From contig NC_019792.1 of the NCBI RefSeq assembly GCF_000230715.2, forward strand, positions 1,674,001 through 1,738,000: a stretch of DNA of 64,000 nt, in the 5' to 3' direction. Positions within the stretch are counted from its first letter, which is position 1. Every line of letters starts with the position of its first letter. Under the pieces are notes generated by a model. It did not search any database, was not told where the DNA came from, and saw nothing but the letters and a program-made list of their open reading frames with translations. Both the position numbers and the translations under genes were made by a program. Origin of the DNA: Natronobacterium gregoryi SP2. GTDB taxonomy: Archaea; Halobacteriota; Halobacteria; Halobacteriales; Natrialbaceae. This document shows, in pieces, positions 1-64,000 of the stretch.

Positions 1-765
1 GACCTGCTCGCCGTAGCCGACGGCGACGATCCGGTCGGCCCCGGCCGATCGCGTCTCGTCTTCGTGCCACTCGCCGTCGGCGTACTCGTACACGCTGCCG
101 TCGCTCGAGACGGCGTGGGCACGAGAGAGCGAGCCAGGGTTCGACCGCGGGTCGGCCGCGACGACGTCGAACCTGCCCTCGGAGAGTTCCATCCAGCCGT
201 TCCCGAGTTTGTAGAGGCCGTCGTCAGTTGCTGCCAGCGGGACGCCGACCGCGGCGACGTCGCGAACATCGGAGAGTCCGGCATGCTCGAGGTCGTCGTC
301 GCCGTGGACGCGGTAGACGCCATCGTCGGTGCCGACGAAGTCGCCGTCGATCGCTCGCACCTCCTCGATCGTCCCCGTTCGGTCCTCGTCCTTGCCTTTC
401 GACTCGAGGACGGTCCAGTTTCCGCTGGCTTCGAGCCGAGCGATTCGTCCGTCGGGGCCGGCCGCGACGAGTCGGTCTTCGTCGTCGTAGCCGACGGCGA
501 CCGCAGAGCCGAACCCGGTCTCGACGAACGCGAGGCCGTCGCTTTTCTCCGCGGACGCGAGTACGCCGACGTCTTCGTCGGTCGCGACCGCCACGCGGCC
601 GTCGGCGGCGGCCACGTCACGGGCATCACACCGGTTACAGAGCGAGAACTCGCCGACGGTGTCGCCGGCGATCCGGACCCGGACGACCCCCATCGGACTC
701 GAGACGTAGGCTTCTGTCACCTCGTCGCGGTCGCCGTAGACGCGTTTCTCCTCGATCGAGAGCAT
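1..765 (-). CDS. HVO_0234-like beta-propeller protein (3' end cut by window edge)
   Basis: The reading frame starts at an ATG at 765 and runs open for 255 codons off the left edge, so the C-terminus is missing. The protein is acidic and has recurring short blocks of the kind V-A-V-A-T-D-E-D-V, G-T-D-D-G-V-Y and A-A-T-D-D-G-L-Y. That is the blade-like spacing of a beta-propeller. I recognise it as the haloarchaeal family usually found divergent from phosphoglucosamine mutase, which matches the neighbour here. No catalytic residues or signal peptide are visible, so it is probably a cytoplasmic protein of unknown function. The family name comes from memory and the propeller assignment from the repeat pattern. 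Confidence 0.65.
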   Translation of the reverse strand, partial: MLSIEEKRVYGDRDEVTEAYVSSPMGVVRVRIAGDTVGEFSLCNRCDARDVAAADGRVAVATDEDVGVLASAEKSDGLAFVETGFGSAVAVGYDDEDRLVAAGPDGRIARLEASGNWTVLESKGKDEDRTGTIEEVRAIDGDFVGTDDGVYRVHGDDDLEHAGLSDVRDVAAVGVPLAATDDGLYKLGNGWMELSEGRFDVVAADPRSNPGSLSRAHAVSSDGSVYEYADGEWHEDETRSAGADRIVAVGYGEQV

Positions 766-886
766 ATCTAACGCGTTGTGGGCGCGGGCCGAAAGGGTTG
801 CCGTCTGCTGGCTCTGTGCCAGCGCAGTCGACGCCACGGCAGACGCTCCGGAATTCCTATGAGGAGCCCCATCGGACTAGTACCCG

Positions 887-2251
887 ATGGAAGTGTTCGG
901 ATCCAGTGGGACACGCGGCGTCGCCAACGACGAACTGACGCCCGCGTTCGTCCTGCGCGTCGCGAAAGCGGCGGGGACGGCCTGGGGGGTCGATCGGGTT
1001 GCCATCGCGCGTGACACGCGCTACACCGGCCGAATGCTCGCCGACGCGGCCGCGAGCGGGCTGGCGAGTACGGGAACCGATGTCGACCGCCTCGGAGTCG
1101 TCCCCACCCCGGGGGCACAGTTCTACGCCGAACGCGAAGCGATTCCAGTAATCGTCGTCACGGCCTCGCACAATCCGCCACAGTACAACGGGATCAAACT
1201 CGTCGGCAGCGACGGCGTCGAACTCGCCGTCTCCGACTTAGAGCGAATCGAAGAGGCGCTGCTCGCGGAGGCCTACACCGTCGCACCGTGGGACGGGACG
1301 GGACGCGTCCGTGAGGTCGAGGGCGTCACCGACGACTACGTCGACGCCCTGCTCGAGGCAGTCGACCGGGAGACGATCGCCGACGCCGAGTTGACGGTCG
1401 CACTCGATCCCGGCCACGGCGCGGGCTCGCTTACCAGTCCCGGCTTCTTCCGGGAACTGGGCTGTCGCGTCGTCACGGTCAACAGCCAGCCCGACGGTCA
1501 CTTCCCCGGCCGAGACCCCGAGCCAGTTCCCGAGAACCTCGCGGAACTGGGACGACTCGTCCGAGCGACCGACGCCGACGTCGGCATCGCCCACGACGGC
1601 GACGCCGACCGCGCGATCTTCTTCGACGAGAACGGCGAGTACGTCGAGGGCGACGCCACACTCGCCGCCCTTGCGGCCGCAGAACTCGAGGCCGGCGACA
1701 CAACCGTCTCGGCGGTCAACGTCTCCCAGCGGCTCGTCGACGTCGTCGACGACGTTGGCGCGGAACTCGAGTTGACGCCGATCGGCTCGACGAACATCAT
1801 CACCCGAATCGAGGAACTCGAGGCGAAAGACAGCCGCGTTCCAATCGCAGGTGAGGGCAACGGCGGGATCTTCTTCCCCGGCTATCGGCTCTCGCGGGAC
1901 GGTGCGTTTACGGCTGCACGGTTTCTCGAACTCGTCGCCGAGCGACCGGTCAGCGAGATCGTCGCGCCCTACGGCGGCTACGCCAACGTTCGGCGCAACA
2001 TCGAGTACGAGTCGACCGCCGAACGCGACGCGATGCTCGATGCGGCGGCCAACCACGCGCACGCTGCCGACGCCGACCTAAACACGCGAGACGGCTACCG
2101 ACTCGACTACGGCGACGCGTGGGTGCTCGCCCGCCCCTCGGGGACGGAGCCGCTCGTCCGAATCTACGCCGAGGCCCGCGACGCCGGCCGTGCGAACGAC
2201 CTTGCCGAAGGGATGTACAAAACCCTGCTCGAGGCGAAAGCCGACGCTTAA
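887..2251 (+). CDS. glmM: Phosphoglucosamine mutase
   Basis: This 454-residue alpha-D-phosphohexomutase should convert glucosamine-6-phosphate to glucosamine-1-phosphate for UDP-GlcNAc and surface glycan synthesis in the cytoplasm. All four family signatures are visible. The phosphoserine loop TASHNPP has its serine near residue 94. The metal loop DGDADR spans about 237-242. The sugar loop GEGNGG lies near 320, and the phosphate-binding loop RPSGTEP near 415-421. The length fits the family. The start ATG follows a weak AT-rich box at about 851-860, consistent with a short leader. Related archaeal enzymes may also accept glucose or mannose phosphates, so substrate choice is inferred from the family. 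Confidence 0.9.
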   Translation: MEVFGSSGTRGVANDELTPAFVLRVAKAAGTAWGVDRVAIARDTRYTGRMLADAAASGLASTGTDVDRLGVVPTPGAQFYAEREAIPVIVVTASHNPPQYNGIKLVGSDGVELAVSDLERIEEALLAEAYTVAPWDGTGRVREVEGVTDDYVDALLEAVDRETIADAELTVALDPGHGAGSLTSPGFFRELGCRVVTVNSQPDGHFPGRDPEPVPENLAELGRLVRATDADVGIAHDGDADRAIFFDENGEYVEGDATLAALAAAELEAGDTTVSAVNVSQRLVDVVDDVGAELELTPIGSTNIITRIEELEAKDSRVPIAGEGNGGIFFPGYRLSRDGAFTAARFLELVAERPVSEIVAPYGGYANVRRNIEYESTAERDAMLDAAANHAHAADADLNTRDGYRLDYGDAWVLARPSGTEPLVRIYAEARDAGRANDLAEGMYKTLLEAKADA

Positions 2252-2264
2252 TTCGTCCACACAC

Positions 2265-2675
2265 TCAACTGCGGGGAACGATCGTCACCGGAACGGACGA
2301 CCGCCGAGTCACTGCCTCGGCGACACTTCCCAACAACATCCGCGAGACGCCGGACCGGCCTTCGCTGCCCATGACGATGGCGTCGACGTTCTCCTCGCGG
2401 GCGTACTCGAGAATCGCTTCGGGTGCCGTCCCCTCGACGGTTACGATCTCGACGTTCCGGTCGTGCCGGGACGCAATCTCCCGTACGTCGTCGAAGAATG
2501 CTGGCTCGGTATCGCCGCTTTCGGGCACCACCGGACCGCCGCCGTAAGCGGCTTCCAGATCTCCGACCACGTGAACGACCGTGATCTCGTCGTCGGCAAA
2601 GATCGCGAGTGCGTGCTCGAGCGCGCGGCGGGCCGTCTCGGAGTCGTCCATCGGGACGAGCAGTTGTCGATTCAT
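2265..2675 (-). CDS. Universal stress protein (UspA family)
   Basis: A 136-residue single-domain UspA protein. It starts with the typical MNRQLLVPMDDSE strand and ends with the nucleotide-binding signature G-S-x-x-R-S-G followed by LLGSVAEAV and SSVPVTIVP. The frame is open for 71 more codons upstream, but that stretch lacks UspA character, so the ATG at 2675 is chosen. Members bind ATP or AMP and act in stress tolerance; the specific role here is unknown. It converges on glmM with a 13-base gap. A second UspA lies at 62907-63335. Confidence 0.9.
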   Translation of the reverse strand: MNRQLLVPMDDSETARRALEHALAIFADDEITVVHVVGDLEAAYGGGPVVPESGDTEPAFFDDVREIASRHDRNVEIVTVEGTAPEAILEYAREENVDAIVMGSEGRSGVSRMLLGSVAEAVTRRSSVPVTIVPRS

Positions 2676-2811
2676 GCCATTGGATTCGAACGCGAGTGCT
2701 GAAAGCTCTTGGCTCACCAGTCCGGTCGCCGTGTCGGTGCTATCGACCGCCTTCACCACCGTCAGCCGTAGAGCCGACCTCGCTGCACTCGAGTCGGCCG
2801 TCTCGTCGCTC

Positions 2812-3975
2812 CTACACCGGGTCGTCGACCTCGAGTGCTTCCTCGAGTCGATCCCGCTCTTCCCGGAGGGCCTCGAGTTCGTCCGCAACCCGACCGTCGG
2901 TCAGTCGCTCGCGTTCTTCGGGGGTGAGCTGTGCGACAGCCTGTGCTGCGGTCTGGAGCCGGTCGTACGCGTCGTCGTAGGTCAGCATCCGGACGTCCCG
3001 CAGCCGTTCGACCGTCTCGTCGCTGCCGACCCGTTCGACGAACGGTCGGTACTCGCGGATTCGCTGGCGGAGTTCGCCCGCGGGACCGGGCGGCCACTCG
3101 AGCGTCAGCGGCTCGGCATCCACGTTGTCTAGAAACGTCCGCTGGGTCGCGACCCGCCGCTTGAGCACGTCGGCGTCCTCGACGTAGTGATCGAGTTTCG
3201 ACCTGGAGTAGTCGGCGTACTCGAGTAGTTCGGGGATCGTGTACTCCCCGTCGGAACTGGTCTCGACGTACTCCCGGAGGTCCGCCGGTGGCCGTTCGTA
3301 CCCGACGAACGGATACCACTGGCTGCGCTCGAGCAGCGCAAAGACCTCGCGGGCCGAGACCTCGCGTCGGTACTCGATGACGGCCTCGCGAATCGCCTCG
3401 TTGTAGGCTTCGATCGGCTTCCGCAGCCGTTCGACCGGCGCGTCCAGGTCCGCGTTCGCGAGTTCGAGCAGTCGTTCGCGTTCCGCGAGTTCGTCGTCGA
3501 TCTTCCGGAGACGGCGTGCCGCTGCTTTTCTCGCCTCGGCTAACTGTGCGCGGGCGTCCTCGCGCTCCTCGAGCAGTTCGTCGTACTGTGCGGCCGGCTC
3601 GAGAGCAGCGTGGGCCTTCTCGAAATCGGACTCACTGAGACGGCGCTTGTCGATCGCATCGAGTGCGTCCTCGAACGCCTCGCGCCCCTCGAGGTCGTCG
3701 GACAGGTTCTCGACGAGAGTGGCGAACTTCCCCTCGAGTTCGACGTAGGCCCTGAAGTTCTCGCGTCCAGTGCCGGTCGCCCGGTCGACGTACGACTCGA
3801 GTAGGTCGGTCGCCGATCGGTAGGCGTCGGCGGCGTCTTCGACCGCCTCACCGCCTTCCTCCTCGATTCGGCGTTGTGCCTGCTCGTAGCGATTGCGTGC
3901 AGCCTCGAGGGTCTCGAGCGGGGAGGGCCCGTCGTCGGGAACGGGTGTGTCGCTGCTGTGGGCTCGTTCGCTCAT
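2812..3975 (-). CDS. Conserved haloarchaeal coiled-coil protein downstream of hisI
   Basis: A 387-residue, very acidic protein with no signal peptide or membrane segment. The middle (about residues 90-190) is rich in E, R, A and L in heptad-like spacing, for example [20 protein letters not shown], so a long coiled coil is likely. A less helical block (about 210-310) holds Y-P-F-V-G-Y and Y-T-I-P-E-L-L-E-Y. The C-terminus is again helical. Its ATG overlaps the hisI stop as ATGA, so the two are translationally coupled. I believe haloarchaea annotate this as a DUF family (DUF7118 comes to mind, not verified). No function is assigned. Confidence 0.75.
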
Positions 3976-4340
3976 TCGTACACTGCGTCCGGGTCGAACA
4001 CCTGTTCGCCGACGTCCTCGCCCTCGATCGTCCGGTAGAAACACGACTCGTGGCCGGTGTGACACGCGCCGCCTTCCTGGTCGACGAGATAGAGGAGGGT
4101 GTCGGCGTCGCAGTCGATACGGATCTCTTCGACCGACTGCACGTGGCCGCTCGTTGCGCCTTTCTCCCAGAGTTCGTCCCGGCTTCGGGAGTAGTAGTGG
4201 GCACGACCGGTCTCGCGGGTTCGCTCTAAGGCCTCGGGGGAGACGTAGGCGAGCATGAGCACCTCGCCCGTCTCGGCGTCCTGTGCGACGGCGGGGACGA
4301 GTCCGTCCTCGCCGAAGTCGACCGCAATGCCGTCGTCCAT
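3972..4340 (-). CDS. hisI: Phosphoribosyl-AMP cyclohydrolase
   Basis: A 122-residue enzyme for the third step of histidine synthesis, hydrolysing PR-AMP to ProFAR. The family motifs are present: S-R-S-R-x-x-L-W-x-K-G, the metal-binding D-C-D-A-D, and the zinc cysteines in [12 protein letters not shown]. The start at 4340 ([10 protein letters not shown]) is chosen because the sequence upstream does not resemble the family. It is the first gene of a two-gene unit with the coiled-coil protein, overlapping by four bases. No other his genes are in the window, so the pathway is scattered as is usual in haloarchaea. Confidence 0.93.
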
Positions 4341-5000
4341 ACGGGATGGGTCGGTCGTCGAGGCGATAGGTCTTTTGCCGCGTTTCCCAGTCGGCAACTA
4401 ATGGTCGGAAGCGTATTCGATCGGTTCGACTCGCGAATACAGTCATTCCGGCCACGCTCGCCGGTTTGCAGTACGCGGGTATGTTCTTCGACAACCCCGG
4501 CGAACTCGATCTGGCCTCTCGGCTCCGTCGCACTCGTTCTCCCGATTTGCTGCTGGTTCTCGGCGGAAATACGAAGCGAGTTCCGGACTGGAGGTCGACG
4601 AACGAGAGGGGATCGACGAACGAGAGATATTAGACGTTACAGAGTCCGAGACTGTACTCGAGTGCAGTATCGACTTCTGCAGGCGCTCGTCCGGTATCGA
4701 TCCGACCACTTCCGCGATTCGGTGTTCGATCGAAATCGTTCGAAGTTGGCTACAGAGTGCGACAGAATCCTCGCGAAATGCACACTCGTCGGCCGGCACC
4801 GGCACCTCGTACGGATACAGTTCGGCGACGAGACACGGGCGAGTTCCACGCTGTGTTGACCCCTGTGTCGGGTCTAGCTCGACGATGACGATCTTATCGC
4901 CTTCTTCCCGGTCAGAACGCCGTCTCCACCCCGAATACCGAACGGCTCGCGGAGTTCTTTGGTAGCGTTATTTTTACCGAACGCACTCGAACACTACTGC
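4341..5000. other. Gene-poor 660-bp spacer, possibly with decayed coding remnants
   Basis: No intact gene is supported. Two stretches look weakly coding in different frames of the plus strand. About 4436-4633 reads through MFFDNPGELDLASRLRR and SPDLLLVLGGN and ends at TAG. About 4573-4900 reads SGLEVDEREGIDEREILDV with fair codon use but no start. This could be a frameshifted remnant of one gene or chance. The GNAT promoter lies at its right end. Confidence 0.3.
4967..4977 (+). promoter_or_regulatory. TATA-like box of the GNAT gene at 5001
   Basis: An AT-rich box (GTTATTTTTAC) is centred about 28 bases before the ATG at 5001. This is the spacing that gives a leaderless haloarchaeal transcript. 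Confidence 0.55.
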
Positions 5001-5519
5001 ATGGAAATCCGACACATCGAGGACCGAGACGACGTCCGCGGAGTCGTCAGAGCTCACGGACTGGCGTGGCGCGAAGCCTACGACGAGATTCTCCCCGACG
5101 AGGTCCTCGAGTCCCAGCCCATCGATCCGACCGGCACGGACGTCGAGCGGTGGGTCGACGCCCTCGCGGAAACCGAGGCGGGCGTCCTGATCGCGGTCGA
5201 AGGCGGGGCGGTTCGCGGGTTCGTCGACCTCCGGTGGGGAGACGCGGAGACGAAGGCGTTCGTCGGCGACGACGACGCCGAACTGAAGGCGATCTACGTC
5301 CACCCCGACTGCTGGGGCGAGGGCATCGGCACCGCCTTGCTCGAGCGCGGACTCGAGGTGGTTCCCGACTTGATCGAGGTCGTCCGGCTCGAGGTGTTCG
5401 TGGCGAACGACGACGCCCGGAAGTTCTACGAGAAACGGGGGTTCGAGCACACGGATACCGGCGAGATCGAGATCGGTGACGGCTCCTACGGGACGGCGAT
5501 CTACACGCTGGTTCTGTAA
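5001..5519 (+). CDS. GNAT family N-acetyltransferase
   Basis: A 172-residue single-domain acetyltransferase. The acetyl-CoA pyrophosphate loop reads CWGEGIGTAL after the strand LKAIYVHPD. The C-terminal FYEKRGFEHTDT is the typical substrate-side ending. The start at 5001 gives an N-terminus (MEIRHIEDRDD) that matches the paralogue at 25898-26380 and has a well-placed TATA box. The substrate cannot be predicted; it could act on a small molecule or on a protein. It stands alone between two intergenic gaps. Confidence 0.88.
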   Translation: MEIRHIEDRDDVRGVVRAHGLAWREAYDEILPDEVLESQPIDPTGTDVERWVDALAETEAGVLIAVEGGAVRGFVDLRWGDAETKAFVGDDDAELKAIYVHPDCWGEGIGTALLERGLEVVPDLIEVVRLEVFVANDDARKFYEKRGFEHTDTGEIEIGDGSYGTAIYTLVL

Positions 5520-5568
5520 CCCCCCGCCACGAGTTGCGGACGTTCTCACTCAGCGGACAGTCACGAGA

Positions 5569-5578
5569 CGTTATTATT
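5569..5578 (+). promoter_or_regulatory. TATA-like box of the lipoprotein gene at 5600
   Basis: CGTTATTATT is centred about 26 bases before the ATG at 5600, which implies a leaderless message. Confidence 0.5.
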
Positions 5579-5599
5579 CCGTTCGTGGTGGCGATTCGT

Positions 5600-6469
5600 A
5601 TGGACCACACCGTTACGCGTCGCAGCGTCGTCGCGCTCGCGGCGGCTGGACTCGCCGGCTGTCTCGGTAGCGACAGTAACGGCCACGAGGAAGAGAAAGA
5701 CGAGGACGACGACACCGACCACGACGGTGGCGGCGACTCGAGGCCACCCGAACCCCCGGAACGCGACCTCGACCCCGACTGGGAGACGGCGTCGACGTTC
5801 CGAAGTTGGTTGCTCGAGGACACTGCCATGGACGGGAATCGTCGATTCGACTACACCGAAGTGTTCCCCGAGGAGACCGACCTGGGCGAGGGGTTCCCGG
5901 ACGGCCTCGGAATTTCGACCGAAACCGTCGACGGCCACCTCGTTCAGTCGTTCACGCAGGTCTTCTTCGGTCGCTTCGACGCGGCGGCGATCCTCGAGAA
6001 CGTCGCAGACGCAGACGACGTCGAAGAGGTCGACGAGTACGCCGGCTACGCCGTCCTCGAAGACGAGGTTCGCGGCGAGACGCGACGGATCGCCGTCGGC
6101 GAGAGCGCGATCGTCGTCGGCGACGACTACGAACGCCGGATCGACGCCCACCGCGGCGAGTACGAACGTCTCGAGGAGGCCGACCCCGAGTTCACGCACC
6201 TGTTCAGACAGCTTCCACACGACGAGACCGTCACCGCCCACTACGGCCCGCCGATGGCCGACAACGTCGACATCGACGGGATCTACCTCTGGGGCGTCTC
6301 GAGCGAGTCGCCGACAGCCGACGAACTGACCTGGGTGTTCGTCTTCGCCCGTGAGGAGGACCTGACCGAGGAGACGGTGTCGGGACTCGAGACTATCTCG
6401 GGCGACGTCGTGGAGTCGTCGATGGAGGGCCGAACGGCGATCGTCGTGGGCGCACCGCCGGACGCGTAG
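5600..6469 (+). CDS. Secreted Tat-type lipoprotein of unknown function
   Basis: A 289-residue acidic protein. It begins with a twin-arginine signal (TRRSVVALAAAGLAG) and a lipobox LAGC with the cysteine near residue 21. A D/E/H-rich spacer of about 30 residues follows, so it should be exported folded by Tat and tethered to the membrane by a lipid. The mature part has short alternating segments such as YAVLEDEVRGETRRIAVGES and no enzyme motif that I recognise. The start is the ATG at 5600, fixed by the signal peptide and a TATA box. It is monocistronic as far as can be seen. Confidence 0.8.
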   Translation: MDHTVTRRSVVALAAAGLAGCLGSDSNGHEEEKDEDDDTDHDGGGDSRPPEPPERDLDPDWETASTFRSWLLEDTAMDGNRRFDYTEVFPEETDLGEGFPDGLGISTETVDGHLVQSFTQVFFGRFDAAAILENVADADDVEEVDEYAGYAVLEDEVRGETRRIAVGESAIVVGDDYERRIDAHRGEYERLEEADPEFTHLFRQLPHDETVTAHYGPPMADNVDIDGIYLWGVSSESPTADELTWVFVFAREEDLTEETVSGLETISGDVVESSMEGRTAIVVGAPPDA

Positions 6470-6576
6470 TCAGGCGACGCCCGCGAATCCAAACAGCACG
6501 GCGTTGTAGCAGCCGCGGATCGGTCCGACGAGAGGATACGGTGGGTGGACCCACTTGCCGCTGGTGCGAGCGGTTA

Positions 6577-8160
6577 CTACTGTCCGTTCAGCGTAATGTA
6601 GTCGACGTCGATGATCCGCTCGTCGGCGTTGAGTTCTGCTTTGGCTTCGTCGGGGACCTGGCTGTCGACGTTGTAGACGGTCAGTGCCTCCCCACCGTGG
6701 GCCTCGCGAGCGTTGAACATCCCCGCGATGTTGACGTCGTGTTCACCCATCACACTGCCGATAAGACCGATGACGCCGGGTGCGTCCGCGTTCCGGGTGA
6801 CGACCATCTTCCCGTGGGGGATCGCGTCGACCCGGTAGTCGTCGATCCGGACGATTCGTGGATCGTCACCCGCAAAGAGAGTGCCGTCGACTGCGATCTG
6901 TTCGTCGCCGTTGCTGACCTCGACCGAGATGAGACTCTGGAAGTCTTCGGCCTGGCGAGTCTTGGACTCGGTGACGTCGACACCACGATCGTCGGCGATC
7001 TGTGGTGCGTTGACGGCGTTTACCTGCCACTCGAGCGGTTCGAAGACGCCTTTCAGTGCCGAGGCGGTGACGAACTCGACGTCCTCCTCGGCAATCTCGC
7101 CTTCGTACGTGATTTCGACCGCTTCGATGCGGCCGTCGAGTAACTGGGCGGCGACCTTGCCTGCGGTCTCGGCGATTTCGATGTACGGTTCGACCCGGGG
7201 GAACGCGCTCTCGTCGATCGAGGGTGCGTTCAGGGCGTTCGTAACGGGTTCGCTCTCGAGTGCGGCATTTACCTGTTCGGCGGTCGAGGTCGCGACGTTC
7301 TCCTGAGCGGCCTCCGTCGAGGCCCCGAGGTGTGGCGTGACGACGACGCCGTCGTACTCGAGCAACGGCGAGTTCTCGGGCAGGGGCTCTTCGGCGAACA
7401 CGTCGAGCGCCGCGCCAGCGAGGGTTCCGTCCTCGACTTTCGCCGCGAGCGCGCCCTCCTGGACGATGCCGCCACGGCCGACGTTGACGAGGTGACCTCC
7501 CTCGAGCAGGTCGAGTTCCTCCTCGCCGATCATCCCCTCAGTCTCGGGGGTCAGCGGCGTGTGGATCGTCAGGAAGTCGGCACGCTCGAGGCAGGCCTCG
7601 AACTCGACGAGTTCGGCACCGAGACGCGCCGCACGGTCCTCGGAGATGTAGGGGTCGAAAGCGACGACGTCCATCCCGAGCGAGTCGAGTTTCTTGGCGA
7701 CTTCCTGACCGACACGGCCGAGGCCGACGATGCCGAGTGTCTTCCCGTTCAGTTCCGCACCCAGATAGTCGCTTTTTGCCCACTCGCCGTCTTTCAAGCG
7801 GACGTGGGCCTGCGGAATCGACCGTGCGGTCGCGAACGTCATCGCGACGGTGTGTTCGGCTGCGGCGCGGACGTTTCCCTCCGGCGCGTTGGCGACGATG
7901 ACGCCTTCGTCGGTCGCAGCGTCGATGTCGATGTTGTCGACGCCGATCCCCGCGCGGCCGACGATAGCCAACTCGTCGGCTGCCTCGAGGACGGTTGCAG
8001 TGACGTCCGTTCCGGAACGGACGATCAGCCCGTGGGCGTCGGAGACTGCTTCGAGGAGGTCCTCGCCCTCGAGTTCGTAGCCCGTTTCGACCTCGTGGCC
8101 GGCGTCTCGTAGTACGTCCAGACCCGCGTCGGCGATGGGGTCCGTGACAAGCACTTTCAT
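6577..8160 (-). CDS. serA: D-3-phosphoglycerate dehydrogenase
   Basis: A 527-residue enzyme oxidising 3-phosphoglycerate to 3-phosphohydroxypyruvate, the first step of serine synthesis. The Rossmann signature GKTLGIVGLGRVGQEVAKKL lies near residue 139. The catalytic-domain motifs VNVGRGGIV and TPHLGAST follow. An intervening domain and a C-terminal ACT domain (MVVTRNADAPGVIGLIGSVM) are present, so this is the long, probably serine-responsive form. On its own strand a TATA-like box (GATTTACTC, about 8184-8194) sits some 27 bases before the ATG, suggesting a leaderless transcript. Confidence 0.95.
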   Translation of the reverse strand: MKVLVTDPIADAGLDVLRDAGHEVETGYELEGEDLLEAVSDAHGLIVRSGTDVTATVLEAADELAIVGRAGIGVDNIDIDAATDEGVIVANAPEGNVRAAAEHTVAMTFATARSIPQAHVRLKDGEWAKSDYLGAELNGKTLGIVGLGRVGQEVAKKLDSLGMDVVAFDPYISEDRAARLGAELVEFEACLERADFLTIHTPLTPETEGMIGEEELDLLEGGHLVNVGRGGIVQEGALAAKVEDGTLAGAALDVFAEEPLPENSPLLEYDGVVVTPHLGASTEAAQENVATSTAEQVNAALESEPVTNALNAPSIDESAFPRVEPYIEIAETAGKVAAQLLDGRIEAVEITYEGEIAEEDVEFVTASALKGVFEPLEWQVNAVNAPQIADDRGVDVTESKTRQAEDFQSLISVEVSNGDEQIAVDGTLFAGDDPRIVRIDDYRVDAIPHGKMVVTRNADAPGVIGLIGSVMGEHDVNIAGMFNAREAHGGEALTVYNVDSQVPDEAKAELNADERIIDVDYITLNGQ

Positions 8161-8247
8161 GCGCGAGACAATCGGCTGGAACGAGTAAATCTTTCCGTTG
8201 TCGCGGTGAGCGGCAAATACTACCGGCCGGCCGACGACCGGCTGCGG

Positions 8248-10431
8248 TCACTCCGGAAAATGACACTTCGATCGAACCGGCCCGAGTCGCTGCTGGTCGG
8301 GGTCGCGGTTCGCACACTCGGGTGCTGCTCGCGGACACCGCGTCCGGAAGACACAGCCATCCGGTGGATCGATCGGGCTCGGAACCGTTCCGGGGAGCGG
8401 CCGACCGGATGGCTCGCCGTCGGCGTCGGTCGATGGAATCGCCTCGAGCAGCGCCTTCGTGTAGGGGTGGCTCGGCTGGTCGAACACGTGATCGACGGGA
8501 CCGACTTCCATCAGTTCACCGAGGTACATGACTGCGACGCGGTCCGCGACGTGTTCGACGACGCCGAGGTCGTGGGAGATACAGAGATACGTCAGATCGA
8601 GTTCCGCCTGGAGGTCGGCCAGGAGGTTGAGAATGCGCGCCTGTACCGACACGTCGAGTGCGGAGACGGGTTCGTCGAGGACGACGAGCCGTGGTTCGAG
8701 TGCGATCGCTCGAGCGACGGCGACGCGTTGTACTTGCCCACCCGAAAGTTCGTGTGGATAGCTCGTCGCGTGCCGGTCCGGAACGCCGACCTGCTCGAGT
8801 AGCTCCTGGACGCGTGCTTCTCTGCGCTCCCGGTTCCACCCGTGGCTGTGCAGCGGTTCGGCGACCGCTTTCTCGACTGTCAGCCGTGGATTGAGACTCG
8901 AGCGTGGGTCCTGGAAGACGACGCCGACGGCGGCGAGGTCGTCGTGGGTGCGTTCGGCCGCCGGTCCGACTGTTCGCCCGTCGAACCGAATCGTTCCCTC
9001 CGTCGGCGTCTCGAGCCCAGTCACGAGATTCGCAAGTGTCGACTTGCCACAGCCGCTTTCGCCGACGAGCGCGACCGTCTCACCCGACTGGACCGTGAGA
9101 TCGACATCGGTGACCGCTCGGAGCGACTCCTCGGTTCCGAGCAGTCGCTCGAGTGTCCCTTCCGAAAGCGAGTAGCGTTTCGAAACGGCCTCGAGTTCGA
9201 CGAGCGGCGGGTCGGAACCACACCTCTCGGCCTGTCGCCCCGATCGATCCGCACTCGAGCCGGCGACACCTTCGTTCGGACCGTCCCTTCCGGCCGCCGT
9301 CGCGGCCGAGGGGTCCGATGGGTGGCCCGTCCGTGCGGTGCTCTCGAGTGCGCTCGGTTCCCCACAGGTCGCACGACCCAGATCGCCTCCGAACTCGACC
9401 GTCGGAATCTTGCCGGCTCGACAGGCGTCGGTCGCGTGATCGCATCTCGGAGCGAACGAACAGCCGGTCCGCTCCTCGGTGGACTCGGGGACCGCTCCCT
9501 CGATCGTCGGCAAGCGAGCGCCGCGGGGAACGCGCTGGGGCAGACACTCGAGCAGCGATCTGGTGTAGGGATGACGCGGGGACTCGAGAATCCGCTCGGT
9601 CGGGCCGGTTTCGACCACGTCGCCGTCGTACATCACGACGACGCGATCGCAGAGTTCGACGACGACGCCGAGGTCGTGCGTGATCAGGAGGATTGCCGTG
9701 TCACGTTCTTCGTTGAGTTGCCGGAACCGGTCCAGCAACTGTGCCTGGGTCGTCGCGTCGAGTGCGGTCGTGGGTTCGTCGGCGATCAGTAACGATGGGT
9801 CGGTCGCGAGTGCGCTGGCGATACTGGCTCGCTGGCACATTCCGCCGGAGAGTTCGTGCGGATAGGCGTCGACGCGGTCTTCGGGGCTCGCGATTCCGAC
9901 CTGTTCCATGAGGTCGACGGCCCGGTCACGGTAATCACGCCACTCCGACCGGCGACTGAACGGCGGTACGTGGAGGTAGTCGAGGAGCCGCTGTGAGTCG
10001 GGCTGGTCGTGAATCTTGACCGATTCGGCAATCTGATCGCCGACGTCGAAGACGGGATTGAGCGTCTCGGTGGGGTTCTGGAACACCATCGAAACGGTCG
10101 TTCCGCGGAGCCTGCGAAGCTCTCTGTCGGTTGCGGCAGTCACGTCGATCCCGTCGAGCTGGATCGTTCCGTCGGTGATCTCGCCCGGGTCCTGTAAGCC
10201 GGCGATCGACTGGGCCGTTACCGACTTCCCGCAGCCACTTTCACCGACGAGACCGACGATTTCGCCGTCACCGACCGTCAGCGATGCACCGTCGACCGCG
10301 CGGACGACACCGTCCGGCGTTCGAAACGTTGTCTGTAGGTCGTCGACTGCGAGCAACGGCTGATCGGCGTCTCTCTCCCCGTTACTGGACGAGTCAGCGT
10401 CGAAAGGCGAATCTGTGTGAACTGAACGCAT
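8248..10431 (-). CDS. Dipeptide/oligopeptide ABC transporter, two ATPase domains in one protein (DppD-DppF type)
   Basis: A 727-residue protein holding two complete ABC ATPases. The first has Walker A GESGCGKS near residue 48, the signature LSGGMCQR and Walker B LLIADEP. It ends with the peptide-transporter cysteine segment GCSFAPRCDHATDAC. After a low-complexity linker rich in S, A, R and G, the second ATPase repeats the set: GESGCGKS, LSGGQVQR, LVVLDEP and GCVFRTRCPRAAPEC. It powers uptake by the two permeases just upstream, eight bases away. The start at 10431 follows the permease stop; the longer frame overlaps that gene. Bacterial systems usually encode DppD and DppF separately. Confidence 0.9.
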   Translation of the reverse strand: MRSVHTDSPFDADSSSNGERDADQPLLAVDDLQTTFRTPDGVVRAVDGASLTVGDGEIVGLVGESGCGKSVTAQSIAGLQDPGEITDGTIQLDGIDVTAATDRELRRLRGTTVSMVFQNPTETLNPVFDVGDQIAESVKIHDQPDSQRLLDYLHVPPFSRRSEWRDYRDRAVDLMEQVGIASPEDRVDAYPHELSGGMCQRASIASALATDPSLLIADEPTTALDATTQAQLLDRFRQLNEERDTAILLITHDLGVVVELCDRVVVMYDGDVVETGPTERILESPRHPYTRSLLECLPQRVPRGARLPTIEGAVPESTEERTGCSFAPRCDHATDACRAGKIPTVEFGGDLGRATCGEPSALESTARTGHPSDPSAATAAGRDGPNEGVAGSSADRSGRQAERCGSDPPLVELEAVSKRYSLSEGTLERLLGTEESLRAVTDVDLTVQSGETVALVGESGCGKSTLANLVTGLETPTEGTIRFDGRTVGPAAERTHDDLAAVGVVFQDPRSSLNPRLTVEKAVAEPLHSHGWNRERREARVQELLEQVGVPDRHATSYPHELSGGQVQRVAVARAIALEPRLVVLDEPVSALDVSVQARILNLLADLQAELDLTYLCISHDLGVVEHVADRVAVMYLGELMEVGPVDHVFDQPSHPYTKALLEAIPSTDADGEPSGRPLPGTVPSPIDPPDGCVFRTRCPRAAPECANRDPDQQRLGPVRSKCHFPE

Positions 10432-10439
10432 CGTTGTAC

Positions 10440-11348
10440 TTAGGTCGGTTTCTCGAGGGTCGCGTCGTGTTTCGGATCGAGTACGTCTCGGAGCCCGTCC
10501 CCGAGCAGGTTGAACCCGAGGACGGTGAGCATGATCGCTGCGCCCGGCGCGTTCGCGATCCACCAGGCGTCACGGAGGTGGTGGCGGCCGGCCGACAGCA
10601 TCGTCCCCCACTCCGGGGTCGGCGGCTGTGCGCCGAGGCCGATAAACGAGAGGCCGGCGGTTCCCAGGATGACCGTGCCCAGATTCATCGTAGCGAGGAC
10701 GACGACCGGGCTGACGACGTTGGGCAGGAGATGTCGAACTGCGATTCGAGGCCGGGAGACGCCCATGAGCTGTGCTGCGTCGATGAACTCGCGTTCTCGC
10801 ATCGAGAGCACGCTCCCGCGGACGATCCGGGCGTAAGACCCCCAGCCGACGACCGCGAGTGCGATCATCACGTTTCGCAGGCTGGGGCCGAGTATCCCCG
10901 CGATCACGAGCGCGAGCACGAGCCCCGGGAACGCGAGCTGGACGTCGACCAGCCGCATCAGGAACTCGTCGACCCAGCCGCCGACGTAGCCGGCGACGAG
11001 ACCGATTGCCGAGCCCAGGACGAGCCTGATCGCAGTGACGGCGACGGCGATCCCGAGCGACAGGCGAGCACCGTAGAGCAGCCGGGAAAACACGTCCCGC
11101 CCGAGTTGATCCGTTCCCAGTGGATGGGCCAGCGACGGTCCCTGCAACCGGTTTGCCAGCCCCTGACTCGTCGGGTCGTGTGGCGCGACGACGGGGCCGA
11201 CGATAGCGACGACCACCACCGTCGCGACGACCACGAGACCCGCAGCGTTGAGCGGATTTGCGAAAAACACGGCCAGTTTCCGCGAACGGCACAGCGCACG
11301 GTACCGCCGCTGAAGGCTTCGTCCGACCGAGACGATTCCGTCGATCAT
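10440..11348 (-). CDS. Peptide ABC transporter permease (DppC type)
   Basis: A 302-residue membrane protein with about six hydrophobic segments. It has the permease EAA-like loop around EFIDAAQLMGVSRPRIAVRH and the DppC-specific signature HPLGTDQLGRDVFSRLL near residue 85. It forms the translocation pore with the DppB-type protein. Its ATG overlaps the stop of that gene by four bases (ATGA), and it is followed eight bases later by the ATPase gene, so one operon is clear. Confidence 0.92.
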   Translation of the reverse strand: MIDGIVSVGRSLQRRYRALCRSRKLAVFFANPLNAAGLVVVATVVVVAIVGPVVAPHDPTSQGLANRLQGPSLAHPLGTDQLGRDVFSRLLYGARLSLGIAVAVTAIRLVLGSAIGLVAGYVGGWVDEFLMRLVDVQLAFPGLVLALVIAGILGPSLRNVMIALAVVGWGSYARIVRGSVLSMREREFIDAAQLMGVSRPRIAVRHLLPNVVSPVVVLATMNLGTVILGTAGLSFIGLGAQPPTPEWGTMLSAGRHHLRDAWWIANAPGAAIMLTVLGFNLLGDGLRDVLDPKHDATLEKPT

Positions 11349-12295
11349 CTCGTCTCACCCCCGAGCGCAACCCGCGGATCGAGATAGTGGTACGCCAGGT
11401 CGACGAACAGGTTCGTGACGACGAACACGACCGCCGTAAAGAGGGCAATACCTTGAACGACCGGGTAGTTACGGTCGAACACCGCATCGACCAGCAGCGT
11501 TCCGAGTCCCGGCCGCTGGAAGACGATTTCGACGACGACCGCCCCGTTCAACAACGATCCCAACTGCAGTCCGAGAACCGTCACGACGGGAACGAGCGCG
11601 TTCCGGAGCGCGTGTTTGTAGACGACGATCCGCTCCCGTAATCCCCTTGACCGGGCGGCGTCGACGTACCCCGCCTCGAGCACTTCGAGCATCGAGGCTC
11701 TGACGAGGCGGGTCAGGATGGCCGCCATCCCGGTTCCGAGCGTGATCGCCGGCAGGATCAGCCGGTCGTAACTTCCTGCCCCGGCGACCGGTGTGATGCC
11801 GAGCGTGAGCGCAAACACCAGAATAAGCAGGTAGCCGAGCCAGAAATTCGGCATCGAAACGCCGAGCAACGCGCCGAGTTGACTCGCGTAATCGATCGAC
11901 GTTCCCCGATAGACGGCACTGAGGACGCCGGTCGGAACCGCGATTGCGAGTGCGACGACCATCCCAGCAACGGCCAACTCGAGGGTGAACGGTACCGCCT
12001 CGAGAATGAGCGTCGAAACGGGCGTGTCGCTGTAGTAGGACGTGCCGAAATCGCCGCGGACGATGTCGGTGAGCCAGTTTGCGTACTGGATTGGAACCGG
12101 ATCTTCGAGGCCGTGTTCCGTCCGAAACGCTTCGATTTCGGCTGCGGACGGCTGTCGATCGAGTTGCTGTCTGAGGATCACGTTCGCCGGATCGCCGGGC
12201 GTGAGAAAGACCAGCCCGTAGGTGACGACCGAGACGCCAAACGCCACGCAAAGCGCCGTCAACAGCCGGTACGTGAGGTAGTTGATGTGTCTCAT
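11345..12295 (-). CDS. Peptide ABC transporter permease (DppB type)
   Basis: A 316-residue inner-membrane permease. It starts with the DppB-type N-terminus MRHINYLTYRLLTALCVAFG and the motif TPGDPANVIL. It continues with about six membrane segments and the loop ARSRGLRERIVVYKHALRNA, which contacts the ATPase. It sits eight bases after the binding-protein gene and overlaps the next permease. Substrates are probably di- or oligopeptides, although this family in archaea also carries sugars and nickel. Confidence 0.92.
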   Translation of the reverse strand: MRHINYLTYRLLTALCVAFGVSVVTYGLVFLTPGDPANVILRQQLDRQPSAAEIEAFRTEHGLEDPVPIQYANWLTDIVRGDFGTSYYSDTPVSTLILEAVPFTLELAVAGMVVALAIAVPTGVLSAVYRGTSIDYASQLGALLGVSMPNFWLGYLLILVFALTLGITPVAGAGSYDRLILPAITLGTGMAAILTRLVRASMLEVLEAGYVDAARSRGLRERIVVYKHALRNALVPVVTVLGLQLGSLLNGAVVVEIVFQRPGLGTLLVDAVFDRNYPVVQGIALFTAVVFVVTNLFVDLAYHYLDPRVALGGETR

Positions 12296-12303
12296 CCGTC
12301 ACG

Positions 12304-13851
12304 TCAGGTCGTTCTCGCAAGATCGTGCCACTCGACGAGGGCGGCGATCGGATGGAGGTCGATTCCCTCGAGAGTAGCGTCGAACGCGACGGCGTCTTCC
12401 TGGTAGTACAGTGGGACGACGACGGCGGCGTCTACGATCTGTCGCTGTGCCGCGACGTACGCCTCGTATTTCTCGTCCGGATCGTGCGTCTGATATCCCG
12501 TCTCGATCAGGTCGTCGACGTCGCCGCCGAGGTTGTACAGCCCAGTCCCGTCGGCCTCGTAGAGGTCGTTGTTCTCGATCCCCCTCGTGTGGAAATTCTC
12601 CCACATGATATAGTCCGCAGCGGGGCTGTTCGAACCGGTACTGCCGAGCTCGAGGTGGAACTCGCCGCTGTCCGTTCGGTCCTGGAGCGACGCCCGCTCG
12701 AGGATTTTGATATCGACGGTGACGCCGATGTCGTCGAACTCGGCCTGGAGGATCTGGGCGAGGTCCCGTCCGTTGTCCATGTCGTTGTCCACGAGACAGG
12801 TCAGCTCCTCCCCGTCGTAGGACGATTGGTCGACGAGGTCACGGGCGGTCGCTCGGTCGCGTTCGTAGGTCGGCAGTTCCGAGTCGACGGCCCAGTCGAC
12901 GACGGTCGATATCGGGCCGCGTGCGGGCTCGCCGATCTCCTCAAGTACCGTTTCGACGATTTCTTCCTGCGAAATAGCGTAGTTGAGTGCTCGGCGGAAG
13001 TGGACGTCGTCCGTCGGCGTTCGATGGATATTGATCCAGACGGACGTCGCACCCGACGACTGCTGGGTTGTCAGTCGGATGTCGTCGCGCTCCCGGAGCG
13101 ACGAGACGCGACTCTTCGCCGGATCGTAGATCACGTCGACGTCGCCGCTGACGAGCAGGTCCGTGCGGGTCGTTTCGTCCTCGGCTGCCCGAAACGTGAG
13201 TTCGCTGGGATTCGGTTTGCCACCCCAGTAGTCGTCGAACCGTTCGACGCGAACGTACTGGCCGTTTTCGATCTCTTCGAGCGTGAACGGCCCGGTGCCG
13301 ATGATCTCGCCTGCTTGCCGGTCGGCTTCCGGCGGTTGGATGTCGATCATGTTGTGCGCGATCGTTCCCGGAAAGCCGGGGAACGGATCTCGGTTTTCGA
13401 ATTCGACCGTGTAGTCGTCGATTTTCGTGACGCTGCCGGGTTCCAGGTGGAGCCAGCCGTGGACGAAATCACCGCGGTCGGTGAGGATGTCCTCCTCGAA
13501 GGAGTGGACGACATCGTCGGCGGTGAGTTCGTCGCCGTTGTGGAACCGAACGCCTTCCCGGAGTTCGAACACCCACGTCGTGTCGTCGGTCGCGTTCCAG
13601 TCGGCTGCCAGCCACGGTTTCGGCTGCATGTCGTCGGTTCCCCAGACCAGTGGTTCGACGACGCGCGTCCAGTAGGGTGCCATTCCTCCCCACGTATCGT
13701 ACGAGTCCGTCGAGGTGGGGTCGGACGACAGAGCGATCGTGAACCCCGTGTCGTTCTCTCGGGAGGCAGACTCCGCACAGCCTGCGAACCCGGCGATTCC
13801 GCCACCGACGATGCCGGCGAGAACGCGTCGGCGAGAGGCCTCGAGCGTCAT
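12304..13851 (-). CDS. Peptide ABC transporter substrate-binding lipoprotein (SBP_bac_5)
   Basis: A 515-residue extracytoplasmic binding protein, first gene of the four-gene uptake operon. It has a Tat signal (SRRRVLAGIVGGGIAG) with lipobox FAGC near residue 25. The family features follow: WGGMAPYWTRVVEPLVWG, LREGVRFHNGDELTADDVV near 100, and FRRALNYAISQEEIV near 300. The frame is open for 29 codons further upstream, but the signal peptide fixes the start at 13851. Cys-family members bind peptides; the exact ligand is not visible. Confidence 0.92.
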   Translation of the reverse strand: MTLEASRRRVLAGIVGGGIAGFAGCAESASRENDTGFTIALSSDPTSTDSYDTWGGMAPYWTRVVEPLVWGTDDMQPKPWLAADWNATDDTTWVFELREGVRFHNGDELTADDVVHSFEEDILTDRGDFVHGWLHLEPGSVTKIDDYTVEFENRDPFPGFPGTIAHNMIDIQPPEADRQAGEIIGTGPFTLEEIENGQYVRVERFDDYWGGKPNPSELTFRAAEDETTRTDLLVSGDVDVIYDPAKSRVSSLRERDDIRLTTQQSSGATSVWINIHRTPTDDVHFRRALNYAISQEEIVETVLEEIGEPARGPISTVVDWAVDSELPTYERDRATARDLVDQSSYDGEELTCLVDNDMDNGRDLAQILQAEFDDIGVTVDIKILERASLQDRTDSGEFHLELGSTGSNSPAADYIMWENFHTRGIENNDLYEADGTGLYNLGGDVDDLIETGYQTHDPDEKYEAYVAAQRQIVDAAVVVPLYYQEDAVAFDATLEGIDLHPIAALVEWHDLARTT

Positions 13852-14024
13852 TCTTGGACCACTCGAGAGCCGAGGGCAGTGGTTACGAGGACCGAAACGG
13901 CAGTTGTCCTCGCCGAGTTCGGCTGTTTGCGGTCGCAACGTGGTGTTCGTCGGCGGTGACTCCCGTTAGGGCGACGTGTTGCAATCATTGAACAACTGTA
14001 TTTGCTGTATTGAAAATGTACTTG
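13852..14024. other. Upstream region of the peptide transporter operon
   Basis: This 173-bp spacer ends in a clearly AT-rich stretch (about 13982-14024) unlike its surroundings. It is the likely promoter region of the operon reading leftwards. If so, the message has a leader of roughly 100 bases. No single TATA box stands out enough to name. Confidence 0.35.
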
Positions 14025-14348
14025 TTAACGATTTCGATGTCTCGGAGTCGTTTCGATCACGGTCGAGGACTGCACATCGGATTCCGACCGGTAGAAGCGA
14101 TTCGGCGACAGCAGATAGCCGCGAGTGTGTTCGGCCGCCGACTCACGCAGGCGTTGCTCGAGAGGTGTCACGGAATCACACCAGATGGCTTCCGACGACG
14201 GCACCGACCGTTCGATCGAAAGCGGTCGATGCACCGCCCCGAGAACAGGCGTCTCGAGCGGGGAGTCGAACGGTCGACGGCTCGTTCCGGTCGACCGAAC
14301 CGGCTGGCTGCCGTCGACATCGTATCGTTGTCCGCCGAGAACGATCAC
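14025..14348 (-). CDS. Small hypothetical protein, translationally coupled
   Basis: A 107-residue frame with a GTG start whose GTGA overlaps the stop of the membrane protein gene before it. That coupling and haloarchaeal codon use support a real gene. The protein begins with IVLGGQRYDVDGS, has S-V-T-P-L-E-Q-R-L near the middle and a basic tail ending RHRNR. No membrane segment or known motif is visible. It may assist the upstream DUF6498-like protein; this is an inference from the overlap only. Confidence 0.55.
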   Translation of the reverse strand: MIVLGGQRYDVDGSQPVRSTGTSRRPFDSPLETPVLGAVHRPLSIERSVPSSEAIWCDSVTPLEQRLRESAAEHTRGYLLSPNRFYRSESDVQSSTVIETTPRHRNR

Positions 14349-15790
14349 CCATCGGGAACCGCCCGATGCCAGAGATGTGACGCAAGAAACAACAGAAGAA
14401 ACGCCCCGGCCAGGACGCCGTCTTCGAACTCCTCCAGCGTATCGGGGGCGAGAAACGCGACGGTGCCGGCGAGGACGCCCGCAACCACCATCACGACCGA
14501 ACCAACTGCGAACCGGCGATCGATCGGCTCGAGTGCGATCGTCTCGAGAGGTAACTCGAACGCTTCGGCGACACGGTCAGGTTCGGCGACCGGGCCGAGC
14601 AGTCGGTCAGTCTTACCCGAGCCCCAGCCCGCTGTCACCCGGATCGTTCGCGTTCCGAGGAGCCGGTCGAAGAGGCGATCCTGTTCGATCGTTGCGATCC
14701 GTATCTCGTCGATCCGAACCGCCCACTGTGGCTCCGCGAGAAAGCGGTCGTACGCGACGAGGTGGTCGTCGCGACGCTGGTACTCGAGCGTGCCGTACTC
14801 GAGGTAGTACATGATATACTGGACTGCGATCACCGCGATCACTAGCAGAACGGTCGCGACGACGCCGATCCAGAAGACCGTCACGGACCCGGTCCAGACC
14901 ACGACGACGAGGACGACGAACAACCAGACGCCGGCGAAGAAGATGGTGTAAACTGCCGTCGCCAGGAGCGCGACGAACAGCCCCTCGAGAACGACAGTCC
15001 GTGCCGGTCGAACTCTTGTCTCCGGCGGCGTCGTCGGTGCCCGGACGGGGTCGAGAGCGTCACTCGGTTCCGGGTCGGCGAACCAGGCGACGAATCGATC
15101 GACGAACCGGTTCGTGTCCTCGTCCGTGCGGTTCGCACGGTACGCCGACCACTCGACAGCCAGTTTCACACACACGACGATCACGAGAACGGCCGTCGAT
15201 CCGATAGCGAGCCCGACGGTGACGCCGACGAACGCGAGCGCGAACAGCAACGCGAACACCTGTCTTGCGGGCGTCTCGATGACGGCATAGGGAGAAACTC
15301 GTTCGTACCGTCGCCCGTGGAAATACTGGCGTCTCGTCTCCAGAAACTGCCCGACAAGCAGGACACTGACGCTCAGCAAGACCGCAGTCGACTCCAGCGT
15401 CCACTCTCCCTGGAAACCGATGTATGCGATGACGCCGAAGACGACTGCATACAGTGTGACGGAGACGACCACACCGAGCGCGAACGGGACGTTTCGGACG
15501 TGGATCGGCGGCAGCGACTCGAACGGGCGCAGTGTCCCCCGTTTTCCCGTCAGCAGGGCGTCCGATGCCGACACGACGCCGTCCCGGTCCGGTGGCGGTC
15601 GCTGGGCGAACAGCGCCGTTCCACCCGCCAGCAGCAGCGACAGCAGGAGTTCGACGCCGTAGATCACGACGAGCGTCTCCGGGTCCCACTCGAGGGCGAC
15701 GACGCCGACGAGTGGAACGAGGTTCGCCAGGAGAATCGGCACAAAGCCGGCCGTCTCGTCGTTCCGCTCGAGGAGTCGCGGGGACCGCAT
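14345..15790 (-). CDS. DUF6498-like integral membrane protein
   Basis: A 481-residue protein. The N-terminal half is strongly hydrophobic with several membrane segments (for example LVPLVGVVALEW and VVIYGVELLLSLLLAGGTAL), and another cluster lies near residues 290-350. It resembles the haloarchaeal DUF6498 family. The C-terminal 130 residues after the second membrane cluster read like a PH-type small domain (YDRFLAEPQWAVRIDEIRI, then FDRLLGTRTIRVTAG). The start ATG at 15790 has a TATA-like TTTATGTAAA about 28 bases ahead on its strand (15812-15821). Function unknown. Confidence 0.7.
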   Translation of the reverse strand: MRSPRLLERNDETAGFVPILLANLVPLVGVVALEWDPETLVVIYGVELLLSLLLAGGTALFAQRPPPDRDGVVSASDALLTGKRGTLRPFESLPPIHVRNVPFALGVVVSVTLYAVVFGVIAYIGFQGEWTLESTAVLLSVSVLLVGQFLETRRQYFHGRRYERVSPYAVIETPARQVFALLFALAFVGVTVGLAIGSTAVLVIVVCVKLAVEWSAYRANRTDEDTNRFVDRFVAWFADPEPSDALDPVRAPTTPPETRVRPARTVVLEGLFVALLATAVYTIFFAGVWLFVVLVVVVWTGSVTVFWIGVVATVLLVIAVIAVQYIMYYLEYGTLEYQRRDDHLVAYDRFLAEPQWAVRIDEIRIATIEQDRLFDRLLGTRTIRVTAGWGSGKTDRLLGPVAEPDRVAEAFELPLETIALEPIDRRFAVGSVVMVVAGVLAGTVAFLAPDTLEEFEDGVLAGAFLLLFLASHLWHRAVPDG

Positions 15791-15854
15791 TCTTCCCACA
15801 CTTGACCGGGATTTTACATAAACTATCTGCTTCACGCGATCGACCGGCGTTTTC

Positions 15855-15935
15855 GTACTGCCGGACAGCAGTCGATGAAGAGAGTTCGCCGGACGGAAGC
15901 GCCGAATTCCCCCCGTAGTTCTGTTCGACAGTATC
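15855..15935. repeat. Inverted motif pair, copy 1 (TACTGnCGnACAG ends)
   Basis: GTACTGCCGGACAG at 15855 and its near inverse CTGTTCGACAGTAT at 15921 bound an 81-bp stretch. A second pair with the same end motif bounds 24124-24234. It could be a small non-autonomous element or a paired binding site. Confidence 0.4.
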
Positions 15936-16027
15936 AGAACCCGGCCGAACCGAAGTAGCCACACCGTCGAACCGTTTGTCGTCGACGCTACTGCTATCAA
16001 ATTGCCAGTTCGGTTTGGAAAGCCAGT

Positions 16028-16229
16028 GAACCGCCTCGGGGGCACGCGGTTCGAGACGCAAAGTGTCTCGTCATCAAGCGAGACCAGCGGTCTTGCAGAC
16101 ATCGCGGAGCTTTGCTCCGCTCATACGGTTTGCTGTACCGATTTCCCGGCGCGACCGCGAGCCATCCTGTGGTCGCGCCGGAACTGACTGACAGCAAACC
16201 GTCTCAGTCACGGAAATCTCTGATTTCCG
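16028..16229. repeat. Cluster of consecutive hairpins before the dolichol-kinase-like gene
   Basis: Inverted repeats follow one another. GAACCGC/GCGGTTC is at 16028-16052, CGAGAC/GTCTCG at 16052-16070, AGACC/GGTCT at 16081-16093 and GCGGAGC/GCTCCGC at 16104-16120. A nested pair follows, with a 12-bp outer stem (16125-16136 with 16191-16202) around an 11-bp inner stem (16146-16156 with 16171-16181). The last is CGGAAAT/ATTTCCG at 16211-16229. Every stem listed is a perfect match. Confidence 0.6.
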
Positions 16230-16328
16230 TCCGACCCCGAGGCACTCGGCCTGCTCCGCCTGTAGACGGTGCCAGACCGAGAATCGTAACCGACGGACTG
16301 AAGGTCTCGTTGTTCGACGGGAGACGTG

Positions 16329-16913
16329 ATGGCCGACGAACTGAAGCGACGACTCGTCCATGCGAGCGGATCGGGACTGGTCGCACTCTATCTGCTCGCG
16401 AACTATCTCTCGGTCGGACTCGCCTGGTCGCGGTTCCAGGTTTTGATGGTGGTCCTCGCGGTCGGTGCGCTCGCACTCGAGTTCGTCCGTCTCCGAATCG
16501 GACTGGACTGGTGGATCTACGAGAAGCTCACCCGCGAGTACGAACAGGAGAAGATCGCCGGCTACGGGCTCTACATGATCAGCATGACGGTCGTCGTCTT
16601 GCTCTTCGAGCCCCAGATCGCGCTGCCGGCGATGTTGATGCTCGCGCTGGGCGATCCGATCAGCGGCGCGGTCTCGGACAACACGCTGAAACGCGTGAAG
16701 GGACCGAAAGTGCTCGGTACGATGTTCGTCGTGAGCGCGATCCTGGCTTCCCCGTTCCTCTACGAGCACCCGCTCGCAGTTGTCGGGGCAGCACTGGGGG
16801 CGACCCTCGCCGACGGGATCAAACTCTCCATTCGTGGCTACATCGTCGACGACAACCTGACGATCCCCATCTACGCGAGCGTACTGGCCTGGGTCGTCCT
16901 GTGGCTACTGTAG
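16329..16913 (+). CDS. Dolichol kinase-like membrane protein
   Basis: A 194-residue hydrophobic protein with about five or six membrane segments. Its pattern matches archaeal proteins annotated as dolichol kinase or CTP-dependent polyprenol kinases. The N-terminus MADELKRRLVHASGSGLVA has the conserved R-R-x-x-H, and LALGDPISGAVSD resembles the family's nucleotide-binding GD-x-x-A/S segment. K-R-V-K-G-P-K-V-L-G-T and ADGIKLSI follow. The start ATG at 16329 is preceded by a GTG that would add one residue. It may phosphorylate polyprenol for lipid-linked glycans; this is family-based. Confidence 0.65.
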   Translation: MADELKRRLVHASGSGLVALYLLANYLSVGLAWSRFQVLMVVLAVGALALEFVRLRIGLDWWIYEKLTREYEQEKIAGYGLYMISMTVVVLLFEPQIALPAMLMLALGDPISGAVSDNTLKRVKGPKVLGTMFVVSAILASPFLYEHPLAVVGAALGATLADGIKLSIRGYIVDDNLTIPIYASVLAWVVLWLL

Positions 16914-17375
16914 ACGATCGAGCGCGCCGTCGATCGCTCGAGCCCCACGCCAAAATAACGCTGAAGCCGTCGAGACCGTACAGCCGAGTTCGTCGGCGAC
17001 CCGCGGTGGCTCGATCGTCTCACACGCCGCCCGCTCGACCTCGGCGTAGTCGAACTCGCTTTCGTCTGCCTCGAGCGAGGCGGCGGTCGTGTTCATCCGC
17101 TGGGCCAGCGGCTCGGTGACGACGTTGACGGCGAACTCCTCGGTCTCGAGGACGTTTCGCGGAGTGTCTTTCTGCTCGTCGCCCTCGGCGTCGGGCGTGT
17201 TGAAGATCACGACCGGCTCCGCCGAGGAGACGTAGTTGTAGCTGGTGAACGGGGCGAAGTTGTCGACGCCGTCAGTACTCGTCGTCGAGATCCAGGCGAT
17301 CGGTCGCGGTGTGACCGCGGACTTGATGATTCGGCCGCGCTCGTCGGGCTCGAGTGACTCCGTCGGTGCCTGCAT
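16905..17375 (-). pseudogene. Flavin reductase-like protein with shortened C-terminus
   Basis: The first 130 residues match the DIM6/NTAB flavin-reductase family: SAVTPRPIAWISTTSTDGVDN, FAPFTSYNYVSSAEPVVIF and the FMN-site TPRNVLETEEFAVNVV. Family members usually continue another 40-60 residues to an H-x-x-L-G-x-V strand and a final G-R-L-G-G block. Here the frame after VADELGC reads into unrelated sequence and stops, overlapping the 3' end of the convergent gene by nine bases. The missing part removes half of the usual dimer interface, so the gene is probably inactive or altered. No frameshift restores the ending in the adjacent bases. Confidence 0.6.
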
Positions 17376-17494
17376 GCTCTGGCGTTTCGCATGGGTCGTG
17401 ATATATCTTCACAAAGGGGAGCGGAGTGACGCCAGCGCTTCACTTGCACCTCGATACGCGAATCCTTAACCGATCCCGCGTCGAATCGCTGGCA

Positions 17495-19906
17495 ATGGCA
17501 GGGACGGACGAGGATATCCCCTCGATCGAGCATCCGCTTCTCGAGCCCGACTTTCTCGAGCGGCGGCTCTACCAGTTGAAACTCGCGGGTACGGCCGCGG
17601 ACCACCACACGCTCGTCTGTCTCCCCACGGGACTGGGGAAGACGACAGTGAGCCTGCTCGTGACCGCCCGCAGACTCGAGGAGGTCGGCGGGAAGTCGCT
17701 GATGCTCGCGCCGACGAAGCCGCTCGTCCAGCAACACGCGGACTTCTACCGGGAGGCTCTCCAGATCCCCGACGAACAGATCGTCGTCTTCACGGGCGAT
17801 GTCAGCCCCGAGGACCGCGCCGCGACCTGGGAGGAAGCGACGGTCGTGATGGCGACGCCGCAGGTGATCGAGAACGACCTCGTCGGCTCGCGGGTCTCGC
17901 TTGCCGACGTCACTCACTGCACCTTCGACGAGTGTCACCGCGCGACCGGCGACTACGCCTACAACTACATTGCCGAACGCTACCACGCCGACGCGAAACA
18001 GCCACTCGTGACGGGGATGTCCGCCTCGCCTGGCGGCGACGAGGAAACCATTCTCGAGGTCTGTGAGAACCTGGGTATCGAGGAAGTCGAGGTGATGACC
18101 GAGGAGGACGCCGACGTCTCGGAGTTCACCCACGACACCGACGTCGAGTGGGAGCGAATCGACCTCCCCGAGGAGGTACTCGAGATCCGCGACGCCTTGA
18201 ACGACGTGATCAAGGATCGCCTCGAGAAATTAAAGGAGATGGGTATCGCGGACTCGACTCAGCCCGATCAGTCCCAGAAGGAACTGAACGCGATGCGGGC
18301 CGAACTCCAGAAACTGATCAACAACGACCAGTCGGAGGGGTTCGAGGGGATGTCCATTCACGCGGAGGTGATGAAGCTCCGCCAGGCGGTGACGCTCGTC
18401 GAGACACAAAGCGTCGAGGCAGTCCGGCGGTACTTCGACCGCCAGCGCAACCAGGCCCGTTCGTCGGGGGCTTCGAAGGCTAGCCAGCGACTCGTCTCGG
18501 ACCCCCGCGTCCGCGAGGCGATGCGCAAGGGCGAGGAGTTCGACCAGTTGCACCCGAAGTACCGCAAGACCCGAATGATACTCGCGGAGACACTCGGCCT
18601 CGAGGACGGCGAGCGCGTGATCGTCTTCACGGAGTCTCGCGACACGGCAGAGGCACTGACGGACTTCCTGAGCGAGAGTTTCGAAGCCAAACGGTTTGTC
18701 GGCCAGGGTGACCGTGAAGGGAGCGATGGAATGACCCAAAACGAGCAACAGGAGGTTCTCGACGACTTCCGCGCCGGCGAGTTCGAAGTGCTCATCTCCA
18801 CGTCGGTCGCCGAAGAGGGACTGGACGTGCCGGAAGTCGACCTCGTCCTCTTCTACGAACCCGTCCCCACCGCGATCCGGTCGATCCAGCGCAAAGGACG
18901 GACGGGACGCCAGTCGGAAGGACGGGTCGTCGTCCTCATGGCCGAAGATACCCGTGACGAGGCCTACTTCTGGATCTCCCGCCGGCGCGAACAGGAGATG
19001 GAAGACGAACTCCGCGAGCTCAAGGGAATGGCCGACGAACTCGAGGAGGAACTGGACGACTCCCAGCAGTCACTGGCCGACTTCGAGAGCGGAGCGGAAG
19101 TGAACGACGACGGCGACGATCCCGGCGCTGTCCCCGACTCTTCCAGCGGAAGCGAAGGGGTAGCCGATCCCGGCCTGCAGGAGTTCGACGAAGGCGTCGA
19201 TGCCGACGACCCTGCCGTCGAAACCCACGAGCCCTCCACGGCGGACGACGGAATCGAGGTCGTCGCCGACCAGCGCGAGATGGACGCGAACATTGCGCGC
19301 GACCTCTCGAAACGCGACGGGATCGAGGTGCGACTCGAGACACTCGAGGTCGGCGACTACGTCCTCTCCGATCGAGTGATCGTTGAGCGCAAGTCCGTCG
19401 CGGACTTCGTCGACTCGCTGGTCGGCGGCGACCGATCGATGTTCGAACAGGTCGGTGCGATGGCGCGTCACTACTCCCGGCCGATCGTGATCGTCGAGGG
19501 CGAGGGGCTGTACGAACAGCGGGACATCCACCCGAACGCCGTCCGGGGCGCGCTCTCGAGTCTCGCGGTCGATTTCGACGCGAGCGTCCTGCGAACGGAA
19601 AGCGAAGAGCGGACGACAGAACTGCTTGCCGTGATCGCGGGCCGCGAACAAGAGACCAGCGACCGCGAAGTGTCGGTCCACGGCGAGAAACAGTCGAAAA
19701 CGCTGGCCGAACAGCAGGAGTACGTCGTCTCCTCGATTGCCGAAATCGGGCCCGTCACCGCGCGATCGCTGCTCGAGGAGTTTGGCACCGTCGAAGCCGT
19801 GATGATCGCCAGCGAGGACGAACTACAGGGGGCAAACGGCGTCGGCCAGGTGACTGCCGAACGGATGCGAGAAGTGATCGGGAGTGAGTACACCGGCTCG
19901 ACGTAG
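17495..19906 (+). CDS. hef: Hef-type helicase-nuclease for stalled forks
   Basis: An 803-residue protein joining an SF2 helicase to an XPF/ERCC4 nuclease. Helicase motifs include PTGLGKT near residue 44, DECHR at 146-150, MSASPGG near 175 and GRTGRQ near 470. A long acidic linker (about 520-585) follows. The nuclease core has the catalytic ERK at 631-633 (VERKSVADF), then tandem helix-hairpin-helix motifs at the end (IGPVTARSLLEEFG and ANGVGQVTAERM). Hef unwinds and cuts fork-shaped DNA and supports fork restart in haloarchaea. The start at 17495 removes an unrelated upstream extension. UvrC, LigA and MCM also lie in this window. Confidence 0.93.
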   Translation: MAGTDEDIPSIEHPLLEPDFLERRLYQLKLAGTAADHHTLVCLPTGLGKTTVSLLVTARRLEEVGGKSLMLAPTKPLVQQHADFYREALQIPDEQIVVFTGDVSPEDRAATWEEATVVMATPQVIENDLVGSRVSLADVTHCTFDECHRATGDYAYNYIAERYHADAKQPLVTGMSASPGGDEETILEVCENLGIEEVEVMTEEDADVSEFTHDTDVEWERIDLPEEVLEIRDALNDVIKDRLEKLKEMGIADSTQPDQSQKELNAMRAELQKLINNDQSEGFEGMSIHAEVMKLRQAVTLVETQSVEAVRRYFDRQRNQARSSGASKASQRLVSDPRVREAMRKGEEFDQLHPKYRKTRMILAETLGLEDGERVIVFTESRDTAEALTDFLSESFEAKRFVGQGDREGSDGMTQNEQQEVLDDFRAGEFEVLISTSVAEEGLDVPEVDLVLFYEPVPTAIRSIQRKGRTGRQSEGRVVVLMAEDTRDEAYFWISRRREQEMEDELRELKGMADELEEELDDSQQSLADFESGAEVNDDGDDPGAVPDSSSGSEGVADPGLQEFDEGVDADDPAVETHEPSTADDGIEVVADQREMDANIARDLSKRDGIEVRLETLEVGDYVLSDRVIVERKSVADFVDSLVGGDRSMFEQVGAMARHYSRPIVIVEGEGLYEQRDIHPNAVRGALSSLAVDFDASVLRTESEERTTELLAVIAGREQETSDREVSVHGEKQSKTLAEQQEYVVSSIAEIGPVTARSLLEEFGTVEAVMIASEDELQGANGVGQVTAERMREVIGSEYTGST

Positions 19907-19911
19907 TCGCA

Positions 19912-20562
19912 TCAACGAAGCACCTGCAGCGTCTCGGCCGCCTCGTGGGCAGCCTCGAGGCACTCTGTTGCGTACCGCGGATCGTCGGCCGCTGCGGCTT
20001 CGGCGGCGAATCGCTCGAGAGTCTCCTGAAGCGAGGCGCGGGCGGACTCGAAGTCGTCGCCGCGATCTGTCGTCTCTCGTGACTGGGGGTGATCTCGTCG
20101 GCCGGTCTGTGCGGGCGGGGTACGGACGGCAGGAGAAACCTCGTCTCTGGTCGTCGGCAAGTCGCTCGTTGCACGCGTCTCGTTTTCGTCGGTTCGGCGG
20201 GAGCGGTCCCGATCGTGAGCCGAGTCTTGCGATCGGTCGTCGGGCCGACTCTGGTGCTCGTCGACTCGTTCGGTCTCGTGGCGTTCCCGTTCGGCGGCAC
20301 CGTCTTCGCTCTCCTCTTGGGCTGGCTGGGCCTCGAGGTCGGTCCCCTGGACGGCGTCTGGGTTGCCGTGACAGCTCGGACAGAACGTGACGCCGTCGTC
20401 TTTGAAAAGCGGGTCGCCACAGGTCCCACAGTGGGCGTTGGTCATCGTCGCGCCCTTCAACAGGAGGTCGCTCATCCGCTGGGTCGCCTTCCGTTCGGCT
20501 TCGTCGCGTTCGTACTTCTCGCGAAGCTTCTCGCGTTCGGCTTCCTTGTCGAAGTCGCTCAT
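19912..20562 (-). CDS. Sjogren's syndrome/scleroderma autoantigen 1-like zinc protein
   Basis: A 216-residue soluble protein. It starts with a basic-acidic helix (EAEREKLREKYERDEAERKA) and the segment TQRMSDLLLKGATMTNAHC. A zinc ribbon follows at about 45-65 with CGTC and CPSC pairs. This order is that of the autoantigen p27/SSSCA1 family found across haloarchaea. The middle is low-complexity and charged. The last 50 residues form helices ending EAAHEAAETLQVL. The function in archaea is not established. Confidence 0.85.
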   Translation of the reverse strand: MSDFDKEAEREKLREKYERDEAERKATQRMSDLLLKGATMTNAHCGTCGDPLFKDDGVTFCPSCHGNPDAVQGTDLEAQPAQEESEDGAAERERHETERVDEHQSRPDDRSQDSAHDRDRSRRTDENETRATSDLPTTRDEVSPAVRTPPAQTGRRDHPQSRETTDRGDDFESARASLQETLERFAAEAAAADDPRYATECLEAAHEAAETLQVLR

Positions 20563-20623
20563 GATCGTCTAGATGCACTCGTCCGTCGAAAAACCTGCGA
20601 AGGGTCAGACGACGAAAGCGAAC

Positions 20624-21058
20624 TCACTCTGTCCGGCGGTACATCCCCTTCGAGGCGGGACGGGTCTCCTCGTAACCGAACTGCTCGTAGAAGCCGTCGA
20701 CGTCCGCCAGCAGGTTCACGTAGGCGTTCGGCGGTGCCGTCTCCTCGACGTACGCCTCGAGGTGCTCCATGATCCGCGTTCCAAGCCCCTGACGCTGGTG
20801 GTCCGGGTGGACGGCCATGTCTGAGATGTGGTAGACAGTGCCGTCGTCACCGACGATCCGTCCCATCCCGACGACCTCGTCGGTCGGCTCGTGGACCGCG
20901 ACGACGCCGTACAGCGAGTGCGGAAGGCCGCGTTCGATCCCCTCGAACGACCGGGGTGTCATCCCGGCGGCCTCGCGCAGGCGAGCGAACGTCTCCGGCT
21001 CGGGAAGGCGTTTGCGAATCGCGTACGGGTCCGTTCGCGTCTCCTCACTGTCGCTCAT
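20624..21058 (-). CDS. GNAT family N-acetyltransferase
   Basis: A 144-residue acetyltransferase. It has the acceptor-side strand GMGRIVGDDGTVYHISDMAV, the acetyl-CoA loop HQRQGLGTRIM at about residue 93 and an ending FYEQFGYEETRPASKGMY. The latter resembles small-molecule acetyltransferases of the YjdJ/YhhY type. Start and length agree with the family. It lies 61 bases downstream of nothing obviously related, in a row of leftward single genes. Confidence 0.88.
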   Translation of the reverse strand: MSDSEETRTDPYAIRKRLPEPETFARLREAAGMTPRSFEGIERGLPHSLYGVVAVHEPTDEVVGMGRIVGDDGTVYHISDMAVHPDHQRQGLGTRIMEHLEAYVEETAPPNAYVNLLADVDGFYEQFGYEETRPASKGMYRRTE

Positions 21059-21109
21059 ATCGAGTCGCCCGTCCGAAGCGAAAAGGTGGTGTCGGTTCTC
21101 GCTGGCCGC

Positions 21110-21577
21110 TCACTCGAGCGCTCGCTCGACTGCGTCGACTGCGGCTTCGGGCGTCTCGACGGGTTCGACGGAAACGCCGAACGCTCGCTCGGAAACGTCG
21201 TGGGTCTCGAGGCCGACGATAGGCCGATCGTAGATCCCTGCGAAGCCGACCTCGGTGAGCGTGCCGACGCCGCCGGCGAGCGCGATGACCGCGTCGCCGT
21301 TGAGAGGAACGAGCGCGTTCCTCGCGTGGCCGAGTCCGGTCACGATGGCGGTATCGACGTAGTCGTTGGCGGCCTCGCGGCGGTCGCCCGGCAGAATACC
21401 GATCGTCTCGCCACCTTCGTCGGTGGCACCGCGACAGACGGCTTCCATCGTCCCGCCGCGGCCGCCACAGACGACCGTGTGTCCACGCGCGCCGAGCTCA
21501 CGGCCGACCGCAACTGCGCGCTCACGCTGTTCGTCGGTAATCGTACCGCCGCCGATGACGCTAATCCGCTCGTTCAT
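21110..21577 (-). CDS. LOG-like nucleotide-binding protein (TIGR00725 type)
   Basis: A 155-residue Rossmann-like protein starting MNERISVIGGG. It has the family glycine motif CGGRGGTMEAVCRGA at about residue 38 and the catalytic-type ALAGGVGTLTEVGFA near 100. Relatives include cytokinin riboside monophosphate phosphoribohydrolases and molybdenum-cofactor carriers. The PGGxGTxxE-like motif is present with A-G-G-V-G in place of P-G-G. The biochemical role in archaea is open. Twelve further in-frame codons upstream are left out because they lack similarity. Confidence 0.8.
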   Translation of the reverse strand: MNERISVIGGGTITDEQRERAVAVGRELGARGHTVVCGGRGGTMEAVCRGATDEGGETIGILPGDRREAANDYVDTAIVTGLGHARNALVPLNGDAVIALAGGVGTLTEVGFAGIYDRPIVGLETHDVSERAFGVSVEPVETPEAAVDAVERALE

Positions 21578-21729
21578 ACTCGAGGAACCGCCCCGGAACC
21601 CTGTAGTAACCACTGGGACAGACTGCTGTACCGATGTATCGGTGTGATCGGTTCTGGGCGCGGGTGGGCCAAACCCGGTCGTGTGGACTGGTTCGACTCG
21701 TCAGTCGGCGGATGGCACAGTACTGGCCG

Positions 21730-22500
21730 CTACTGCTCGAGCATGGCCCAGTAGTAGCCACTTGCATCGTCTTCGCGGAGAACGAGAGTTACTTGCCACG
21801 ACGTTTCAGCTGCTGCTTCGCGGAGCCGATCGGGCGAACACAGTAGGAAGTGCAACGTCGACCCGACGATTCGTTCGTGGCGCTTGCCTCCGTCGCGGAC
21901 GAACTCGAAGTGAAAGCACCGGTGGGCGAGGCCCTCACGGAGATCGGGCCGATAGCCGAATACCTCCCGCTCGGCTCGAGTCGGATCGTAGCTATCGACG
22001 ACCGCAACCGAACGATCGTCGGTGATGTGGGCGAACGACTCGAGTACCGTCTCGACCCCCGCGAGCGAACCGCCGAGTCCGAGTTGTGTCCCAACGCAGT
22101 GAACGGCACCGAATCGGTCGTCGACTCCGAGCTCGAACATGTCCATCACGGCGGCGTCCTCGAGGCCACGCTCGCGTGCTGTCCGAACGGCTCTTGGACT
22201 CGTGTCGATCCCTACGGCGTCGACCTCGCGTTCCTGCCACCACAGCGCGTGCTGGCCCGCACCACAGCCGACGTCGAGGATCGGCTCGCGGTCGGTCAGG
22301 CGCTCGAGGAGGTCGATCGTCTGGTCGCGCCACTCTTCGGGTGGCTGGAAGTAGAATTCGCGGATACGGCCGTCCTGGGTCCGCGAGCCGTCGCGATACA
22401 GCAGTCGCCCGGGTTCGTCGCGCTGGAAGGCGAGCATCGCCCGTCCGAGTGGATCGGCGCGTTCACGTCCCTGCAGTTCGGATCGGTGATCCGTTTCCAT
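21730..22500 (-). CDS. Class I SAM-dependent methyltransferase
   Basis: A 256-residue protein. SAM-binding motif I reads ILDVGCGAGQHALWW at about residue 73, and the acidic motif II VDAVGIDTSP follows. Motif GAVHCVGTQLGLGGSLAG is in the position of motif IV. The substrate is not evident. On its strand a TATA-like ATTTTATTATC (22522-22535) lies about 27 bases before the ATG at 22500, so a leaderless start is likely. Confidence 0.85.
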   Translation of the reverse strand: METDHRSELQGRERADPLGRAMLAFQRDEPGRLLYRDGSRTQDGRIREFYFQPPEEWRDQTIDLLERLTDREPILDVGCGAGQHALWWQEREVDAVGIDTSPRAVRTARERGLEDAAVMDMFELGVDDRFGAVHCVGTQLGLGGSLAGVETVLESFAHITDDRSVAVVDSYDPTRAEREVFGYRPDLREGLAHRCFHFEFVRDGGKRHERIVGSTLHFLLCSPDRLREAAAETSWQVTLVLREDDASGYYWAMLEQ

Positions 22501-22640
22501 AGGCCGACGAACGCGACGCCCGATAATAAAATTATGATGACATATGGTTCCGACTAACACATCGCATAGATGCTGCTGGTTCGGACTGCTTCCGAACCGG
22601 TCCCGTCAGGGCTTTACCCGACTCGGACGAACGGTCGAGC

Positions 22641-22886
22641 ATGCAAGTCGAATTCGACGAGGACACCTGCATCGGGATGTTCCAGTGTGTCGCCGAATGG
22701 GACGCTTTCACGGAGGACAAATCGAAGGGGAAGGCAATCCTCGAGGACAGCGAGGAGGTCGAGGATGGCGTGTTCGCCCGCGAGGTGCCCGAGGACGCGG
22801 AACTCGACGCGAAGTTCGCCGCCCGCACCTGTCCCGTCGACGCGATCACGATCTACGACGACGACGGTGAGCAGTTGGTCCCCTGA
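22641..22886 (+). CDS. Small ferredoxin with three cysteines
   Basis: An 81-residue acidic ferredoxin-like protein. Its only cysteines are C10, C16 and C64: CIGMFQC early and TCPVDAI late. The last motif is the classic ending of bacterial-type ferredoxins. With three ligands it would hold a 3Fe-4S cluster, or a 4Fe-4S cluster with a non-cysteine ligand. It should act as a cytoplasmic electron carrier; partners are unknown. The start is well defined, with MQVEFDEDTC at the N-terminus. Confidence 0.85.
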   Translation: MQVEFDEDTCIGMFQCVAEWDAFTEDKSKGKAILEDSEEVEDGVFAREVPEDAELDAKFAARTCPVDAITIYDDDGEQLVP

Positions 22887-23066
22887 CGGTTCTGCCGCAT
22901 CACTGCGTCGCACAGCTCCTGTGCGGTCGGCTGAGCGTCGGCTCCTTCCCTCGTGAACACTCGAACGCGTCGACTGTCACTTCCGGATCGCCGCTCGGTT
23001 TCTCGGTACTGACCCCAGCCGCGAGCGGCTCGGTCGGGTGACGAAAAAGAAACGCAGCAGCCGCGA

Positions 23067-23978
23067 TTACGCGATTTCGTCGTACTGCTCGGAGAGCTTT
23101 TCGGCGGCCTCCCCGAGCTGGTTGCGCTCGAACTCGGTTAAGTCCCACTCGACGATCTCTTCGACGCCGTCGGCACCGAGCTTACACGGGACCCCGAAGG
23201 CGGTGTCCTCGTGGCCGTACTCGCCTTCGAGTGTGACGCTGCAGGGCAGCACCTCGCCGGTGTCGCGGAGGACGGCTTCGACCGTGTGGCCGACGCCCGT
23301 GGCGGGGCCCCACTGCGTTGCGCCTTTCTTCTCGATGACGTTCATCGCGGAGGTCTGGAGTTCGGAGAGTAGTTCCTCTTTCTCGTCGTCGAACGTGAGA
23401 TCCTGGCCGTCGACGCGGACCTTCGAGAAGACGGGTACCTGGGCGTCGCCGTGTTCGCCCAGGATGGTGGCCTCGACGTTCTGGACGGGTGCGTCGAAAC
23501 GCTCGCTGATAACGTAGCGGAACCGGGCGGAGTCGAGTCGGCCCCCGAAACCGATCACCTTCTCGCGGGCGCGGTCGCCGGTCTCGTAGAGGTGCCGGTT
23601 CAGGAGGTCGACCGGGTTCGACGTGGTGACGGTGACGAAGTCGTCGTTGTGCTCGGCCAGCGAGGAGCCGATGTCCTCCATAATCGGTGCGTTGTCACCT
23701 GCGAGGTCGATTCGGGTCTGGCCTGGCTGGCGCGGGATGCCGGCGGTGACGACGACCACGTCCGAGCCCGCCGTCTCGGCGTAGCCGCCTTGCCGGATCG
23801 TCGTGTTCGAATCGTAGGCAGCGCCGTGGTTTACGTCGGCGGCTTGCCCGACCGTGTCGTCTTCCTTGTCCGGAATGTCGACGAGTACGAGTTCGTCTGC
23901 AACGTCCCGAAGCGCGATGTTGTAGGCAGCGGCGGCCCCGACCGTTCCGGCCGCGCCAACCACGCTAACTTTCGTCAT
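23067..23978 (-). CDS. mdh: Malate dehydrogenase
   Basis: A 303-residue NAD-dependent enzyme of the LDH-like MDH group, closely resembling the classic halophilic malate dehydrogenase. The nucleotide loop is [19 protein letters not shown] at residue 7. The substrate arginine loop is [10 protein letters not shown]. Other motifs are TTSNPVDLL, the [13 protein letters not shown] segment and the catalytic-histidine loop [11 protein letters not shown] near 175-182. It interconverts malate and oxaloacetate in the TCA cycle. The ATG at 23978 is chosen because the longer frame contains no MDH sequence. A TTTAA-rich box lies about 28 bases upstream (24004-24012). Confidence 0.97.
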
Positions 23979-24400
23979 ACCACGTAAAACTGCGCCCGCC
24001 CCCGCGTTAAATCCGTCGGATTCTCTACGTAAACCTGACATTGACGACAGCAAATACGTCGACTGTCGAACCTCTTCGGGCCACAACCCGGCCCGTGGAG
24101 TTGCGCCTCGAGGTTCGAACGTTGATACTGCCGGACAGAACGACGTGACGACCGATCGCTCTGCTGGGGCCGTCACCGATGGAGACGGCCGCGAATCCGC
24201 GACCGACTTCGTATCGACTTCTGTCCGACAGTATGAGCCAGTACCGGTCCACCGGACGACTGCGGGCCGGCCCCGGGTCGTGTGAGCCGGATCGATCCAG
24301 CACGGGTGGATCGCTGCTCGTACCGCTTCTAGCCACTCGGGTACCGTCTCGAAGAAGGAAGAACGCTTATGCGGCCAGTCATCGAAAGACGGGAAACGGA
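23979..24400. other. 422-bp divergent spacer with inverted repeats
   Basis: This spacer between mdh and the PiT gene has promoters for both. It also has a 9-bp stem TCGAACCTC/GAGGTTCGA (24066-24074 with 24110-24118) enclosing GGGCC/GGCCC, and the motif pair listed at 24124-24234. No gene was found in it. Confidence 0.5.
24124..24234. repeat. Inverted motif pair, copy 2 (TACTGnCGnACAG ends)
   Basis: GATACTGCCGGACAG at 24124 and the inverse CTGTCCGACAGTAT at 24221 bound 111 bases. The end motif is the same as at 15855-15935; the interior is different. The two copies suggest a dispersed family. Confidence 0.4.
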
Positions 24401-25609
24401 ATGGTGGCACTGTCGTTCGTCGCTCTCGTCGGAACTGCGATCCTCACCTGTCTGTTCATGGCGTGGGTGCTCGGAGCCAACAGCAACTCGCCACCGTTTG
24501 CCCCCGCAATCGGTGCGAACGCTATTTCGACGATGCAGGCTGCGTTCGTCATCGGTCTTCTCGCGGCCGCCGGCGCGCTGTTGCAGGGTGGAAGCATCTC
24601 GGAGACAGTCGGCGCGGACCTGATCGACGGTGTAGCGATCACGCCGCTTGCAGCGACGGCCGGCCTGCTCACCGCAGCGGGGTACATGGCCGTCGGTATC
24701 TACACGCGGTACCCGATTCCGGCAGCGTTCGCGACGACGGGCGCGATGATCGGGGTCGGCCTCTCTCTGGGCGGTGATCCCGCAACGGCAACCTACCAGC
24801 GACTCGGCACGTTCTGGATACTCGTCCCGTTCATGTCGGGTGGACTCGCCTACGCGACGGCAACGATCCTCCGGCGGGACGACGTGCCCGAGACGGTGGG
24901 TGTTCCACTACTGGCCGGAATCGTCGGGGCAATCGTCGCGAACATCAGACTCGGCGTCATTCCCGATCCCGTCGCCGATCAGGGTACTCTCGCCCGCTTC
25001 GTCTCCCGACAGTTCGGTGGCGGTCCGATGCTCGCCGGTGGCGTCGACCTCGGAACCGTCCTCGTGACGACCGCTGCCGGCGTGCTCGCGTTCTACTGGG
25101 TTCGAAAGCGAGTCCGCGCTTCCGTCCAGGAGGGTATCCGCTCGTTCCTGCTCGTCCTCGGTGGGATCGTCGCCTTCTCTTCCGGCGGTTCGCAGGTCGG
25201 ACTCGCGACCGGCCCGCTCGAGAATCTGTTCCGCGTCGAACTCGAACTCCCGGGAATTACGCTGCTCGCATTAGGGGCGACGGGCATTCTTGCCGGTGCC
25301 TGGATGGCCGCGCCGCGGCTGTTGCAGGCGACCTCGAGGGAGTACGCCCAGCTCGGCGTCCGACGGTCGATTGCGGCGCTCGTTCCCGGGTTCGTCATCG
25401 CACAACTGGCGATCGCACTCGGCATCCCGATCTCGCTCAACAACATCATCCTCTCGGGGGTCATCGGGGGCGGGCTGGCAGCGGGCTCTGCCGGCGTCTC
25501 CAAAGAGAAGATCGGCTTTACCGTCACCTTCTGGCTGCTGACACTCGGGAGTTCGGTCGTCGTCGGCTACGGACTCTACCAGCTGCTGGCGGCCGTGATC
25601 GGTGGATGA
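24401..25609 (+). CDS. PiT-family inorganic phosphate permease
   Basis: A 402-residue membrane transporter with ten or more hydrophobic segments and internal duplication. The N-terminal signature [19 protein letters not shown] is the PiT G-A-N-D/S motif. The second copy is [20 protein letters not shown] near residue 340. It should import phosphate coupled to sodium or protons. It is distinct from the two PiT genes at 60508 and 63395. An in-frame extension upstream to 24179 has no family similarity. A CTTATG-containing AT box at 24365-24371 fits a leaderless start at 24401. Confidence 0.85.
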
Positions 25610-25897
25610 TGTCTACGCCGCCGACGTCGTAGCTCCCGCCGACCGCGAGGGCCCCGACGAAGACGCCGAGCAGTCCAAGCAGCGGCGAGACGAACGCGAG
25701 TCCAGCACCGAAGACGACGGCACCGACGCCGATCCGGACTCTTCGAACGTGTACTCGTCGACTGGACTCGAGGTGCTCGGCAAGTGTTTGCCGTCAGTCT
25801 CGTGGATGGCGGGAGCCTTCGCTCCTTGAACGACTCGGCCCGAAACGAGTCACAGAAAAATCGAGGTGGATGCCACGGGGCTTGACCCCGAGGCGAT
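25610..25897. other. Spacer with a possible membrane-protein remnant
   Basis: On the minus strand about 25615-25794 reads open through VRRVRIGVGAVVFGAGLAF and VSPLLGLLGVFVGALAVGG, plausible membrane segments. There is a stop directly before the stretch and no start codon, so it looks like a fragment. A hairpin GGAGC/GCTCC lies near 25810-25823. The right end (25861-25900) shares a motif with 37862-37903. Confidence 0.3.
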
Positions 25898-26380
25898 TTA
25901 CAGTTCCACCGTGTACACCGCTTCCGTCCGCTCTTTGCCGCCGATCTCGACCGTGTCCTCGTCGGTCCGCTCGAAGCCGTGGTGTTCGTAGAACTGCTTT
26001 GCCTCCTCGTTCGAGGCCAGGTCGATCGCCCGCATGCGCCCCATGTTGAAGTCTTGCAGATCCTCGCGCAGACGCTCGTAAAGGGCAGTCCCGAGACCCT
26101 CACCCTGGTAGTCTGGGTGGACGGACAGCCGCAGAATGTCGCCTTCCTCTTCGGTGACGACACCGTGGGTGAAGCCGACGACCTCGCCGTCTTTCTCGGC
26201 GACCAGAAACGTGGTCCCGGGCTTGGTCATCGCCGTCTCGAGTGCGTCGTCGCCGTACCACTCCTCGATCGTGGCGTCGATGGTCTCGTCCTCGAGTTCG
26301 TCGTAGGTATCGTGCCAGGTCCTGCGGGCCACTTTACGAATCCGCTCGCGGTCGTCGGTGGTGGCTGGTCGGATCTCCAT
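25898..26380 (-). CDS. GNAT family N-acetyltransferase
   Basis: A 160-residue acetyltransferase related to the one at 5001-5519. Both start MEIR and share the W-x-x-x-Y-D segment and an ending of the type FYEHHGFERTDEDTVEIGG. The acetyl-CoA loop is YQGEGLGTALYERL at about residue 98. The start at 26380 is set by that similarity; a longer frame exists upstream but is not related. Substrate unknown. Confidence 0.87.
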   Translation of the reverse strand: MEIRPATTDDRERIRKVARRTWHDTYDELEDETIDATIEEWYGDDALETAMTKPGTTFLVAEKDGEVVGFTHGVVTEEEGDILRLSVHPDYQGEGLGTALYERLREDLQDFNMGRMRAIDLASNEEAKQFYEHHGFERTDEDTVEIGGKERTEAVYTVEL

Positions 26381-26646
26381 GTCGACGGCTACGACATCGA
26401 TTGACAAAGTACTGTTACCGGCGCTGTTAGGCTGGACGCCACCGAACGTCCGACACTGCTGGCAGTAGCGACTGTACGAAAAGGGGAGGGACCCCCCACG
26501 ACCACGGGGATGCCCCCGTATCCCCCGTGGTTCGCCGACCGGCCGGCAGTTGAATGTTACCACTGAACAGACATCGTTCTTTCTCGTGATTCGGACGACA
26601 CTCACGACAGAGTGCATTCGTCTGTAACCGGCCGAACCAGAGACGA
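26381..26646. other. 266-bp spacer, nothing recognised
   Basis: It contains a short C-rich inverted stretch (GGGGGATACGGGGG-like on one strand) near 26488-26530. I see no gene or terminator with confidence. Confidence 0.4.
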
Positions 26647-26817
26647 TCAGTCGCCGTGGACTGCGCGAATACTCTCTCGAGAATAGTAGCTACTCGAGGT
26701 TTCCCCGCGAACCTGAATCCAGTTCGGATAGACTTTCACGGCGACGTTGTCCACTTCCTTTCCGTCTTCGAAGACGACCGTTGCGGCTGGAAACGCGGCG
26801 AGAGGCTCCGCTGGCAT
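26647..26817 (-). CDS. 56-residue hypothetical protein
   Basis: A short but convincing gene. ATG at 26817 follows a TATA-like GATTATATC (26840-26848 on the plus numbering) by about 28 bases, typical of a leaderless gene. Codon use is strongly haloarchaeal. The protein reads MPAEPLAAFPAATVVFEDGK, then alternating strands VAVKVYPNWIQVRGE and SSYYSRESIRAVHGD. It looks like a small beta-rich, SH3-like fold. No family recognised and no membrane segment. Confidence 0.65.
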   Translation of the reverse strand: MPAEPLAAFPAATVVFEDGKEVDNVAVKVYPNWIQVRGETSSSYYSRESIRAVHGD

Positions 26818-26837
26818 GGCGTGGACGATTCGCGCAA

Positions 26838-26850
26838 GAGATATAATCTT
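26838..26850 (-). promoter_or_regulatory. TATA-like box of the 56-residue gene
   Basis: AAGATTATATCTC on the minus strand is centred about 28 bases before the ATG at 26817. Confidence 0.6.
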
Positions 26851-26895
26851 GCTGACTACGTCTCTTCCCGTTTCGATCGTCCGCGAACGTGACTG

Positions 26896-27195
26896 CTACT
26901 CCCGCACCTCGTAGCCACGTTCCTGAAGCAACTCCGGAACACGACTTCGGTGGTCGCCCTGCAGTTCGATCCGGCCGTCATCGACGGTTCCGCCCGTCCC
27001 GAGCGACTGCTTGAGTTCCGAAGCGAGGGTCTCGATCTCGCTCGCCTCGAGGTCGAACCCCTCGATGATCGTCACTGGCTTGTCGTACCGTCGACTCTCG
27101 GTTCGGATCGAGAGCATCTGCTGGGACGCGTCGAGGTCGCCCTGGCTGTCGAGTTCGTCGAGCAAGTCCTCGAGCTCGTCGTCGTCGTTGGACAC
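26896..27195 (-). CDS. SUI1-like translation initiation factor (aIF1-type)
   Basis: A 99-residue protein of the SUI1/eIF1 fold. An acidic N-terminal tail (SNDDDELEDLLDELDSQ) leads into IRTESRRYDKPVTIIEGFD, then the family core LKQSLGTGGTVDDGRIELQG and RVPELLQERGYEV. eIF1-type factors help choose the start codon on the small ribosomal subunit. The start is GTG at 27195; the longer upstream frame reads through a repeat element and is rejected. The repeat at 27227-27398 lies immediately upstream and probably covers its promoter. Confidence 0.9.
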   Translation of the reverse strand: MSNDDDELEDLLDELDSQGDLDASQQMLSIRTESRRYDKPVTIIEGFDLEASEIETLASELKQSLGTGGTVDDGRIELQGDHRSRVPELLQERGYEVRE

Positions 27196-27226
27196 GTGTC
27201 TGGACAGGGGCTCCAGCGCAATAGCC

Positions 27227-27398
27227 CTAGTACTCCGCCAAGCGTCGACTGCTGCGTGAACCCAGACGACCGCATTCGGTTTCACTCATCCGTTCAGGCT
27301 TGCCAAAGCACTAGTGGCGGTCCAAGCCTAAACTGCTGAGCAGAACCAGATGCAGTCGTTCGGTTCTGCTCAGCAGTCGACGGTTGGGACGGTACTAG
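27227..27398. repeat. CTAG-ended cloverleaf element, copy A (172 bp)
   Basis: The left end CTAGTACTCCGCCAAGCGTC and right end GACGGTTGGGACGGTACTAG are imperfect inverted copies. Between them three hairpins of about 42 nt follow each other. The third has a perfect 15-bp stem (27332-27346 with 27362-27376) and the middle one a 10-of-11 stem. A 73-nt stretch (27243-27315) matches copies C and D with one mismatch, in the opposite orientation. The right end overlaps the TAG stop of the gene ending at 27395. Confidence 0.8.
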
Positions 27399-27925
27399 TT
27401 ATCAGTCGGATTTCCGGATCGTTTTCGGGTGAGTTCGGCGGTGCCGACCGAGAGGACGGAGAGCCAGAGCGCGCAGGCGGCGAGACCGACGATCGTCGCG
27501 ATCGTCGAGTGGATGGCGAGCGGGGCGAGAACGAGCAGCGGCAACCCGGGCAGAATCATGGCGAACGTCAGTACGTGGCCGAGAACGGCTGGGCCGATGC
27601 CGGCGAACGCGACCAGTGCCCAGCCCGCACAGAGCGCGACGAGAGCAGCGAAGACGAGGAGGGCGTCGGTATCCGGCTGGAAGATGCGCTGTCGGTACGG
27701 TAGCTCTTCCGAAGGGACGGATCGATCCCGTCCGACGAACGCGAGGAGGGCTGCGACGGCGGCCGAACCGACGACGGAACCGGCGAGTCCGAGCAGGATC
27801 AGTCCGGCGCTCGGCTCAACCGTCGGCGGGAGTTGTGCCGTCGTCAGATTGCGATTCACGAACCAGACTGCCGGAAAGAGGGCCATGAAGAAGGGGACGA
27901 CCATCGCACGGACGAACTCGTTCAT
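27395..27925 (-). CDS. Hypothetical membrane protein (176 aa)
   Basis: A protein with about five membrane segments: VVPFFMALFPAVWFV at the N-terminus, LILLGLAGSVVGSAAVAALLAF, ALLVFAALVALCAGWALVAF, and a last pair between about 120 and 165. A short polar loop (GRDRSVPSEELPYRQRIF) separates the second and third. No transporter or enzyme motif is evident. The TAG stop falls in the terminal CTAG of repeat copy A, so the insertion may have reset the last codons. A CATATGTG AT-rich box at about 27952-27960 is a plausible promoter. Confidence 0.7.
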   Translation of the reverse strand: MNEFVRAMVVPFFMALFPAVWFVNRNLTTAQLPPTVEPSAGLILLGLAGSVVGSAAVAALLAFVGRDRSVPSEELPYRQRIFQPDTDALLVFAALVALCAGWALVAFAGIGPAVLGHVLTFAMILPGLPLLVLAPLAIHSTIATIVGLAACALWLSVLSVGTAELTRKRSGNPTDN

Positions 27926-27999
27926 GTTGACGACGCCACACTACGAGAACACATATGTGTTGTTGATCAGACTTTTTCGCGTGGCAGTTCGAGGAGACG

Positions 28000-29757
28000 C
28001 TACAGTCGCTCTTTGACCGTCCGTGCCGTCTTCTCGCCGACACCCGAGACGCTCTGGAGGTCCTCGAGACTCGCCTCCCGAACGCTCTCGACGCTGCCGA
28101 ACCGCCCGAGCAGTCGCTTTCGCGTCTCTGGGCCGATTCCGGGCACGTCGTCGAGTACCGTCTTCACGTCGTCACGAATCGTCTGGTGGTACTGCACCGC
28201 AAAGCGGTGGGCCTCGTCGCGAACGCGCTGGAGCAGGTGCAGATGGGGGGCGTCGCTGGGCCACGAGTACTCCCGGTCCGGCGTCACGACGCGCTCTTCG
28301 GCTTTCGCCAGCGCGACAGCGGGCACGTCCCAGCCCACTTCGGCCAGCGCCTCCCGGGCCGCCTCGAGTTGTCCCTCGCCGCCGTCGATCAACAGCAGAT
28401 CGGGGTCCGGCCGGTCGTCCCGTCCCTCGACGGCACGGCGGGCCCGCCACTCGAGCAGTGCCCGCATGTTCGCGTAGTCGTCGTTCTCGTCGGTGAGTTT
28501 CTTCCGCCGATAGTCGGCTTTCTCGGCGCTGCCATCGACGAACGTGACGTCGCTGCCGACCGCTGCCTTCCCCTGAGCGTGGCTCACGTCGAACCCCTCG
28601 ATGCGTTCGACGCGGCCAGTCTCGAGGTCGAGCGCGTCCGCGAGCATGGCACACTCGTCGCGGCCGGAGACGTTGTGCCGGGCGTTCTTCAGCGCGAGTT
28701 CGACCAGTTTGGCCTCCCGTCCTGCGCCGGGGACTCGAACCGAGACACCTTCGGCCTCGAGCCAGGCCGTGACCTCCTCGTCGCCGTGACGTTCGGGCAA
28801 TAGGAGTGCGTCCGGTAACTCCCGTTCGGCGTAGTACTGGACGACGAAGGCCGCGAGGACGGCCGGGACACCGCCCGACTCGTCGCCAGCGCCGTCGGCC
28901 GTCGGTGCCTCGAGCGTGTGTCGCTCCCGCTCTACGAGTTTGCCGTCCTCGGCCCGCAGGCGGGCAACGGTCGCGTCCGTCCCCTCGATAGCGACGCCGA
29001 GGACGTCGACGGCGCGTTCGTCGCCGACCGACTGGACGGCTTCGCCGCCCTCGCCGTGGAACACCTCGACGGTCTCGAGTCGATCCCGGCGGTTCGCCGC
29101 ACGCTCGAAGTGCTTGTCCTGTGCAGCGGACTCCATCTCCCGGCACAACGGGTCCGCGAGGACACCGGTCTCACCCTCGAGGAAGCGCTCGACCGCAGTC
29201 ACGTCCTCGGCGTAGCTCTCGAGGTCGATCTCGCGGGTACAGGGCGCGGTACACAGCCCCATCTCGTAGTCGAGACAGGGACGGTCGCGGTTTTCGTACT
29301 TGTGGTCCGAACAGCCGCGGACGCCGTAGGTCTCGCGCAGGGCCTTCACGACGGTCTCGACCTGGCTCTTGTTGGTGTAGGGACCGAAGACGGTCGCGGA
29401 CTCGTCGGGGTCGCGAGTGATCTCTATCCTCGGGGCCTCGTGGTCCGTCACCTGGACCATCGGGTACGACTTGTCGTCTTTCAGCCGGACGTTGTACCGC
29501 GGCTGGTGGCGCTTGATCAGGTTCGCCTCGAGCAGGAGGGCCTGGGTCTCGGTGTCCGTAACGGCAATCTCGAGGTCGTCGGCGCGGTCGACCATCCGGT
29601 CGATCCGTGCCGAGCGCGGATCTGCGTACGACCGGACTCGGTTCCGGAGGTCGACCGCCTTCCCAACGTACAGCGTCGCGTCGTCTGCCTGGAACTGGTA
29701 GACTCCGGGGTCGCGCGGTAACTCGTTTGCCCGCTCGCGAACCACCTCGGCGTTCAT
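28000..29757 (-). CDS. uvrC: Excinuclease ABC subunit C
   Basis: A 585-residue nuclease of the UvrABC repair system, which makes the two cuts around bulky DNA lesions. The GIY-YIG domain is at the start ([19 protein letters not shown], about 18-36). The UVR segment lies near 200-235. The RNase H-like 5' nuclease core has [19 protein letters not shown] and [14 protein letters not shown]. Two helix-hairpin-helix motifs close the protein ([13 protein letters not shown] and [12 protein letters not shown]). The ATG at 29757 is fixed by the domain. uvrA and uvrB are not in this window. Confidence 0.96.
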
Positions 29758-29844
29758 CGACGGCCCTAGGGAAGGAAGGGGTTTCAGCCTGACTCCTCGA
29801 CCCGACGCGGTACTTTCTCGGTGCTCGCCCTCGCAAGCCCGTGT

Positions 29845-30108
29845 ATGAGCGAGGAGAGCCGCTGCTGGCTGGTCGAACGCGACTACGACGACAAGGGACT
29901 CGTGACGCTGACCTACGCCACCGCCGACGGCGAACACGTCTACCGCCGGGAACTCGCCGCCTCCGCCGCGACCAACTCGAAAGTGACTGCGGCGAAGTCG
30001 ATCGAGAAAGACCAACTCGAGTCGGTCGCCGACGAGGAAACCAGAGACCGGTACGCTACGGAAGTCGAACGGACGTCAGAGCGGTACGAACCGGACGAAC
30101 CGATCTAA
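29845..30108 (+). CDS. Conserved haloarchaeal small protein (87 aa)
   Basis: An 87-residue acidic protein: [20 protein letters not shown], then [20 protein letters not shown], and an ending [19 protein letters not shown]. It is divergent from uvrC with 87 bases between the starts, a pairing I associate with haloarchaea. It has no membrane segments and no metal motif (one cysteine only). The function is unknown. Confidence 0.72.
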
Positions 30109-30185
30109 CCCGTCCGTTTCACCTGCTTCCAGAGCAGGAAGTGACAATCCTTATCGGGAAACGCCGCGACAACTTGGCTATACCT

Positions 30186-31118
30186 ATGCCCGCTATCACA
30201 GTCCACGGGCTGACCAAGTCCTACGGTCAGACCCTCGCTCTGCAGGACCTCTCGTTCGAGGTCGAGGACGGCGAGGTGTTTGGCTTTCTCGGCCCCAACG
30301 GCGCTGGAAAGTCGACGACCATCAACGTCTTGCTCGACTTCGTCCGCCCGACGGACGGGCGGGTCGAGGTCCTCGGACTCGACGCCCAGACACACAGCCG
30401 CGAGATCCGCTCGCGGACTGGCGTTCTCCCCGAGGGCTACCAGGTCTACGACCGCCTCACCGGCCGCCAGCACCTCGAGTTCGCCATCGACTCGAAAGGC
30501 GTCGACGCCGATCCCGACCGGCTACTCGAGCGGGTCGGCATCGCCGACGCGGCCGACAAGAAAGCCGGTGGCTACTCGAAAGGGATGGCCCAGCGACTGA
30601 TGCTTGCGATGGCGCTGGTCGGCGACCCCGACTTGCTTATCCTCGACGAACCCGCCACCGGGCTCGACCCCAACGGTGCCCGCGAGATGCGCGAGATCGT
30701 CCGCGCCGAGAACGACCGCGGCGCAACCGTCTTCTTCTCGAGCCACAGAATGGAACAGGTCGAAGCCGTCTGTGACCGCGTCGGCATCCTCCGGAACGGC
30801 GAGATGGTTGCCGTCGACTCCGTCGAGGGACTTCGAGACTCCCTCGAGGATGGCACGACGCTTCGCGTCACCGTCGACCGGATCGACGACGACACACTCC
30901 AGGCCGTCCGATCACTCTCGGAAGTCTCGAGCGCGACCGTCGAAGACGGAGGCCAGCCCACGCTCGTCGTCGGCGTCGACGGCTCGAAGACCGCAGTCCT
31001 GGGCGAACTCGAGGATCACGGCATCGAGGTCCGTGACTTCTCGACCCAGGAGGCGTCGCTCGAGGACGTCTTCCAGTCGTACACGACCGAAGCCGAGACG
31101 GGGGTGCAAGCGCGATGA
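30186..31118 (+). CDS. ABC transporter ATP-binding protein
   Basis: A 310-residue ABC-2 type ATPase. Walker A is GPNGAGKST at about residue 37, the signature YSKGMAQRL near 124, and Walker B LLILDEPATGLDP near 144. The H-loop is SSHR. A C-terminal domain of about 90 residues resembles NatA/CcmA-type exporters. It works with the permease whose ATG overlaps its stop (ATGA). The cargo is unknown. The ATG at 30186 has a TATA-like TCCTTATC about 30 bases upstream. Confidence 0.92.
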   Translation: MPAITVHGLTKSYGQTLALQDLSFEVEDGEVFGFLGPNGAGKSTTINVLLDFVRPTDGRVEVLGLDAQTHSREIRSRTGVLPEGYQVYDRLTGRQHLEFAIDSKGVDADPDRLLERVGIADAADKKAGGYSKGMAQRLMLAMALVGDPDLLILDEPATGLDPNGAREMREIVRAENDRGATVFFSSHRMEQVEAVCDRVGILRNGEMVAVDSVEGLRDSLEDGTTLRVTVDRIDDDTLQAVRSLSEVSSATVEDGGQPTLVVGVDGSKTAVLGELEDHGIEVRDFSTQEASLEDVFQSYTTEAETGVQAR

Positions 31119-32047
31119 GTTCGGAAGCCGAGTCGGCGACTGACGTGCCTGTCGCCGAACGCTCGACGCGGTCGATCGATCTCGAGAGCGTGCGGGCTAT
31201 CGCCCGGAAGGACTTCCGGGATGCCGTCCGGTCGTGGCTGTTCTGGGGTCTGAGCGTTTTCTTTTTCGCACTGCTTGTCACCCTGACCGGCGTCATCTCG
31301 TACTTCGGCGGCGACGTGATTCTGGCCGAAGGGGCGACGACCGAAGTTCTCGTCGGTCAGGTCTACGGGGTTGGGTCGTTGATCATTCCCGTGATCGCTC
31401 TCGTCCTCGGATGGAAGGCGATTGCCGGCGAACGCGAGTCGGGGAGTATCAAGATCATGCTTTCGCTGCCCCACTCGCGACGAGACGTCGTCCTCGGCAA
31501 ACTCGTCGGACGGGCCGGCGTCCTGTCGCTGTCGCTACTCGTTGGCTTCGTCCTCGCCGCGGTCCCGGTCGCCGTGTTGCTCGGCACGTTCGATCCGACC
31601 GACTACGTCGGCTTGCTCGCTGTGTCGATCCTCTACGGCATCGTCTACACGAGCGTTGCGATCGCCGTCTCTTCGGTGACGCGCTCGACGACCTTCGCGG
31701 CCGCCGGAGCTTTCGGCGTGTTCGTCTTGTTCTACGTCGTCTGGGGCACCATCGCCACGGCCGTTGGTTTCCTGATGGCGTTCGACTACCTCCCCGAGAG
31801 CGAGACGATCGCCGAACTCACCATGCTGTTCCAAAACCTCAACCCGAACGCGGCCTACGGGAACGTCCTCTCGCTCGTCACCTCTGCCGCCGAACTCGGC
31901 GAGCAAGAGGTCGCTGCCCTCGAGACGATGTTCGACGGCTCGATCCCGTTCTACCTGCAAGACTGGTTCGCCCTGCTCATCCTGCTCGCCTGGATCGTGA
32001 TCCCGGTCGCGCTGGCGATCTATCGGTTCGACCGGACCGACCTGTAG
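31115..32047 (+). CDS. ABC transporter permease (ABC-2/NosY-like)
   Basis: A 310-residue permease with about six membrane segments. After a 30-residue acidic head comes the typical ARKDFRDAVRSWLFWGLSVF. The motif GWKAIAGERESGSIKIMLSL is the ABC-2 coupling region, and SRRDVVLGKLVGR follows. It pairs with the upstream ATPase as an exporter or a copper/nitrous-oxide-type accessory transporter; the latter is only a resemblance. It is translationally coupled to that gene. Confidence 0.9.
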   Translation: MSSEAESATDVPVAERSTRSIDLESVRAIARKDFRDAVRSWLFWGLSVFFFALLVTLTGVISYFGGDVILAEGATTEVLVGQVYGVGSLIIPVIALVLGWKAIAGERESGSIKIMLSLPHSRRDVVLGKLVGRAGVLSLSLLVGFVLAAVPVAVLLGTFDPTDYVGLLAVSILYGIVYTSVAIAVSSVTRSTTFAAAGAFGVFVLFYVVWGTIATAVGFLMAFDYLPESETIAELTMLFQNLNPNAAYGNVLSLVTSAAELGEQEVAALETMFDGSIPFYLQDWFALLILLAWIVIPVALAIYRFDRTDL

Positions 32048-32156
32048 CGGCTCCGTCCTCCACACCCGGGGAGGAGCCGAGTTCCCACACTCGAGGGGGT
32101 TTCCGACCACGAAAACGCGGGCGACCATTTACCGTCCGCCTTTCCGATCTTCGATC

Positions 32157-32807
32157 ATGACCGCACTGTTGTTCAACTCGCTCGCAGCGTCGACGCCCGA
32201 TCTCGCGGCTATCGTCGCACAGACCGATCCGCAACCAGTGTCGCCCGAAGCGGACCTCGCTGTCCTCGCCGTTTTCGCGGTACTTGTCTACCTGGTCAAC
32301 GTCGCGTTCTCCGTCGGGTTCGGCGTGCTCGCTTTGATCGTCTCGGAAGTGATCCGGTCCAGCTCGTACGTCCGGGCTATCGAGACCTGGAGCTACGATC
32401 GACCGATTCGATCGGTGGCGCTCGGGTTCGGATCAATCGTCGGCGGATTCGTCGGTATCGTCTTCCTGATGTTCGTGGTCCTCGTACTCGTCGAACTGGG
32501 TGTACCGGAGCCGATCGTGTTGCTCCTCATGATCGCCTTCTTCGCCGGAATGTTGTTCCTCTACGTTTCGGCGACGGTCGGGACGATCGTGTTCGGGTCG
32601 TACCTGCTCCGGAAGGTCGGGAGCGGCGAGCCGAACCTCTGGCTCGCGCTCGTCGTCGGCGCACTCGTCGTCCATATCCCGCTGCTCAACTTCCTGTTTG
32701 GCTTTCTCGTCCTCTTTCTCGGCACCGGGGCGATGGTCGACCACTGGTGGCACGGCCGTCGAGGCGGATCGTCCGGACCCGAGTCTCGTCAGCCGGTCGA
32801 CGGGTAG
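32157..32807 (+). CDS. Hypothetical membrane protein (216 aa)
   Basis: A hydrophobic protein with about four membrane segments, the clearest being LAVLAVFAVLVYLVNVAFSV, VGIVFLMFVVLVLVELGV and LLLMIAFFAGMLFLYVSATV. The tail after the last segment is basic with H and W (MVDHWWHGRRGG), then serine-rich. No known motif. A CATTTACCG box about 28 bases before the ATG suggests its own promoter, although it lies 109 bases behind the ABC pair. Confidence 0.7.
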   Translation: MTALLFNSLAASTPDLAAIVAQTDPQPVSPEADLAVLAVFAVLVYLVNVAFSVGFGVLALIVSEVIRSSSYVRAIETWSYDRPIRSVALGFGSIVGGFVGIVFLMFVVLVLVELGVPEPIVLLLMIAFFAGMLFLYVSATVGTIVFGSYLLRKVGSGEPNLWLALVVGALVVHIPLLNFLFGFLVLFLGTGAMVDHWWHGRRGGSSGPESRQPVDG

Positions 32808-32877
32808 TCGACTCGCGACGACCTTCACTGCAACCGAACCGGACGTTTAGGACGCTCTCGATCGTACTCGAGTTCGA

Positions 32878-33891
32878 ATGACCACCTGTCTCTTCTACGG
32901 CGGAAAGGGCGGCGTCGGCAAGACGACCTGTGCGGCCGCGACCGCCCTCTCGCTTGCCGACGCTGGCTACGAGACACTGGTCGTCTCGACCGACCCCGCA
33001 CACTCGCTCGCCGACTCCCTCGAGATCGACCTCGGCCCGGAACCGGCAGCGATCGGCAACGAATCGTTCGAAGCCATCGACCCGGAACCGGACGCCACGA
33101 CCTGGGCGGGCGAGCTCTGGGCAGCCGAGATCGACCCCGACACACGGGCAAAACGCTACGAGAAACTCGCGATGGCGCTTGCCGCCGACCTGCGAAGAGC
33201 CGGCATTCGCCTCACCGACGAGGAAGTCGAACGGATCTTCGCCGCGGGGACGCCCGCCGGTGGCGACGAACTGGCGGCGCTGGACCTGCTCGTCGAGTAC
33301 GTCGAGGCCGACCGGTGGGACGTCGTCGTCTTCGACACCGCGCCGACGGGCCACACCCTGCGACTGTTCGACACGCCCGAGGTGATGGGGCTGGCCCTCG
33401 AGACGACGCGTTCGCTGCGCGGCCAGGTACGCCGGATCGGGACCGCCGCGCGAACCGCCGTCCTCGGCCCGATGTCCGCGATGGCCAACGACGGCGACGA
33501 CGAGGACGACCTCGCCGCCTTCCAGGCCCGCCTCGAGCGCGCCCGCGACTTGATCGTCGACCCCGACCGAACCGAGTTCCGCGTCGTCACCGTCCCCGAG
33601 GGGATGGCCATCGCCGAGACGCAGCGACTCGTCGCCCAGCTCCGCGAGGACGAGGTCCCCGTCGAACGACTCGTCGTCAACCGGGTGCTCGAGGACGCGA
33701 CCGACGGCTGCAGCCGGTGCGAATCGCGTCGACAGCGCCACGAGGAGCGGGTCGCCGAAATTCGGGAACGGTTTCCGGACCTCGCAGTCGTGACGTTGCC
33801 CGAACTCGAGGAGGAAGTGCAGGGACTCGAGGCAGTGTGGTCGATTGCAGAGCAGTTGCCCGCCGAACGCCGGTTAGAACAACCGCGTTAG
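32878..33891 (+). CDS. TRC40/GET3/ArsA-type ATPase
   Basis: A 337-residue deviant-Walker ATPase. The P-loop FYGGKGGVGKTTCAAATA is at residue 6, switch I is VVSTDPAHSLADSLE and switch II VVFDTAPTGHTLRL. The G4-like LVVNRVLEDA follows, and a C-rich site CSRCESRRQRH may bind zinc at the dimer interface as in Get3. It probably targets tail-anchored membrane proteins. An arsenite role is less likely because no arsenic genes are near. The final residues overlap the convergent thioredoxin-like gene by 18 bases. Confidence 0.9.
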   Translation: MTTCLFYGGKGGVGKTTCAAATALSLADAGYETLVVSTDPAHSLADSLEIDLGPEPAAIGNESFEAIDPEPDATTWAGELWAAEIDPDTRAKRYEKLAMALAADLRRAGIRLTDEEVERIFAAGTPAGGDELAALDLLVEYVEADRWDVVVFDTAPTGHTLRLFDTPEVMGLALETTRSLRGQVRRIGTAARTAVLGPMSAMANDGDDEDDLAAFQARLERARDLIVDPDRTEFRVVTVPEGMAIAETQRLVAQLREDEVPVERLVVNRVLEDATDGCSRCESRRQRHEERVAEIRERFPDLAVVTLPELEEEVQGLEAVWSIAEQLPAERRLEQPR

Positions 33892-34182
33892 CAGTCGCCC
33901 GACCAGTCCCGACGGCGGTGGCTCCTGTCCGTCGCCGTACTCCTCGTAGAGGTACGCGACGATGTCGTCGCTCTCCGGCAGTCCCTCCACGTCGTTCGTC
34001 CGGTCGACGAGTACCGGTACACCGTACTGTCCGCTCGCCTCGTGGACGGCGGTCCGAGAACTCCGGGACCGAGGGACGGATCGGGAGTCGTACTCGAGTT
34101 CGAGGTCCTCGAGTGCCCGCCGGGCCTTCATGCAGTACGGACAGCCCGCGAGTTCGTAGAGGACGAGGTCGGGATCGGTCAT
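33874..34182 (-). CDS. Glutaredoxin/GST N-terminal-like redox protein
   Basis: A 102-residue thioredoxin-fold protein. The active site ELAGCPYCMKARRALEDL has the CPYC pair at residues 14-17. YGVPVLVD carries the conserved cis-proline, and LPESDDIVAYLYEEYG matches the GST N-domain ending. Haloarchaea use gamma-glutamylcysteine rather than glutathione, so the partner thiol is uncertain. Convergent with the GET3-like gene. Confidence 0.88.
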   Translation of the reverse strand: MTDPDLVLYELAGCPYCMKARRALEDLELEYDSRSVPRSRSSRTAVHEASGQYGVPVLVDRTNDVEGLPESDDIVAYLYEEYGDGQEPPPSGLVGRLLTRLF

Positions 34183-34227
34183 ACGGGAGACACGGGTCGC
34201 GCAGGAAAAATCTTCCCGGCCGACGGC

Positions 34228-34980
34228 TCAGTCCCGTTTCACGCGGTCGACGTACGTTATCCGCCCGGAGAGGTGATAGAAGAGCCATAATCCGACGACT
34301 GGTCCGCCAAACCATACGAGACTCCGTACTGCCTCGTCTCGCTGTGATGGCTGGGTCGTCCCTGATTGATACACGCGATAGTAGCCGTCGTCGGTTTCGA
34401 TCGGTGTCTCCGGTACGTCGACCTCACCGCGGGTCTGGGTCTCGCCGTTTTCGAGAGTCTCGCGGACGACCTCGGAGAGCGTACTACGCTCGGCATCGAT
34501 CGAGACCGACTCGAGAACGTCGTCGGGATCGGCTGGCTCGAGGGCGGCGTGCACCTGATTCATGTCGTCCTGGGGATCTTCGGCGACTGTATACGTCGTC
34601 TCGTAGACCGCGTCGTCGACCCGAGCGTATCGATACTCCTCGTATGGGAATCCATGAGTGGCTGTTCCTGACGTTCTGATTCCGGTCGGTACGGTTTCGT
34701 CGTCGGTGAGCTGTGCCTCGAAGGCACAGGTTCGCGTCTCGTACAGTATGCTACCCGAGCAGGCGACGTCCTCACTGATCGGAACGGAGCCGTGCACGGG
34801 GCCGCCCTGGAACTCGATGGTGTCGTTGTCGGTGACAACCTCTGCCCGCTCGTAGCTCACGACCGGTTCACTGAGTCCGAAGACACCGACCCAGAGCGGA
34901 GCGGTTACGAGTACGACCGCCAGGGCGGCGATGAGCAGATCGCGTTGGAGTGGAGAGAGCGAATCCGGCGGGGAGGGCAT
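34228..34980 (-). CDS. Membrane-anchored protein with large external domain (250 aa)
   Basis: One membrane segment near the start (LLIAALAVVLVTAPLWVGVF), an exported middle of about 170 residues, and a second membrane segment near the end (SLVWFGGPVVGLWLFYHL) with a short basic tail. The middle includes a C-S-G-S-I-L-Y-E-T-R-T-C pair likely to form a disulfide and DDAVYETTYTVAEDP. This topology occurs in several haloarchaeal families; I cannot name this one. A CTTTTATCC box (35005-35013) lies about 28 bases before its ATG. Confidence 0.72.
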   Translation of the reverse strand: MPSPPDSLSPLQRDLLIAALAVVLVTAPLWVGVFGLSEPVVSYERAEVVTDNDTIEFQGGPVHGSVPISEDVACSGSILYETRTCAFEAQLTDDETVPTGIRTSGTATHGFPYEEYRYARVDDAVYETTYTVAEDPQDDMNQVHAALEPADPDDVLESVSIDAERSTLSEVVRETLENGETQTRGEVDVPETPIETDDGYYRVYQSGTTQPSQRDEAVRSLVWFGGPVVGLWLFYHLSGRITYVDRVKRD

Positions 34981-35033
34981 CGTACCGAATTCGAATCGGC
35001 TCGGATAAAAGTTTGATATTTCATATGTCGGCG

Positions 35034-37127
35034 TCACTCGAGGTCGATCCCACGCTCCGCCAGTAACTCCCGGAACTCGTCTTCGTCGACGATCGGCACG
35101 TCGTTGTCCCCGGCGTCGTCGCGTTTCGTCTGCCCGGGGTTCTCGCCGACGACGAGGTAGTCCGTGTTGCCGGAGACGCTTCCCGTGGCGTTCGCGCCGT
35201 GAGCCTCGACGGTCTCCTGGGCTTCGCTGCGCGTGACGCCCTCGAGCGAGCCCGTGAAGACGAAGGTCAGCCCCTCGAGTTCGTCGCCGCCGGACTCGAG
35301 TTCCGATTCCGTGGGCGAGACGTGTGCGAGCACGTCGTCGACCGCCGCGGCGTTTGCCTCGCTCGTGAAGAAGTCGTGGATCTGGCCGGCGACGGTCTCG
35401 CCGACGTCGTCGACGCCCTCGAGTCGCTCGGGTTCGGTTTCGGCAGTCTCCCGGACGGTCTCGAACCTGGCGAACTCGCGGGCGAGTTCGCGGGCCGTCG
35501 TCGGGCCGACGTGGGGGATGCCAAGCGCCGAGAGAAAGTCGGCGAGCGGTGGGTTCCGGGTGTCCTCGATTTCGGAGAGGAGGTTCTCGGCGCTCTTCTC
35601 GCCCCAGCCCTCGAGTGCGGTCAGGTTCTCGCCGTCGAGTTCGTAGAGGTCCGCGACGGACTCGAGCAGGCCGGCGTCGACTAACTGGCGGACGCTCTTC
35701 TCGCCCAGCCCCTCGAGGTCGAGGCCGTCGTCGCTCGCGTAGTACTCGATCGACCGCCGGAGCTGTGCGTCGCAAGCGAGCCCGCCGGTACAGAACGCCA
35801 TCGGGCCGTCGCGTTCGATCGCACTGTCACAGACCGGGCAGTGGTCGGGAAGTTCGTAGTGGCTCTCGGGATCGTTCTCCGCTCCTTTCTCGACGACCTC
35901 CGCGACGTAGGGGATCACGTCGCCCGCCCGCTGGACGCGAACGGTGTCGCCGACGTCGACGTTCTTCTCGGCGATCTCCTCGGGGTTGTGCAGACTCGCC
36001 CGCGAGACCGTGACCCCGCCGACGTCGACCGGCTCGAGCAGGGCGACCGGAGTCACCCGCCCCGTGCGGCCGATCTGGACCGCGACGTCGACGATGGGGG
36101 TGACCTCCGCACGTGCGGGGAACTTGTAGGCGAACGCGTAGCGGTCGTGTCTGGCGGTGCGGCCGAGTTCCTCGCGGGCGTCGCGGTCGTCGACCTTGAT
36201 CACGGTACCGTCGATTTCGTAGTTCAGGTCGTCTCGGGCCTCGAGCATGCGGTCGCGGTAGTCGATCGCGTCGTCGATCGACGCTGCTGTCTCGACCTGG
36301 TCCGTCACCCGCAGCCCCCACTCGGGGAACCGCTCGAGTTCCTCGCGGTGGCTGTCCTCTAAGTCGCTGGCCTCGAGCACGTCGAAGAAAAAGACCTCGA
36401 GCGGCCGCTCGGCCACGATCGAGGGGTCGAGTTGCCGGATCGTCCCCGCGGTCGCGTTTCGTGGGTTGGCAAAGGGTTCCTCGCCGCGTTCGATCCGCTC
36501 GCGGTTGTGTTCCTGGAACGCGTCTTTGGGCATGTAGACCTCGCCACGCACCGCGAGGAAGTCGGGGGAGTCGCCGTGCAGTTTTTGCGGGACGGAGCCG
36601 ATGGTGCGAGCATTCTGGGTGACATCGTCGCCCTCGCGGCCGTCGCCGCGGGTGACGGCACGCTCGAGCGAGCCGTCCTCGTAGACGAACGCCATCGAGA
36701 CGCCGTCGAACTTGGGTTCACAGACGTACCGAACGTCTCCCACTTCTCGACGAACTCGATCCGCGAACTCCCGGACGTCCGCCTCCTCGCCGCTCTGGTC
36801 GATCGAGAGCATCGGCGCGACGTGTTCGACCGTCTCGAACTCCTCTATTGGTTCGCCGCCGACGCTCCTGGTTGGACTGTCGGGGTGGGTGAGGTCGAAC
36901 GCGTCCTCGAGTTCCTGCAGGCGTGCAAAGAGCGCGTCGTACGTGCGGTCGGCGATTATCGGATCGGTCTCGACGTAGTATCGTCGGTCGTGCTCCCGGA
37001 TCGCCTCGCGGAGCAACGCGACCTGCTCGCGGGCCTCGTCCGCCGATAGCTCTTCGACGGGGTCGAAGTCGGTCGGCGGATCGCGGAGATAGGGGTTGTC
37101 TTCGTCGACGCTATCGGCGCGAGACAT
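35034..37127 (-). CDS. ligA: NAD-dependent DNA ligase
   Basis: A 697-residue ligase of the bacterial type. The adenylated lysine lies in EPKFDGVS (K139). NAD recognition is in the N-terminal Ia domain (HDRRYYVETDPIIADRTYD). The OB fold is followed by a four-cysteine zinc finger (CPVCDSAIERDGPMAFC then ACDAQ near 415-445). Helix-hairpin-helix repeats follow, then a C-terminal BRCT domain (GLTFVFTGSLEGVTRSEAQ). It seals nicks in replication and repair. Haloarchaea are known to carry this bacterial-type ligase beside an ATP-dependent one. Confidence 0.96.
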   Translation of the reverse strand: MSRADSVDEDNPYLRDPPTDFDPVEELSADEAREQVALLREAIREHDRRYYVETDPIIADRTYDALFARLQELEDAFDLTHPDSPTRSVGGEPIEEFETVEHVAPMLSIDQSGEEADVREFADRVRREVGDVRYVCEPKFDGVSMAFVYEDGSLERAVTRGDGREGDDVTQNARTIGSVPQKLHGDSPDFLAVRGEVYMPKDAFQEHNRERIERGEEPFANPRNATAGTIRQLDPSIVAERPLEVFFFDVLEASDLEDSHREELERFPEWGLRVTDQVETAASIDDAIDYRDRMLEARDDLNYEIDGTVIKVDDRDAREELGRTARHDRYAFAYKFPARAEVTPIVDVAVQIGRTGRVTPVALLEPVDVGGVTVSRASLHNPEEIAEKNVDVGDTVRVQRAGDVIPYVAEVVEKGAENDPESHYELPDHCPVCDSAIERDGPMAFCTGGLACDAQLRRSIEYYASDDGLDLEGLGEKSVRQLVDAGLLESVADLYELDGENLTALEGWGEKSAENLLSEIEDTRNPPLADFLSALGIPHVGPTTARELAREFARFETVRETAETEPERLEGVDDVGETVAGQIHDFFTSEANAAAVDDVLAHVSPTESELESGGDELEGLTFVFTGSLEGVTRSEAQETVEAHGANATGSVSGNTDYLVVGENPGQTKRDDAGDNDVPIVDEDEFRELLAERGIDLE

Positions 37128-37187
37128 TCGTTGCTCGACGGTTGCGGAGCCTGCCCGATAACGTTACTGTAGTCGGCCGATCGTCGG

Positions 37188-37556
37188 TTAGCTCCACGGG
37201 CTGTCGCCCACCTCGGATCGAACCATCGGCCCGACCGCAACGCGGCAATCGGCCCGCGGCACGGCGATACACAGCAGGACGTAGCCGTTCGCTCGCTCGT
37301 CCTCGGTGAGCGCCTTCGGTTGGCGTCGATAGTCGAACGCGTCGGCGGCGTCGACTGCCTCCTCAGCGCCGGGCGTCTCGTCCCCACCAGCCGCGAGAAC
37401 CCGGCCGACGCAGGTGATACAGGTCCCCTCCCGGCAGTCGTAGGGCAGCCGGATTCCCTCGCGCAGGGCGACCTCGAGTACCGTCTCTGTGGGACTTACG
37501 GCGACGGTATCGGTTCCGTCGTCCGGCCACTCGAGTGTCACGTCGTACTGCGTCAC
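37188..37556 (-). CDS. 2Fe-2S ferredoxin
   Basis: A 122-residue plant-type ferredoxin. Cluster ligands are C41, C46, C49 and C96 (CREGTCITC then LLCIAVP). The start is GTG at 37556, giving MTQYDVTLEWPDDGTD, the expected first strand. The frame upstream is open but low-complexity, from a purine-rich tract. It probably donates electrons to a cytoplasmic oxidoreductase. It is downstream of nothing in the same operon. The unrelated halophilic-type ferredoxin at 59836 is longer at the N-terminus. Confidence 0.88.
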   Translation of the reverse strand: MTQYDVTLEWPDDGTDTVAVSPTETVLEVALREGIRLPYDCREGTCITCVGRVLAAGGDETPGAEEAVDAADAFDYRRQPKALTEDERANGYVLLCIAVPRADCRVAVGPMVRSEVGDSPWS

Positions 37557-37924
37557 CGGTGCTCCGTCAGTCGCGCTCGTCGTGTATGCGGTTCGGTCAT
37601 ACAGTGTCGATACGGCGAGTAGGAGCAAAAGCCCTCGTGGGGATGCGATGGGAGAAGATCGGATAGGCGAGAACGAAAGAGAAGAAGAGAGGAGAGAGCG
37701 GGATTGGATATGATGGGATTGGATGGAACGGAACAGAACCGGGGAGAGCAACACAGGACAGACGATGGCAACTCGCCCGACAGCCCCCTCACGCCACGAG
37801 CGGTAACGGCTGTTGTAGTACAGTCCTCTCGCCGATCACAGGCTGGCGATCGGCAGACACTGGTGAACTGTCTTGGGGTCAAGCCCGATGACATACACCT
37901 CGACAGCGTGTAAACCAACGGGTC
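37557..37924. other. 368-bp spacer with a purine-rich tract and an element-end-like motif
   Basis: No gene is supported. On the plus strand 37637-37750 is almost all A and G, with short repeats of GGGATTGGAT. The right part (37862-37903) shares an inverted motif with 25861-25900 (TCGAGGTG..ATG.CA..GGGCTTGACCCC). That motif resembles haloarchaeal transposon-end sequence, but I cannot prove it. Confidence 0.45.
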
Positions 37925-39391
37925 TTAGTCCGTGGTCGGCTTCGCCGTCTCCCGCTTCGTCGCAGTCTCCTGCTCGCCGCCGTCCTTGTAGGTGATTCGC
38001 CAGCCAGTCACACCCATCAGGAGCAACACGAGCGGCGAAATCATCCCGAAGAAGTAGTACGGAGCGTACTCGATCACGGGCACGCCAAGCGCCGACGCCA
38101 TGAAGACGCCACCCGATCCCCAGGGGACGAACGCCGACGTCGTCGTTCCTGCGGCTTCGATCGCTCGAGAGAGGTTGCGACTCTCGAGATTGTACTCGTC
38201 GTAGATGTTCTGTAGCGTCATTCCCGGGACGACGATCGCCATGTACTGTTCTGCAGCCAGGAAGTTCATGGTGATCGTTCCTGCAGCTGTTCCGGCAGTC
38301 AATCCTGCAACGCTGCTGACTGTCTGTCCGATGTGGTACGCAAGCGCCGCCAGCACCCCTGTCTTCTGAAGAATTCCACCAAGTGCCAGCGCGGAGACGA
38401 CGATCGAGATAACCCAGATCGAGCCAGCGAGTCCGCCGCTTGCGAGCAGTTCGTTCGTAAGGTCGACGCCCGTTTCGGGGCCGGTACCGAAGTGGACGTT
38501 TTTCCAGGCGGCGGCAAAGCCGACGCCCTGCAGGGAGATGCTGATCCCGACGCCGGCGAAGATACCGGCTCCCAACGATGGGAGTGCAGGAAATCCGTAG
38601 AACGCGAGAGCAAACGTGAGGACGAGTGGCAAAAGCGAAGTCGGTGAGATGGCGTAACTGCCCGCGAGTGCGTGCTGGATCTCGGTGACCTGTCCGGACG
38701 GAATCGTTCCGCTCGCGTCCAGTCCCAGAACGACGAACAACGCGAGCGAGATCGCAAACGCGATCAGTGTCCCGGGACGCATCGCCCGAATGTGGTCCAT
38801 CAGTTCCGTGTTCGTCACTGCGGCGGCGAGGTTCGTCGTCTCAGAGAGTGGTGAGTTCTTGTCTCCAGTGTAAGCGCCCGATAGAACGGCACCGGCCGTC
38901 ATGGGCTCTGGGATGCCCAGACCGGAGCCGATACCGATCATCGCGACGCCGAGCGTTCCGGCCGTCGTCCAGGACGAGCCAACCGAAAAAGCGACGACTG
39001 CCGAGAGGACAGCCGCGAACGGCAGGAAGATCTGAGGTGAGAGAAATTCCAGCCCGTAGTACATCAGCGTCGGTATCGTTCCGGAATCGATCCACGACGC
39101 GATGAGCATGTAGATAACGAACAGAATGAAAATCGCCTGCATTCCGGTCACCATGCTTCGAACGATCCCTTCGTAGAGATCCGACCAGGTGTACTCGAAG
39201 TAATATCGCCCCCAGATCCCCGCGAAAGCGATACCCCACAACAGCGGCATCTGCGGGTCCATCCCGAGCCAAATCATGCCGGCCGAGAGAAACAGGACCA
39301 TCCCTGCAAGCGGGACGAGCGCCTCGCCAAGTGACGGGCGCTTGTCCCGGGATATCTCGTGGTACGTCCTTGGTCGAGCGTCCAGGTCCAT
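37925..39391 (-). CDS. nhaC: Na+/H+ antiporter, NhaC family
   Basis: A 488-residue membrane transporter with about twelve segments. Family landmarks include WGIAFAGIWGRYYFEYTW, SVGSSWTTAGTLGVAMIGIG, GAVLSGAYTGDKNSPLSETT near residue 180 and the C-terminal TLQNIYDEYNLESRNLSRAIE with FVPWGSGGVFMASALGV. It should exchange sodium for protons. Both ends are charged and cytoplasmic. The ATG at 39391 lies opposite rio1 with 170 bases between; ATATTTACG (about 39426-39434) is a candidate promoter. Confidence 0.88.
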   Translation of the reverse strand: MDLDARPRTYHEISRDKRPSLGEALVPLAGMVLFLSAGMIWLGMDPQMPLLWGIAFAGIWGRYYFEYTWSDLYEGIVRSMVTGMQAIFILFVIYMLIASWIDSGTIPTLMYYGLEFLSPQIFLPFAAVLSAVVAFSVGSSWTTAGTLGVAMIGIGSGLGIPEPMTAGAVLSGAYTGDKNSPLSETTNLAAAVTNTELMDHIRAMRPGTLIAFAISLALFVVLGLDASGTIPSGQVTEIQHALAGSYAISPTSLLPLVLTFALAFYGFPALPSLGAGIFAGVGISISLQGVGFAAAWKNVHFGTGPETGVDLTNELLASGGLAGSIWVISIVVSALALGGILQKTGVLAALAYHIGQTVSSVAGLTAGTAAGTITMNFLAAEQYMAIVVPGMTLQNIYDEYNLESRNLSRAIEAAGTTTSAFVPWGSGGVFMASALGVPVIEYAPYYFFGMISPLVLLLMGVTGWRITYKDGGEQETATKRETAKPTTD

Positions 39392-39561
39392 GCGGTGAAT
39401 TAGTGATTGTTTTCACATCGGACGTAAATATCCAATGCTCGTTCTATATTGGGTGGAACTCTTCCAATGCTCGACCACGACGTGACAACAGCTGCTATCC
39501 ACGCTTGCGTTCACGATTGGACCCGGTCTTTTACCCGTCCTGACCCTCTATGATCCGATAG

Positions 39562-40431
39562 ATGGGACAGGGAACGGAGTACGGTCTGGTCGATTTAGAG
39601 GAAGCTGACACGCCCGGCGACGAGTGGGCAGAGATCGACGTCGCCGACACTGAAGCCGACAGAATCGCCCGCAAGCGCGACCGCGAGTTCGAGCAGTTCG
39701 AGGAACGAATCAAAGACGCCGACCAGTTCAAAGTCGAACAATCGGTGTTCGACGACGCGACCTTCGCTGCGCTCTATAAACTCGTCCAGGACGGCCACGT
39801 CGAGGCGTTCGGCGGCCCACTCTCGACGGGCAAAGAGGCAAACGTCTACCACGCGCTGGGCGACGACCGCGAGGTCGCGGTCAAGATCTATCGAATCAAC
39901 GCCTCGAACTTCCGGCAGATGCGTGACTACCTGGAGGGTGACCCCCGATTCGAGGGCCTGGGCGGCAAGAAGAAAGACGTTGTCCTCGCCTGGACGAAAA
40001 AGGAATTCGCGAACCTGCGGCGGGCGAAGAAAGCGGGCGTCCGCGTCCCGGAACCGATCGCCGCCGAGCGAAACGTCCTGGTCATGGAGTACATCGGGAA
40101 CGAAGCGGGCCGCGCCAGGCGACTCGGCGAGGTCCACATCGAGAATCCCGAGACGGCCTACGATGTCATGCGCGAGTACATGCGCCGACTCTACGCCGCC
40201 GGGATCGTCCACGGCGACCTGAGTGAGTACAACGTCGTCTTCGACGAGGGCCAACTAGTGATCATCGACGTCGGCCAGGCCGTCACCGTCCACCATCCCA
40301 ACAGTCGAGACTTTCTGGAGCGTGACTGCGAGAACGTCGCGAGTTTCTTTGCCCGGCAGGGCCTCGAGACAGATCCCGACAAGTTACTCGAGTTCGTCAC
40401 TGATCCGGACCCCGACCCCTCTCGAGACTGA
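39562..40431 (+). CDS. rio1: Serine protein kinase RIO1
   Basis: A 289-residue atypical kinase of the RIO1 class. It has the ATP loop STGKEANVYHAL near residue 88 and the lysine in VAVKIYRI. The catalytic loop is HGDLSEYNVVF near 213-223, and the metal aspartate is in IIDVGQAV. RIO1 acts in maturation of the small ribosomal subunit. A CTTTTACCC box at 39528-39536 lies about 29 bases ahead. It is followed after two bases by an RNA ligase-like gene. The KH-domain protein that often adjoins rio1 is four genes further on. Confidence 0.95.
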   Translation: MGQGTEYGLVDLEEADTPGDEWAEIDVADTEADRIARKRDREFEQFEERIKDADQFKVEQSVFDDATFAALYKLVQDGHVEAFGGPLSTGKEANVYHALGDDREVAVKIYRINASNFRQMRDYLEGDPRFEGLGGKKKDVVLAWTKKEFANLRRAKKAGVRVPEPIAAERNVLVMEYIGNEAGRARRLGEVHIENPETAYDVMREYMRRLYAAGIVHGDLSEYNVVFDEGQLVIIDVGQAVTVHHPNSRDFLERDCENVASFFARQGLETDPDKLLEFVTDPDPDPSRD

Positions 40432-40433
40432 CG

Positions 40434-41285
40434 ATGGAGGAATACCCAGCCATCCCGTCGGTCGACGCTGCACCAAACAGTTTCTTCGAGGAGGGCCACC
40501 TGTGGCTCCTCGAGAAGATCGACGGCGCGCACCTCCGTTTTCAGCTTCAGCAGTCGGGGCTCGTGTGTTTCGGCGATCGAAACCAGGTCTACGACGATCC
40601 CGACGACGTACCCGATCCCTATCAGCACGTGGTCCGCCACGTTCGAGCGAACCTCGACCGCGAGGCGCTCCGAAACGCCGTCGACGATGTCGAGGACGTC
40701 GTCTTCTTCGGTGAAGCGACTCACCGCCAAACGATCGACTACGACTGGGATCGTATCCCGTCGTTTCTCGGCTTCGACGTCTGGTCGGCTGACGCTGGAA
40801 CGTTCCGCCCGCCCGACGCAGTGCAGGCGATCTTCGACGGAATCGGGCTCGAGTCGGTGAACGTCTTCGAACGGGAACGCCGCGCTCGAGATTTCGATCC
40901 CGATTCGTACGCTATCCCACAGTCGGCGTGGGACGACGGACCGGCCGCAGGCGTCGTGATTCGGGACAAACGGGGGCGACGTGCGAAGCTCGTCCATCCC
41001 GACGCCGGTCGTGCCGACGGACCGGCCCCGGTCGACGTGCCGGCGGAAGAACTGGCAGCGAGATACGCGACCCGGGACCGACTCGAAAAAATTGCATCGA
41101 GACTCGAGGACGACCGTCGACCCGTGACGTTCGAAACGCTCTACGAGCGCGTGCTCGAGGATATCCTTCGGGAGGCTCACCGCCGACTCGGTCACGGCGA
41201 GAGCAGCGTCGAGATGGACGAGTTTCGGTCCGAGGTCGGTGCGCTCACGCGGGCGTTCCTCGAGGATCGGTCGAACGGGACGTAA
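40434..41285 (+). CDS. RNA ligase family protein
   Basis: A 283-residue nucleotidyltransferase-fold protein. Motif I reads LEKIDGAHLRF with the candidate AMP-lysine at K28. Motif III is VFFGEATH near 90, motif IV AAGVVIRDK near 180 and motif V RRAKLVHP just after. These match the RNA_ligase (Rnl2-like) family; a C-terminal helical domain of about 90 residues follows. It would join or seal RNA ends. Start only two bases after the rio1 stop indicates one transcript and possible coupling. Substrates are unknown; tRNA or rRNA repair is an inference. Confidence 0.82.
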   Translation: MEEYPAIPSVDAAPNSFFEEGHLWLLEKIDGAHLRFQLQQSGLVCFGDRNQVYDDPDDVPDPYQHVVRHVRANLDREALRNAVDDVEDVVFFGEATHRQTIDYDWDRIPSFLGFDVWSADAGTFRPPDAVQAIFDGIGLESVNVFERERRARDFDPDSYAIPQSAWDDGPAAGVVIRDKRGRRAKLVHPDAGRADGPAPVDVPAEELAARYATRDRLEKIASRLEDDRRPVTFETLYERVLEDILREAHRRLGHGESSVEMDEFRSEVGALTRAFLEDRSNGT

Positions 41286-41308
41286 CAGTACTCGAGGGGC
41301 AAAACACT

Positions 41309-41316
41309 CTTTATCG
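41309..41316 (+). promoter_or_regulatory. TATA-like box for the trpS leader transcript
   Basis: CTTTATCG is centred 26 bases before the ATG of the leader ORF at 41338. This predicts a transcript starting at or near that ATG, with roughly 165 bases ahead of the trpS start. Confidence 0.55.
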
Positions 41317-41337
41317 ATCCGAACTGACAGCTACTCG

Positions 41338-41421
41338 ATGACGTCCGCTCTCGAGTGGTCGTGGCGCTGGCAGACTCCCTCGAGAGCGGACAGTGTCGTC
41401 GTGGCGGGCGACGTGGCCTAA
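41338..41421 (+). CDS. Putative Trp-rich leader peptide of trpS (27 aa)
   Basis: A 27-codon ORF beginning MTSALEWSWRWQTPS and ending at TAA 41419-41421. Three of its residues 7-11 are Trp (UGG at 41356, 41362 and 41368). It starts where a leaderless transcript from the TATA-like box would start, and it ends 83 bases before tryptophanyl-tRNA synthetase. Together these suggest a leader peptide sensing charged tRNA-Trp. It is not a recognised protein family. Chance is possible because the ORF is short. Confidence 0.5.
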   Translation: MTSALEWSWRWQTPSRADSVVVAGDVA

Positions 41422-41463
41422 CCCGCGGCCGTGGCGGCGGGCGCTCCCTCCGTTCGTTTTCTG
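41344..41463 (+). promoter_or_regulatory. Candidate attenuator region of trpS
   Basis: A perfect 12-bp stem (TCCGCTCTCGAG at 41344-41355 with 41379-41390) has the three Trp codons of the leader ORF in its 23-nt loop. After the leader stop a GC-rich hairpin CCCGC/GCGGG (41422-41441) is followed by a T-rich tract GTTCGTTTTCT (41453-41463), as in an intrinsic terminator. Ribosome stalling at the Trp codons would block the first stem. The switch itself is inferred. Confidence 0.45.
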
Positions 41464-41504
41464 ACTGTACCGCCGTCCAGCCACTGCAGTCGACTCCAAC
41501 ACGA

Positions 41505-42740
41505 ATGCCAAACCCTACCGACGCGACCGACAGCACCGATACCGAAACGAACCCCGAAGCGAGCACGACCGACGCGGACGAGTTCACCGTCACCCCCTAC
41601 GCCGTCTCCGGCGAGGTCGACTACGAGAAACTGCTCGAACGCTTCGGCGCGACCTCTCTCACGGACGACCAGCTCGACCGGTTTCCCGACCACCCGATGA
41701 TCCGTCGCCGGACGTTCTACGCCGGCCGGGACGTGAACGAGTATCTCGAGGCCGCCGAATCGGACGACCCCCACGCTATTGTGACGGGCCGCGGACCGTC
41801 GGGGCCGATGCACCTCGGCCACGTCCTGTCGCTGTACCTCGCGAGGCGCTTTCAACGAGAGACGGGCACGACGGTCTACGTTCCGCTGTCCGACGACGAG
41901 AAGTACCTCGCGAAAGATCAGTCGTTCGCGTCGATCGGTGGGCACACGCGCGACAACCTCCGCGACGTTCTCGCCGTCGGCTTCGATCCCGAAAACACGC
42001 GAATCGTGATCGACACCGCCGACGCCGACGTGATCTACCCGATCGCGGTTCGACTCGCCAACTACCTCACGCCGGCCACCGTCGAAGCCGTCTACGGCCA
42101 GCAGGACACGGTCGGGTTACAGTTCTATCCGGCCGTGCAGGCGACCCACCTGCTGTTGCCGCAACTCGTCGCGGGACGACAGCCGACGCTCGTCCCCATC
42201 GCCGTCGACCAGGACCCACACGTGCGGGTCTGTCGCGACGTCGCCGCGAAGGAGTCGCTTCCGGTCGAGAAACCGGGTGCCCTGCTCGGGCGCTTCCTGC
42301 CGAGCCTCGAGGGGCCGGGCAAGATGAGTTCCTCCGGGGACGCGCCGTCGATCGAACTCACCGACGATCCAGAGACCGTCGCGGCGACGGTCAACGAACA
42401 CGCCTACACCGGCGGTCGGGCGACCCTCGAGGAACACCGCGAGAAGGGCGGCGATCCGTCCGTCGACATCCCGTTCCAGTACCTCCGCTTTTTCTTCGAG
42501 GAGGACGACGCCGCACTCGAGCGGATCGCCCAGCGGTATCGAGCGGGCGAGTTGCTCAGCGGCGACCTGAAGGAACTCGCGATCGACCGGATCACCGACT
42601 TCCTGGCGGCCCACCAGCGCCGGCGCGACGCGCTGGGTGAGCTCGAGGACGAACTCGAGCCGTTCCGACTCGCCAATGCCGAGCGTTGCCGGGCACTCGA
42701 GCGGGCTGGCGTGCCGTCCGTTTCTGGGAGGGTGAGGTGA
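41505..42740 (+). CDS. trpS: Tryptophan--tRNA ligase
   Basis: A 411-residue class Ic synthetase charging tRNA-Trp. The HIGH-type motif is GPMHLGHVL with H103-H106. The KMSKS-type motif is KMSSS at about K273, in GPGKMSSSGDAPSIELTDDP. The archaeal/eukaryotic form is supported by GLQFYPAVQATHLLLPQ and VPIAVDQDPH. A 25-residue acidic N-terminal tail precedes the body. The ATG at 41505 is chosen over the open frame from 41355, which runs through the leader hairpin. Haloarchaea often have two trpS paralogues; this may be one of them. Confidence 0.95.
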   Translation: MPNPTDATDSTDTETNPEASTTDADEFTVTPYAVSGEVDYEKLLERFGATSLTDDQLDRFPDHPMIRRRTFYAGRDVNEYLEAAESDDPHAIVTGRGPSGPMHLGHVLSLYLARRFQRETGTTVYVPLSDDEKYLAKDQSFASIGGHTRDNLRDVLAVGFDPENTRIVIDTADADVIYPIAVRLANYLTPATVEAVYGQQDTVGLQFYPAVQATHLLLPQLVAGRQPTLVPIAVDQDPHVRVCRDVAAKESLPVEKPGALLGRFLPSLEGPGKMSSSGDAPSIELTDDPETVAATVNEHAYTGGRATLEEHREKGGDPSVDIPFQYLRFFFEEDDAALERIAQRYRAGELLSGDLKELAIDRITDFLAAHQRRRDALGELEDELEPFRLANAERCRALERAGVPSVSGRVR

Positions 42741-42773
42741 TCGCCCGGGGATCGGGCACGCCCTCGAACGCGT

Positions 42774-43193
42774 TCACTCGAGGAGCAACGCGGCGGTGGC
42801 ACCGAGGACGAAGCCGCCGACTGCGAACGGGACGCTCTGTCCTCCCAGCATCAGGGCGAAGACGAACGCCGGAAGGTCGCCGTCGGGCTGGACGAGCAAC
42901 TGGAGTGCGTAGAGGACGAGTATCGGCGTGATGCCGCTTCCGAGCGCCGCGAGGAAGCCGAGTCGGTGCCAGCCACAGACGATTCCGGCGAGCGCCGGTA
43001 TCACCCAGAACCCCACGAGGAGGACGGTCGTCCCCGGAGGGTGCGTGCTGGGGAGTCCGAAGAGGTCGATGGCGACGTAACAGGCAACTATTCCGATCCC
43101 GACCGCGGCGACGACGAGGCCGGCACGCGCCGGAGCCGTCCCCACGAGGACCGACCGAAGCCGGGCGGCGGAAGACCGTTTCGGTCCGCTCAT
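42774..43193 (-). CDS. Hypothetical membrane protein (139 aa)
   Basis: About four membrane segments, for example GLVVAAVGIGIVACYVAIDL, TTVLLVGFWVIPALAGIVCG and ITPILVLYALQLLV, after a basic head (MSGPKRSSAARLR). It is rich in G, A, V and L with no charged residues inside the segments except a D near LQPDGDLP. The sequence gives no functional clue. Convergent with trpS. Confidence 0.7.
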   Translation of the reverse strand: MSGPKRSSAARLRSVLVGTAPARAGLVVAAVGIGIVACYVAIDLFGLPSTHPPGTTVLLVGFWVIPALAGIVCGWHRLGFLAALGSGITPILVLYALQLLVQPDGDLPAFVFALMLGGQSVPFAVGGFVLGATAALLLE

Positions 43194-43281
43194 ATTGTGA
43201 CGTCGCCGTAGCTGCGCTTAATCGTGAGGGCCACGGTGTTCGCCCCGAACGTCTTAGTGACTCGCCGGCACCCTGTGACGT

Positions 43282-43785
43282 ATGAACATCGGGATCGTTT
43301 CAGACACCCACGACAACGTCGATGCAACCGAGCGGGCGGCTGCAATCTTCGCCGAGGAAGGCGTCGAGATTGTCGTCCACTGTGGCGACTTCGTCGCACC
43401 GTTGCTCCCGCCGTACTTCGGCGAGTTCGAACTCCACGGCGTCCTCGGGAACAACGACGGCGACACCCGTAACCTGCAGGCGGCGTTCGACGCACTGGGT
43501 GGCGAGAGCGAACTCCACGGCCGGTTCGCCGCCCTCGAGTTCGACGGCCTCTCGATGGCCGTCCTCCACGGCGAGTCGAAAGCCGAGGTCGAGGCCATCG
43601 CCGCCGCCGAGGAATACGACCTCGTCTGTTACGGCCACCACCACGTCAACGAACGCTCCGAGAACGGTCGAACGACGGTCGTCAACCCAGGTGCTCACTT
43701 CCCGACGACGGCCGACGACGACCGTACCGTCGCGATCCTCGATACGCTCTCGGAGTCGGTTCGGTTCCGGTCGGTCCTCGAGTAA
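43282..43785 (+). CDS. YfcE/MJ0936-type metallophosphoesterase
   Basis: A 167-residue calcineurin-like phosphoesterase. Metal ligands follow the family order: SDTHDN at residue 7, HCGDFV near 33, the GNND motif at about 57, LHGES near 95 and YGHHHV near 117. PGAHF follows. MJ0936-type proteins hydrolyse phosphodiesters or phosphomonoesters in vitro; the physiological substrate is not settled. The start ATG opens the first strand directly. Confidence 0.9.
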   Translation: MNIGIVSDTHDNVDATERAAAIFAEEGVEIVVHCGDFVAPLLPPYFGEFELHGVLGNNDGDTRNLQAAFDALGGESELHGRFAALEFDGLSMAVLHGESKAEVEAIAAAEEYDLVCYGHHHVNERSENGRTTVVNPGAHFPTTADDDRTVAILDTLSESVRFRSVLE

Positions 43786-43865
43786 TCCGACGGCTCGAAC
43801 GCACTGCTCTCGAGAGAACCGTCGGGACCAAGCCCTTAAACTGGCCGAGCCACTACGTAGGATAT

Positions 43866-44429
43866 ATGCAGCACGTGAAGATTCCGCAGGATCGTATTGG
43901 CGTTCTTATCGGCGAAGGCGGTGAGACGATGCGAGAGATCGAAGCCGAGGCCGAAGTCCGACTCGACATCGATTCGGAGAACGGCTCCGTCGCCATCGAG
44001 ACGGTCGGCGACCCCGTTCGCGGTCTCAAAGGCCCCGAAATCGTCCGTGCGATCGGTCGCGGGTTCGCGCCCGAGGACGCACTCACGCTACTCGACGACG
44101 AGATGATGATGTTCGACGTCGTCGACATCGACGCCGCCGCCCGCAACAAAAACGACCTGCAACGACAGAAGGGCCGTCTCATCGGCGAAAACGGCCGCAC
44201 TCGAGAGCTGATGGAGGAACTCTCCGGCGCATCCGTCGTCATCTACGGCTCGACGCTCGGGATCATCGGCACGCCCGAGGAGGTCGACGCCGTCCGTACC
44301 GCCGCGGAGATGATTCTCGACGGTGCGCCCCACGGTACCGTCTACTCGTTCCTCGAGGAGAAACACAACGAGATGAAACATCAGGGACTCGAGTATCACC
44401 GGTTCCCCGGTGGCACGTCCGATACCTGA
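43866..44429 (+). CDS. KH-domain protein (Pno1/Dim2-like)
   Basis: A 187-residue protein with two KH RNA-binding domains. The first carries RIGVLIGEGGETMREIE (residue 10) and the second KGRLIGENGRTRELMEEL (near 102). Both contain the G-x-x-G loop. The order matches archaeal Dim2/Pno1-like proteins, which assist small-subunit rRNA processing and often sit beside rio1. Here rio1 is 3.4 kb upstream on the same strand with other genes between. A TATA-like sequence is not clear; the spacing from the preceding gene is 80 bases. Confidence 0.9.
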   Translation: MQHVKIPQDRIGVLIGEGGETMREIEAEAEVRLDIDSENGSVAIETVGDPVRGLKGPEIVRAIGRGFAPEDALTLLDDEMMMFDVVDIDAAARNKNDLQRQKGRLIGENGRTRELMEELSGASVVIYGSTLGIIGTPEEVDAVRTAAEMILDGAPHGTVYSFLEEKHNEMKHQGLEYHRFPGGTSDT

Positions 44430-44606
44430 ACGCGAACGTTTCGCCGCCGCCTCTTCGACGAACGCCGTTCTGATCCGCTCGTAGCGGTTTCGGTTTCGAT
44501 CGCAGTTCTCCCGAGCGTTGAACCATTAAATACCCCTCTCCTGGATCGTCGGATACCCCCTGGATGAACCGACTTCGACGCGCCGTATCCGCGAAATTGG
44601 GAAAGA

Positions 44607-44615
44607 CTTATATAG
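44607..44615 (+). promoter_or_regulatory. Strong TATA box of the thermosome gene
   Basis: CTTATATAG with an AAAG-type upstream element (44601-44606) is centred about 31 bases before the ATG at 44642. It is one of the best TATA boxes in the window, as expected for an abundant heat-shock protein. Confidence 0.7.
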
Positions 44616-44641
44616 AATAGCAATCAATCCATCGACTGACT

Positions 44642-46318
44642 ATGGCACAACAGCAGATGGGCAACCAGCCTCTTATCGTTCTCTCGGAGGAGAGCCAGCG
44701 CACCTCCGGCAAAGACGCACAATCGATGAACGTACAGGCCGGCAAGGCCGTTGCCGAGTCCGTCCGGACCACACTCGGTCCGAAGGGAATGGACAAGATG
44801 CTCGTCGACTCCACGGGTAACGTCATCGTCACCAACGACGGCGTCACCCTGCTCTCGGAGATGGAGATCGACCACCCGGCGGCCGACATGATCGTCGAAG
44901 TCGCCGAAACCCAGGAAGACGAGGTCGGTGACGGGACCACCAGTGCCGTCGTCGTTGCTGGCGAACTCCTGAGCCAGGCCGAGGACCTCCTCGACCAGGA
45001 CATCCACGCGACCACCCTCGCCCAGGGGTACCGCCAGGCCGCCGAAGAAGCCACCGAAGCCCTCGAAGAGATCGCGCTCGACGTCGACGAAGACGACGAC
45101 GAAATCCTCCACCAGATCGCCGCTACGGCGATGACCGGCAAGGGAGCCGAAAGCTCCCGCGACCTGCTCGCGGATCTGGTCGTCGAGGCCGTCCAGTCCG
45201 TCGCCGACGACGGTGAGATCGACACCGACAACATCAGCGTCGAGAAAGTCGTCGGCGGCTCCATCGACGAGTCCGAACTCGTCGAGGGCGTCATCGTCGA
45301 CAAGGAGCGCGTCTCCGAGAACATGCCGTACTTCGCCGAGGACGCGTCGATCGCGGTCATCGATGGCGACCTCGAGGTCAAAGAAACCGAAATCGACGCC
45401 GAAGTCAACGTCACCGACCCCGACCAGCTCGAGCAGTTCCTCGAACAGGAGGAACAGCAACTCCAGGAGATGGTCGAAGAGATCGCCGACGCCGGTGCCG
45501 ACGTCGTCTTCGTCGACGGCGGTATCGACGACATGGCCCAGCACTACCTCGCCCAGGAGGGCATCATCGCCGTCCGCCGCGTCAAGTCCAGCGATCAGGG
45601 TCAGCTCGCCCGCTCGACCGGTGCCACGCCTGTCTCGAGCACCGCAGACCTCACCGAAGACGACCTCGGCTTCGCCGGCAGCGTCGCCCAGAAAGAAATC
45701 GCCGGTGACCAGCGCATCTTCGTCGAGGACGTCGACGACGCGAAGTCTGTCACCCTGATCCTCCGCGGTGGCACCGAACACGTCATCGACGAGGTCGACC
45801 GCGCAGTCGAAGACTCGCTGGGCGTCGTCCGTACGACCCTCGAGGATGGCAAGGTGCTTGCCGGTGGCGGCGCACCCGAAGTCGACCTCTCGCTTGCCCT
45901 GCGTGACTACGCCGACTCCGTCGGCGGCCGCGAACAGCTCGCCGTCGAAGCCTTCGCGGACGCACTCGAGGTCATCCCACGCACCCTCGCCGAGAACGCC
46001 GGGCTGGACCCCATCGACTCTCTCGTGGAGCTGCGTGCCGACCACGACAGCGGTAACGAAGCTGCTGGCCTCGACGCCTACACCGGCGACACGATCGACA
46101 TGGGCGAAGAAGGCGTCTACGAGCCGCTGCGAGTGAAGACCCAGGCAATCGAGTCTGCCACCGAAGCCGCAGTTATGCTGCTGCGCATCGACGACGTCAT
46201 CGCCGCAGGCGACCTCGCCGTCGAAGACGACGACGACGAGGACATGCCCGCTGGCGGCCCAGGTGGTATGGGCGGTGGCATGGGCGGCATGGGCGGTGGC
46301 ATGGGCGGCATGATGTAG
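44642..46318 (+). CDS. Thermosome subunit (group II chaperonin)
   Basis: A 558-residue chaperonin subunit that folds proteins inside a double-ring ATP-driven cage. Visible are [16 protein letters not shown] near residue 42, the ATP-site [15 protein letters not shown] near 97, and the late [13 protein letters not shown] near 410. The C-terminus ends in a run of G and M ([10 protein letters not shown]), typical of haloarchaeal thermosomes. The long antisense frame over this gene is a composition shadow. Haloarchaea have two or three subunits; which one this is cannot be told. Confidence 0.95.
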
Positions 46319-46351
46319 ACGAGGTTCGAAACGAACAAGTGAGAACCTCGT
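46319..46351 (+). terminator. Hairpin directly after the thermosome stop
   Basis: A perfect 9-bp stem ACGAGGTTC/GAACCTCGT (46319-46327 with 46343-46351) begins just after the TAG. No T-run follows it, so it is a candidate 3'-end structure rather than a proven terminator. Confidence 0.4.
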
Positions 46352-46670
46352 AAGGCGAGCAGGAGACGGAGTGACCCGCGAGCCAGAAACTAAAAGCCCC
46401 TTCGCTCCGCTCCGCGACGCAAAGCGTTGCTCCACATCGCTCGTCAGCCCGCTCGGGCCTCCGGCCCTCGCGGTAAGAGTATAACACCACCTTCGAATCA
46501 TCAATCGCCGACTCGAGTCGGCCGACACTCTTCTTTCGTCGTCGCTCCCGATAGCTCCTCGGACCGCGATGGCAACGACGCGATTCTGGGTATTATCGAT
46601 TTCTCACATTTTCCACGACTCCTCCGACAATTCACTACGAATAAGTAGGCTCCCGCAATATCTGCCATAC
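46352..46670. other. Spacer with hairpins and the promoter of the next gene
   Basis: Further small inverted repeats occur at 46415-46430 (GACGCAAAGCGTT-like) and 46450-46475 (GCTCGGGCC/GGCCCTCG-like). A CGAATAAGT box at about 46639-46647 lies some 28 bases before the next ATG. No gene is seen. Confidence 0.45.
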
Positions 46671-47666
46671 ATGAACACGCTTCTGTTGGACAGTGACGAT
46701 GTCGACGACAACGCCCGAATGTCTGCAGTCGTCGACGCGGTCGAGGAAGCTTTCGGCTCCTTCGAGCGCGGCGACTGCCAGATGCCGGCTAAATCCTACA
46801 TCGACCTGCCACAGTACAACGGCGACTTCCGGTCGATGCCCGCCTATCTCGACACCGGCGAGTGGGACGCCGCCGGTCTCAAGTGGGTCAACGTCCACCC
46901 CGACAATCCCGAAAAACACGATCTACCGACTGTCCTCGGGACGATGATCTACTCTGATCCCGTGACCGCCGCTCCGCTCGCGATCATGGACGGCACTGCG
47001 CTGACGATGAAACGCACCGGTGCCGCCGCAGCCGTCGCAACCGACTACCTCGCCGTCGAGGACGCCACTTCGATGGGTATCGTCGGTGCGGGCGTCCAGT
47101 CGTACACGCAACTCGAGGCGATCAGTGAGATTCGATCGATCGAGGAAGTCGTCGTCGCGGACAAAGACGACGAGCGAACCCAACAGTTCATCGATGCCTT
47201 CGACGACCAGTTCGACGTCCGCGCCGGGTCGATTTCCGAAGCCGGCCACTGCGACGTCGTCTCGACGGTGACGCCGGTCGAAGAACCGATCGTCGGCCCC
47301 GAGGACGTCACAGAGCACACGCATATCAACGCGATGGGTGCGGACGCGGAAGGAAAACAAGAACTCGACGACGACCTCCTGCTCGATGCGACGGTCGTCA
47401 TCGACGACCACGAACAGTGTACTCACTCCGGCGAGATCAACGTCCCGTATCACGAGGGAATTCTCTCGGACGCCGACATCCACGCCGAAATCGGCGAACT
47501 CGTCGTCGGCGACGAACCCGCACGTACCGACGACACCGGCGTCACAGTCTTCGACTCGACCGGGCTGGCCATCCAGGATGTCGCGGCCGCACACGTCGTC
47601 TACGAACACGCCCTCGAGAACGACAACGGGTCGCCGTTCGGCCTAATCGGCGCTGACGGCGTCTAG
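46671..47666 (+). CDS. Ornithine cyclodeaminase/mu-crystallin family (archaeal alanine dehydrogenase-like)
   Basis: A 331-residue NAD(P)-binding enzyme. The family N-terminus MNTLLLDSDDVDDNARMSAV is followed by KSYIDLPQYNGDFRSMPAYL and GLKWVNVHPDNP. The Rossmann loop is MGIVGAGVQSYTQLEAI near residue 138, and HINAMGAD near 222. Characterised relatives make L-proline from ornithine, or reduce pyruvate to alanine as in Archaeoglobus. I favour an alanine dehydrogenase-like role but cannot exclude the other. The TAG stop lies within the terminal CTAG of repeat copy C. Confidence 0.87.
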   Translation: MNTLLLDSDDVDDNARMSAVVDAVEEAFGSFERGDCQMPAKSYIDLPQYNGDFRSMPAYLDTGEWDAAGLKWVNVHPDNPEKHDLPTVLGTMIYSDPVTAAPLAIMDGTALTMKRTGAAAAVATDYLAVEDATSMGIVGAGVQSYTQLEAISEIRSIEEVVVADKDDERTQQFIDAFDDQFDVRAGSISEAGHCDVVSTVTPVEEPIVGPEDVTEHTHINAMGADAEGKQELDDDLLLDATVVIDDHEQCTHSGEINVPYHEGILSDADIHAEIGELVVGDEPARTDDTGVTVFDSTGLAIQDVAAAHVVYEHALENDNGSPFGLIGADGV

Positions 47667-47833
47667 TACGCCCCAACCGTCGACTGACGGGTCGAATCGA
47701 GCCACACCGCCAGATTCGACCCATCAGTTCAGGCTTGGTCCGCCACTAGTGCTTTGGCAAGCCTGAACGGATGAGTGAAACCGAATGCGGTCGTCTGGGT
47801 TCACTCAGCAGTCGACGCTTGGCGGAGTATTAG
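47663..47833. repeat. CTAG-ended cloverleaf element, copy C (171 bp)
   Basis: The left end (47663-47684) and right end (47811-47833) are imperfect inverted copies with CTAG and TTAG termini. Three hairpins fill the middle. The stems are GGGTCGAATC/GATTCGACCC, the 11-bp GTTCAGGCTTG/CAAGCCTGAAC region, and a GTGAA-type stem shared with the other copies. A 73-nt stretch (47745-47817) is identical to copy D. The left end overlaps the stop codon of the gene before it. Confidence 0.8.
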
Positions 47834-47858
47834 CGCAGCCCGTCATTCGTGTAAACTA

Positions 47859-47908
47859 CCCCACCCTACTCCTTCGGCGCATACGCGCCTCAGTCCTTGA
47901 GGGTGGGG
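47859..47908 (-). ncRNA. Right-end hairpin region of the TnpB element (omega-RNA-like)
   Basis: A 9-bp stem CCCCACCCT/AGGGTGGGG (47859-47867 with 47900-47908) encloses GGCGC/GCGCC with a four-base loop (47876-47889). It lies 23 bases beyond the tnpB stop on the same strand. This is where IS605/IS1341-type elements encode the guide-RNA scaffold. The guide would follow toward lower coordinates, from about 47850. Confidence 0.5.
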
Positions 47909-47930
47909 GTTTGATGTGGACACCTGGCAA

Positions 47931-49175
47931 TCAGTCACCAGCAATAGGCTGGTAACTCTCGCCGTTCAACAGCCCACCATTCACACGCACGTCTACTGGT
48001 GCGTCTCCGCTCCCCGACGTGGGCGAGGAACGGAATCTGTGTTTCCGCTTCCGGGCGTAGCGTAGCCCGATATTCTTCGCTGCATTGTAGTCTGCGTTCA
48101 CCTCGTAGCCGCACTTCTGGCACTCGAAGTGTTCTCCGTGGCGGTTGTCCTCATGCGTGAACCCACAGTCCGTCCGAGAACAGCGTTGGGACGTGTGGTT
48201 CGGCGCGACTTGCTCCACGGAGACGCCCTGTTCGGGAGCTTTGTACCCGACGTACTCGGCAAGGCGTCGAAGCGCCCAGATGTGGTGCCACTTCGCCTGC
48301 GGAAGCCGCTTGCGGATGTCCGGTAGGTCCTCGAACACGATCACGTCGCATCTGTTCTCGACGGCTTCCGAAACGATCTCGTTGGCGATCGTGTGGATGT
48401 ACTGTTTCCGCCATGCTTCTTCGCGCTTGCCAAGGCGAAGCACGGCGTTGTGCGCGGCTTGCGTGCCGCGCTGTTGCATCTCACCACGCCGCTTCTCGAA
48501 CTCGCGGCACCAATGGTCGTAGTCGTTTCCCTGCCAGAACGTGCCGGTTGAAGCTACTGCGAGGCTGTTGACGCCGAGGTCGATACCGAGGACTGTGTGG
48601 TGCTCAGTATCTTCCGAAACCTCGTCATCGTCCGAATCGTACCTCCGCGTCGTGATGTGGAAGTAGAACTCGTCGGTCGCCTTGTCGTATTGGAGTGTGC
48701 TTGCTCGGAACTCGTAGTCCTCCGAGAGAACGTACTGCTCGTATGGCGTCGGGCTGTCCGCGGGGAGTTCAAACTCGCACTCAATGCGTCCGTTGACGGT
48801 CGAGAGGGATACGCGGTCGCGGTAGAACGTTGCGCTTCGCTTATCGTAGACCATGCTCTAGGAAGTGAACTCCGGTTGGCTCACGCGCTTGCCCTGTTTC
48901 CACCGTTCGGCGCACCCTTTCGTCGCTTGGACGGCACGTCGGATGGCCTCTTGAACGAGGTTCGCGGTGAGGTCAGTTTTCTCCCACAGCTCCGCGTAGA
49001 GTGCGTCCCGTGCGGTCGTGTTCGCCGTAACGCAGTCCGTGTAGGAGCGGTCGTCTCAACAGAACTCGGCAGCACGGTTCGCGCAATGAAGGAACTGTCG
49101 CGCGGATTCGTGGAGGTCGTCGCGTCGCTCATCGGGAACGACGAGTTTGACCGGCGCAGTTCGACGCACCTCCAT
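47931..49175 (-). pseudogene. tnpB: Decayed TnpB (IS605/IS1341 OrfB), two in-frame stops
   Basis: The frame from ATG 49175 would give 414 residues and keeps TnpB similarity throughout. It is broken by TGA at codon 40 (49056-49058, after RAAEFC) and TAG at codon 106 (48858-48860, before SMVYDKRSATF). Relatives have Trp at both places, so both look like G-to-A changes of TGG. The intact downstream part (from 48854) has the RuvC motifs LGIDLGVNSLAV and VIVFEDLPDIR. It also has the zinc pair CSRTDCGFTH/CQKCGYEVNADYNAAKNI. No tnpA is adjacent. A 307-residue fragment lacking the N-terminal part could still be made. Confidence 0.88.
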
Positions 49176-49599
49176 ATTTCAGATTACTACTTGGCGGTTG
49201 TTATACTCTCGGGAGCCGGGTAGCTACCGTCGTGCGGTTGCGTCGCCCTTAGTCGGTTTCCTCTCCGACCTACTCGCTCGCTACACTCGCTCCTCGAGGT
49301 CGGAGGCTCCACCTCGAATTATGCTGAGTATCGACCACGTCATCGACAATTCTCGGCGACGACCGCCTCGTTTTCCCGTTCGACCGCCGGTTCGGGGTCG
49401 TCGGTCACTGTCGCCGTTCGCTTGCTGTCTGGCAACCGCCCGTAACTGCCGCGACCGACCGCACAAAACGCCGGATCGCGTTGATGTGATCGCTCTCGAG
49501 ACGACCACGTCGTCGACCACTAATAGTTTACTCGCCAACAATTCCATTAGTTTAAATAGGTTGACGAGATCAAATCTTCTCACGAAGACATAGTTACCG
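49176..49599. other. 424-bp spacer before TFB, no gene seen
   Basis: The left part may hold the left end of the TnpB element. An 8-bp stem TCCGACCT/AGGTCGGA (about 49265-49310) with a CGCTCGCTACACTCGCTCC loop is present. AT content rises toward the TFB promoter (TTTAAATA at about 49551-49558), roughly 45 bases before its ATG, so TFB has a short leader. Confidence 0.5.
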
Positions 49600-50505
49600 A
49601 TGGCAGGGACCGATAGAAACTCACATTGTCCTGAATGCAACGGTACGCTGCGGAAAGTCGACACTGAAACGCTCTGTGAAGAGTGTGGGCTCGTCTTCAG
49701 CGAAGACGCGATGGACCGTGGCCCCGAATGGCGGTCGTTCGAAGACGAAGAGACCGACCGCCGACGAACCGGCGCTCCGCTGACCCGATCTCGGCACGAC
49801 CGCGGACTGTCAACCGAAATCGGCTACGGAAGCGGCTCCAACTCGAGTTACGAGTCCCGGCTTACCGGCCGCAAACGTCGCCAGATCGCACGCCTCCGGC
49901 GAGAGCACAACCGTGCCCGAATCGCCTCGAAGGCAGAACGAAATCAAGTCTACGGGTTCGCGGAAATCAGGCGCGTCAACGCCCACCTCTCACTTCCCGA
50001 CTCCACCCGCGAACAAGCGTGTGCGCTGTTCGAGTCCGCACAGTCTGCCGACCTGTTTCAGGGACGGTCACTCGAAGGGTTCGCCGCTGCGGCCGTCTAC
50101 GCTACCTGTCGGACGCGATCGATCGCTCGGACAGTTGACGAAATCGCAGCCGTCGCACGCGCAGACAGCGACGAACTCACAGTTGCGTACAAGGCACTGA
50201 ACCGCGAACTCGGGTTGCCGACCGGTCCGATCGATCCCACGGAGTATCTCCCGCGCTACGCCTCGAAACTCGACCTCGGAACCGAAGTCGAACGCCGCGC
50301 TCACGAACACGTGACGACGCTACTCCAGGAGGGACGGATCGGTGGACGGAATCCAAGCGGCGTCGCCGCGGCCTGTCTCTATCAGGCGGCTGGCGAACGC
50401 CAAGAGTGGCCGACGATCACGCAGGCGACGGCAGGCGAGGTCGCCGACGTCGCCCCGGTGACGATTCGGTCGACGGTGAAAGACATCCGTGACCTTCGTA
50501 AGTAA
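49600..50505 (+). CDS. tfb: Transcription initiation factor IIB
   Basis: A 301-residue TFB recruiting RNA polymerase to TATA-bound TBP. The N-terminal zinc ribbon has cysteines 10, 13, 26 and 29 (HCPECNGTL and LCEECGLVF). The B-finger region GPEWRSFEDEETDRRRTGAP follows. Two cyclin-like repeats come next, seen as GRSLEGFAAAAVYATCRTRS and GRNPSGVAAACLYQAAGE. Haloarchaea have several TFB paralogues with different target genes. The gene lies next to the TnpB element, but its codon use looks native. Confidence 0.95.
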   Translation: MAGTDRNSHCPECNGTLRKVDTETLCEECGLVFSEDAMDRGPEWRSFEDEETDRRRTGAPLTRSRHDRGLSTEIGYGSGSNSSYESRLTGRKRRQIARLRREHNRARIASKAERNQVYGFAEIRRVNAHLSLPDSTREQACALFESAQSADLFQGRSLEGFAAAAVYATCRTRSIARTVDEIAAVARADSDELTVAYKALNRELGLPTGPIDPTEYLPRYASKLDLGTEVERRAHEHVTTLLQEGRIGGRNPSGVAAACLYQAAGERQEWPTITQATAGEVADVAPVTIRSTVKDIRDLRK

Positions 50506-50604
50506 CTACTGCCAGGTTCGTCCCGTCATCGCGATTGCCGCCACGCCCGCGCCCATTCTGTAGCCGGCTCGGAGTCGTTCGGTGGACCGGCCGATCGCCT
50601 CGCC

Positions 50605-53600
50605 CTACGTCGTCCGCAGGTTGTCAGTGCTCGGCTCGTAGACCTCGCCTTTCTGTTTGAGTTTGTCGATCTCGTGTTCGGCTTTAGACTGGTCCATCCC
50701 GATCTCCTCGGCTCGGTCCAGGACGATGTCGACCGGTGCTCCCTCGTCGTACTCCTCTTCGATGTCGCCGATGAGCTGTTTGAGGTTCTTGATCCGGTCT
50801 CGCTGGGACTTCGAGGTGCCGGCCTCGACGATATCCGCGTCGAACTCGCCGGTCTCAGGATCGACGCCGATGTCCTGTAGGCAGGACCGAACGATCTCGA
50901 CCGACTGCTCGGCGTCGTGTTGCTCTACCGTATCCGAGAGCCGAACGCGGGCGCTGGCTTCTGCCAACCGGACCAGTGCCTCGAGTTTCCGGGCGGTGAC
51001 GGGAACGGCTGCGTCCTCGTCGGTGCCACGCGCCCGCAAGTCGACGTAGAAATCCCGGATCGTCTCCTGGGCTTCGTCGGTCATCCGCGGGTGGCAGTTT
51101 TGCTTCGCGAAGGCGATATACTTCCGCAGGAGTTCGGCGTCGATCTCGGGGTCGACCTGCTCTGTCATCTGCTCGATTTCGTCCTGATCGACCTCGAGGG
51201 AGGTCATCTGTTCCTGTTGAGTCGTCAACTCGCCTGCGTAGTTGGTCGTGAGGATGTGTTCGGCGAGGTTCTTGTCTTTCTCCTCGTCGGGCTGGTCGGT
51301 GACGGTGAAGATGAGGTCGAATCGGGAGATCAGGGCGGGCTCTAAGTCGATCTGCTCGCCGATGGGTTCGTACTGGTCGAAGCGCCCGTACTTGGGATTG
51401 GCCGCGCCCAGCAGCGAACAGCGGGACTTGAGCGTGGCGTTGATACCTGCCTTGGAGACGGAGATTTTCTGCTGCTCAAGGGCCTCGTGCATAGCACTCC
51501 TGTCTTCGCTGCGCATTTTATCGAGTTCGTCAACCGCTGCGATCCCCTGGTCGGCGAGGACGAGTGCGCCGGCCTCGAGGGTCCACTGCTGGCCGTCGCC
51601 GAAGTCGTCTCTCACAGCTGCTGCCGTCAGACCAGCCGACGACGAACCTTTTCCCGAGGTATACACGGACCGAGGTGCAATATTTTGGATATATCCGATC
51701 ATCTGGGAATTATGCGAGACGATCCCGTTTGAAACGTAGCTGTGCGTTCCGTCGATCTCGAGGTCGTATACCCAATTGTAATCGGGCTCGACCGTCTCGA
51801 TTGATTCAATACGTTCCCAGTAGACGTCCCCTTCGACGAATTGCTCGAGAGCGGCGATGCTCGCTCTTACAGATCCACCGTCTGCTAATGCACCCGCCTC
51901 GGCCTGACTTTTCTCCCTTGGTAGTGCGTCTTTGAAGGCTCCAATGACCTCTCGAAGGCTCTCGCGGCTCGGATTCCTCGACCTTTGCTCGTAGTGTTGA
52001 TATGTCGACCGAGGGAGCCCACATTCAGCTTGTGTGAGCGATAGCGACTCTCGGATCTGCCGAAGCTCCGATCCGACACCGGGAACGATATCAAGATTGG
52101 TATTCCCTTTTGTATCGGCGTACCGTTCAGCAGATTTCTGTTTTCGTGGCGTTACAAACCCAATCTTCGCGACGTACTTCTCGAATTCGCTGGCGCTTAT
52201 TCTGAGCCGATAACTACCATTACGTCGCTCGTGGAGTTGTGACCGAATTTCGACAGAGAGCAGGAGTGTTCTGATGTCTTCGAGCAGCCCACGGCTCATC
52301 GAAGCGACGGTTATCTCTCGCTGCGATGCCGAAACGTGGCCTTCTCCTTCGATGAACGCTTTGAGGAACTCCGATCGTATCGGGTCACTGGCTTTGAAAA
52401 GGTCATCCGGAACACATTGTTCGTCGGACGACTGAAGGATATACGGTTCGAGCGCTTCGAGAAAGCTTACGAGCTCACCTGCTGAACAGCGTAGTTCACG
52501 GGCTTCCTTGCCCTCGTGGGCATCCCGTTCCGTCGTATTGAGACCAAGTTCCTCAAGAGCGTTCGTTGCATCGTTCAGGACCGCTCTATCGTTGGTTGTA
52601 ATCGAAACGAAGCCGGTGTTGTCGTCTCGCTGCTCTACATAACCTTCTACAATGACGTACCCGATTAGCCGGGCTAACGAGGGTGTCCACTCTGTCGGTA
52701 GGTCGAGTTGAACCGCATTCCGGGATTTGGATCGCCGGAAGTCGATATCGAGAACATCATCTCCATCTGTTGGATAGTTTTTGGGTGCAGCAACAAACTG
52801 CCCCTCAGTGAGATCGTCTGCGACAATTGGTGTGAACTGTCCGTCTTGTTGAACAAACAGCGGATGCGACGGCGTTACCTCCAGTTCCCGCCCGCTCGAA
52901 GTCCGAACTCGGCACATCTGCTCCGGTGCTTCCCGTTTCCAAACTTTCGTCGCTCGTTGCGGAGCGATCGAGCCGTCGTCTTGTAAAGAAGGAACCTCGA
53001 GATCGATCTCGTCCCACCAGCCGTCATCTATTGGTTTCGGATCCTCGAGATTCGACTCGACGAGTTGGTGGATCGGTGCCGTTCGTCCGTCCGCGAGCGT
53101 GATCTTCGTATCGCCTTTCACACACTTCCCTGTACCCGGATCCCCGATAAGAAGCATATGCAGGTCGCCCCGAATTCGCGACCCGTCCGGCAACTGTTTC
53201 GTCACGCCCGAGAACAACTGGAGGACCATCGCGAGTTTCTCCTGTTCGTAGCCGTAGATCGACGGCGCGATCGAACCGACCATCCGCTCGTAGACGTCGT
53301 CCCCGTTGGAGATCTCGTAGATCTGTTTCTTGTCCTCGTCGGTGATGTCCATGTCTTCGAACTGTTCTTCCTCGATGTCGACGGACATCCCCTCCATGTA
53401 GAAGTCGAAGACGGGGGACTTGTCCTGGCCGTCGCCCTGTTGCTCGAGGCGAAGGACGCCGGCCGCAGAGACGTGGTCACCGGGAGTCACCTCGCCAGTA
53501 ATGTCGTCCTCGACGTGGATGTCTAGCGACTGGGGCGTCTCGCCACCGCGCAGGCCTTCGGGGCTCTCCTGAATGCGGAGCTTCTGGGAGTCGACGAACT

Positions 53601-54123
53601 CCGACTGATCGAAGTTGACCTGGAACGGTCCCTGGCGTTCACAGCCCTGGCACTCGTGGGGTTCCTGGAAGTCCCCGCTGGACTGTGGCACGCGGGTGAG
53701 GGTGCCACAGAGCTGGCACTCGAAGGCTGCCTCCTCGATCTTGGGGCGGACGTCGGTCGCCTTCCGGACGATACCCCGAACTTCGACCAGCGAGTTCATG
53801 TCCCGCGAGCGAATCTCGCGGATCTCGGGCGACTCGGTCTTGGGGAGGTTCCGGATCCGGACGTGTGCCTGGCCGAGACTCACGTCGATCGGAAGGTCGT
53901 ACAGCCGCAACGCCTCCTCGGCGTACCGCTGGAGCTGTTCAGGCTGGCTCAGGAAGTCGTCCGCGAGATCGGGATCGAATCGGTAGAGATCCTGCCAGTC
54001 AACGTATAGCGATCGCTTTTCGTTGGGGTATTGCTGCGCAAGCTGCTTGATCTCGTTGTCGTAGTAGTTACGGAAGAACTGCTCGAAAGAGTCGACGAGT
54101 TCTGAAGTTCCCGCTTGCGCCAT
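50605..54123 (-). CDS. mcm: MCM replicative helicase containing an intein
   Basis: An 1172-residue precursor that leaves a roughly 700-residue MCM after splicing. The N-terminal DNA-binding part has a zinc motif (CQLCG at about 136 and CQGC near 158). The AAA+ core has Walker A GDPGTGK just before the intein and SQM after it. Walker B is ADQGIAAVDELDKM and the arginine finger SRFDL. The C-terminus is a winged helix. MCM unwinds the replication fork as a hexamer. A TATA-like ATTTATACC (about 54148-54158) lies roughly 30 bases before the ATG. Confidence 0.96.
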   Translation of the reverse strand: MAQAGTSELVDSFEQFFRNYYDNEIKQLAQQYPNEKRSLYVDWQDLYRFDPDLADDFLSQPEQLQRYAEEALRLYDLPIDVSLGQAHVRIRNLPKTESPEIREIRSRDMNSLVEVRGIVRKATDVRPKIEEAAFECQLCGTLTRVPQSSGDFQEPHECQGCERQGPFQVNFDQSEFVDSQKLRIQESPEGLRGGETPQSLDIHVEDDITGEVTPGDHVSAAGVLRLEQQGDGQDKSPVFDFYMEGMSVDIEEEQFEDMDITDEDKKQIYEISNGDDVYERMVGSIAPSIYGYEQEKLAMVLQLFSGVTKQLPDGSRIRGDLHMLLIGDPGTGKCVKGDTKITLADGRTAPIHQLVESNLEDPKPIDDGWWDEIDLEVPSLQDDGSIAPQRATKVWKREAPEQMCRVRTSSGRELEVTPSHPLFVQQDGQFTPIVADDLTEGQFVAAPKNYPTDGDDVLDIDFRRSKSRNAVQLDLPTEWTPSLARLIGYVIVEGYVEQRDDNTGFVSITTNDRAVLNDATNALEELGLNTTERDAHEGKEARELRCSAGELVSFLEALEPYILQSSDEQCVPDDLFKASDPIRSEFLKAFIEGEGHVSASQREITVASMSRGLLEDIRTLLLSVEIRSQLHERRNGSYRLRISASEFEKYVAKIGFVTPRKQKSAERYADTKGNTNLDIVPGVGSELRQIRESLSLTQAECGLPRSTYQHYEQRSRNPSRESLREVIGAFKDALPREKSQAEAGALADGGSVRASIAALEQFVEGDVYWERIESIETVEPDYNWVYDLEIDGTHSYVSNGIVSHNSQMIGYIQNIAPRSVYTSGKGSSSAGLTAAAVRDDFGDGQQWTLEAGALVLADQGIAAVDELDKMRSEDRSAMHEALEQQKISVSKAGINATLKSRCSLLGAANPKYGRFDQYEPIGEQIDLEPALISRFDLIFTVTDQPDEEKDKNLAEHILTTNYAGELTTQQEQMTSLEVDQDEIEQMTEQVDPEIDAELLRKYIAFAKQNCHPRMTDEAQETIRDFYVDLRARGTDEDAAVPVTARKLEALVRLAEASARVRLSDTVEQHDAEQSVEIVRSCLQDIGVDPETGEFDADIVEAGTSKSQRDRIKNLKQLIGDIEEEYDEGAPVDIVLDRAEEIGMDQSKAEHEIDKLKQKGEVYEPSTDNLRTT
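51709..53124 (-). mobile_element. MCM intein with LAGLIDADG-type endonuclease and helix-turn-helix
   Basis: A 472-residue intein (residues 334-805) inserted inside Walker A, between GTGK and SQM. It starts with Cys (CVKGDTKITLADG) and ends VSHN before Ser. Block B is VTPSHPLFV. LAGLIDADG-like helices are LARLIGYVIVEG and EFLKAFIEGEGHVS, each with Glu in the acidic position. Between endonuclease and C-terminal splicing block lies an XRE-like helix-turn-helix (LSLTQAECGLPRSTYQHYE). Base composition is more AT-rich than the surrounding extein, which suggests a later arrival. Confidence 0.93.
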
Positions 54124-54456
54124 TGCACTGTGATAGGGTCGCCACGAGGTATAAATGTGGGTACACCAGGGCGAAACCGTCCCGGTCCACGCAGTTCCGT
54201 CTCGAGTCTGTCACGCCCGAAAAGCACGCCACCATCCTGTGAACGTTCGGACCACGCCGGAGACGCACACGCCGGGGCCCTGTCGTCCCTGTCGTCCCCG
54301 TGTGGCCACGGCCGTACTTTATCAGCCAGGTGTATGTATATACTCCCTACACCGTTTGGCCGAACTGCCCGGCGGCGTCGAGTTCCCGGCTGACGAACCG
54401 GGCCTGCGTGGACGATCGGGTACCGGCGCGACAGAGAGCCGGCAGCGACCTCGCCT
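54124..54456. other. 333-bp spacer upstream of mcm, no gene seen
   Basis: It contains the mcm TATA box and, further on, a TATGTATATACTCC stretch (54330-54345) that may be another promoter. No open reading frame with haloarchaeal codon use was found. Confidence 0.5.
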
Positions 54457-55671
54457 TCACTCGAGCAACAGCCCCTGTCGGATCGCCACTCCGACCGCGA
54501 CGAGGCCGATACCCACCACCAGTAAAACCACGGACTGGACGGTCAGCGCTGCCAGCGTCCCCGAGGCGATTCCGAGCACGAAGTCAGCCATCGCCGGTGG
54601 TGTCTCCCCACCTGCGAACAGCAGCTCGATCTGCTCGCCAGCGACGTGCGAACCGACGATCCCCGTCGTGCCGACGAGCGTCGAGACGACGCCTGCCGAC
54701 AGGGCTGTAGTCGACGGCGGCGCTACCCATGCCATCAGGCCGACGATCCCAAGACACACCAGCGGCAAAACGATCGCGAGCAAGCTCGCCGTCGAGACGA
54801 CCGCCTGCCCCATTTCGAGGGACTCCGTCGCGTCGTCGTCCATCCCTTCGGTTAGATCGATCTGCGCTCCGTCGGCGAGTTCGGATTCGACGCCGGCGAC
54901 GAGTTCGGTTTCGAACTCCTCTTTTGCCGACTCGACCTCGGTGACGTACTCGTCGTATCCCATCTCACCAGTGAGGGCGTCGACCCGTGCTGTCAACAGC
55001 GCGTGTGCAGGCTCCTCGAGATCTGCGTCGAGACCGTCCCCGTAGCGTTCTTGCTCGAGTAGTTCGTCGCGTTCGGTGTAGAGATCGAGACGGATCGCAT
55101 CCATCCGTTGATCGAGTTCTTCCGCGGGTACTTCACGGTCTCCACCTCCTTGCAACTCTTCTTTCTGCTCTTCTCTGAACTCGTCGCGGTACTGAGCGAA
55201 CTGTTCTTCACTCTCCGCCATCGCTTCGATCTCGTCACCCTGCGGGAAGTCAGCCTCGCCGAGATCGAGGCCGGTCATCTCCTCTTCGAGTTCGGTGAGC
55301 ACGTTCTGGTTGGCTCTTTCGAGGTCGATCTCGAGGTGGAGTTCGTCGGTCTCCCCGTGGAGAAACGCGTACAATCGATCGACGTTTTTCTCACCTTGCT
55401 CTCGAATCTCCGCTTCGATCACTGCTTCCCGAACGCCATCTTCCAGTTCATCGGCCGGTAGCGCGTTGCCACTGGTAGAGAGCGTCTGCATGGCGTCTTC
55501 CTGAACCTCTTGGGCCAACGCAGCATAGAGTCCCTCCTCGTCGGCGGTATCCTTGACGAAGTCGCTATCGAGGACGGTTCGGTCAGCTGCGACGACCAGG
55601 TTCGTCGAAAGCAACGCAACGACGAGTACGATTCCGAGAACGGCAAACAAAAGCTTGGTCCCTGTCCCCAT
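54457..55671 (-). CDS. Hypothetical membrane protein with large exported domain (404 aa)
   Basis: One membrane segment at the start (KLLFAVLGIVLVVALLSTNL). About 250 exported residues follow, very rich in D and E with helical heptads (for example DEFREEQKEELQGGGDREVP). Three membrane segments make up the last 120 residues (VVSTASLLAIVLPLVCLGIV, TALSAGVVSTLVGTTGIVG, LAALTVQSVVLLVVGIGLV). The topology recalls a sensor or a secretion accessory protein; no family is recognised. Its function is unknown. Confidence 0.7.
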   Translation of the reverse strand: MGTGTKLLFAVLGIVLVVALLSTNLVVAADRTVLDSDFVKDTADEEGLYAALAQEVQEDAMQTLSTSGNALPADELEDGVREAVIEAEIREQGEKNVDRLYAFLHGETDELHLEIDLERANQNVLTELEEEMTGLDLGEADFPQGDEIEAMAESEEQFAQYRDEFREEQKEELQGGGDREVPAEELDQRMDAIRLDLYTERDELLEQERYGDGLDADLEEPAHALLTARVDALTGEMGYDEYVTEVESAKEEFETELVAGVESELADGAQIDLTEGMDDDATESLEMGQAVVSTASLLAIVLPLVCLGIVGLMAWVAPPSTTALSAGVVSTLVGTTGIVGSHVAGEQIELLFAGGETPPAMADFVLGIASGTLAALTVQSVVLLVVGIGLVAVGVAIRQGLLLE

Positions 55672-55743
55672 ACACCTCTGACTCGAGACTGCCTACTTAA
55701 ATCTCATTGCCGCCGATCGCTCGAAATCTCACCGCTTCGACCC

Positions 55744-57312
55744 TCAACAGGAACGTTCGACGACCGTGTAGTGTTGCGGTGCTTCCTCGTACTCGCCCTC
55801 GAGCGGTTTGGACTGGATGAACCGATAGAGAGTCACCGTCTCGAGTTCGTCCTCGCCGTACTCGTCGACGGCCTGCTCGCAGGCCCAGTCGGCGTAACTC
55901 GTCGCGATGATCCCTTCCGAGTCGTCCGTACCCGAGTCGCGGACGCTCTCTAAGTACTTTCGTTCCCGAAAATTCTCGTACTCCTGTGCGGCGTCCGGCG
56001 GTCTGTCGGCCGTGATGTTTTCGTCACCGAACGCACCGACTGCGGACCCGTTTTCCAGTCGAGCCTCGGTCCCGAACCAGCCGTACGACTCGGACGGGTC
56101 CGGTGCGTACAGCCCCCACCGCTGTTCGTCGAGGTGTGGCGAATAGATCTCGTCGGGAACGTCGTAGCTCGAGGCGTGGGTCGCACCGAACAGAAGCATC
56201 CAAACGAGCACCAGAAAGCCAGCAACCGTCAGCACCGACCGGGCGTAGCCGGTGACAAACGACGCGATCTGTCCGTGGCCACGTCGACGGAGTCCCCCGA
56301 GAGCGCGCCACTCGAGTGGTGGCCGCTCGAGCGGGCCGAGCCACGACACTCGGGGCCGGAAACGAGCGAGCCGAGACGGCACCAGGTGCTCGAGTGCGTC
56401 CCAGAACTGCGTCGGCAAAAACGGGAGCACTGCAGCCGCGAGGACGAGCGGGAACAGTCCGACCGAAACCGACAGCAGTAGTCCGCCGAAGGCTCCGAGA
56501 TAGACGAAGACGACCGGCACGCGCTGCCATCCTCGCGTCAGCAACAGAAACGCCCCAGAGCCCGCAAGCAGGGTGATCCACACCCAGTTGAACAGCTCGA
56601 GGAGGGCCGGATACGAGCCGAGGTGGTTCCCGAGGAAAATCGTCATCTCGTCGCTGGCGAACGCGATCGTGATTCCCTCTCCAGCGTACCAACTGTCGCC
56701 TTCGTGTTTGAGGATCGCGTTCTGTGTGAAGACGACGACCGGTTGAGCAAGCAACGCAACGGTCCCGAACGTCACGACGGTCGTACGGGCGGAGCCGCGG
56801 CGAAGCGCGTCGACCGACCACCGTTCGCCAAGCGGCGTCAACAACGCGACGATGAGCAGGACCCGTAACAACTGGTCCGCCCCGTTGAGGACGGCCGGGT
56901 TGCGGGCGTGCAACGAGAGCAACAAGACGAGAGAGACGAACCCGACCAGTCGCGTCCGGTAGCCGAGAATCAACGCGACCGCGAACGCGCCAGCGATCAC
57001 GAACAGGAGCTGCTGGAACCACACCTCGCCGGAGGCCGCATGCAGAGAGAAACCGGTGTATCGACTGTAGGTACTCTGGTAGACCTCCAGTGGATAAACG
57101 CCAGCGTTCGTGTAGAACGTCTCGAGTGAGCCTGCACGGTGGAACAGGTCGAACAAGACGATCGATCCCAGCGCGATTCGAAGGGCAGCGAGTGCGCGGG
57201 TGTCGACTTCGAGACGCGCTCGAGCGTGGCGTCGAACGGGCTGGAGAGCCGTCCACAACCGGTTGTGAACGGCGACGCTTCGGTCCGGATCTCGTCGGTG
57301 GCTGGGAGTCAT
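55744..57312 (-). CDS. HTTM-domain membrane protein
   Basis: A 522-residue protein of the HTTM family, related to vitamin K-dependent gamma-carboxylase. It has about eight membrane segments. The N-terminal block ALRIALGSIVLFDLFHRAGS, the segment FYTNAGVYPLE and the histidine-containing ILKHEGDSWYAGEGITIAF (near residue 200) fit the family. The C-terminal 130 residues are external and end in a CACEQAVDEYG-like segment. No enzyme activity is established for archaeal members. Confidence 0.8.
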   Translation of the reverse strand: MTPSHRRDPDRSVAVHNRLWTALQPVRRHARARLEVDTRALAALRIALGSIVLFDLFHRAGSLETFYTNAGVYPLEVYQSTYSRYTGFSLHAASGEVWFQQLLFVIAGAFAVALILGYRTRLVGFVSLVLLLSLHARNPAVLNGADQLLRVLLIVALLTPLGERWSVDALRRGSARTTVVTFGTVALLAQPVVVFTQNAILKHEGDSWYAGEGITIAFASDEMTIFLGNHLGSYPALLELFNWVWITLLAGSGAFLLLTRGWQRVPVVFVYLGAFGGLLLSVSVGLFPLVLAAAVLPFLPTQFWDALEHLVPSRLARFRPRVSWLGPLERPPLEWRALGGLRRRGHGQIASFVTGYARSVLTVAGFLVLVWMLLFGATHASSYDVPDEIYSPHLDEQRWGLYAPDPSESYGWFGTEARLENGSAVGAFGDENITADRPPDAAQEYENFRERKYLESVRDSGTDDSEGIIATSYADWACEQAVDEYGEDELETVTLYRFIQSKPLEGEYEEAPQHYTVVERSC

Positions 57313-57668
57313 GCGGAGACCTCTACGCGGCGTGTCCCGTCGTCTGGAGGGTGATACTACCGGCTGGTAGCGCGTCGGATATAAGTTTTGTGAACTGACA
57401 CGTCAGTCGTGGCGTTTGCGAGCGAAAAGACAGTCGCTCGAATTTGCCCTGGTGAAAGATGCATCCGCTCACTTCGTCCACAGACCGTCACATCAGGAGA
57501 GAACGACTGTTCGATAGCGACAGCTCACGGGTTTCGGAATCGCATGGGATCGCCCGGATTTGAACTACGCCCGAGAACCTGCGCCTGCGGCGCAGAACCT
57601 CGGTCTAGTTCAAATCGGCCGATCGTCAGGAATTCGTCGCTCACGAGTTCGTTCGCGACAGAATGAAT
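57313..57668. other. Spacer with a tRNA 3'-end duplicate and a hairpin
   Basis: The stretch holds an exact 22-nt copy of the tRNA-Pro 3' end (57544-57565). It also has a hairpin ATTTGAACTA/TAGTTCAAAT (57558-57567 with 57606-57615), inside which GCGCCTGCGGCGC pairs again. No gene is supported. Confidence 0.6.
57544..57565. repeat. Duplicate of the tRNA-Pro 3' end (att-like)
   Basis: ATGGGATCGCCCGGATTTGA plus two further bases is identical to 57667-57688, which covers the 3' end of tRNA-Pro and two bases beyond it. Such a direct repeat is the signature of site-specific integration at a tRNA gene. Confidence 0.6.
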
Positions 57669-57740
57669 GGGATCGCCCGGATTTGAACCGGGGTCACGGG
57701 CACCCAAGGCCCGAAGTATACCAGGCTAACCCACGATCCC
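57669..57740 (-). tRNA. tRNA-Pro (UGG anticodon)
   Basis: A 72-nt gene on the minus strand. The acceptor stem pairs GGGATCG with CGATCCC. A D-arm carries GGTTAGCCTGGT. The anticodon stem CGGGC/GCCCG has loop CTTGGGT, giving anticodon UGG. The T-arm CCCGG/CCGGG has loop TTCAAAT. CCA is not encoded. All arms fold without mismatch in the stems named. Confidence 0.93.
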
Positions 57741-57822
57741 GTACTCCCACTTCCGTGCGGACAACATAAAGGGTTTCGTTCCGGACCGAACGGTTTTGAT
57801 CGTCGGCAGCATACGGTCGAGT

Positions 57823-58080
57823 ATGGTAACAGGACTCGAGATCCTCCTGTTGGTCCTCGTTCTCGTCGCCGTTCTCGGTGCGTCGACGATCGTCGAGACG
57901 GTTCGTCCGTTCATCGCCAACGCAGTCGTCGGCCTGCTCGCGTTGTTTCTCGCACAGGCCGTCTTCGGTCTCCCGGTCACTATCACGCCTATCGTGCTCG
58001 CTATCGTCGCACTCGGAGGCTTTCCGGGGGCAGTGCTTGTTGCCCTGCTGTCGCTGTTTGGCGTCGCATTCGTCCCCTGA
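57823..58080 (+). CDS. BofA-family small membrane protein
   Basis: An 85-residue, almost entirely hydrophobic protein with two or three membrane segments: TGLEILLLVLVLVAVLGAST, VRPFIANAVVGLLALFLAQA and the G-rich VALGGFPGAVLVALLSLFGV. It matches the pro-sigmaK processing inhibitor BofA-like family that haloarchaea carry; a role in sporulation is out of the question. The start ATG at 57823 is preferred over an upstream in-frame codon because the segment opens directly. Confidence 0.8.
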   Translation: MVTGLEILLLVLVLVAVLGASTIVETVRPFIANAVVGLLALFLAQAVFGLPVTITPIVLAIVALGGFPGAVLVALLSLFGVAFVP

Positions 58081-58488
58081 CCCTCTCGAGTTCGGGTAGC
58101 ATCCGAATCGGACAAAACCTGGCGTCGTGTTTACTCTTTTCTGGTACGGATTGCTGTCCCGATGTCTCGGTGCAGTCGCTTCAACGCGCGGTTGCGCCGG
58201 CGATGCCGTACAGTGACCGACGATACCGATCAGGTAACTCGCCCCTCGAGACCGCTCGCTCGGACGTGCCTACTGGCGGACCGGTGCCACGGGACGAACC
58301 GCTGACACTCGAGGACTGGCCGACGCCGACCGGTCACTCGAAGCGGTTTTGGACGCCCTCGAGGAGGACGGTTCCGTCCTGGTCCTCGAGTCGGACGACG
58401 AGACGGAGGCGATCGTCAGGGGCGCGTCTGGTATCGTCCCAATCGTCGGCTGCTGTGTCGACTCGGCCACACGACCGGGTTTGACTCA
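58081..58488. pseudogene. Gene-free stretch with a possible coding remnant
   Basis: About 58313-58492 on the plus strand reads open as ADADRSLEAVLDALEEDGS and VLVLESDDETEAIVRGASG with good codon use, ending at TAG inside repeat copy D. There is no start codon, and an upstream stretch (MTDDTDQVTRPSRPL-like from a GTG near 58211) is in another frame. It may be a frameshifted gene. Family not recognised. Confidence 0.3.
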
Positions 58489-58682
58489 CTAGTACCGTCC
58501 CAACCGTCGACCGACTAGTTGAGAGTTGGTCCAAACCGATCACGATTCTCGATCAGGAGTAGAGTGCACTAGCCAGAGTAGACTTGGGACGGTACTAGTG
58601 CTTTGGCAAGCCTGAACGGATGAGTGAAACCGAATGCGGTCGTCTGGGTTCACTCAGCAGTCGACGGTTGGGACAGTACTAG
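58489..58682. repeat. CTAG-ended element, copy D (194 bp)
   Basis: The left end (58489-58511) and right end (58660-58682) match as inverted repeats with one mismatch. Both end in CTAG. The right 90 bases are nearly identical to copy C, with 73 identical nt at 58594-58666. The left arm differs and is longer than in A and C. A further CGGTACTAG at 58590-58598 hints at a nested or recombined copy. The prepilin peptidase gene stops directly next to it. Confidence 0.8.
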
Positions 58683-59696
58683 CTACAGTAGCGTGCCGAT
58701 CAGCAGATCCCCGTAGAGTACGGCGATCACGAGACCGACGAAGATCGGGGCGAGAAACGGCGTGCCGGGTGAGACCCAAACCGTCTCGGTGTCTGCATCC
58801 GCGAGGACCTCGAGCCCCTCCCGCAGTTCTGCTGGCGTCGTCCCGTAGGCCGACCCGTCGATGTCCGTGAGGAAGATGCGCGCTCCCCAGGGATCGTCGT
58901 GATCGCTGTCGGCCGCGAGTCCGGCCTCCGGATCGACCTCGAGCGAGCCGTTGGTTCGGACCTCGGCGTCGACCGCCCCGTCGCTCGGCGGGTTCGGATC
59001 GTTCGGTAGCGTCACCGGGTCCCGGAAGGTCGCGGGGTCTTCCTGTATCTCCTCGAGCGTGAGGCCGCGCCACCGGAGGTACATCCGGAGGGCGTCCAGG
59101 TCGAGGCCGCTCCGGGAGACGCCGGCCGTCGTCTCGAGCAACTGGCCGTGGTGGTCGGGAACGTCGTCCCAGCGGACGGGCCAGCCGATGAACATGACGG
59201 GCGTGAGACGGCCTGAGACGGCATTTCGCACGGCGAGTGCGATCGGGATCAGGATCGCGACAAGAACGGCGTTGGTCAGGATCGTAAACGAGAACGAGCC
59301 GATCGGCGTCGTCGTGACCGGCAGAGTGACGGAACCGACTGCGTACTGCGGGAAGGTTGGGAACAGCAGGGCGAGCACGAGCAACGCCTTCGCGTCGGCA
59401 CCGCCGAAGCCGCCGAACCACCAGAACGTGTACGCGATCGGGACGACGACCCCGAAACTGATCGCGGCCGGGACGAGAAACTCGTCGATCCAGACCTGGC
59501 CGCCGGCCGCCCGAGCGAGTTGGGCCTCCCAGAGGAGCAAGACGCCCCCGAGCAAGGCAAGCGGAATCCAGACGCCGCTCGAGACGCGTCTGGTCTCGAT
59601 ATCTCGGATGGCGACCCAGGCGAAGACCGGAAGGGCGACGAGCCGCAGCAAGTCCGGGGCCGTCGCCGAGACGAACGCGAGTGTCACGTCACCCAC
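58683..59696 (-). CDS. Prepilin/preflagellin peptidase (A24, PibD-type)
   Basis: A 337-residue aspartyl protease of the membrane that removes signal peptides from pilins and archaellins. The two catalytic aspartates are expected in RDIETRRVS (near residue 32) and GFGGADAKALL (near 98). About six membrane segments fill the N-terminal 165 residues. A charged loop of about 120 residues (170-290) is inserted before the last segment. This long loop is typical of haloarchaeal PibD. Its stop lies one base from repeat copy D. Confidence 0.88.
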   Translation of the reverse strand: MGDVTLAFVSATAPDLLRLVALPVFAWVAIRDIETRRVSSGVWIPLALLGGVLLLWEAQLARAAGGQVWIDEFLVPAAISFGVVVPIAYTFWWFGGFGGADAKALLVLALLFPTFPQYAVGSVTLPVTTTPIGSFSFTILTNAVLVAILIPIALAVRNAVSGRLTPVMFIGWPVRWDDVPDHHGQLLETTAGVSRSGLDLDALRMYLRWRGLTLEEIQEDPATFRDPVTLPNDPNPPSDGAVDAEVRTNGSLEVDPEAGLAADSDHDDPWGARIFLTDIDGSAYGTTPAELREGLEVLADADTETVWVSPGTPFLAPIFVGLVIAVLYGDLLIGTLL

Positions 59697-59835
59697 TCTC
59701 GAGTGAAGTGGTGTTATCCTTTCGGCCTCGATCGTGGCGACTCGGTTTCACCGGCAGGTATCGGAGAAAGAGACAGAGCGGTAGTGCTACCGCTGCCGGA
59801 CGGCAGAGCGATAAAAAGTGGCGGTGAGTGTCAGT

Positions 59836-60225
59836 TTAAATGACGCGGTTTTGCAGGTAGTCGAGGTGCTTTGCGTTGTAGACGATCTTGACCTCGTCGG
59901 TTTCGGCGGAACCGATGCAGGTCAGGCGGACGTCTTTGTCCTCGACTTCCTCGTCGCTGAGAATCTGTTGCATGTCCATGTCGATCTCCCCCTCTTTGAC
60001 GATGGCCGCACAGTTCGCACAAGCGCCTGCACGGCAGGAGAAGGGCCAGTCGTAGCCTTGGGCCTCGGCGGCCTCGAGGATGTACTCGCCCTCGTTGACC
60101 TCGAGACTGCCGTAGTCCTCGTCACCGAGGTCGGCGTCGGCGGCCTGCTCGAAGAGGTCGTCGTCGTCCATGTCCCAGCCCTGGTCGTCCAGCACTTCGT
60201 AGTTGAGGTATTCTACCGTGGGCAT
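59836..60225 (-). CDS. Halophilic-type 2Fe-2S ferredoxin
   Basis: A 129-residue plant-type ferredoxin with the extra acidic N-terminal domain known from haloarchaea ([20 protein letters not shown] and following). Cluster ligands are C64, C69 and C72 in CRAGACANC, then C103 in LTCIGSA. It serves as the main electron acceptor of 2-oxoacid:ferredoxin oxidoreductases. The start at 60225 is fixed by that N-terminus. A CTATACC box about 28 bases upstream (60250-60256) fits a leaderless transcript. Confidence 0.95.
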
Positions 60226-60507
60226 CGTTCGCTGATTCGAGGGCCGGACTGGTATAGCTTGCTGTTCGATTGTAAATCGTTTTTTACCATAAAATCGACA
60301 TCTAAACCCGTTCAGACGAGAAGGGACGCCGAATGAAGGGCTCGAGAACGGCCGACGTGATAGCAAGGGCCGTCGAATGACGTACTGCTAGTGCGTGTCA
60401 TGGGGGTGGCACTGGGCGAATCTCGTTGGGTGACGTTCCGTCGTCGGTGGCGGCGCAACCGTGATCCGTTCTTGTATCGTGCCGACACGTCGTAACAGCA
60501 GACCGTG

Positions 60508-61692
60508 TCAGAACCCGAATATTGGAACGAACCGGAACGTAAGGAACGCACCGGCAGTCGAGATGATCGGGACGACGTTTTGCATGACGATGACTCGAGC
60601 CGTCGTCGACGGATCGAACAGGTCGGAGGCTCGCGGGATGTCCGCCGGTTCTTCCTCGCCGATGTCGGGTGACTCTTCGCCCTCTTCTTCGGCTGTCAGC
60701 GCACCGACGGAGACGCGAGTCTCCTCTTCGCCGCGGGCAGCGTCGGACAGCGTCGTCGTTCGGGTCGCCCGCCCCCAGCCGAGGCCGACGATGCTCATCG
60801 TCGCGATGACGACGAAACTCGCCGGAATACCGATCCACGAGAGGCCGATGACGATGGTCGAACTGATGACGGCGACGACGATCGCGGCCGTCAGCGGCAG
60901 GTTCGTGATGTCGTTACCCAGCGTCTCCATCGTCCGGCGAGCGATGGTGAAACAGCCGACCGCGACTGCGGCGGAACCGATCAGGATCAGCGTGAGCATG
61001 TCGACGTCGCCGGTACCGTAGATCGGTGCGATGGCGTTTGCGATGTTGCTCGTCCCCGAGGAAAACCCCATCAGACAGCCGATCCCGACGACGACGAACG
61101 CTCCAGTAACCTCCCGTCGATCGGCGTTCGGGCCGAACTGGAATCGTGGGACGAGTCCCGACCACTCGAGGCGGATCATCCGTTCACCGTCGCGGCTCCC
61201 CTCGAGGGCGACCCACTCGTTGAGTTGGGTGTAGAAGTATCGACCGACGAGACCGCCGACCCAAAAGCCGATGATCGGGGCGACGATCCACCAGACGACG
61301 ATTTCGCCGAGGATGTCCCAGGCGAGTTCGCCGGTCGCCAGCCCGAGTGCGGCGATCGCACCGACGGCAGTCATCGACGTCGAGGCGGGAACGCCCGCGT
61401 AGTTGCCGACGAAGAGAGCACCGCCGATAAAAAAGAGGACAGCAACGTTCGACCGCATGGTGAAGATTCCTGTGTCGTGAACGAGGTCGTTGCCGAGCGT
61501 GTCGACGACCTGTGGACCGATCGTGACGGCACCCAGGAAGAAGAAAATCGACATCAACGCGGCTGCCATCACCTTCGTGATGACGTTCGCACCGACGGCT
61601 GGACCGAACGCTGGCCCGGTCGTTGCGCCACCGATGTTGTAGCCGACGAAGACAGCGACGAGAATCCCCACGATAAGGAGTACTTCAGTCAC
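60508..61692 (-). CDS. PiT-family inorganic phosphate transporter
   Basis: A 394-residue permease with about ten membrane segments. The first PiT signature reads GYNIGGATTGPAFGPAVGAN near residue 17, and the second GFSSGTSNIANAIAPIYG near 210. VPASTSMTAVGAIAALGLA is also typical. The C-terminal acidic tail EEEGEESPDIGEEEPADIP lies before a final segment. It should cotransport phosphate with sodium or protons. It is closely related to the partial gene at 63395 and more distant from the one at 24401. Confidence 0.92.
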   Translation of the reverse strand: MTEVLLIVGILVAVFVGYNIGGATTGPAFGPAVGANVITKVMAAALMSIFFFLGAVTIGPQVVDTLGNDLVHDTGIFTMRSNVAVLFFIGGALFVGNYAGVPASTSMTAVGAIAALGLATGELAWDILGEIVVWWIVAPIIGFWVGGLVGRYFYTQLNEWVALEGSRDGERMIRLEWSGLVPRFQFGPNADRREVTGAFVVVGIGCLMGFSSGTSNIANAIAPIYGTGDVDMLTLILIGSAAVAVGCFTIARRTMETLGNDITNLPLTAAIVVAVISSTIVIGLSWIGIPASFVVIATMSIVGLGWGRATRTTTLSDAARGEEETRVSVGALTAEEEGEESPDIGEEEPADIPRASDLFDPSTTARVIVMQNVVPIISTAGAFLTFRFVPIFGF

Positions 61693-62030
61693 AGTACGAA
61701 CTCAAGCGGGCTGATCCTAAAAATGACTCTGTTCGCTCACGCCAGTAGAACCGCAACCGACCCTGCGACAGGGGGCCCGTCCGTTCCTTCGGCGACCGTG
61801 TTCGAGAAGCGTGCCGTACGTAGCGGCCGAAGAATGCCGGCGACGGTCGGCCTGTAGCCTGCCTCTTAACAAAGCATTTCAACCGACCACTCCATACGGT
61901 ATAGTATCATGAGTGTCGTTCTGGATTCCTGTAGACGACGAGTGGGACGTGACGGACAGACAGCAGTGACGGGGAGAACTGCAGTACAGCAGGTAGCAGA
62001 CCGGTCGGACACGACGGGTGACGGGCGACG
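61693..62030. other. 338-bp divergent spacer, no gene seen
   Basis: AT-rich boxes occur near 61866-61876 and 61896-61908 (GGTATAGTATC). They are candidate promoters for the repeat-rich protein gene, leaving a leader of about 100 bases. A short ATG frame from 61910 ends inside the next gene and is not credible. Confidence 0.4.
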
Positions 62031-62816
62031 ATGCTGAACCCGGTCCACGTCGACGCAGCCGTCGATCTCGCTTACGGCGCACTGATCGCACTCTCGATCG
62101 TACTGATCGCCGTCTTCGAGACGACCGTCGGACTCGCGTTCGGTATCGGCGTGTTCGCGGCCTACATCGTCCACGTCGTCTGGAAGATGGCGCGGTTCGA
62201 TCCGGACTGGATGACTCGAGCGGTCGAGGAGACGGTCGAGCAGAAAGTCGAAGGCGTGCAGGCACAGGTCGAGGAGACGGTCGAACAGACGGTCGGCGAA
62301 ACTGTCGAAGAAACCGTCGACGAAACTGTCGAACAGACGGTCGAAGAAACAGTCGAGGAGACGGTCGGTGAAACTGTCGAAGAAACAGTCGAGGAGACGG
62401 TCGGTGAAACTGTCGAAGAAACAGTCGAGGAGACGGTCGGTGAAACTGTCGAAGAAACAGTCGAGGAGACAGTCGGTGAAACCGTCGAAGAAACAGTCGA
62501 GGAGACGGTCGGCGAAACCGTCGACGAAACAGTCGAGGAGACGTTCGGTGAAACCGTCGACGAAACAGTCGAGGAGGTAGCGGCACAGGTCGAAGAGACA
62601 GTCGAACAGACGGTCGAAAAGCAGGTCGAAGAAGTACAGACGCAGGTCGAGAAAACCGTCGAGGAGACGGTCGGCGAGACAGTCGAAAAACAGGTCGACG
62701 AGGTCCAGACGAAGGTCGACGCCGTCGACGAACGCGTCGACCGTCGGCCTCGAGAGGACGAAGTCGAAGAGATGGTCGAGGAGTCGGCCGAAGGGGAAGA
62801 AGAGGCCGACTCGTAG
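62031..62816 (+). CDS. Membrane protein with long V-E-x-T tetrapeptide repeat
   Basis: A 261-residue protein. It has two membrane segments at the start (LAYGALIALSIVLIAVFETT and VGLAFGIGVFAAYIVHVVW), then about 150 residues made of four-residue units of the type VEET, VGET, VDET and VEQT. Heptad-like VEKQVEEVQTQVEK and a D/E-rich tail follow. The repeat places V every fourth residue and is highly acidic. A helical rod or fibre anchored in the membrane is a fair guess. The function is unknown. DNA of the repeat is a tandem array (62364-62579). Confidence 0.78.
   Translation: MLNPVHVDAAVDLAYGALIALSIVLIAVFETTVGLAFGIGVFAAYIVHVVWKMARFDPDWMTRAVEETVEQKVEGVQAQVEETVEQTVGETVEETVDETVEQTVEETVEETVGETVEETVEETVGETVEETVEETVGETVEETVEETVGETVEETVEETVGETVDETVEETFGETVDETVEEVAAQVEETVEQTVEKQVEEVQTQVEKTVEETVGETVEKQVDEVQTKVDAVDERVDRRPREDEVEEMVEESAEGEEEADS
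62364..62579 (+). repeat. 36-bp tandem repeat inside the V-E-x-T gene
   Basis: About six units of 36 bp start with GTCGGTGAAACTGTCGAAGA. The first three are identical and later ones diverge by single bases. Because 36 is a multiple of three, unit gain or loss keeps the frame. It is coding DNA, not a CRISPR array. Confidence 0.8.
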
Positions 62817-62906
62817 CGATCGCTCCTGCCGGACGACTGTCGGTCACTCACGGCGCAACCGAAAGATGGGTTACGGCTGTGCCGGCACGTTGGCACAGGG
62901 GCCGTC

Positions 62907-63335
62907 TCAACGAACGATCGTCACCGGTACCGGCGCGCGTTTCGTCACGGTTTCGGCGACGTTCCCCACGAGAAAGCGGTGTGTCGCGCGATTCCAATCT
63001 GCGCCGTGGCTCCCGAGAACGATCGTGTCGTAGTCGTCGGCGCGGTCGACGACGTTCCGTGCCGGGTGACCGATACCGACGACCGTCTCGAGTTCTCGGT
63101 CCCGTTCCGCGGCGACCTCGTGGGCGCGTTCGAAGACCGTTTCGGCCCGGTCGGCGGCCGCCTCCTCGAGGTCGTCCTTGAGCGAGAGTCCTACCGCGTC
63201 GCCCATCATCATCGACGGGACGCCGACGACGTGGAGGACGGTGACCTCGGCGTCGGGGTGGTTCTCGAGGGCGTACTCGAGTGCGTGCTCGGCGTGGTCG
63301 GAGTCGTCCATGGGGACGAGGATGCGAGAGAGCAT
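62907..63335 (-). CDS. Universal stress protein (UspA family)
   Basis: A 142-residue UspA protein: MLSRILVPMDDSDHAEHALE at the start, then VTVLHVVGVPSM. The nucleotide motif is VLGSHGADWNRATHRFLVG, followed by VAETVTKRAPVPVTIV. The glycine-rich G-x-x-G-x9-G pattern is partly kept, so ATP binding is plausible. It starts 59 bases after the stop of the PiT gene on the same strand and may be co-transcribed, which would link it to phosphate uptake. The longer upstream frame overlaps that gene and is rejected. Confidence 0.9.
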   Translation of the reverse strand: MLSRILVPMDDSDHAEHALEYALENHPDAEVTVLHVVGVPSMMMGDAVGLSLKDDLEEAAADRAETVFERAHEVAAERDRELETVVGIGHPARNVVDRADDYDTIVLGSHGADWNRATHRFLVGNVAETVTKRAPVPVTIVR

Positions 63336-63394
63336 AGCTCGTGATTCGTCGGCGAGCGACGTAAGTCCTGGTCGCGGTTCAGTAGCCGGAGCGG

Positions 63395-64000
63395 TCAGGC
63401 GACGCCGGGAAGAGCGAGGAAGAACCCGTACGCCAGGAGCGTCGACATCGAGGGACCGATGATCCACATCGAGACGTACTTGACGATCGCTCGAGGGTTG
63501 AACAGGTCGTCACCGCGGAGTACGTCCGCAGACTCCGGTTGGCCGATCCGAGGCGCGGTCTCGTCGACTTTCTCCTGGGCGACGATGGCACCGAGGTCGA
63601 TCTCGGTGTCGTCTACGTCCTGGCTGACTGCCTCGCGGACCGTGACCGGACGGGTCGCTCGGCCCCAGCCGATGCCGACGATCGTCATCACTGTCGCCAT
63701 CACGAGGCTGATCGGGATACCGGCCCACGAGAGAATCGTCGTGATCGTCGAGGCGGTCACCATGACGAAAAGCGCCGCGAGCAGCGGGATGTCGCTCAGT
63801 TCGCCGCCGACGGACGCCATCGTTCGTCGGGCGATGGTGAACCCGCCGAGACCGATTGCAAAGGTGGCAATGATGATCGCGGTGTTCGGTTCCAGCCCGT
63901 CGACAGTGCCGACCAGCGGCGCGGCGGCGTTCGGGACGTTGCTCGCACCGGCACTGAAGGCCATGTAGCAGCCGATGACGAAGACCGCGAGCGTGGTACC
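63395..64000 (-). CDS. PiT-family phosphate transporter (5' end cut by window edge)
   Basis: The C-terminal 201 residues of a permease that continues past the right edge. It contains the second PiT signature GYNxxxAG-like AFSAGASNVPNAAAPLVG and the shared segment FTIARRTMASVGGELSDIP. A WGRATRPVTVREAV block matches the homologue at 60508-61692 (FTIARRTMETLGNDITNLP and WGRATRTTTLSDAA). Both are on the same strand with a UspA and the V-E-x-T gene between them. Duplication of one ancestor is likely. Confidence 0.9.
   Translation of the reverse strand, partial: GTTLAVFVIGCYMAFSAGASNVPNAAAPLVGTVDGLEPNTAIIIATFAIGLGGFTIARRTMASVGGELSDIPLLAALFVMVTASTITTILSWAGIPISLVMATVMTIVGIGWGRATRPVTVREAVSQDVDDTEIDLGAIVAQEKVDETAPRIGQPESADVLRGDDLFNPRAIVKYVSMWIIGPSMSTLLAYGFFLALPGVA

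Follow-up and report, generated by a model that had tools for sequence, protein, structure and literature searches.

A candidate leader-peptide attenuator preceding an accessory tryptophanyl-tRNA synthetase gene across haloarchaea

The window, that is, the whole stretch of DNA analysed here, comprises 64,000 nucleotides of Natronobacterium gregoryi SP2 (NC_019792.1, positions 1,674,001-1,738,000, forward strand), and window coordinates are used throughout. An intergenic region (41286-41504) separates the stop codon of the upstream gene, at 41285, from the ATG of a trpS gene, at 41505. This region and the gene that follows it hold the features listed below.

41300-41305 and 41310-41314, forward strand: BRE-like CAAAAC and TATA-like box TTTAT, with A-rich and T-rich blocks aligned in 98 relatives
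41338-41421, forward strand: leader ORF of 27 codons, MTSALEWSWRWQTPSRADSVVVAGDVA, with stop codon TAA at 41419-41421 and homologues in the family and the class
41343-41355, forward strand: 5' arm of hairpin P1 (region 1)
41356-41370, forward strand: three Trp codons, at 41356, 41362 and 41368, inside the P1 loop
41379-41391, forward strand: 3' arm of P1 (region 2), whose GAGCGGA (41384-41390) can alternatively pair with region 4
41392-41445, forward strand: P2, a GC-rich hairpin abutting P1 and enclosing the leader stop codon; it shows covariation and folds at -30.8 kcal/mol
41449-41463, forward strand: region 4, consisting of TCCGTTC (41449-41455, the complement to region 2) and then GTTTTCTG; candidate termination site
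41505-42740, forward strand: trpS, encoding an accessory-type (TrpRS-II) tryptophan--tRNA ligase of 411 aa (NCBIfam NF008927)

The trpS product scores 561.9 bits against NCBIfam NF008927, over the cut-off. A second, longer TrpRS is encoded in the same genome (G000:C1:1367439), with about 34% identity to the trpS product over the first half; the name TrpRS-II is used here for the accessory type of the window trpS, and canonical TrpRS for the other type. TrpRS-II is absent from most of the Haloferax genomes examined. The Haloferax mediterranei plasmid pHME505 carries a TrpRS-II gene with its leader (L345), flanked by integrase and transposase genes, and TrpRS-II is also present on other haloarchaeal plasmids.

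An earlier note on this DNA had proposed a leader-peptide attenuator in front of trpS, building on a TATA-like box with an ATG at leaderless distance and on a 27-codon ORF with three Trp codons in five residues. Both are indeed present: the TATA-like box lies about 26 nt 5' of the leader ATG, and the ORF was verified at 41338-41421. The promoter spacing is kept in relatives: in 98 of them, the positions -36 to -34 relative to the start codon are rich in A, and the positions -30 to -26 are rich in T. Judged from this pattern, the BRE and TATA elements lie at a distance compatible with leaderless initiation of the leader; in Haloferax volcanii, 72% of the protein-coding transcripts are leaderless (PMC4983044). 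A bacterial promoter and terminator scan of the region was set aside as uninformative for an archaeon.

The same note asked for chance to be ruled out, the ORF being short. That an ORF and a hairpin should arise fortuitously between two genes in GC-rich DNA would agree with the folding energy of the whole region, which is no more stable than that of shuffles (z -0.81). However, when 41286-41504 was shuffled 3,000 times with its dinucleotides preserved, 0.03% of the shuffles held an ORF with three Trp within five residues, 0.2% held a perfect stem of at least 12 bp with a loop of up to 60 nt, and none held both such an ORF and a stem of at least 12 bp. These shuffles speak against chance, as do the conservation and covariation found across the class, and the comparative data already refute this explanation, to which we assign a negligible probability.

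The stem looping out the Trp codons had been given as perfect and 12 bp long; it is perfect (100% complementary) and its 23-nt loop does hold all three codons, but its length is 13 bp. Overlapping the leader codons, P1 is thus the kind of first hairpin that an attenuator demands, one that a stalled ribosome could keep from forming. A second GC hairpin had been placed after the ORF stop; such a hairpin exists, but the conserved P2 contains the stop codon. Across 102 sequences, 88.7% of the P1 and P2 cells are paired, versus at most 42% when slid, with two-sided changes at 28 of the 34 pairs. Covariation in these sequences amounts to 0.337, versus 0.152 ± 0.006 when shuffled and at most 0.082 when slid, bearing in mind that relatedness among the sequences inflates all shuffle tests (P1, P2 and P4). 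This alignment was fitted to a covariance model; a MAFFT alignment of 47 sequences, which was not, leads to the same verdict (0.224 versus 0.141 ± 0.007). Compensatory changes in the stems are exemplified by GTCCGCTCTC:GAGAGCGGAC, GTCCGCTCCC:GGGAGCGGAC and GTCCACTTCCC:GGGAAGTGGAC.

With the window TrpRS as query, TrpRS-II was found in 79 of 125 family genomes, at 83 loci. The leader is present at 81 of these loci, in full length at 77 and shortened to a form with one Trp (VSTSPETDERRWR*) at four second-copy or divergent loci (G046b, G052b, G078 and G083b); relatives devoid of a Trp-rich ORF, named beforehand as the outcome that would tell against an attenuator, are therefore not the pattern found. 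As for the two remaining loci, G120b lacks a leader and the 5' end of G114 is unreadable. Three types of leader occur in the family: A, MTSALEW.WRW..PSRADSVVAAGDAA and its variants; B, MQSAPAWRWHEFSGADS...; and C, MVSTSHANCWRWHASREVDSIAV.

The covariance model R1, derived from 47 sequences of the family, matches the window at 130.7 bits, with no other convincing match in the window genome. Strong R1 matches extend to at least seven families beyond the window's own, hence at least eight haloarchaeal families, and nearly always lie before a TrpRS gene; in a phylum-wide sample, all 31 matches at E <= 1e-6 fell within the same order. At E <= 0.01, matches appear in 190 of 391 class genomes, which is an overcount (the true number is lower), because the weak matches inspected proved to be chance. 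With E about 0.05 to 1, those found in the genome of the window look like ordinary coding sequence with no leader or TrpRS adjoining; those inspected elsewhere (E about 5e-6 or worse) are coding-like and also without leader or TrpRS, and antisense matches reflect the palindromic P1. One scan of named haloarchaeal TrpRS-II loci (L178-L245) placed the element directly upstream in 65 of 68, including that of Halobacterium salinarum DSM 3754; the exceptions are L201, whose sequence is incomplete, and L221 (Saliphagus) and L237, without a detectable element. Among 100 aligned elements, 95 adjoin TrpRS-II and 5 adjoin canonical TrpRS. Altogether, the comparison of upstream regions that had been suggested as a check found the Trp codons, the leader frame, the promoter spacing, P1 and P2 conserved or covarying across the class Halobacteria, in support of the proposed leader-peptide attenuator.

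The leader is a short ORF rich in the codons for the amino acid of the gene that it would control, the next gene being that of TrpRS. Each of the 98 leaders read contains an in-frame Trp codon ahead of region 2, and 91 of them contain two or more; counted by frame, TGG occurs before region 2 218 times in the leader frame, versus 28 and 5 times in the others. The start codon is ATG in 86 leaders and GTG in 12. In one relative (L023, from G032), TGA replaces the second Trp codon and would terminate the leader within the P1 loop; its other parts are intact. In L151, L173, L175 and L205, the P1 stem itself includes the first Trp codon (GTCCGCTGGCG:CGCCAGCGGAC), which gives the same switch another geometry.

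The WRW and ADS residues are widely conserved in the leader peptides, and this conservation could be taken as the mark of a functional small protein or arrest peptide, with RNA folding as a secondary matter. The frame 3' of the Trp codons and the position of the stop vary, however: Halorussus leaders read region 2 in another frame (...WRWQTPGERTVS*; ...PGERTVS*), and an early stop in L093, L094 and L097 (again VSTSPETDERRWR*) yields a short form that ends before region 2, with P1 and P2 kept. The variable downstream frame and the short forms thus indicate that the Trp codons and the RNA are maintained, and not the peptide C-terminus. Considering also the compensatory changes in P1 and P2, a functional peptide appears very unlikely. 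The presence of UGG in a loop, in the manner of a specifier codon, also brings to mind a T-box-like element that binds tRNA directly and does not need translation. T-box riboswitches would share with the haloarchaeal element the response to tRNA charging and the control of aaRS genes; they bind tRNA directly, whereas a search of the region in Rfam gave no match, nor any to T-boxes at gathering or relaxed thresholds. Furthermore, UGG stays in frame within an ORF whose start and promoter spacing are conserved, something that a T-box would not need, and this explanation seems to us even harder to sustain than that of a functional peptide.

The tract following P2 is purine-poor, with 7.2 T in 22 nt versus 2.8 further on, and resembles region 1. 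It had been described as T-rich, a description that holds in part: it is conserved as a pyrimidine tract and the window has TTTT at 41457-41460, but TTTT is found within 35 nt in just 20% of 100 relatives, so that a strong U-tract terminator is not evident. The alternative helix between regions 2 and 4 (P4) has a best run with a mean of 7.9 bp, versus 3.9 bp for the next 25 nt, and runs shorter than 7 bp occur in 13 of 100 sequences. Its pairing score is 17.57, versus 13.66 for shuffled tracts, and the pairing of each region 2 with its own region 4 exceeded cross-pairing in 300 of 300 shuffles (16.91 ± 0.17). Pair counts are weaker, with 84.5% of the cells paired, versus at most 63.7% when slid, and 38 two-sided cells, versus 21 ± 5; the number of P4 pairs with two-sided changes is unexceptional, being reached in 73 of 500 shuffles. 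Compensatory cases include GAGAGCGG:TCGTTCTC replaced by GGAAGTGG:TCGCTTTC, and a change from C-G to T-A in L061.

When the window sequence is folded, P1+P2 is favoured (-56.1 kcal/mol, versus -42.6 kcal/mol for P4+P2), and when only the RNA beyond a ribosome placed on the third Trp codon is considered, the minimum is P4+P2. The same folding beyond the stalled ribosome in 98 relatives gives P4 in 95%, but in 86% when the tract is shuffled; the pyrimidine composition therefore explains much of the result, and folding of this kind is not discriminating. P1 and P4 would then be two mutually exclusive states sharing region 2, with moderate support for P4 from the aligned sequences, and P4 would provide, at that same moderate level, the exclusive alternative pairing of the 3' arm of the first hairpin that is proper to an attenuator.

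Taken together, the comparative sequence data lead us to propose, with a probability of about 80%, that this element is a cis-acting attenuator of trpS, sensing charged tRNA-Trp via the translation of the Trp-rich leader peptide. Transcription would begin at or near the leader start codon, and the ribosome would consequently load on a leaderless mRNA. With ample Trp-tRNA, the ribosome would pass the Trp codons, P1 would re-form behind it and P2 would form, leaving the tract after P2 single stranded, and most transcripts would end there. With scarce Trp-tRNA, the ribosome would stall on the Trp codons and cover region 1, while region 2, past its leading edge, would pair with region 4 on top of P2; the resulting P4 would hide the tract, and RNA polymerase would continue into trpS. 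A ribosome reaches about 15 nt beyond its P site; if its A site held a Trp codon, its leading edge would lie no further than the start of region 2, leaving P4 able to form but not P1. Two points of this scheme are inferred, namely which way the control runs and that its output is termination (intrinsic or by FttA/aCPSF1): since low Trp-tRNA should raise TrpRS, P4 is taken to be the permissive state, and termination is assigned to the free tract. Archaeal RNA polymerase needs no hairpin to terminate at U-rich stretches, and nascent RNA rich in U is cleaved by FttA/aCPSF1 (PMC8716108, PMC11616081); one hairpin tested in vivo in H. volcanii terminated 59% of transcripts (PMC7237163).

As the tract is pyrimidine-rich without a clear U-run, the same sensor could have another output, in which the leader ribosome and the P1/P4 switch would govern translation of trpS or stability of its mRNA, through re-initiation or cleavage of the tract. 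The weakness of the U-run, the short distance between the end of the element and the first in-frame ATG of the TrpRS gene (about 35 nt, median) and the preference of the nuclease FttA for U-rich RNA (PMC11616081) would all agree with such an output. Nevertheless, the trpS start codon is covered by neither P1 nor P4, and the stretch between region 4 and this ATG is poorly conserved; control of translation or stability is a possible output, if a somewhat unlikely one.

The natural signal might also be a TrpRS inhibitor or another translation poison instead of Trp starvation, with TrpRS-II as an inducible resistant copy, as in Streptomyces. We find this trigger improbable, even though in the window genome it is the accessory TrpRS that carries the element, the plasmid-borne TrpRS-II of Haloferax mediterranei sits between integrase and transposase genes, and in four genomes elements precede genes other than those of TrpRS, namely GNAT acetyltransferases in G132, G289 and G045 (L163, L165 and L170) and an ABC exporter in G328 (L157). 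Canonical TrpRS has the element in nine sampled genomes (G258, G185, G348, G377, G207, G273, G162, G193 and G230) in which TrpRS-II was not found, and its presence there speaks for ordinary homeostasis of Trp-tRNA. Of the four leaders before non-TrpRS genes, two are devoid of Trp codons and may therefore respond to some other stalling signal. In four family genomes without TrpRS-II (G025, G027, G038 and G045), no convincing element was found before canonical TrpRS.

The attenuator proposed here for trpS would share with E. coli trpL the Trp codons in a short ORF and a stalled ribosome that prevents stem 1:2. The E. coli trp attenuator controls biosynthesis and opposes a 2:3 antiterminator to a 3:4 terminator with poly-U, whereas the haloarchaeal P2 appears in both states and the controlled gene would be that of TrpRS. 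Attenuators of this logic have been predicted for trpS and leuS in Streptomyces, including S. avermitilis trpS2 (PMC1262725), and ribosome-mediated attenuation of an auxiliary TrpRS gene has been reported in this genus (Vecchione and Sello, 2010, as cited in PMC4787780). Bacterial aaRS attenuators (auxiliary trpS in Streptomyces; pheST in gamma-proteobacteria) have in common with the haloarchaeal leader the tandem cognate codons in a leader peptide and the alternative RNA pairings, to which the Streptomyces system adds the control of an accessory TrpRS gene. In contrast, the haloarchaeal leader would operate with archaeal transcription and translation machinery, its ORF would be leaderless, its Trp codons are located in the loop of the first hairpin, and its alternative helix would pair with the tract after the second hairpin instead of with a terminator stem, with no strong U-run.

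In H. volcanii, 16 uORFs have been listed in long 5'-UTRs with mapped starts (Babski et al., 2016; PMC4983044, Table 2). Among them are a uORF of 23 aa (2743 Da, pI 5.4) before HVO_A0127, a tryptophan--tRNA ligase gene, and one of 26 aa before the pheS gene HVO_2948, both presented there as small protein genes only, with no structure or regulation seen described (PMC4983044). The Haloferax leaders read in this analysis have 23 aa, and the HVO_A0127 uORF probably belongs to this leader family. No earlier report of archaeal leader-peptide attenuation was found in the open-access literature, where absence is not proof, and likewise nothing for HVO_A0127/trpS2.

The pheS genes display a comparable arrangement. 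In the genus of the window, pheS is preceded by a leader ending in Phe codons (...SGFGFFFR*), for example MASESRGRESVVSQQQQTRSGFGFFFR (L289, in the window genome, G000:C1); the observation covers the pheS loci L286-L290 and L316-L344. Among pheS loci sampled from several families, an upstream ORF with at least three Phe is present in 27 of 34, a few of these probably by chance. The 23 leaders with a GF.F or GFFF motif can be aligned and have in common a promoter-like T-tract, which is conserved, and two hairpins: the arms of the first change together (CGAATCCC:GGGATTCG, CGAACCCC:GGGGTTCG), and the second is a GC hairpin. Judging from these alignments, the pheS leader is probably a second attenuator, of analogous design and unrelated sequence.

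Leader-peptide attenuation is a textbook bacterial mechanism, and archaeal transcription and translation are thought to be coupled; we found no described archaeal regulator that exploits this coupling in such a way. The trpS and pheS leaders could represent the first ribosome-mediated attenuation in Archaea, by which leaderless leader peptides would control at least two aaRS (Trp and Phe), and antitermination would proceed by hiding a pyrimidine tract needed for archaeal termination (intrinsic or FttA), not by breaking a terminator stem. This broader proposal is tentative, and we would place it slightly below even odds. A class-wide system of this kind would imply that archaea evolved attenuation on their own, or that attenuation has a greater age than assumed. 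With culturable hosts such as Halobacterium salinarum and Haloferax mediterranei, a single reporter would make it possible to test coupling, leaderless initiation and archaeal termination.

Besides its paired arms, the second hairpin of the pheS leaders has a conserved internal loop, GGTGGA / CGAAACC, which could be a protein-binding motif.
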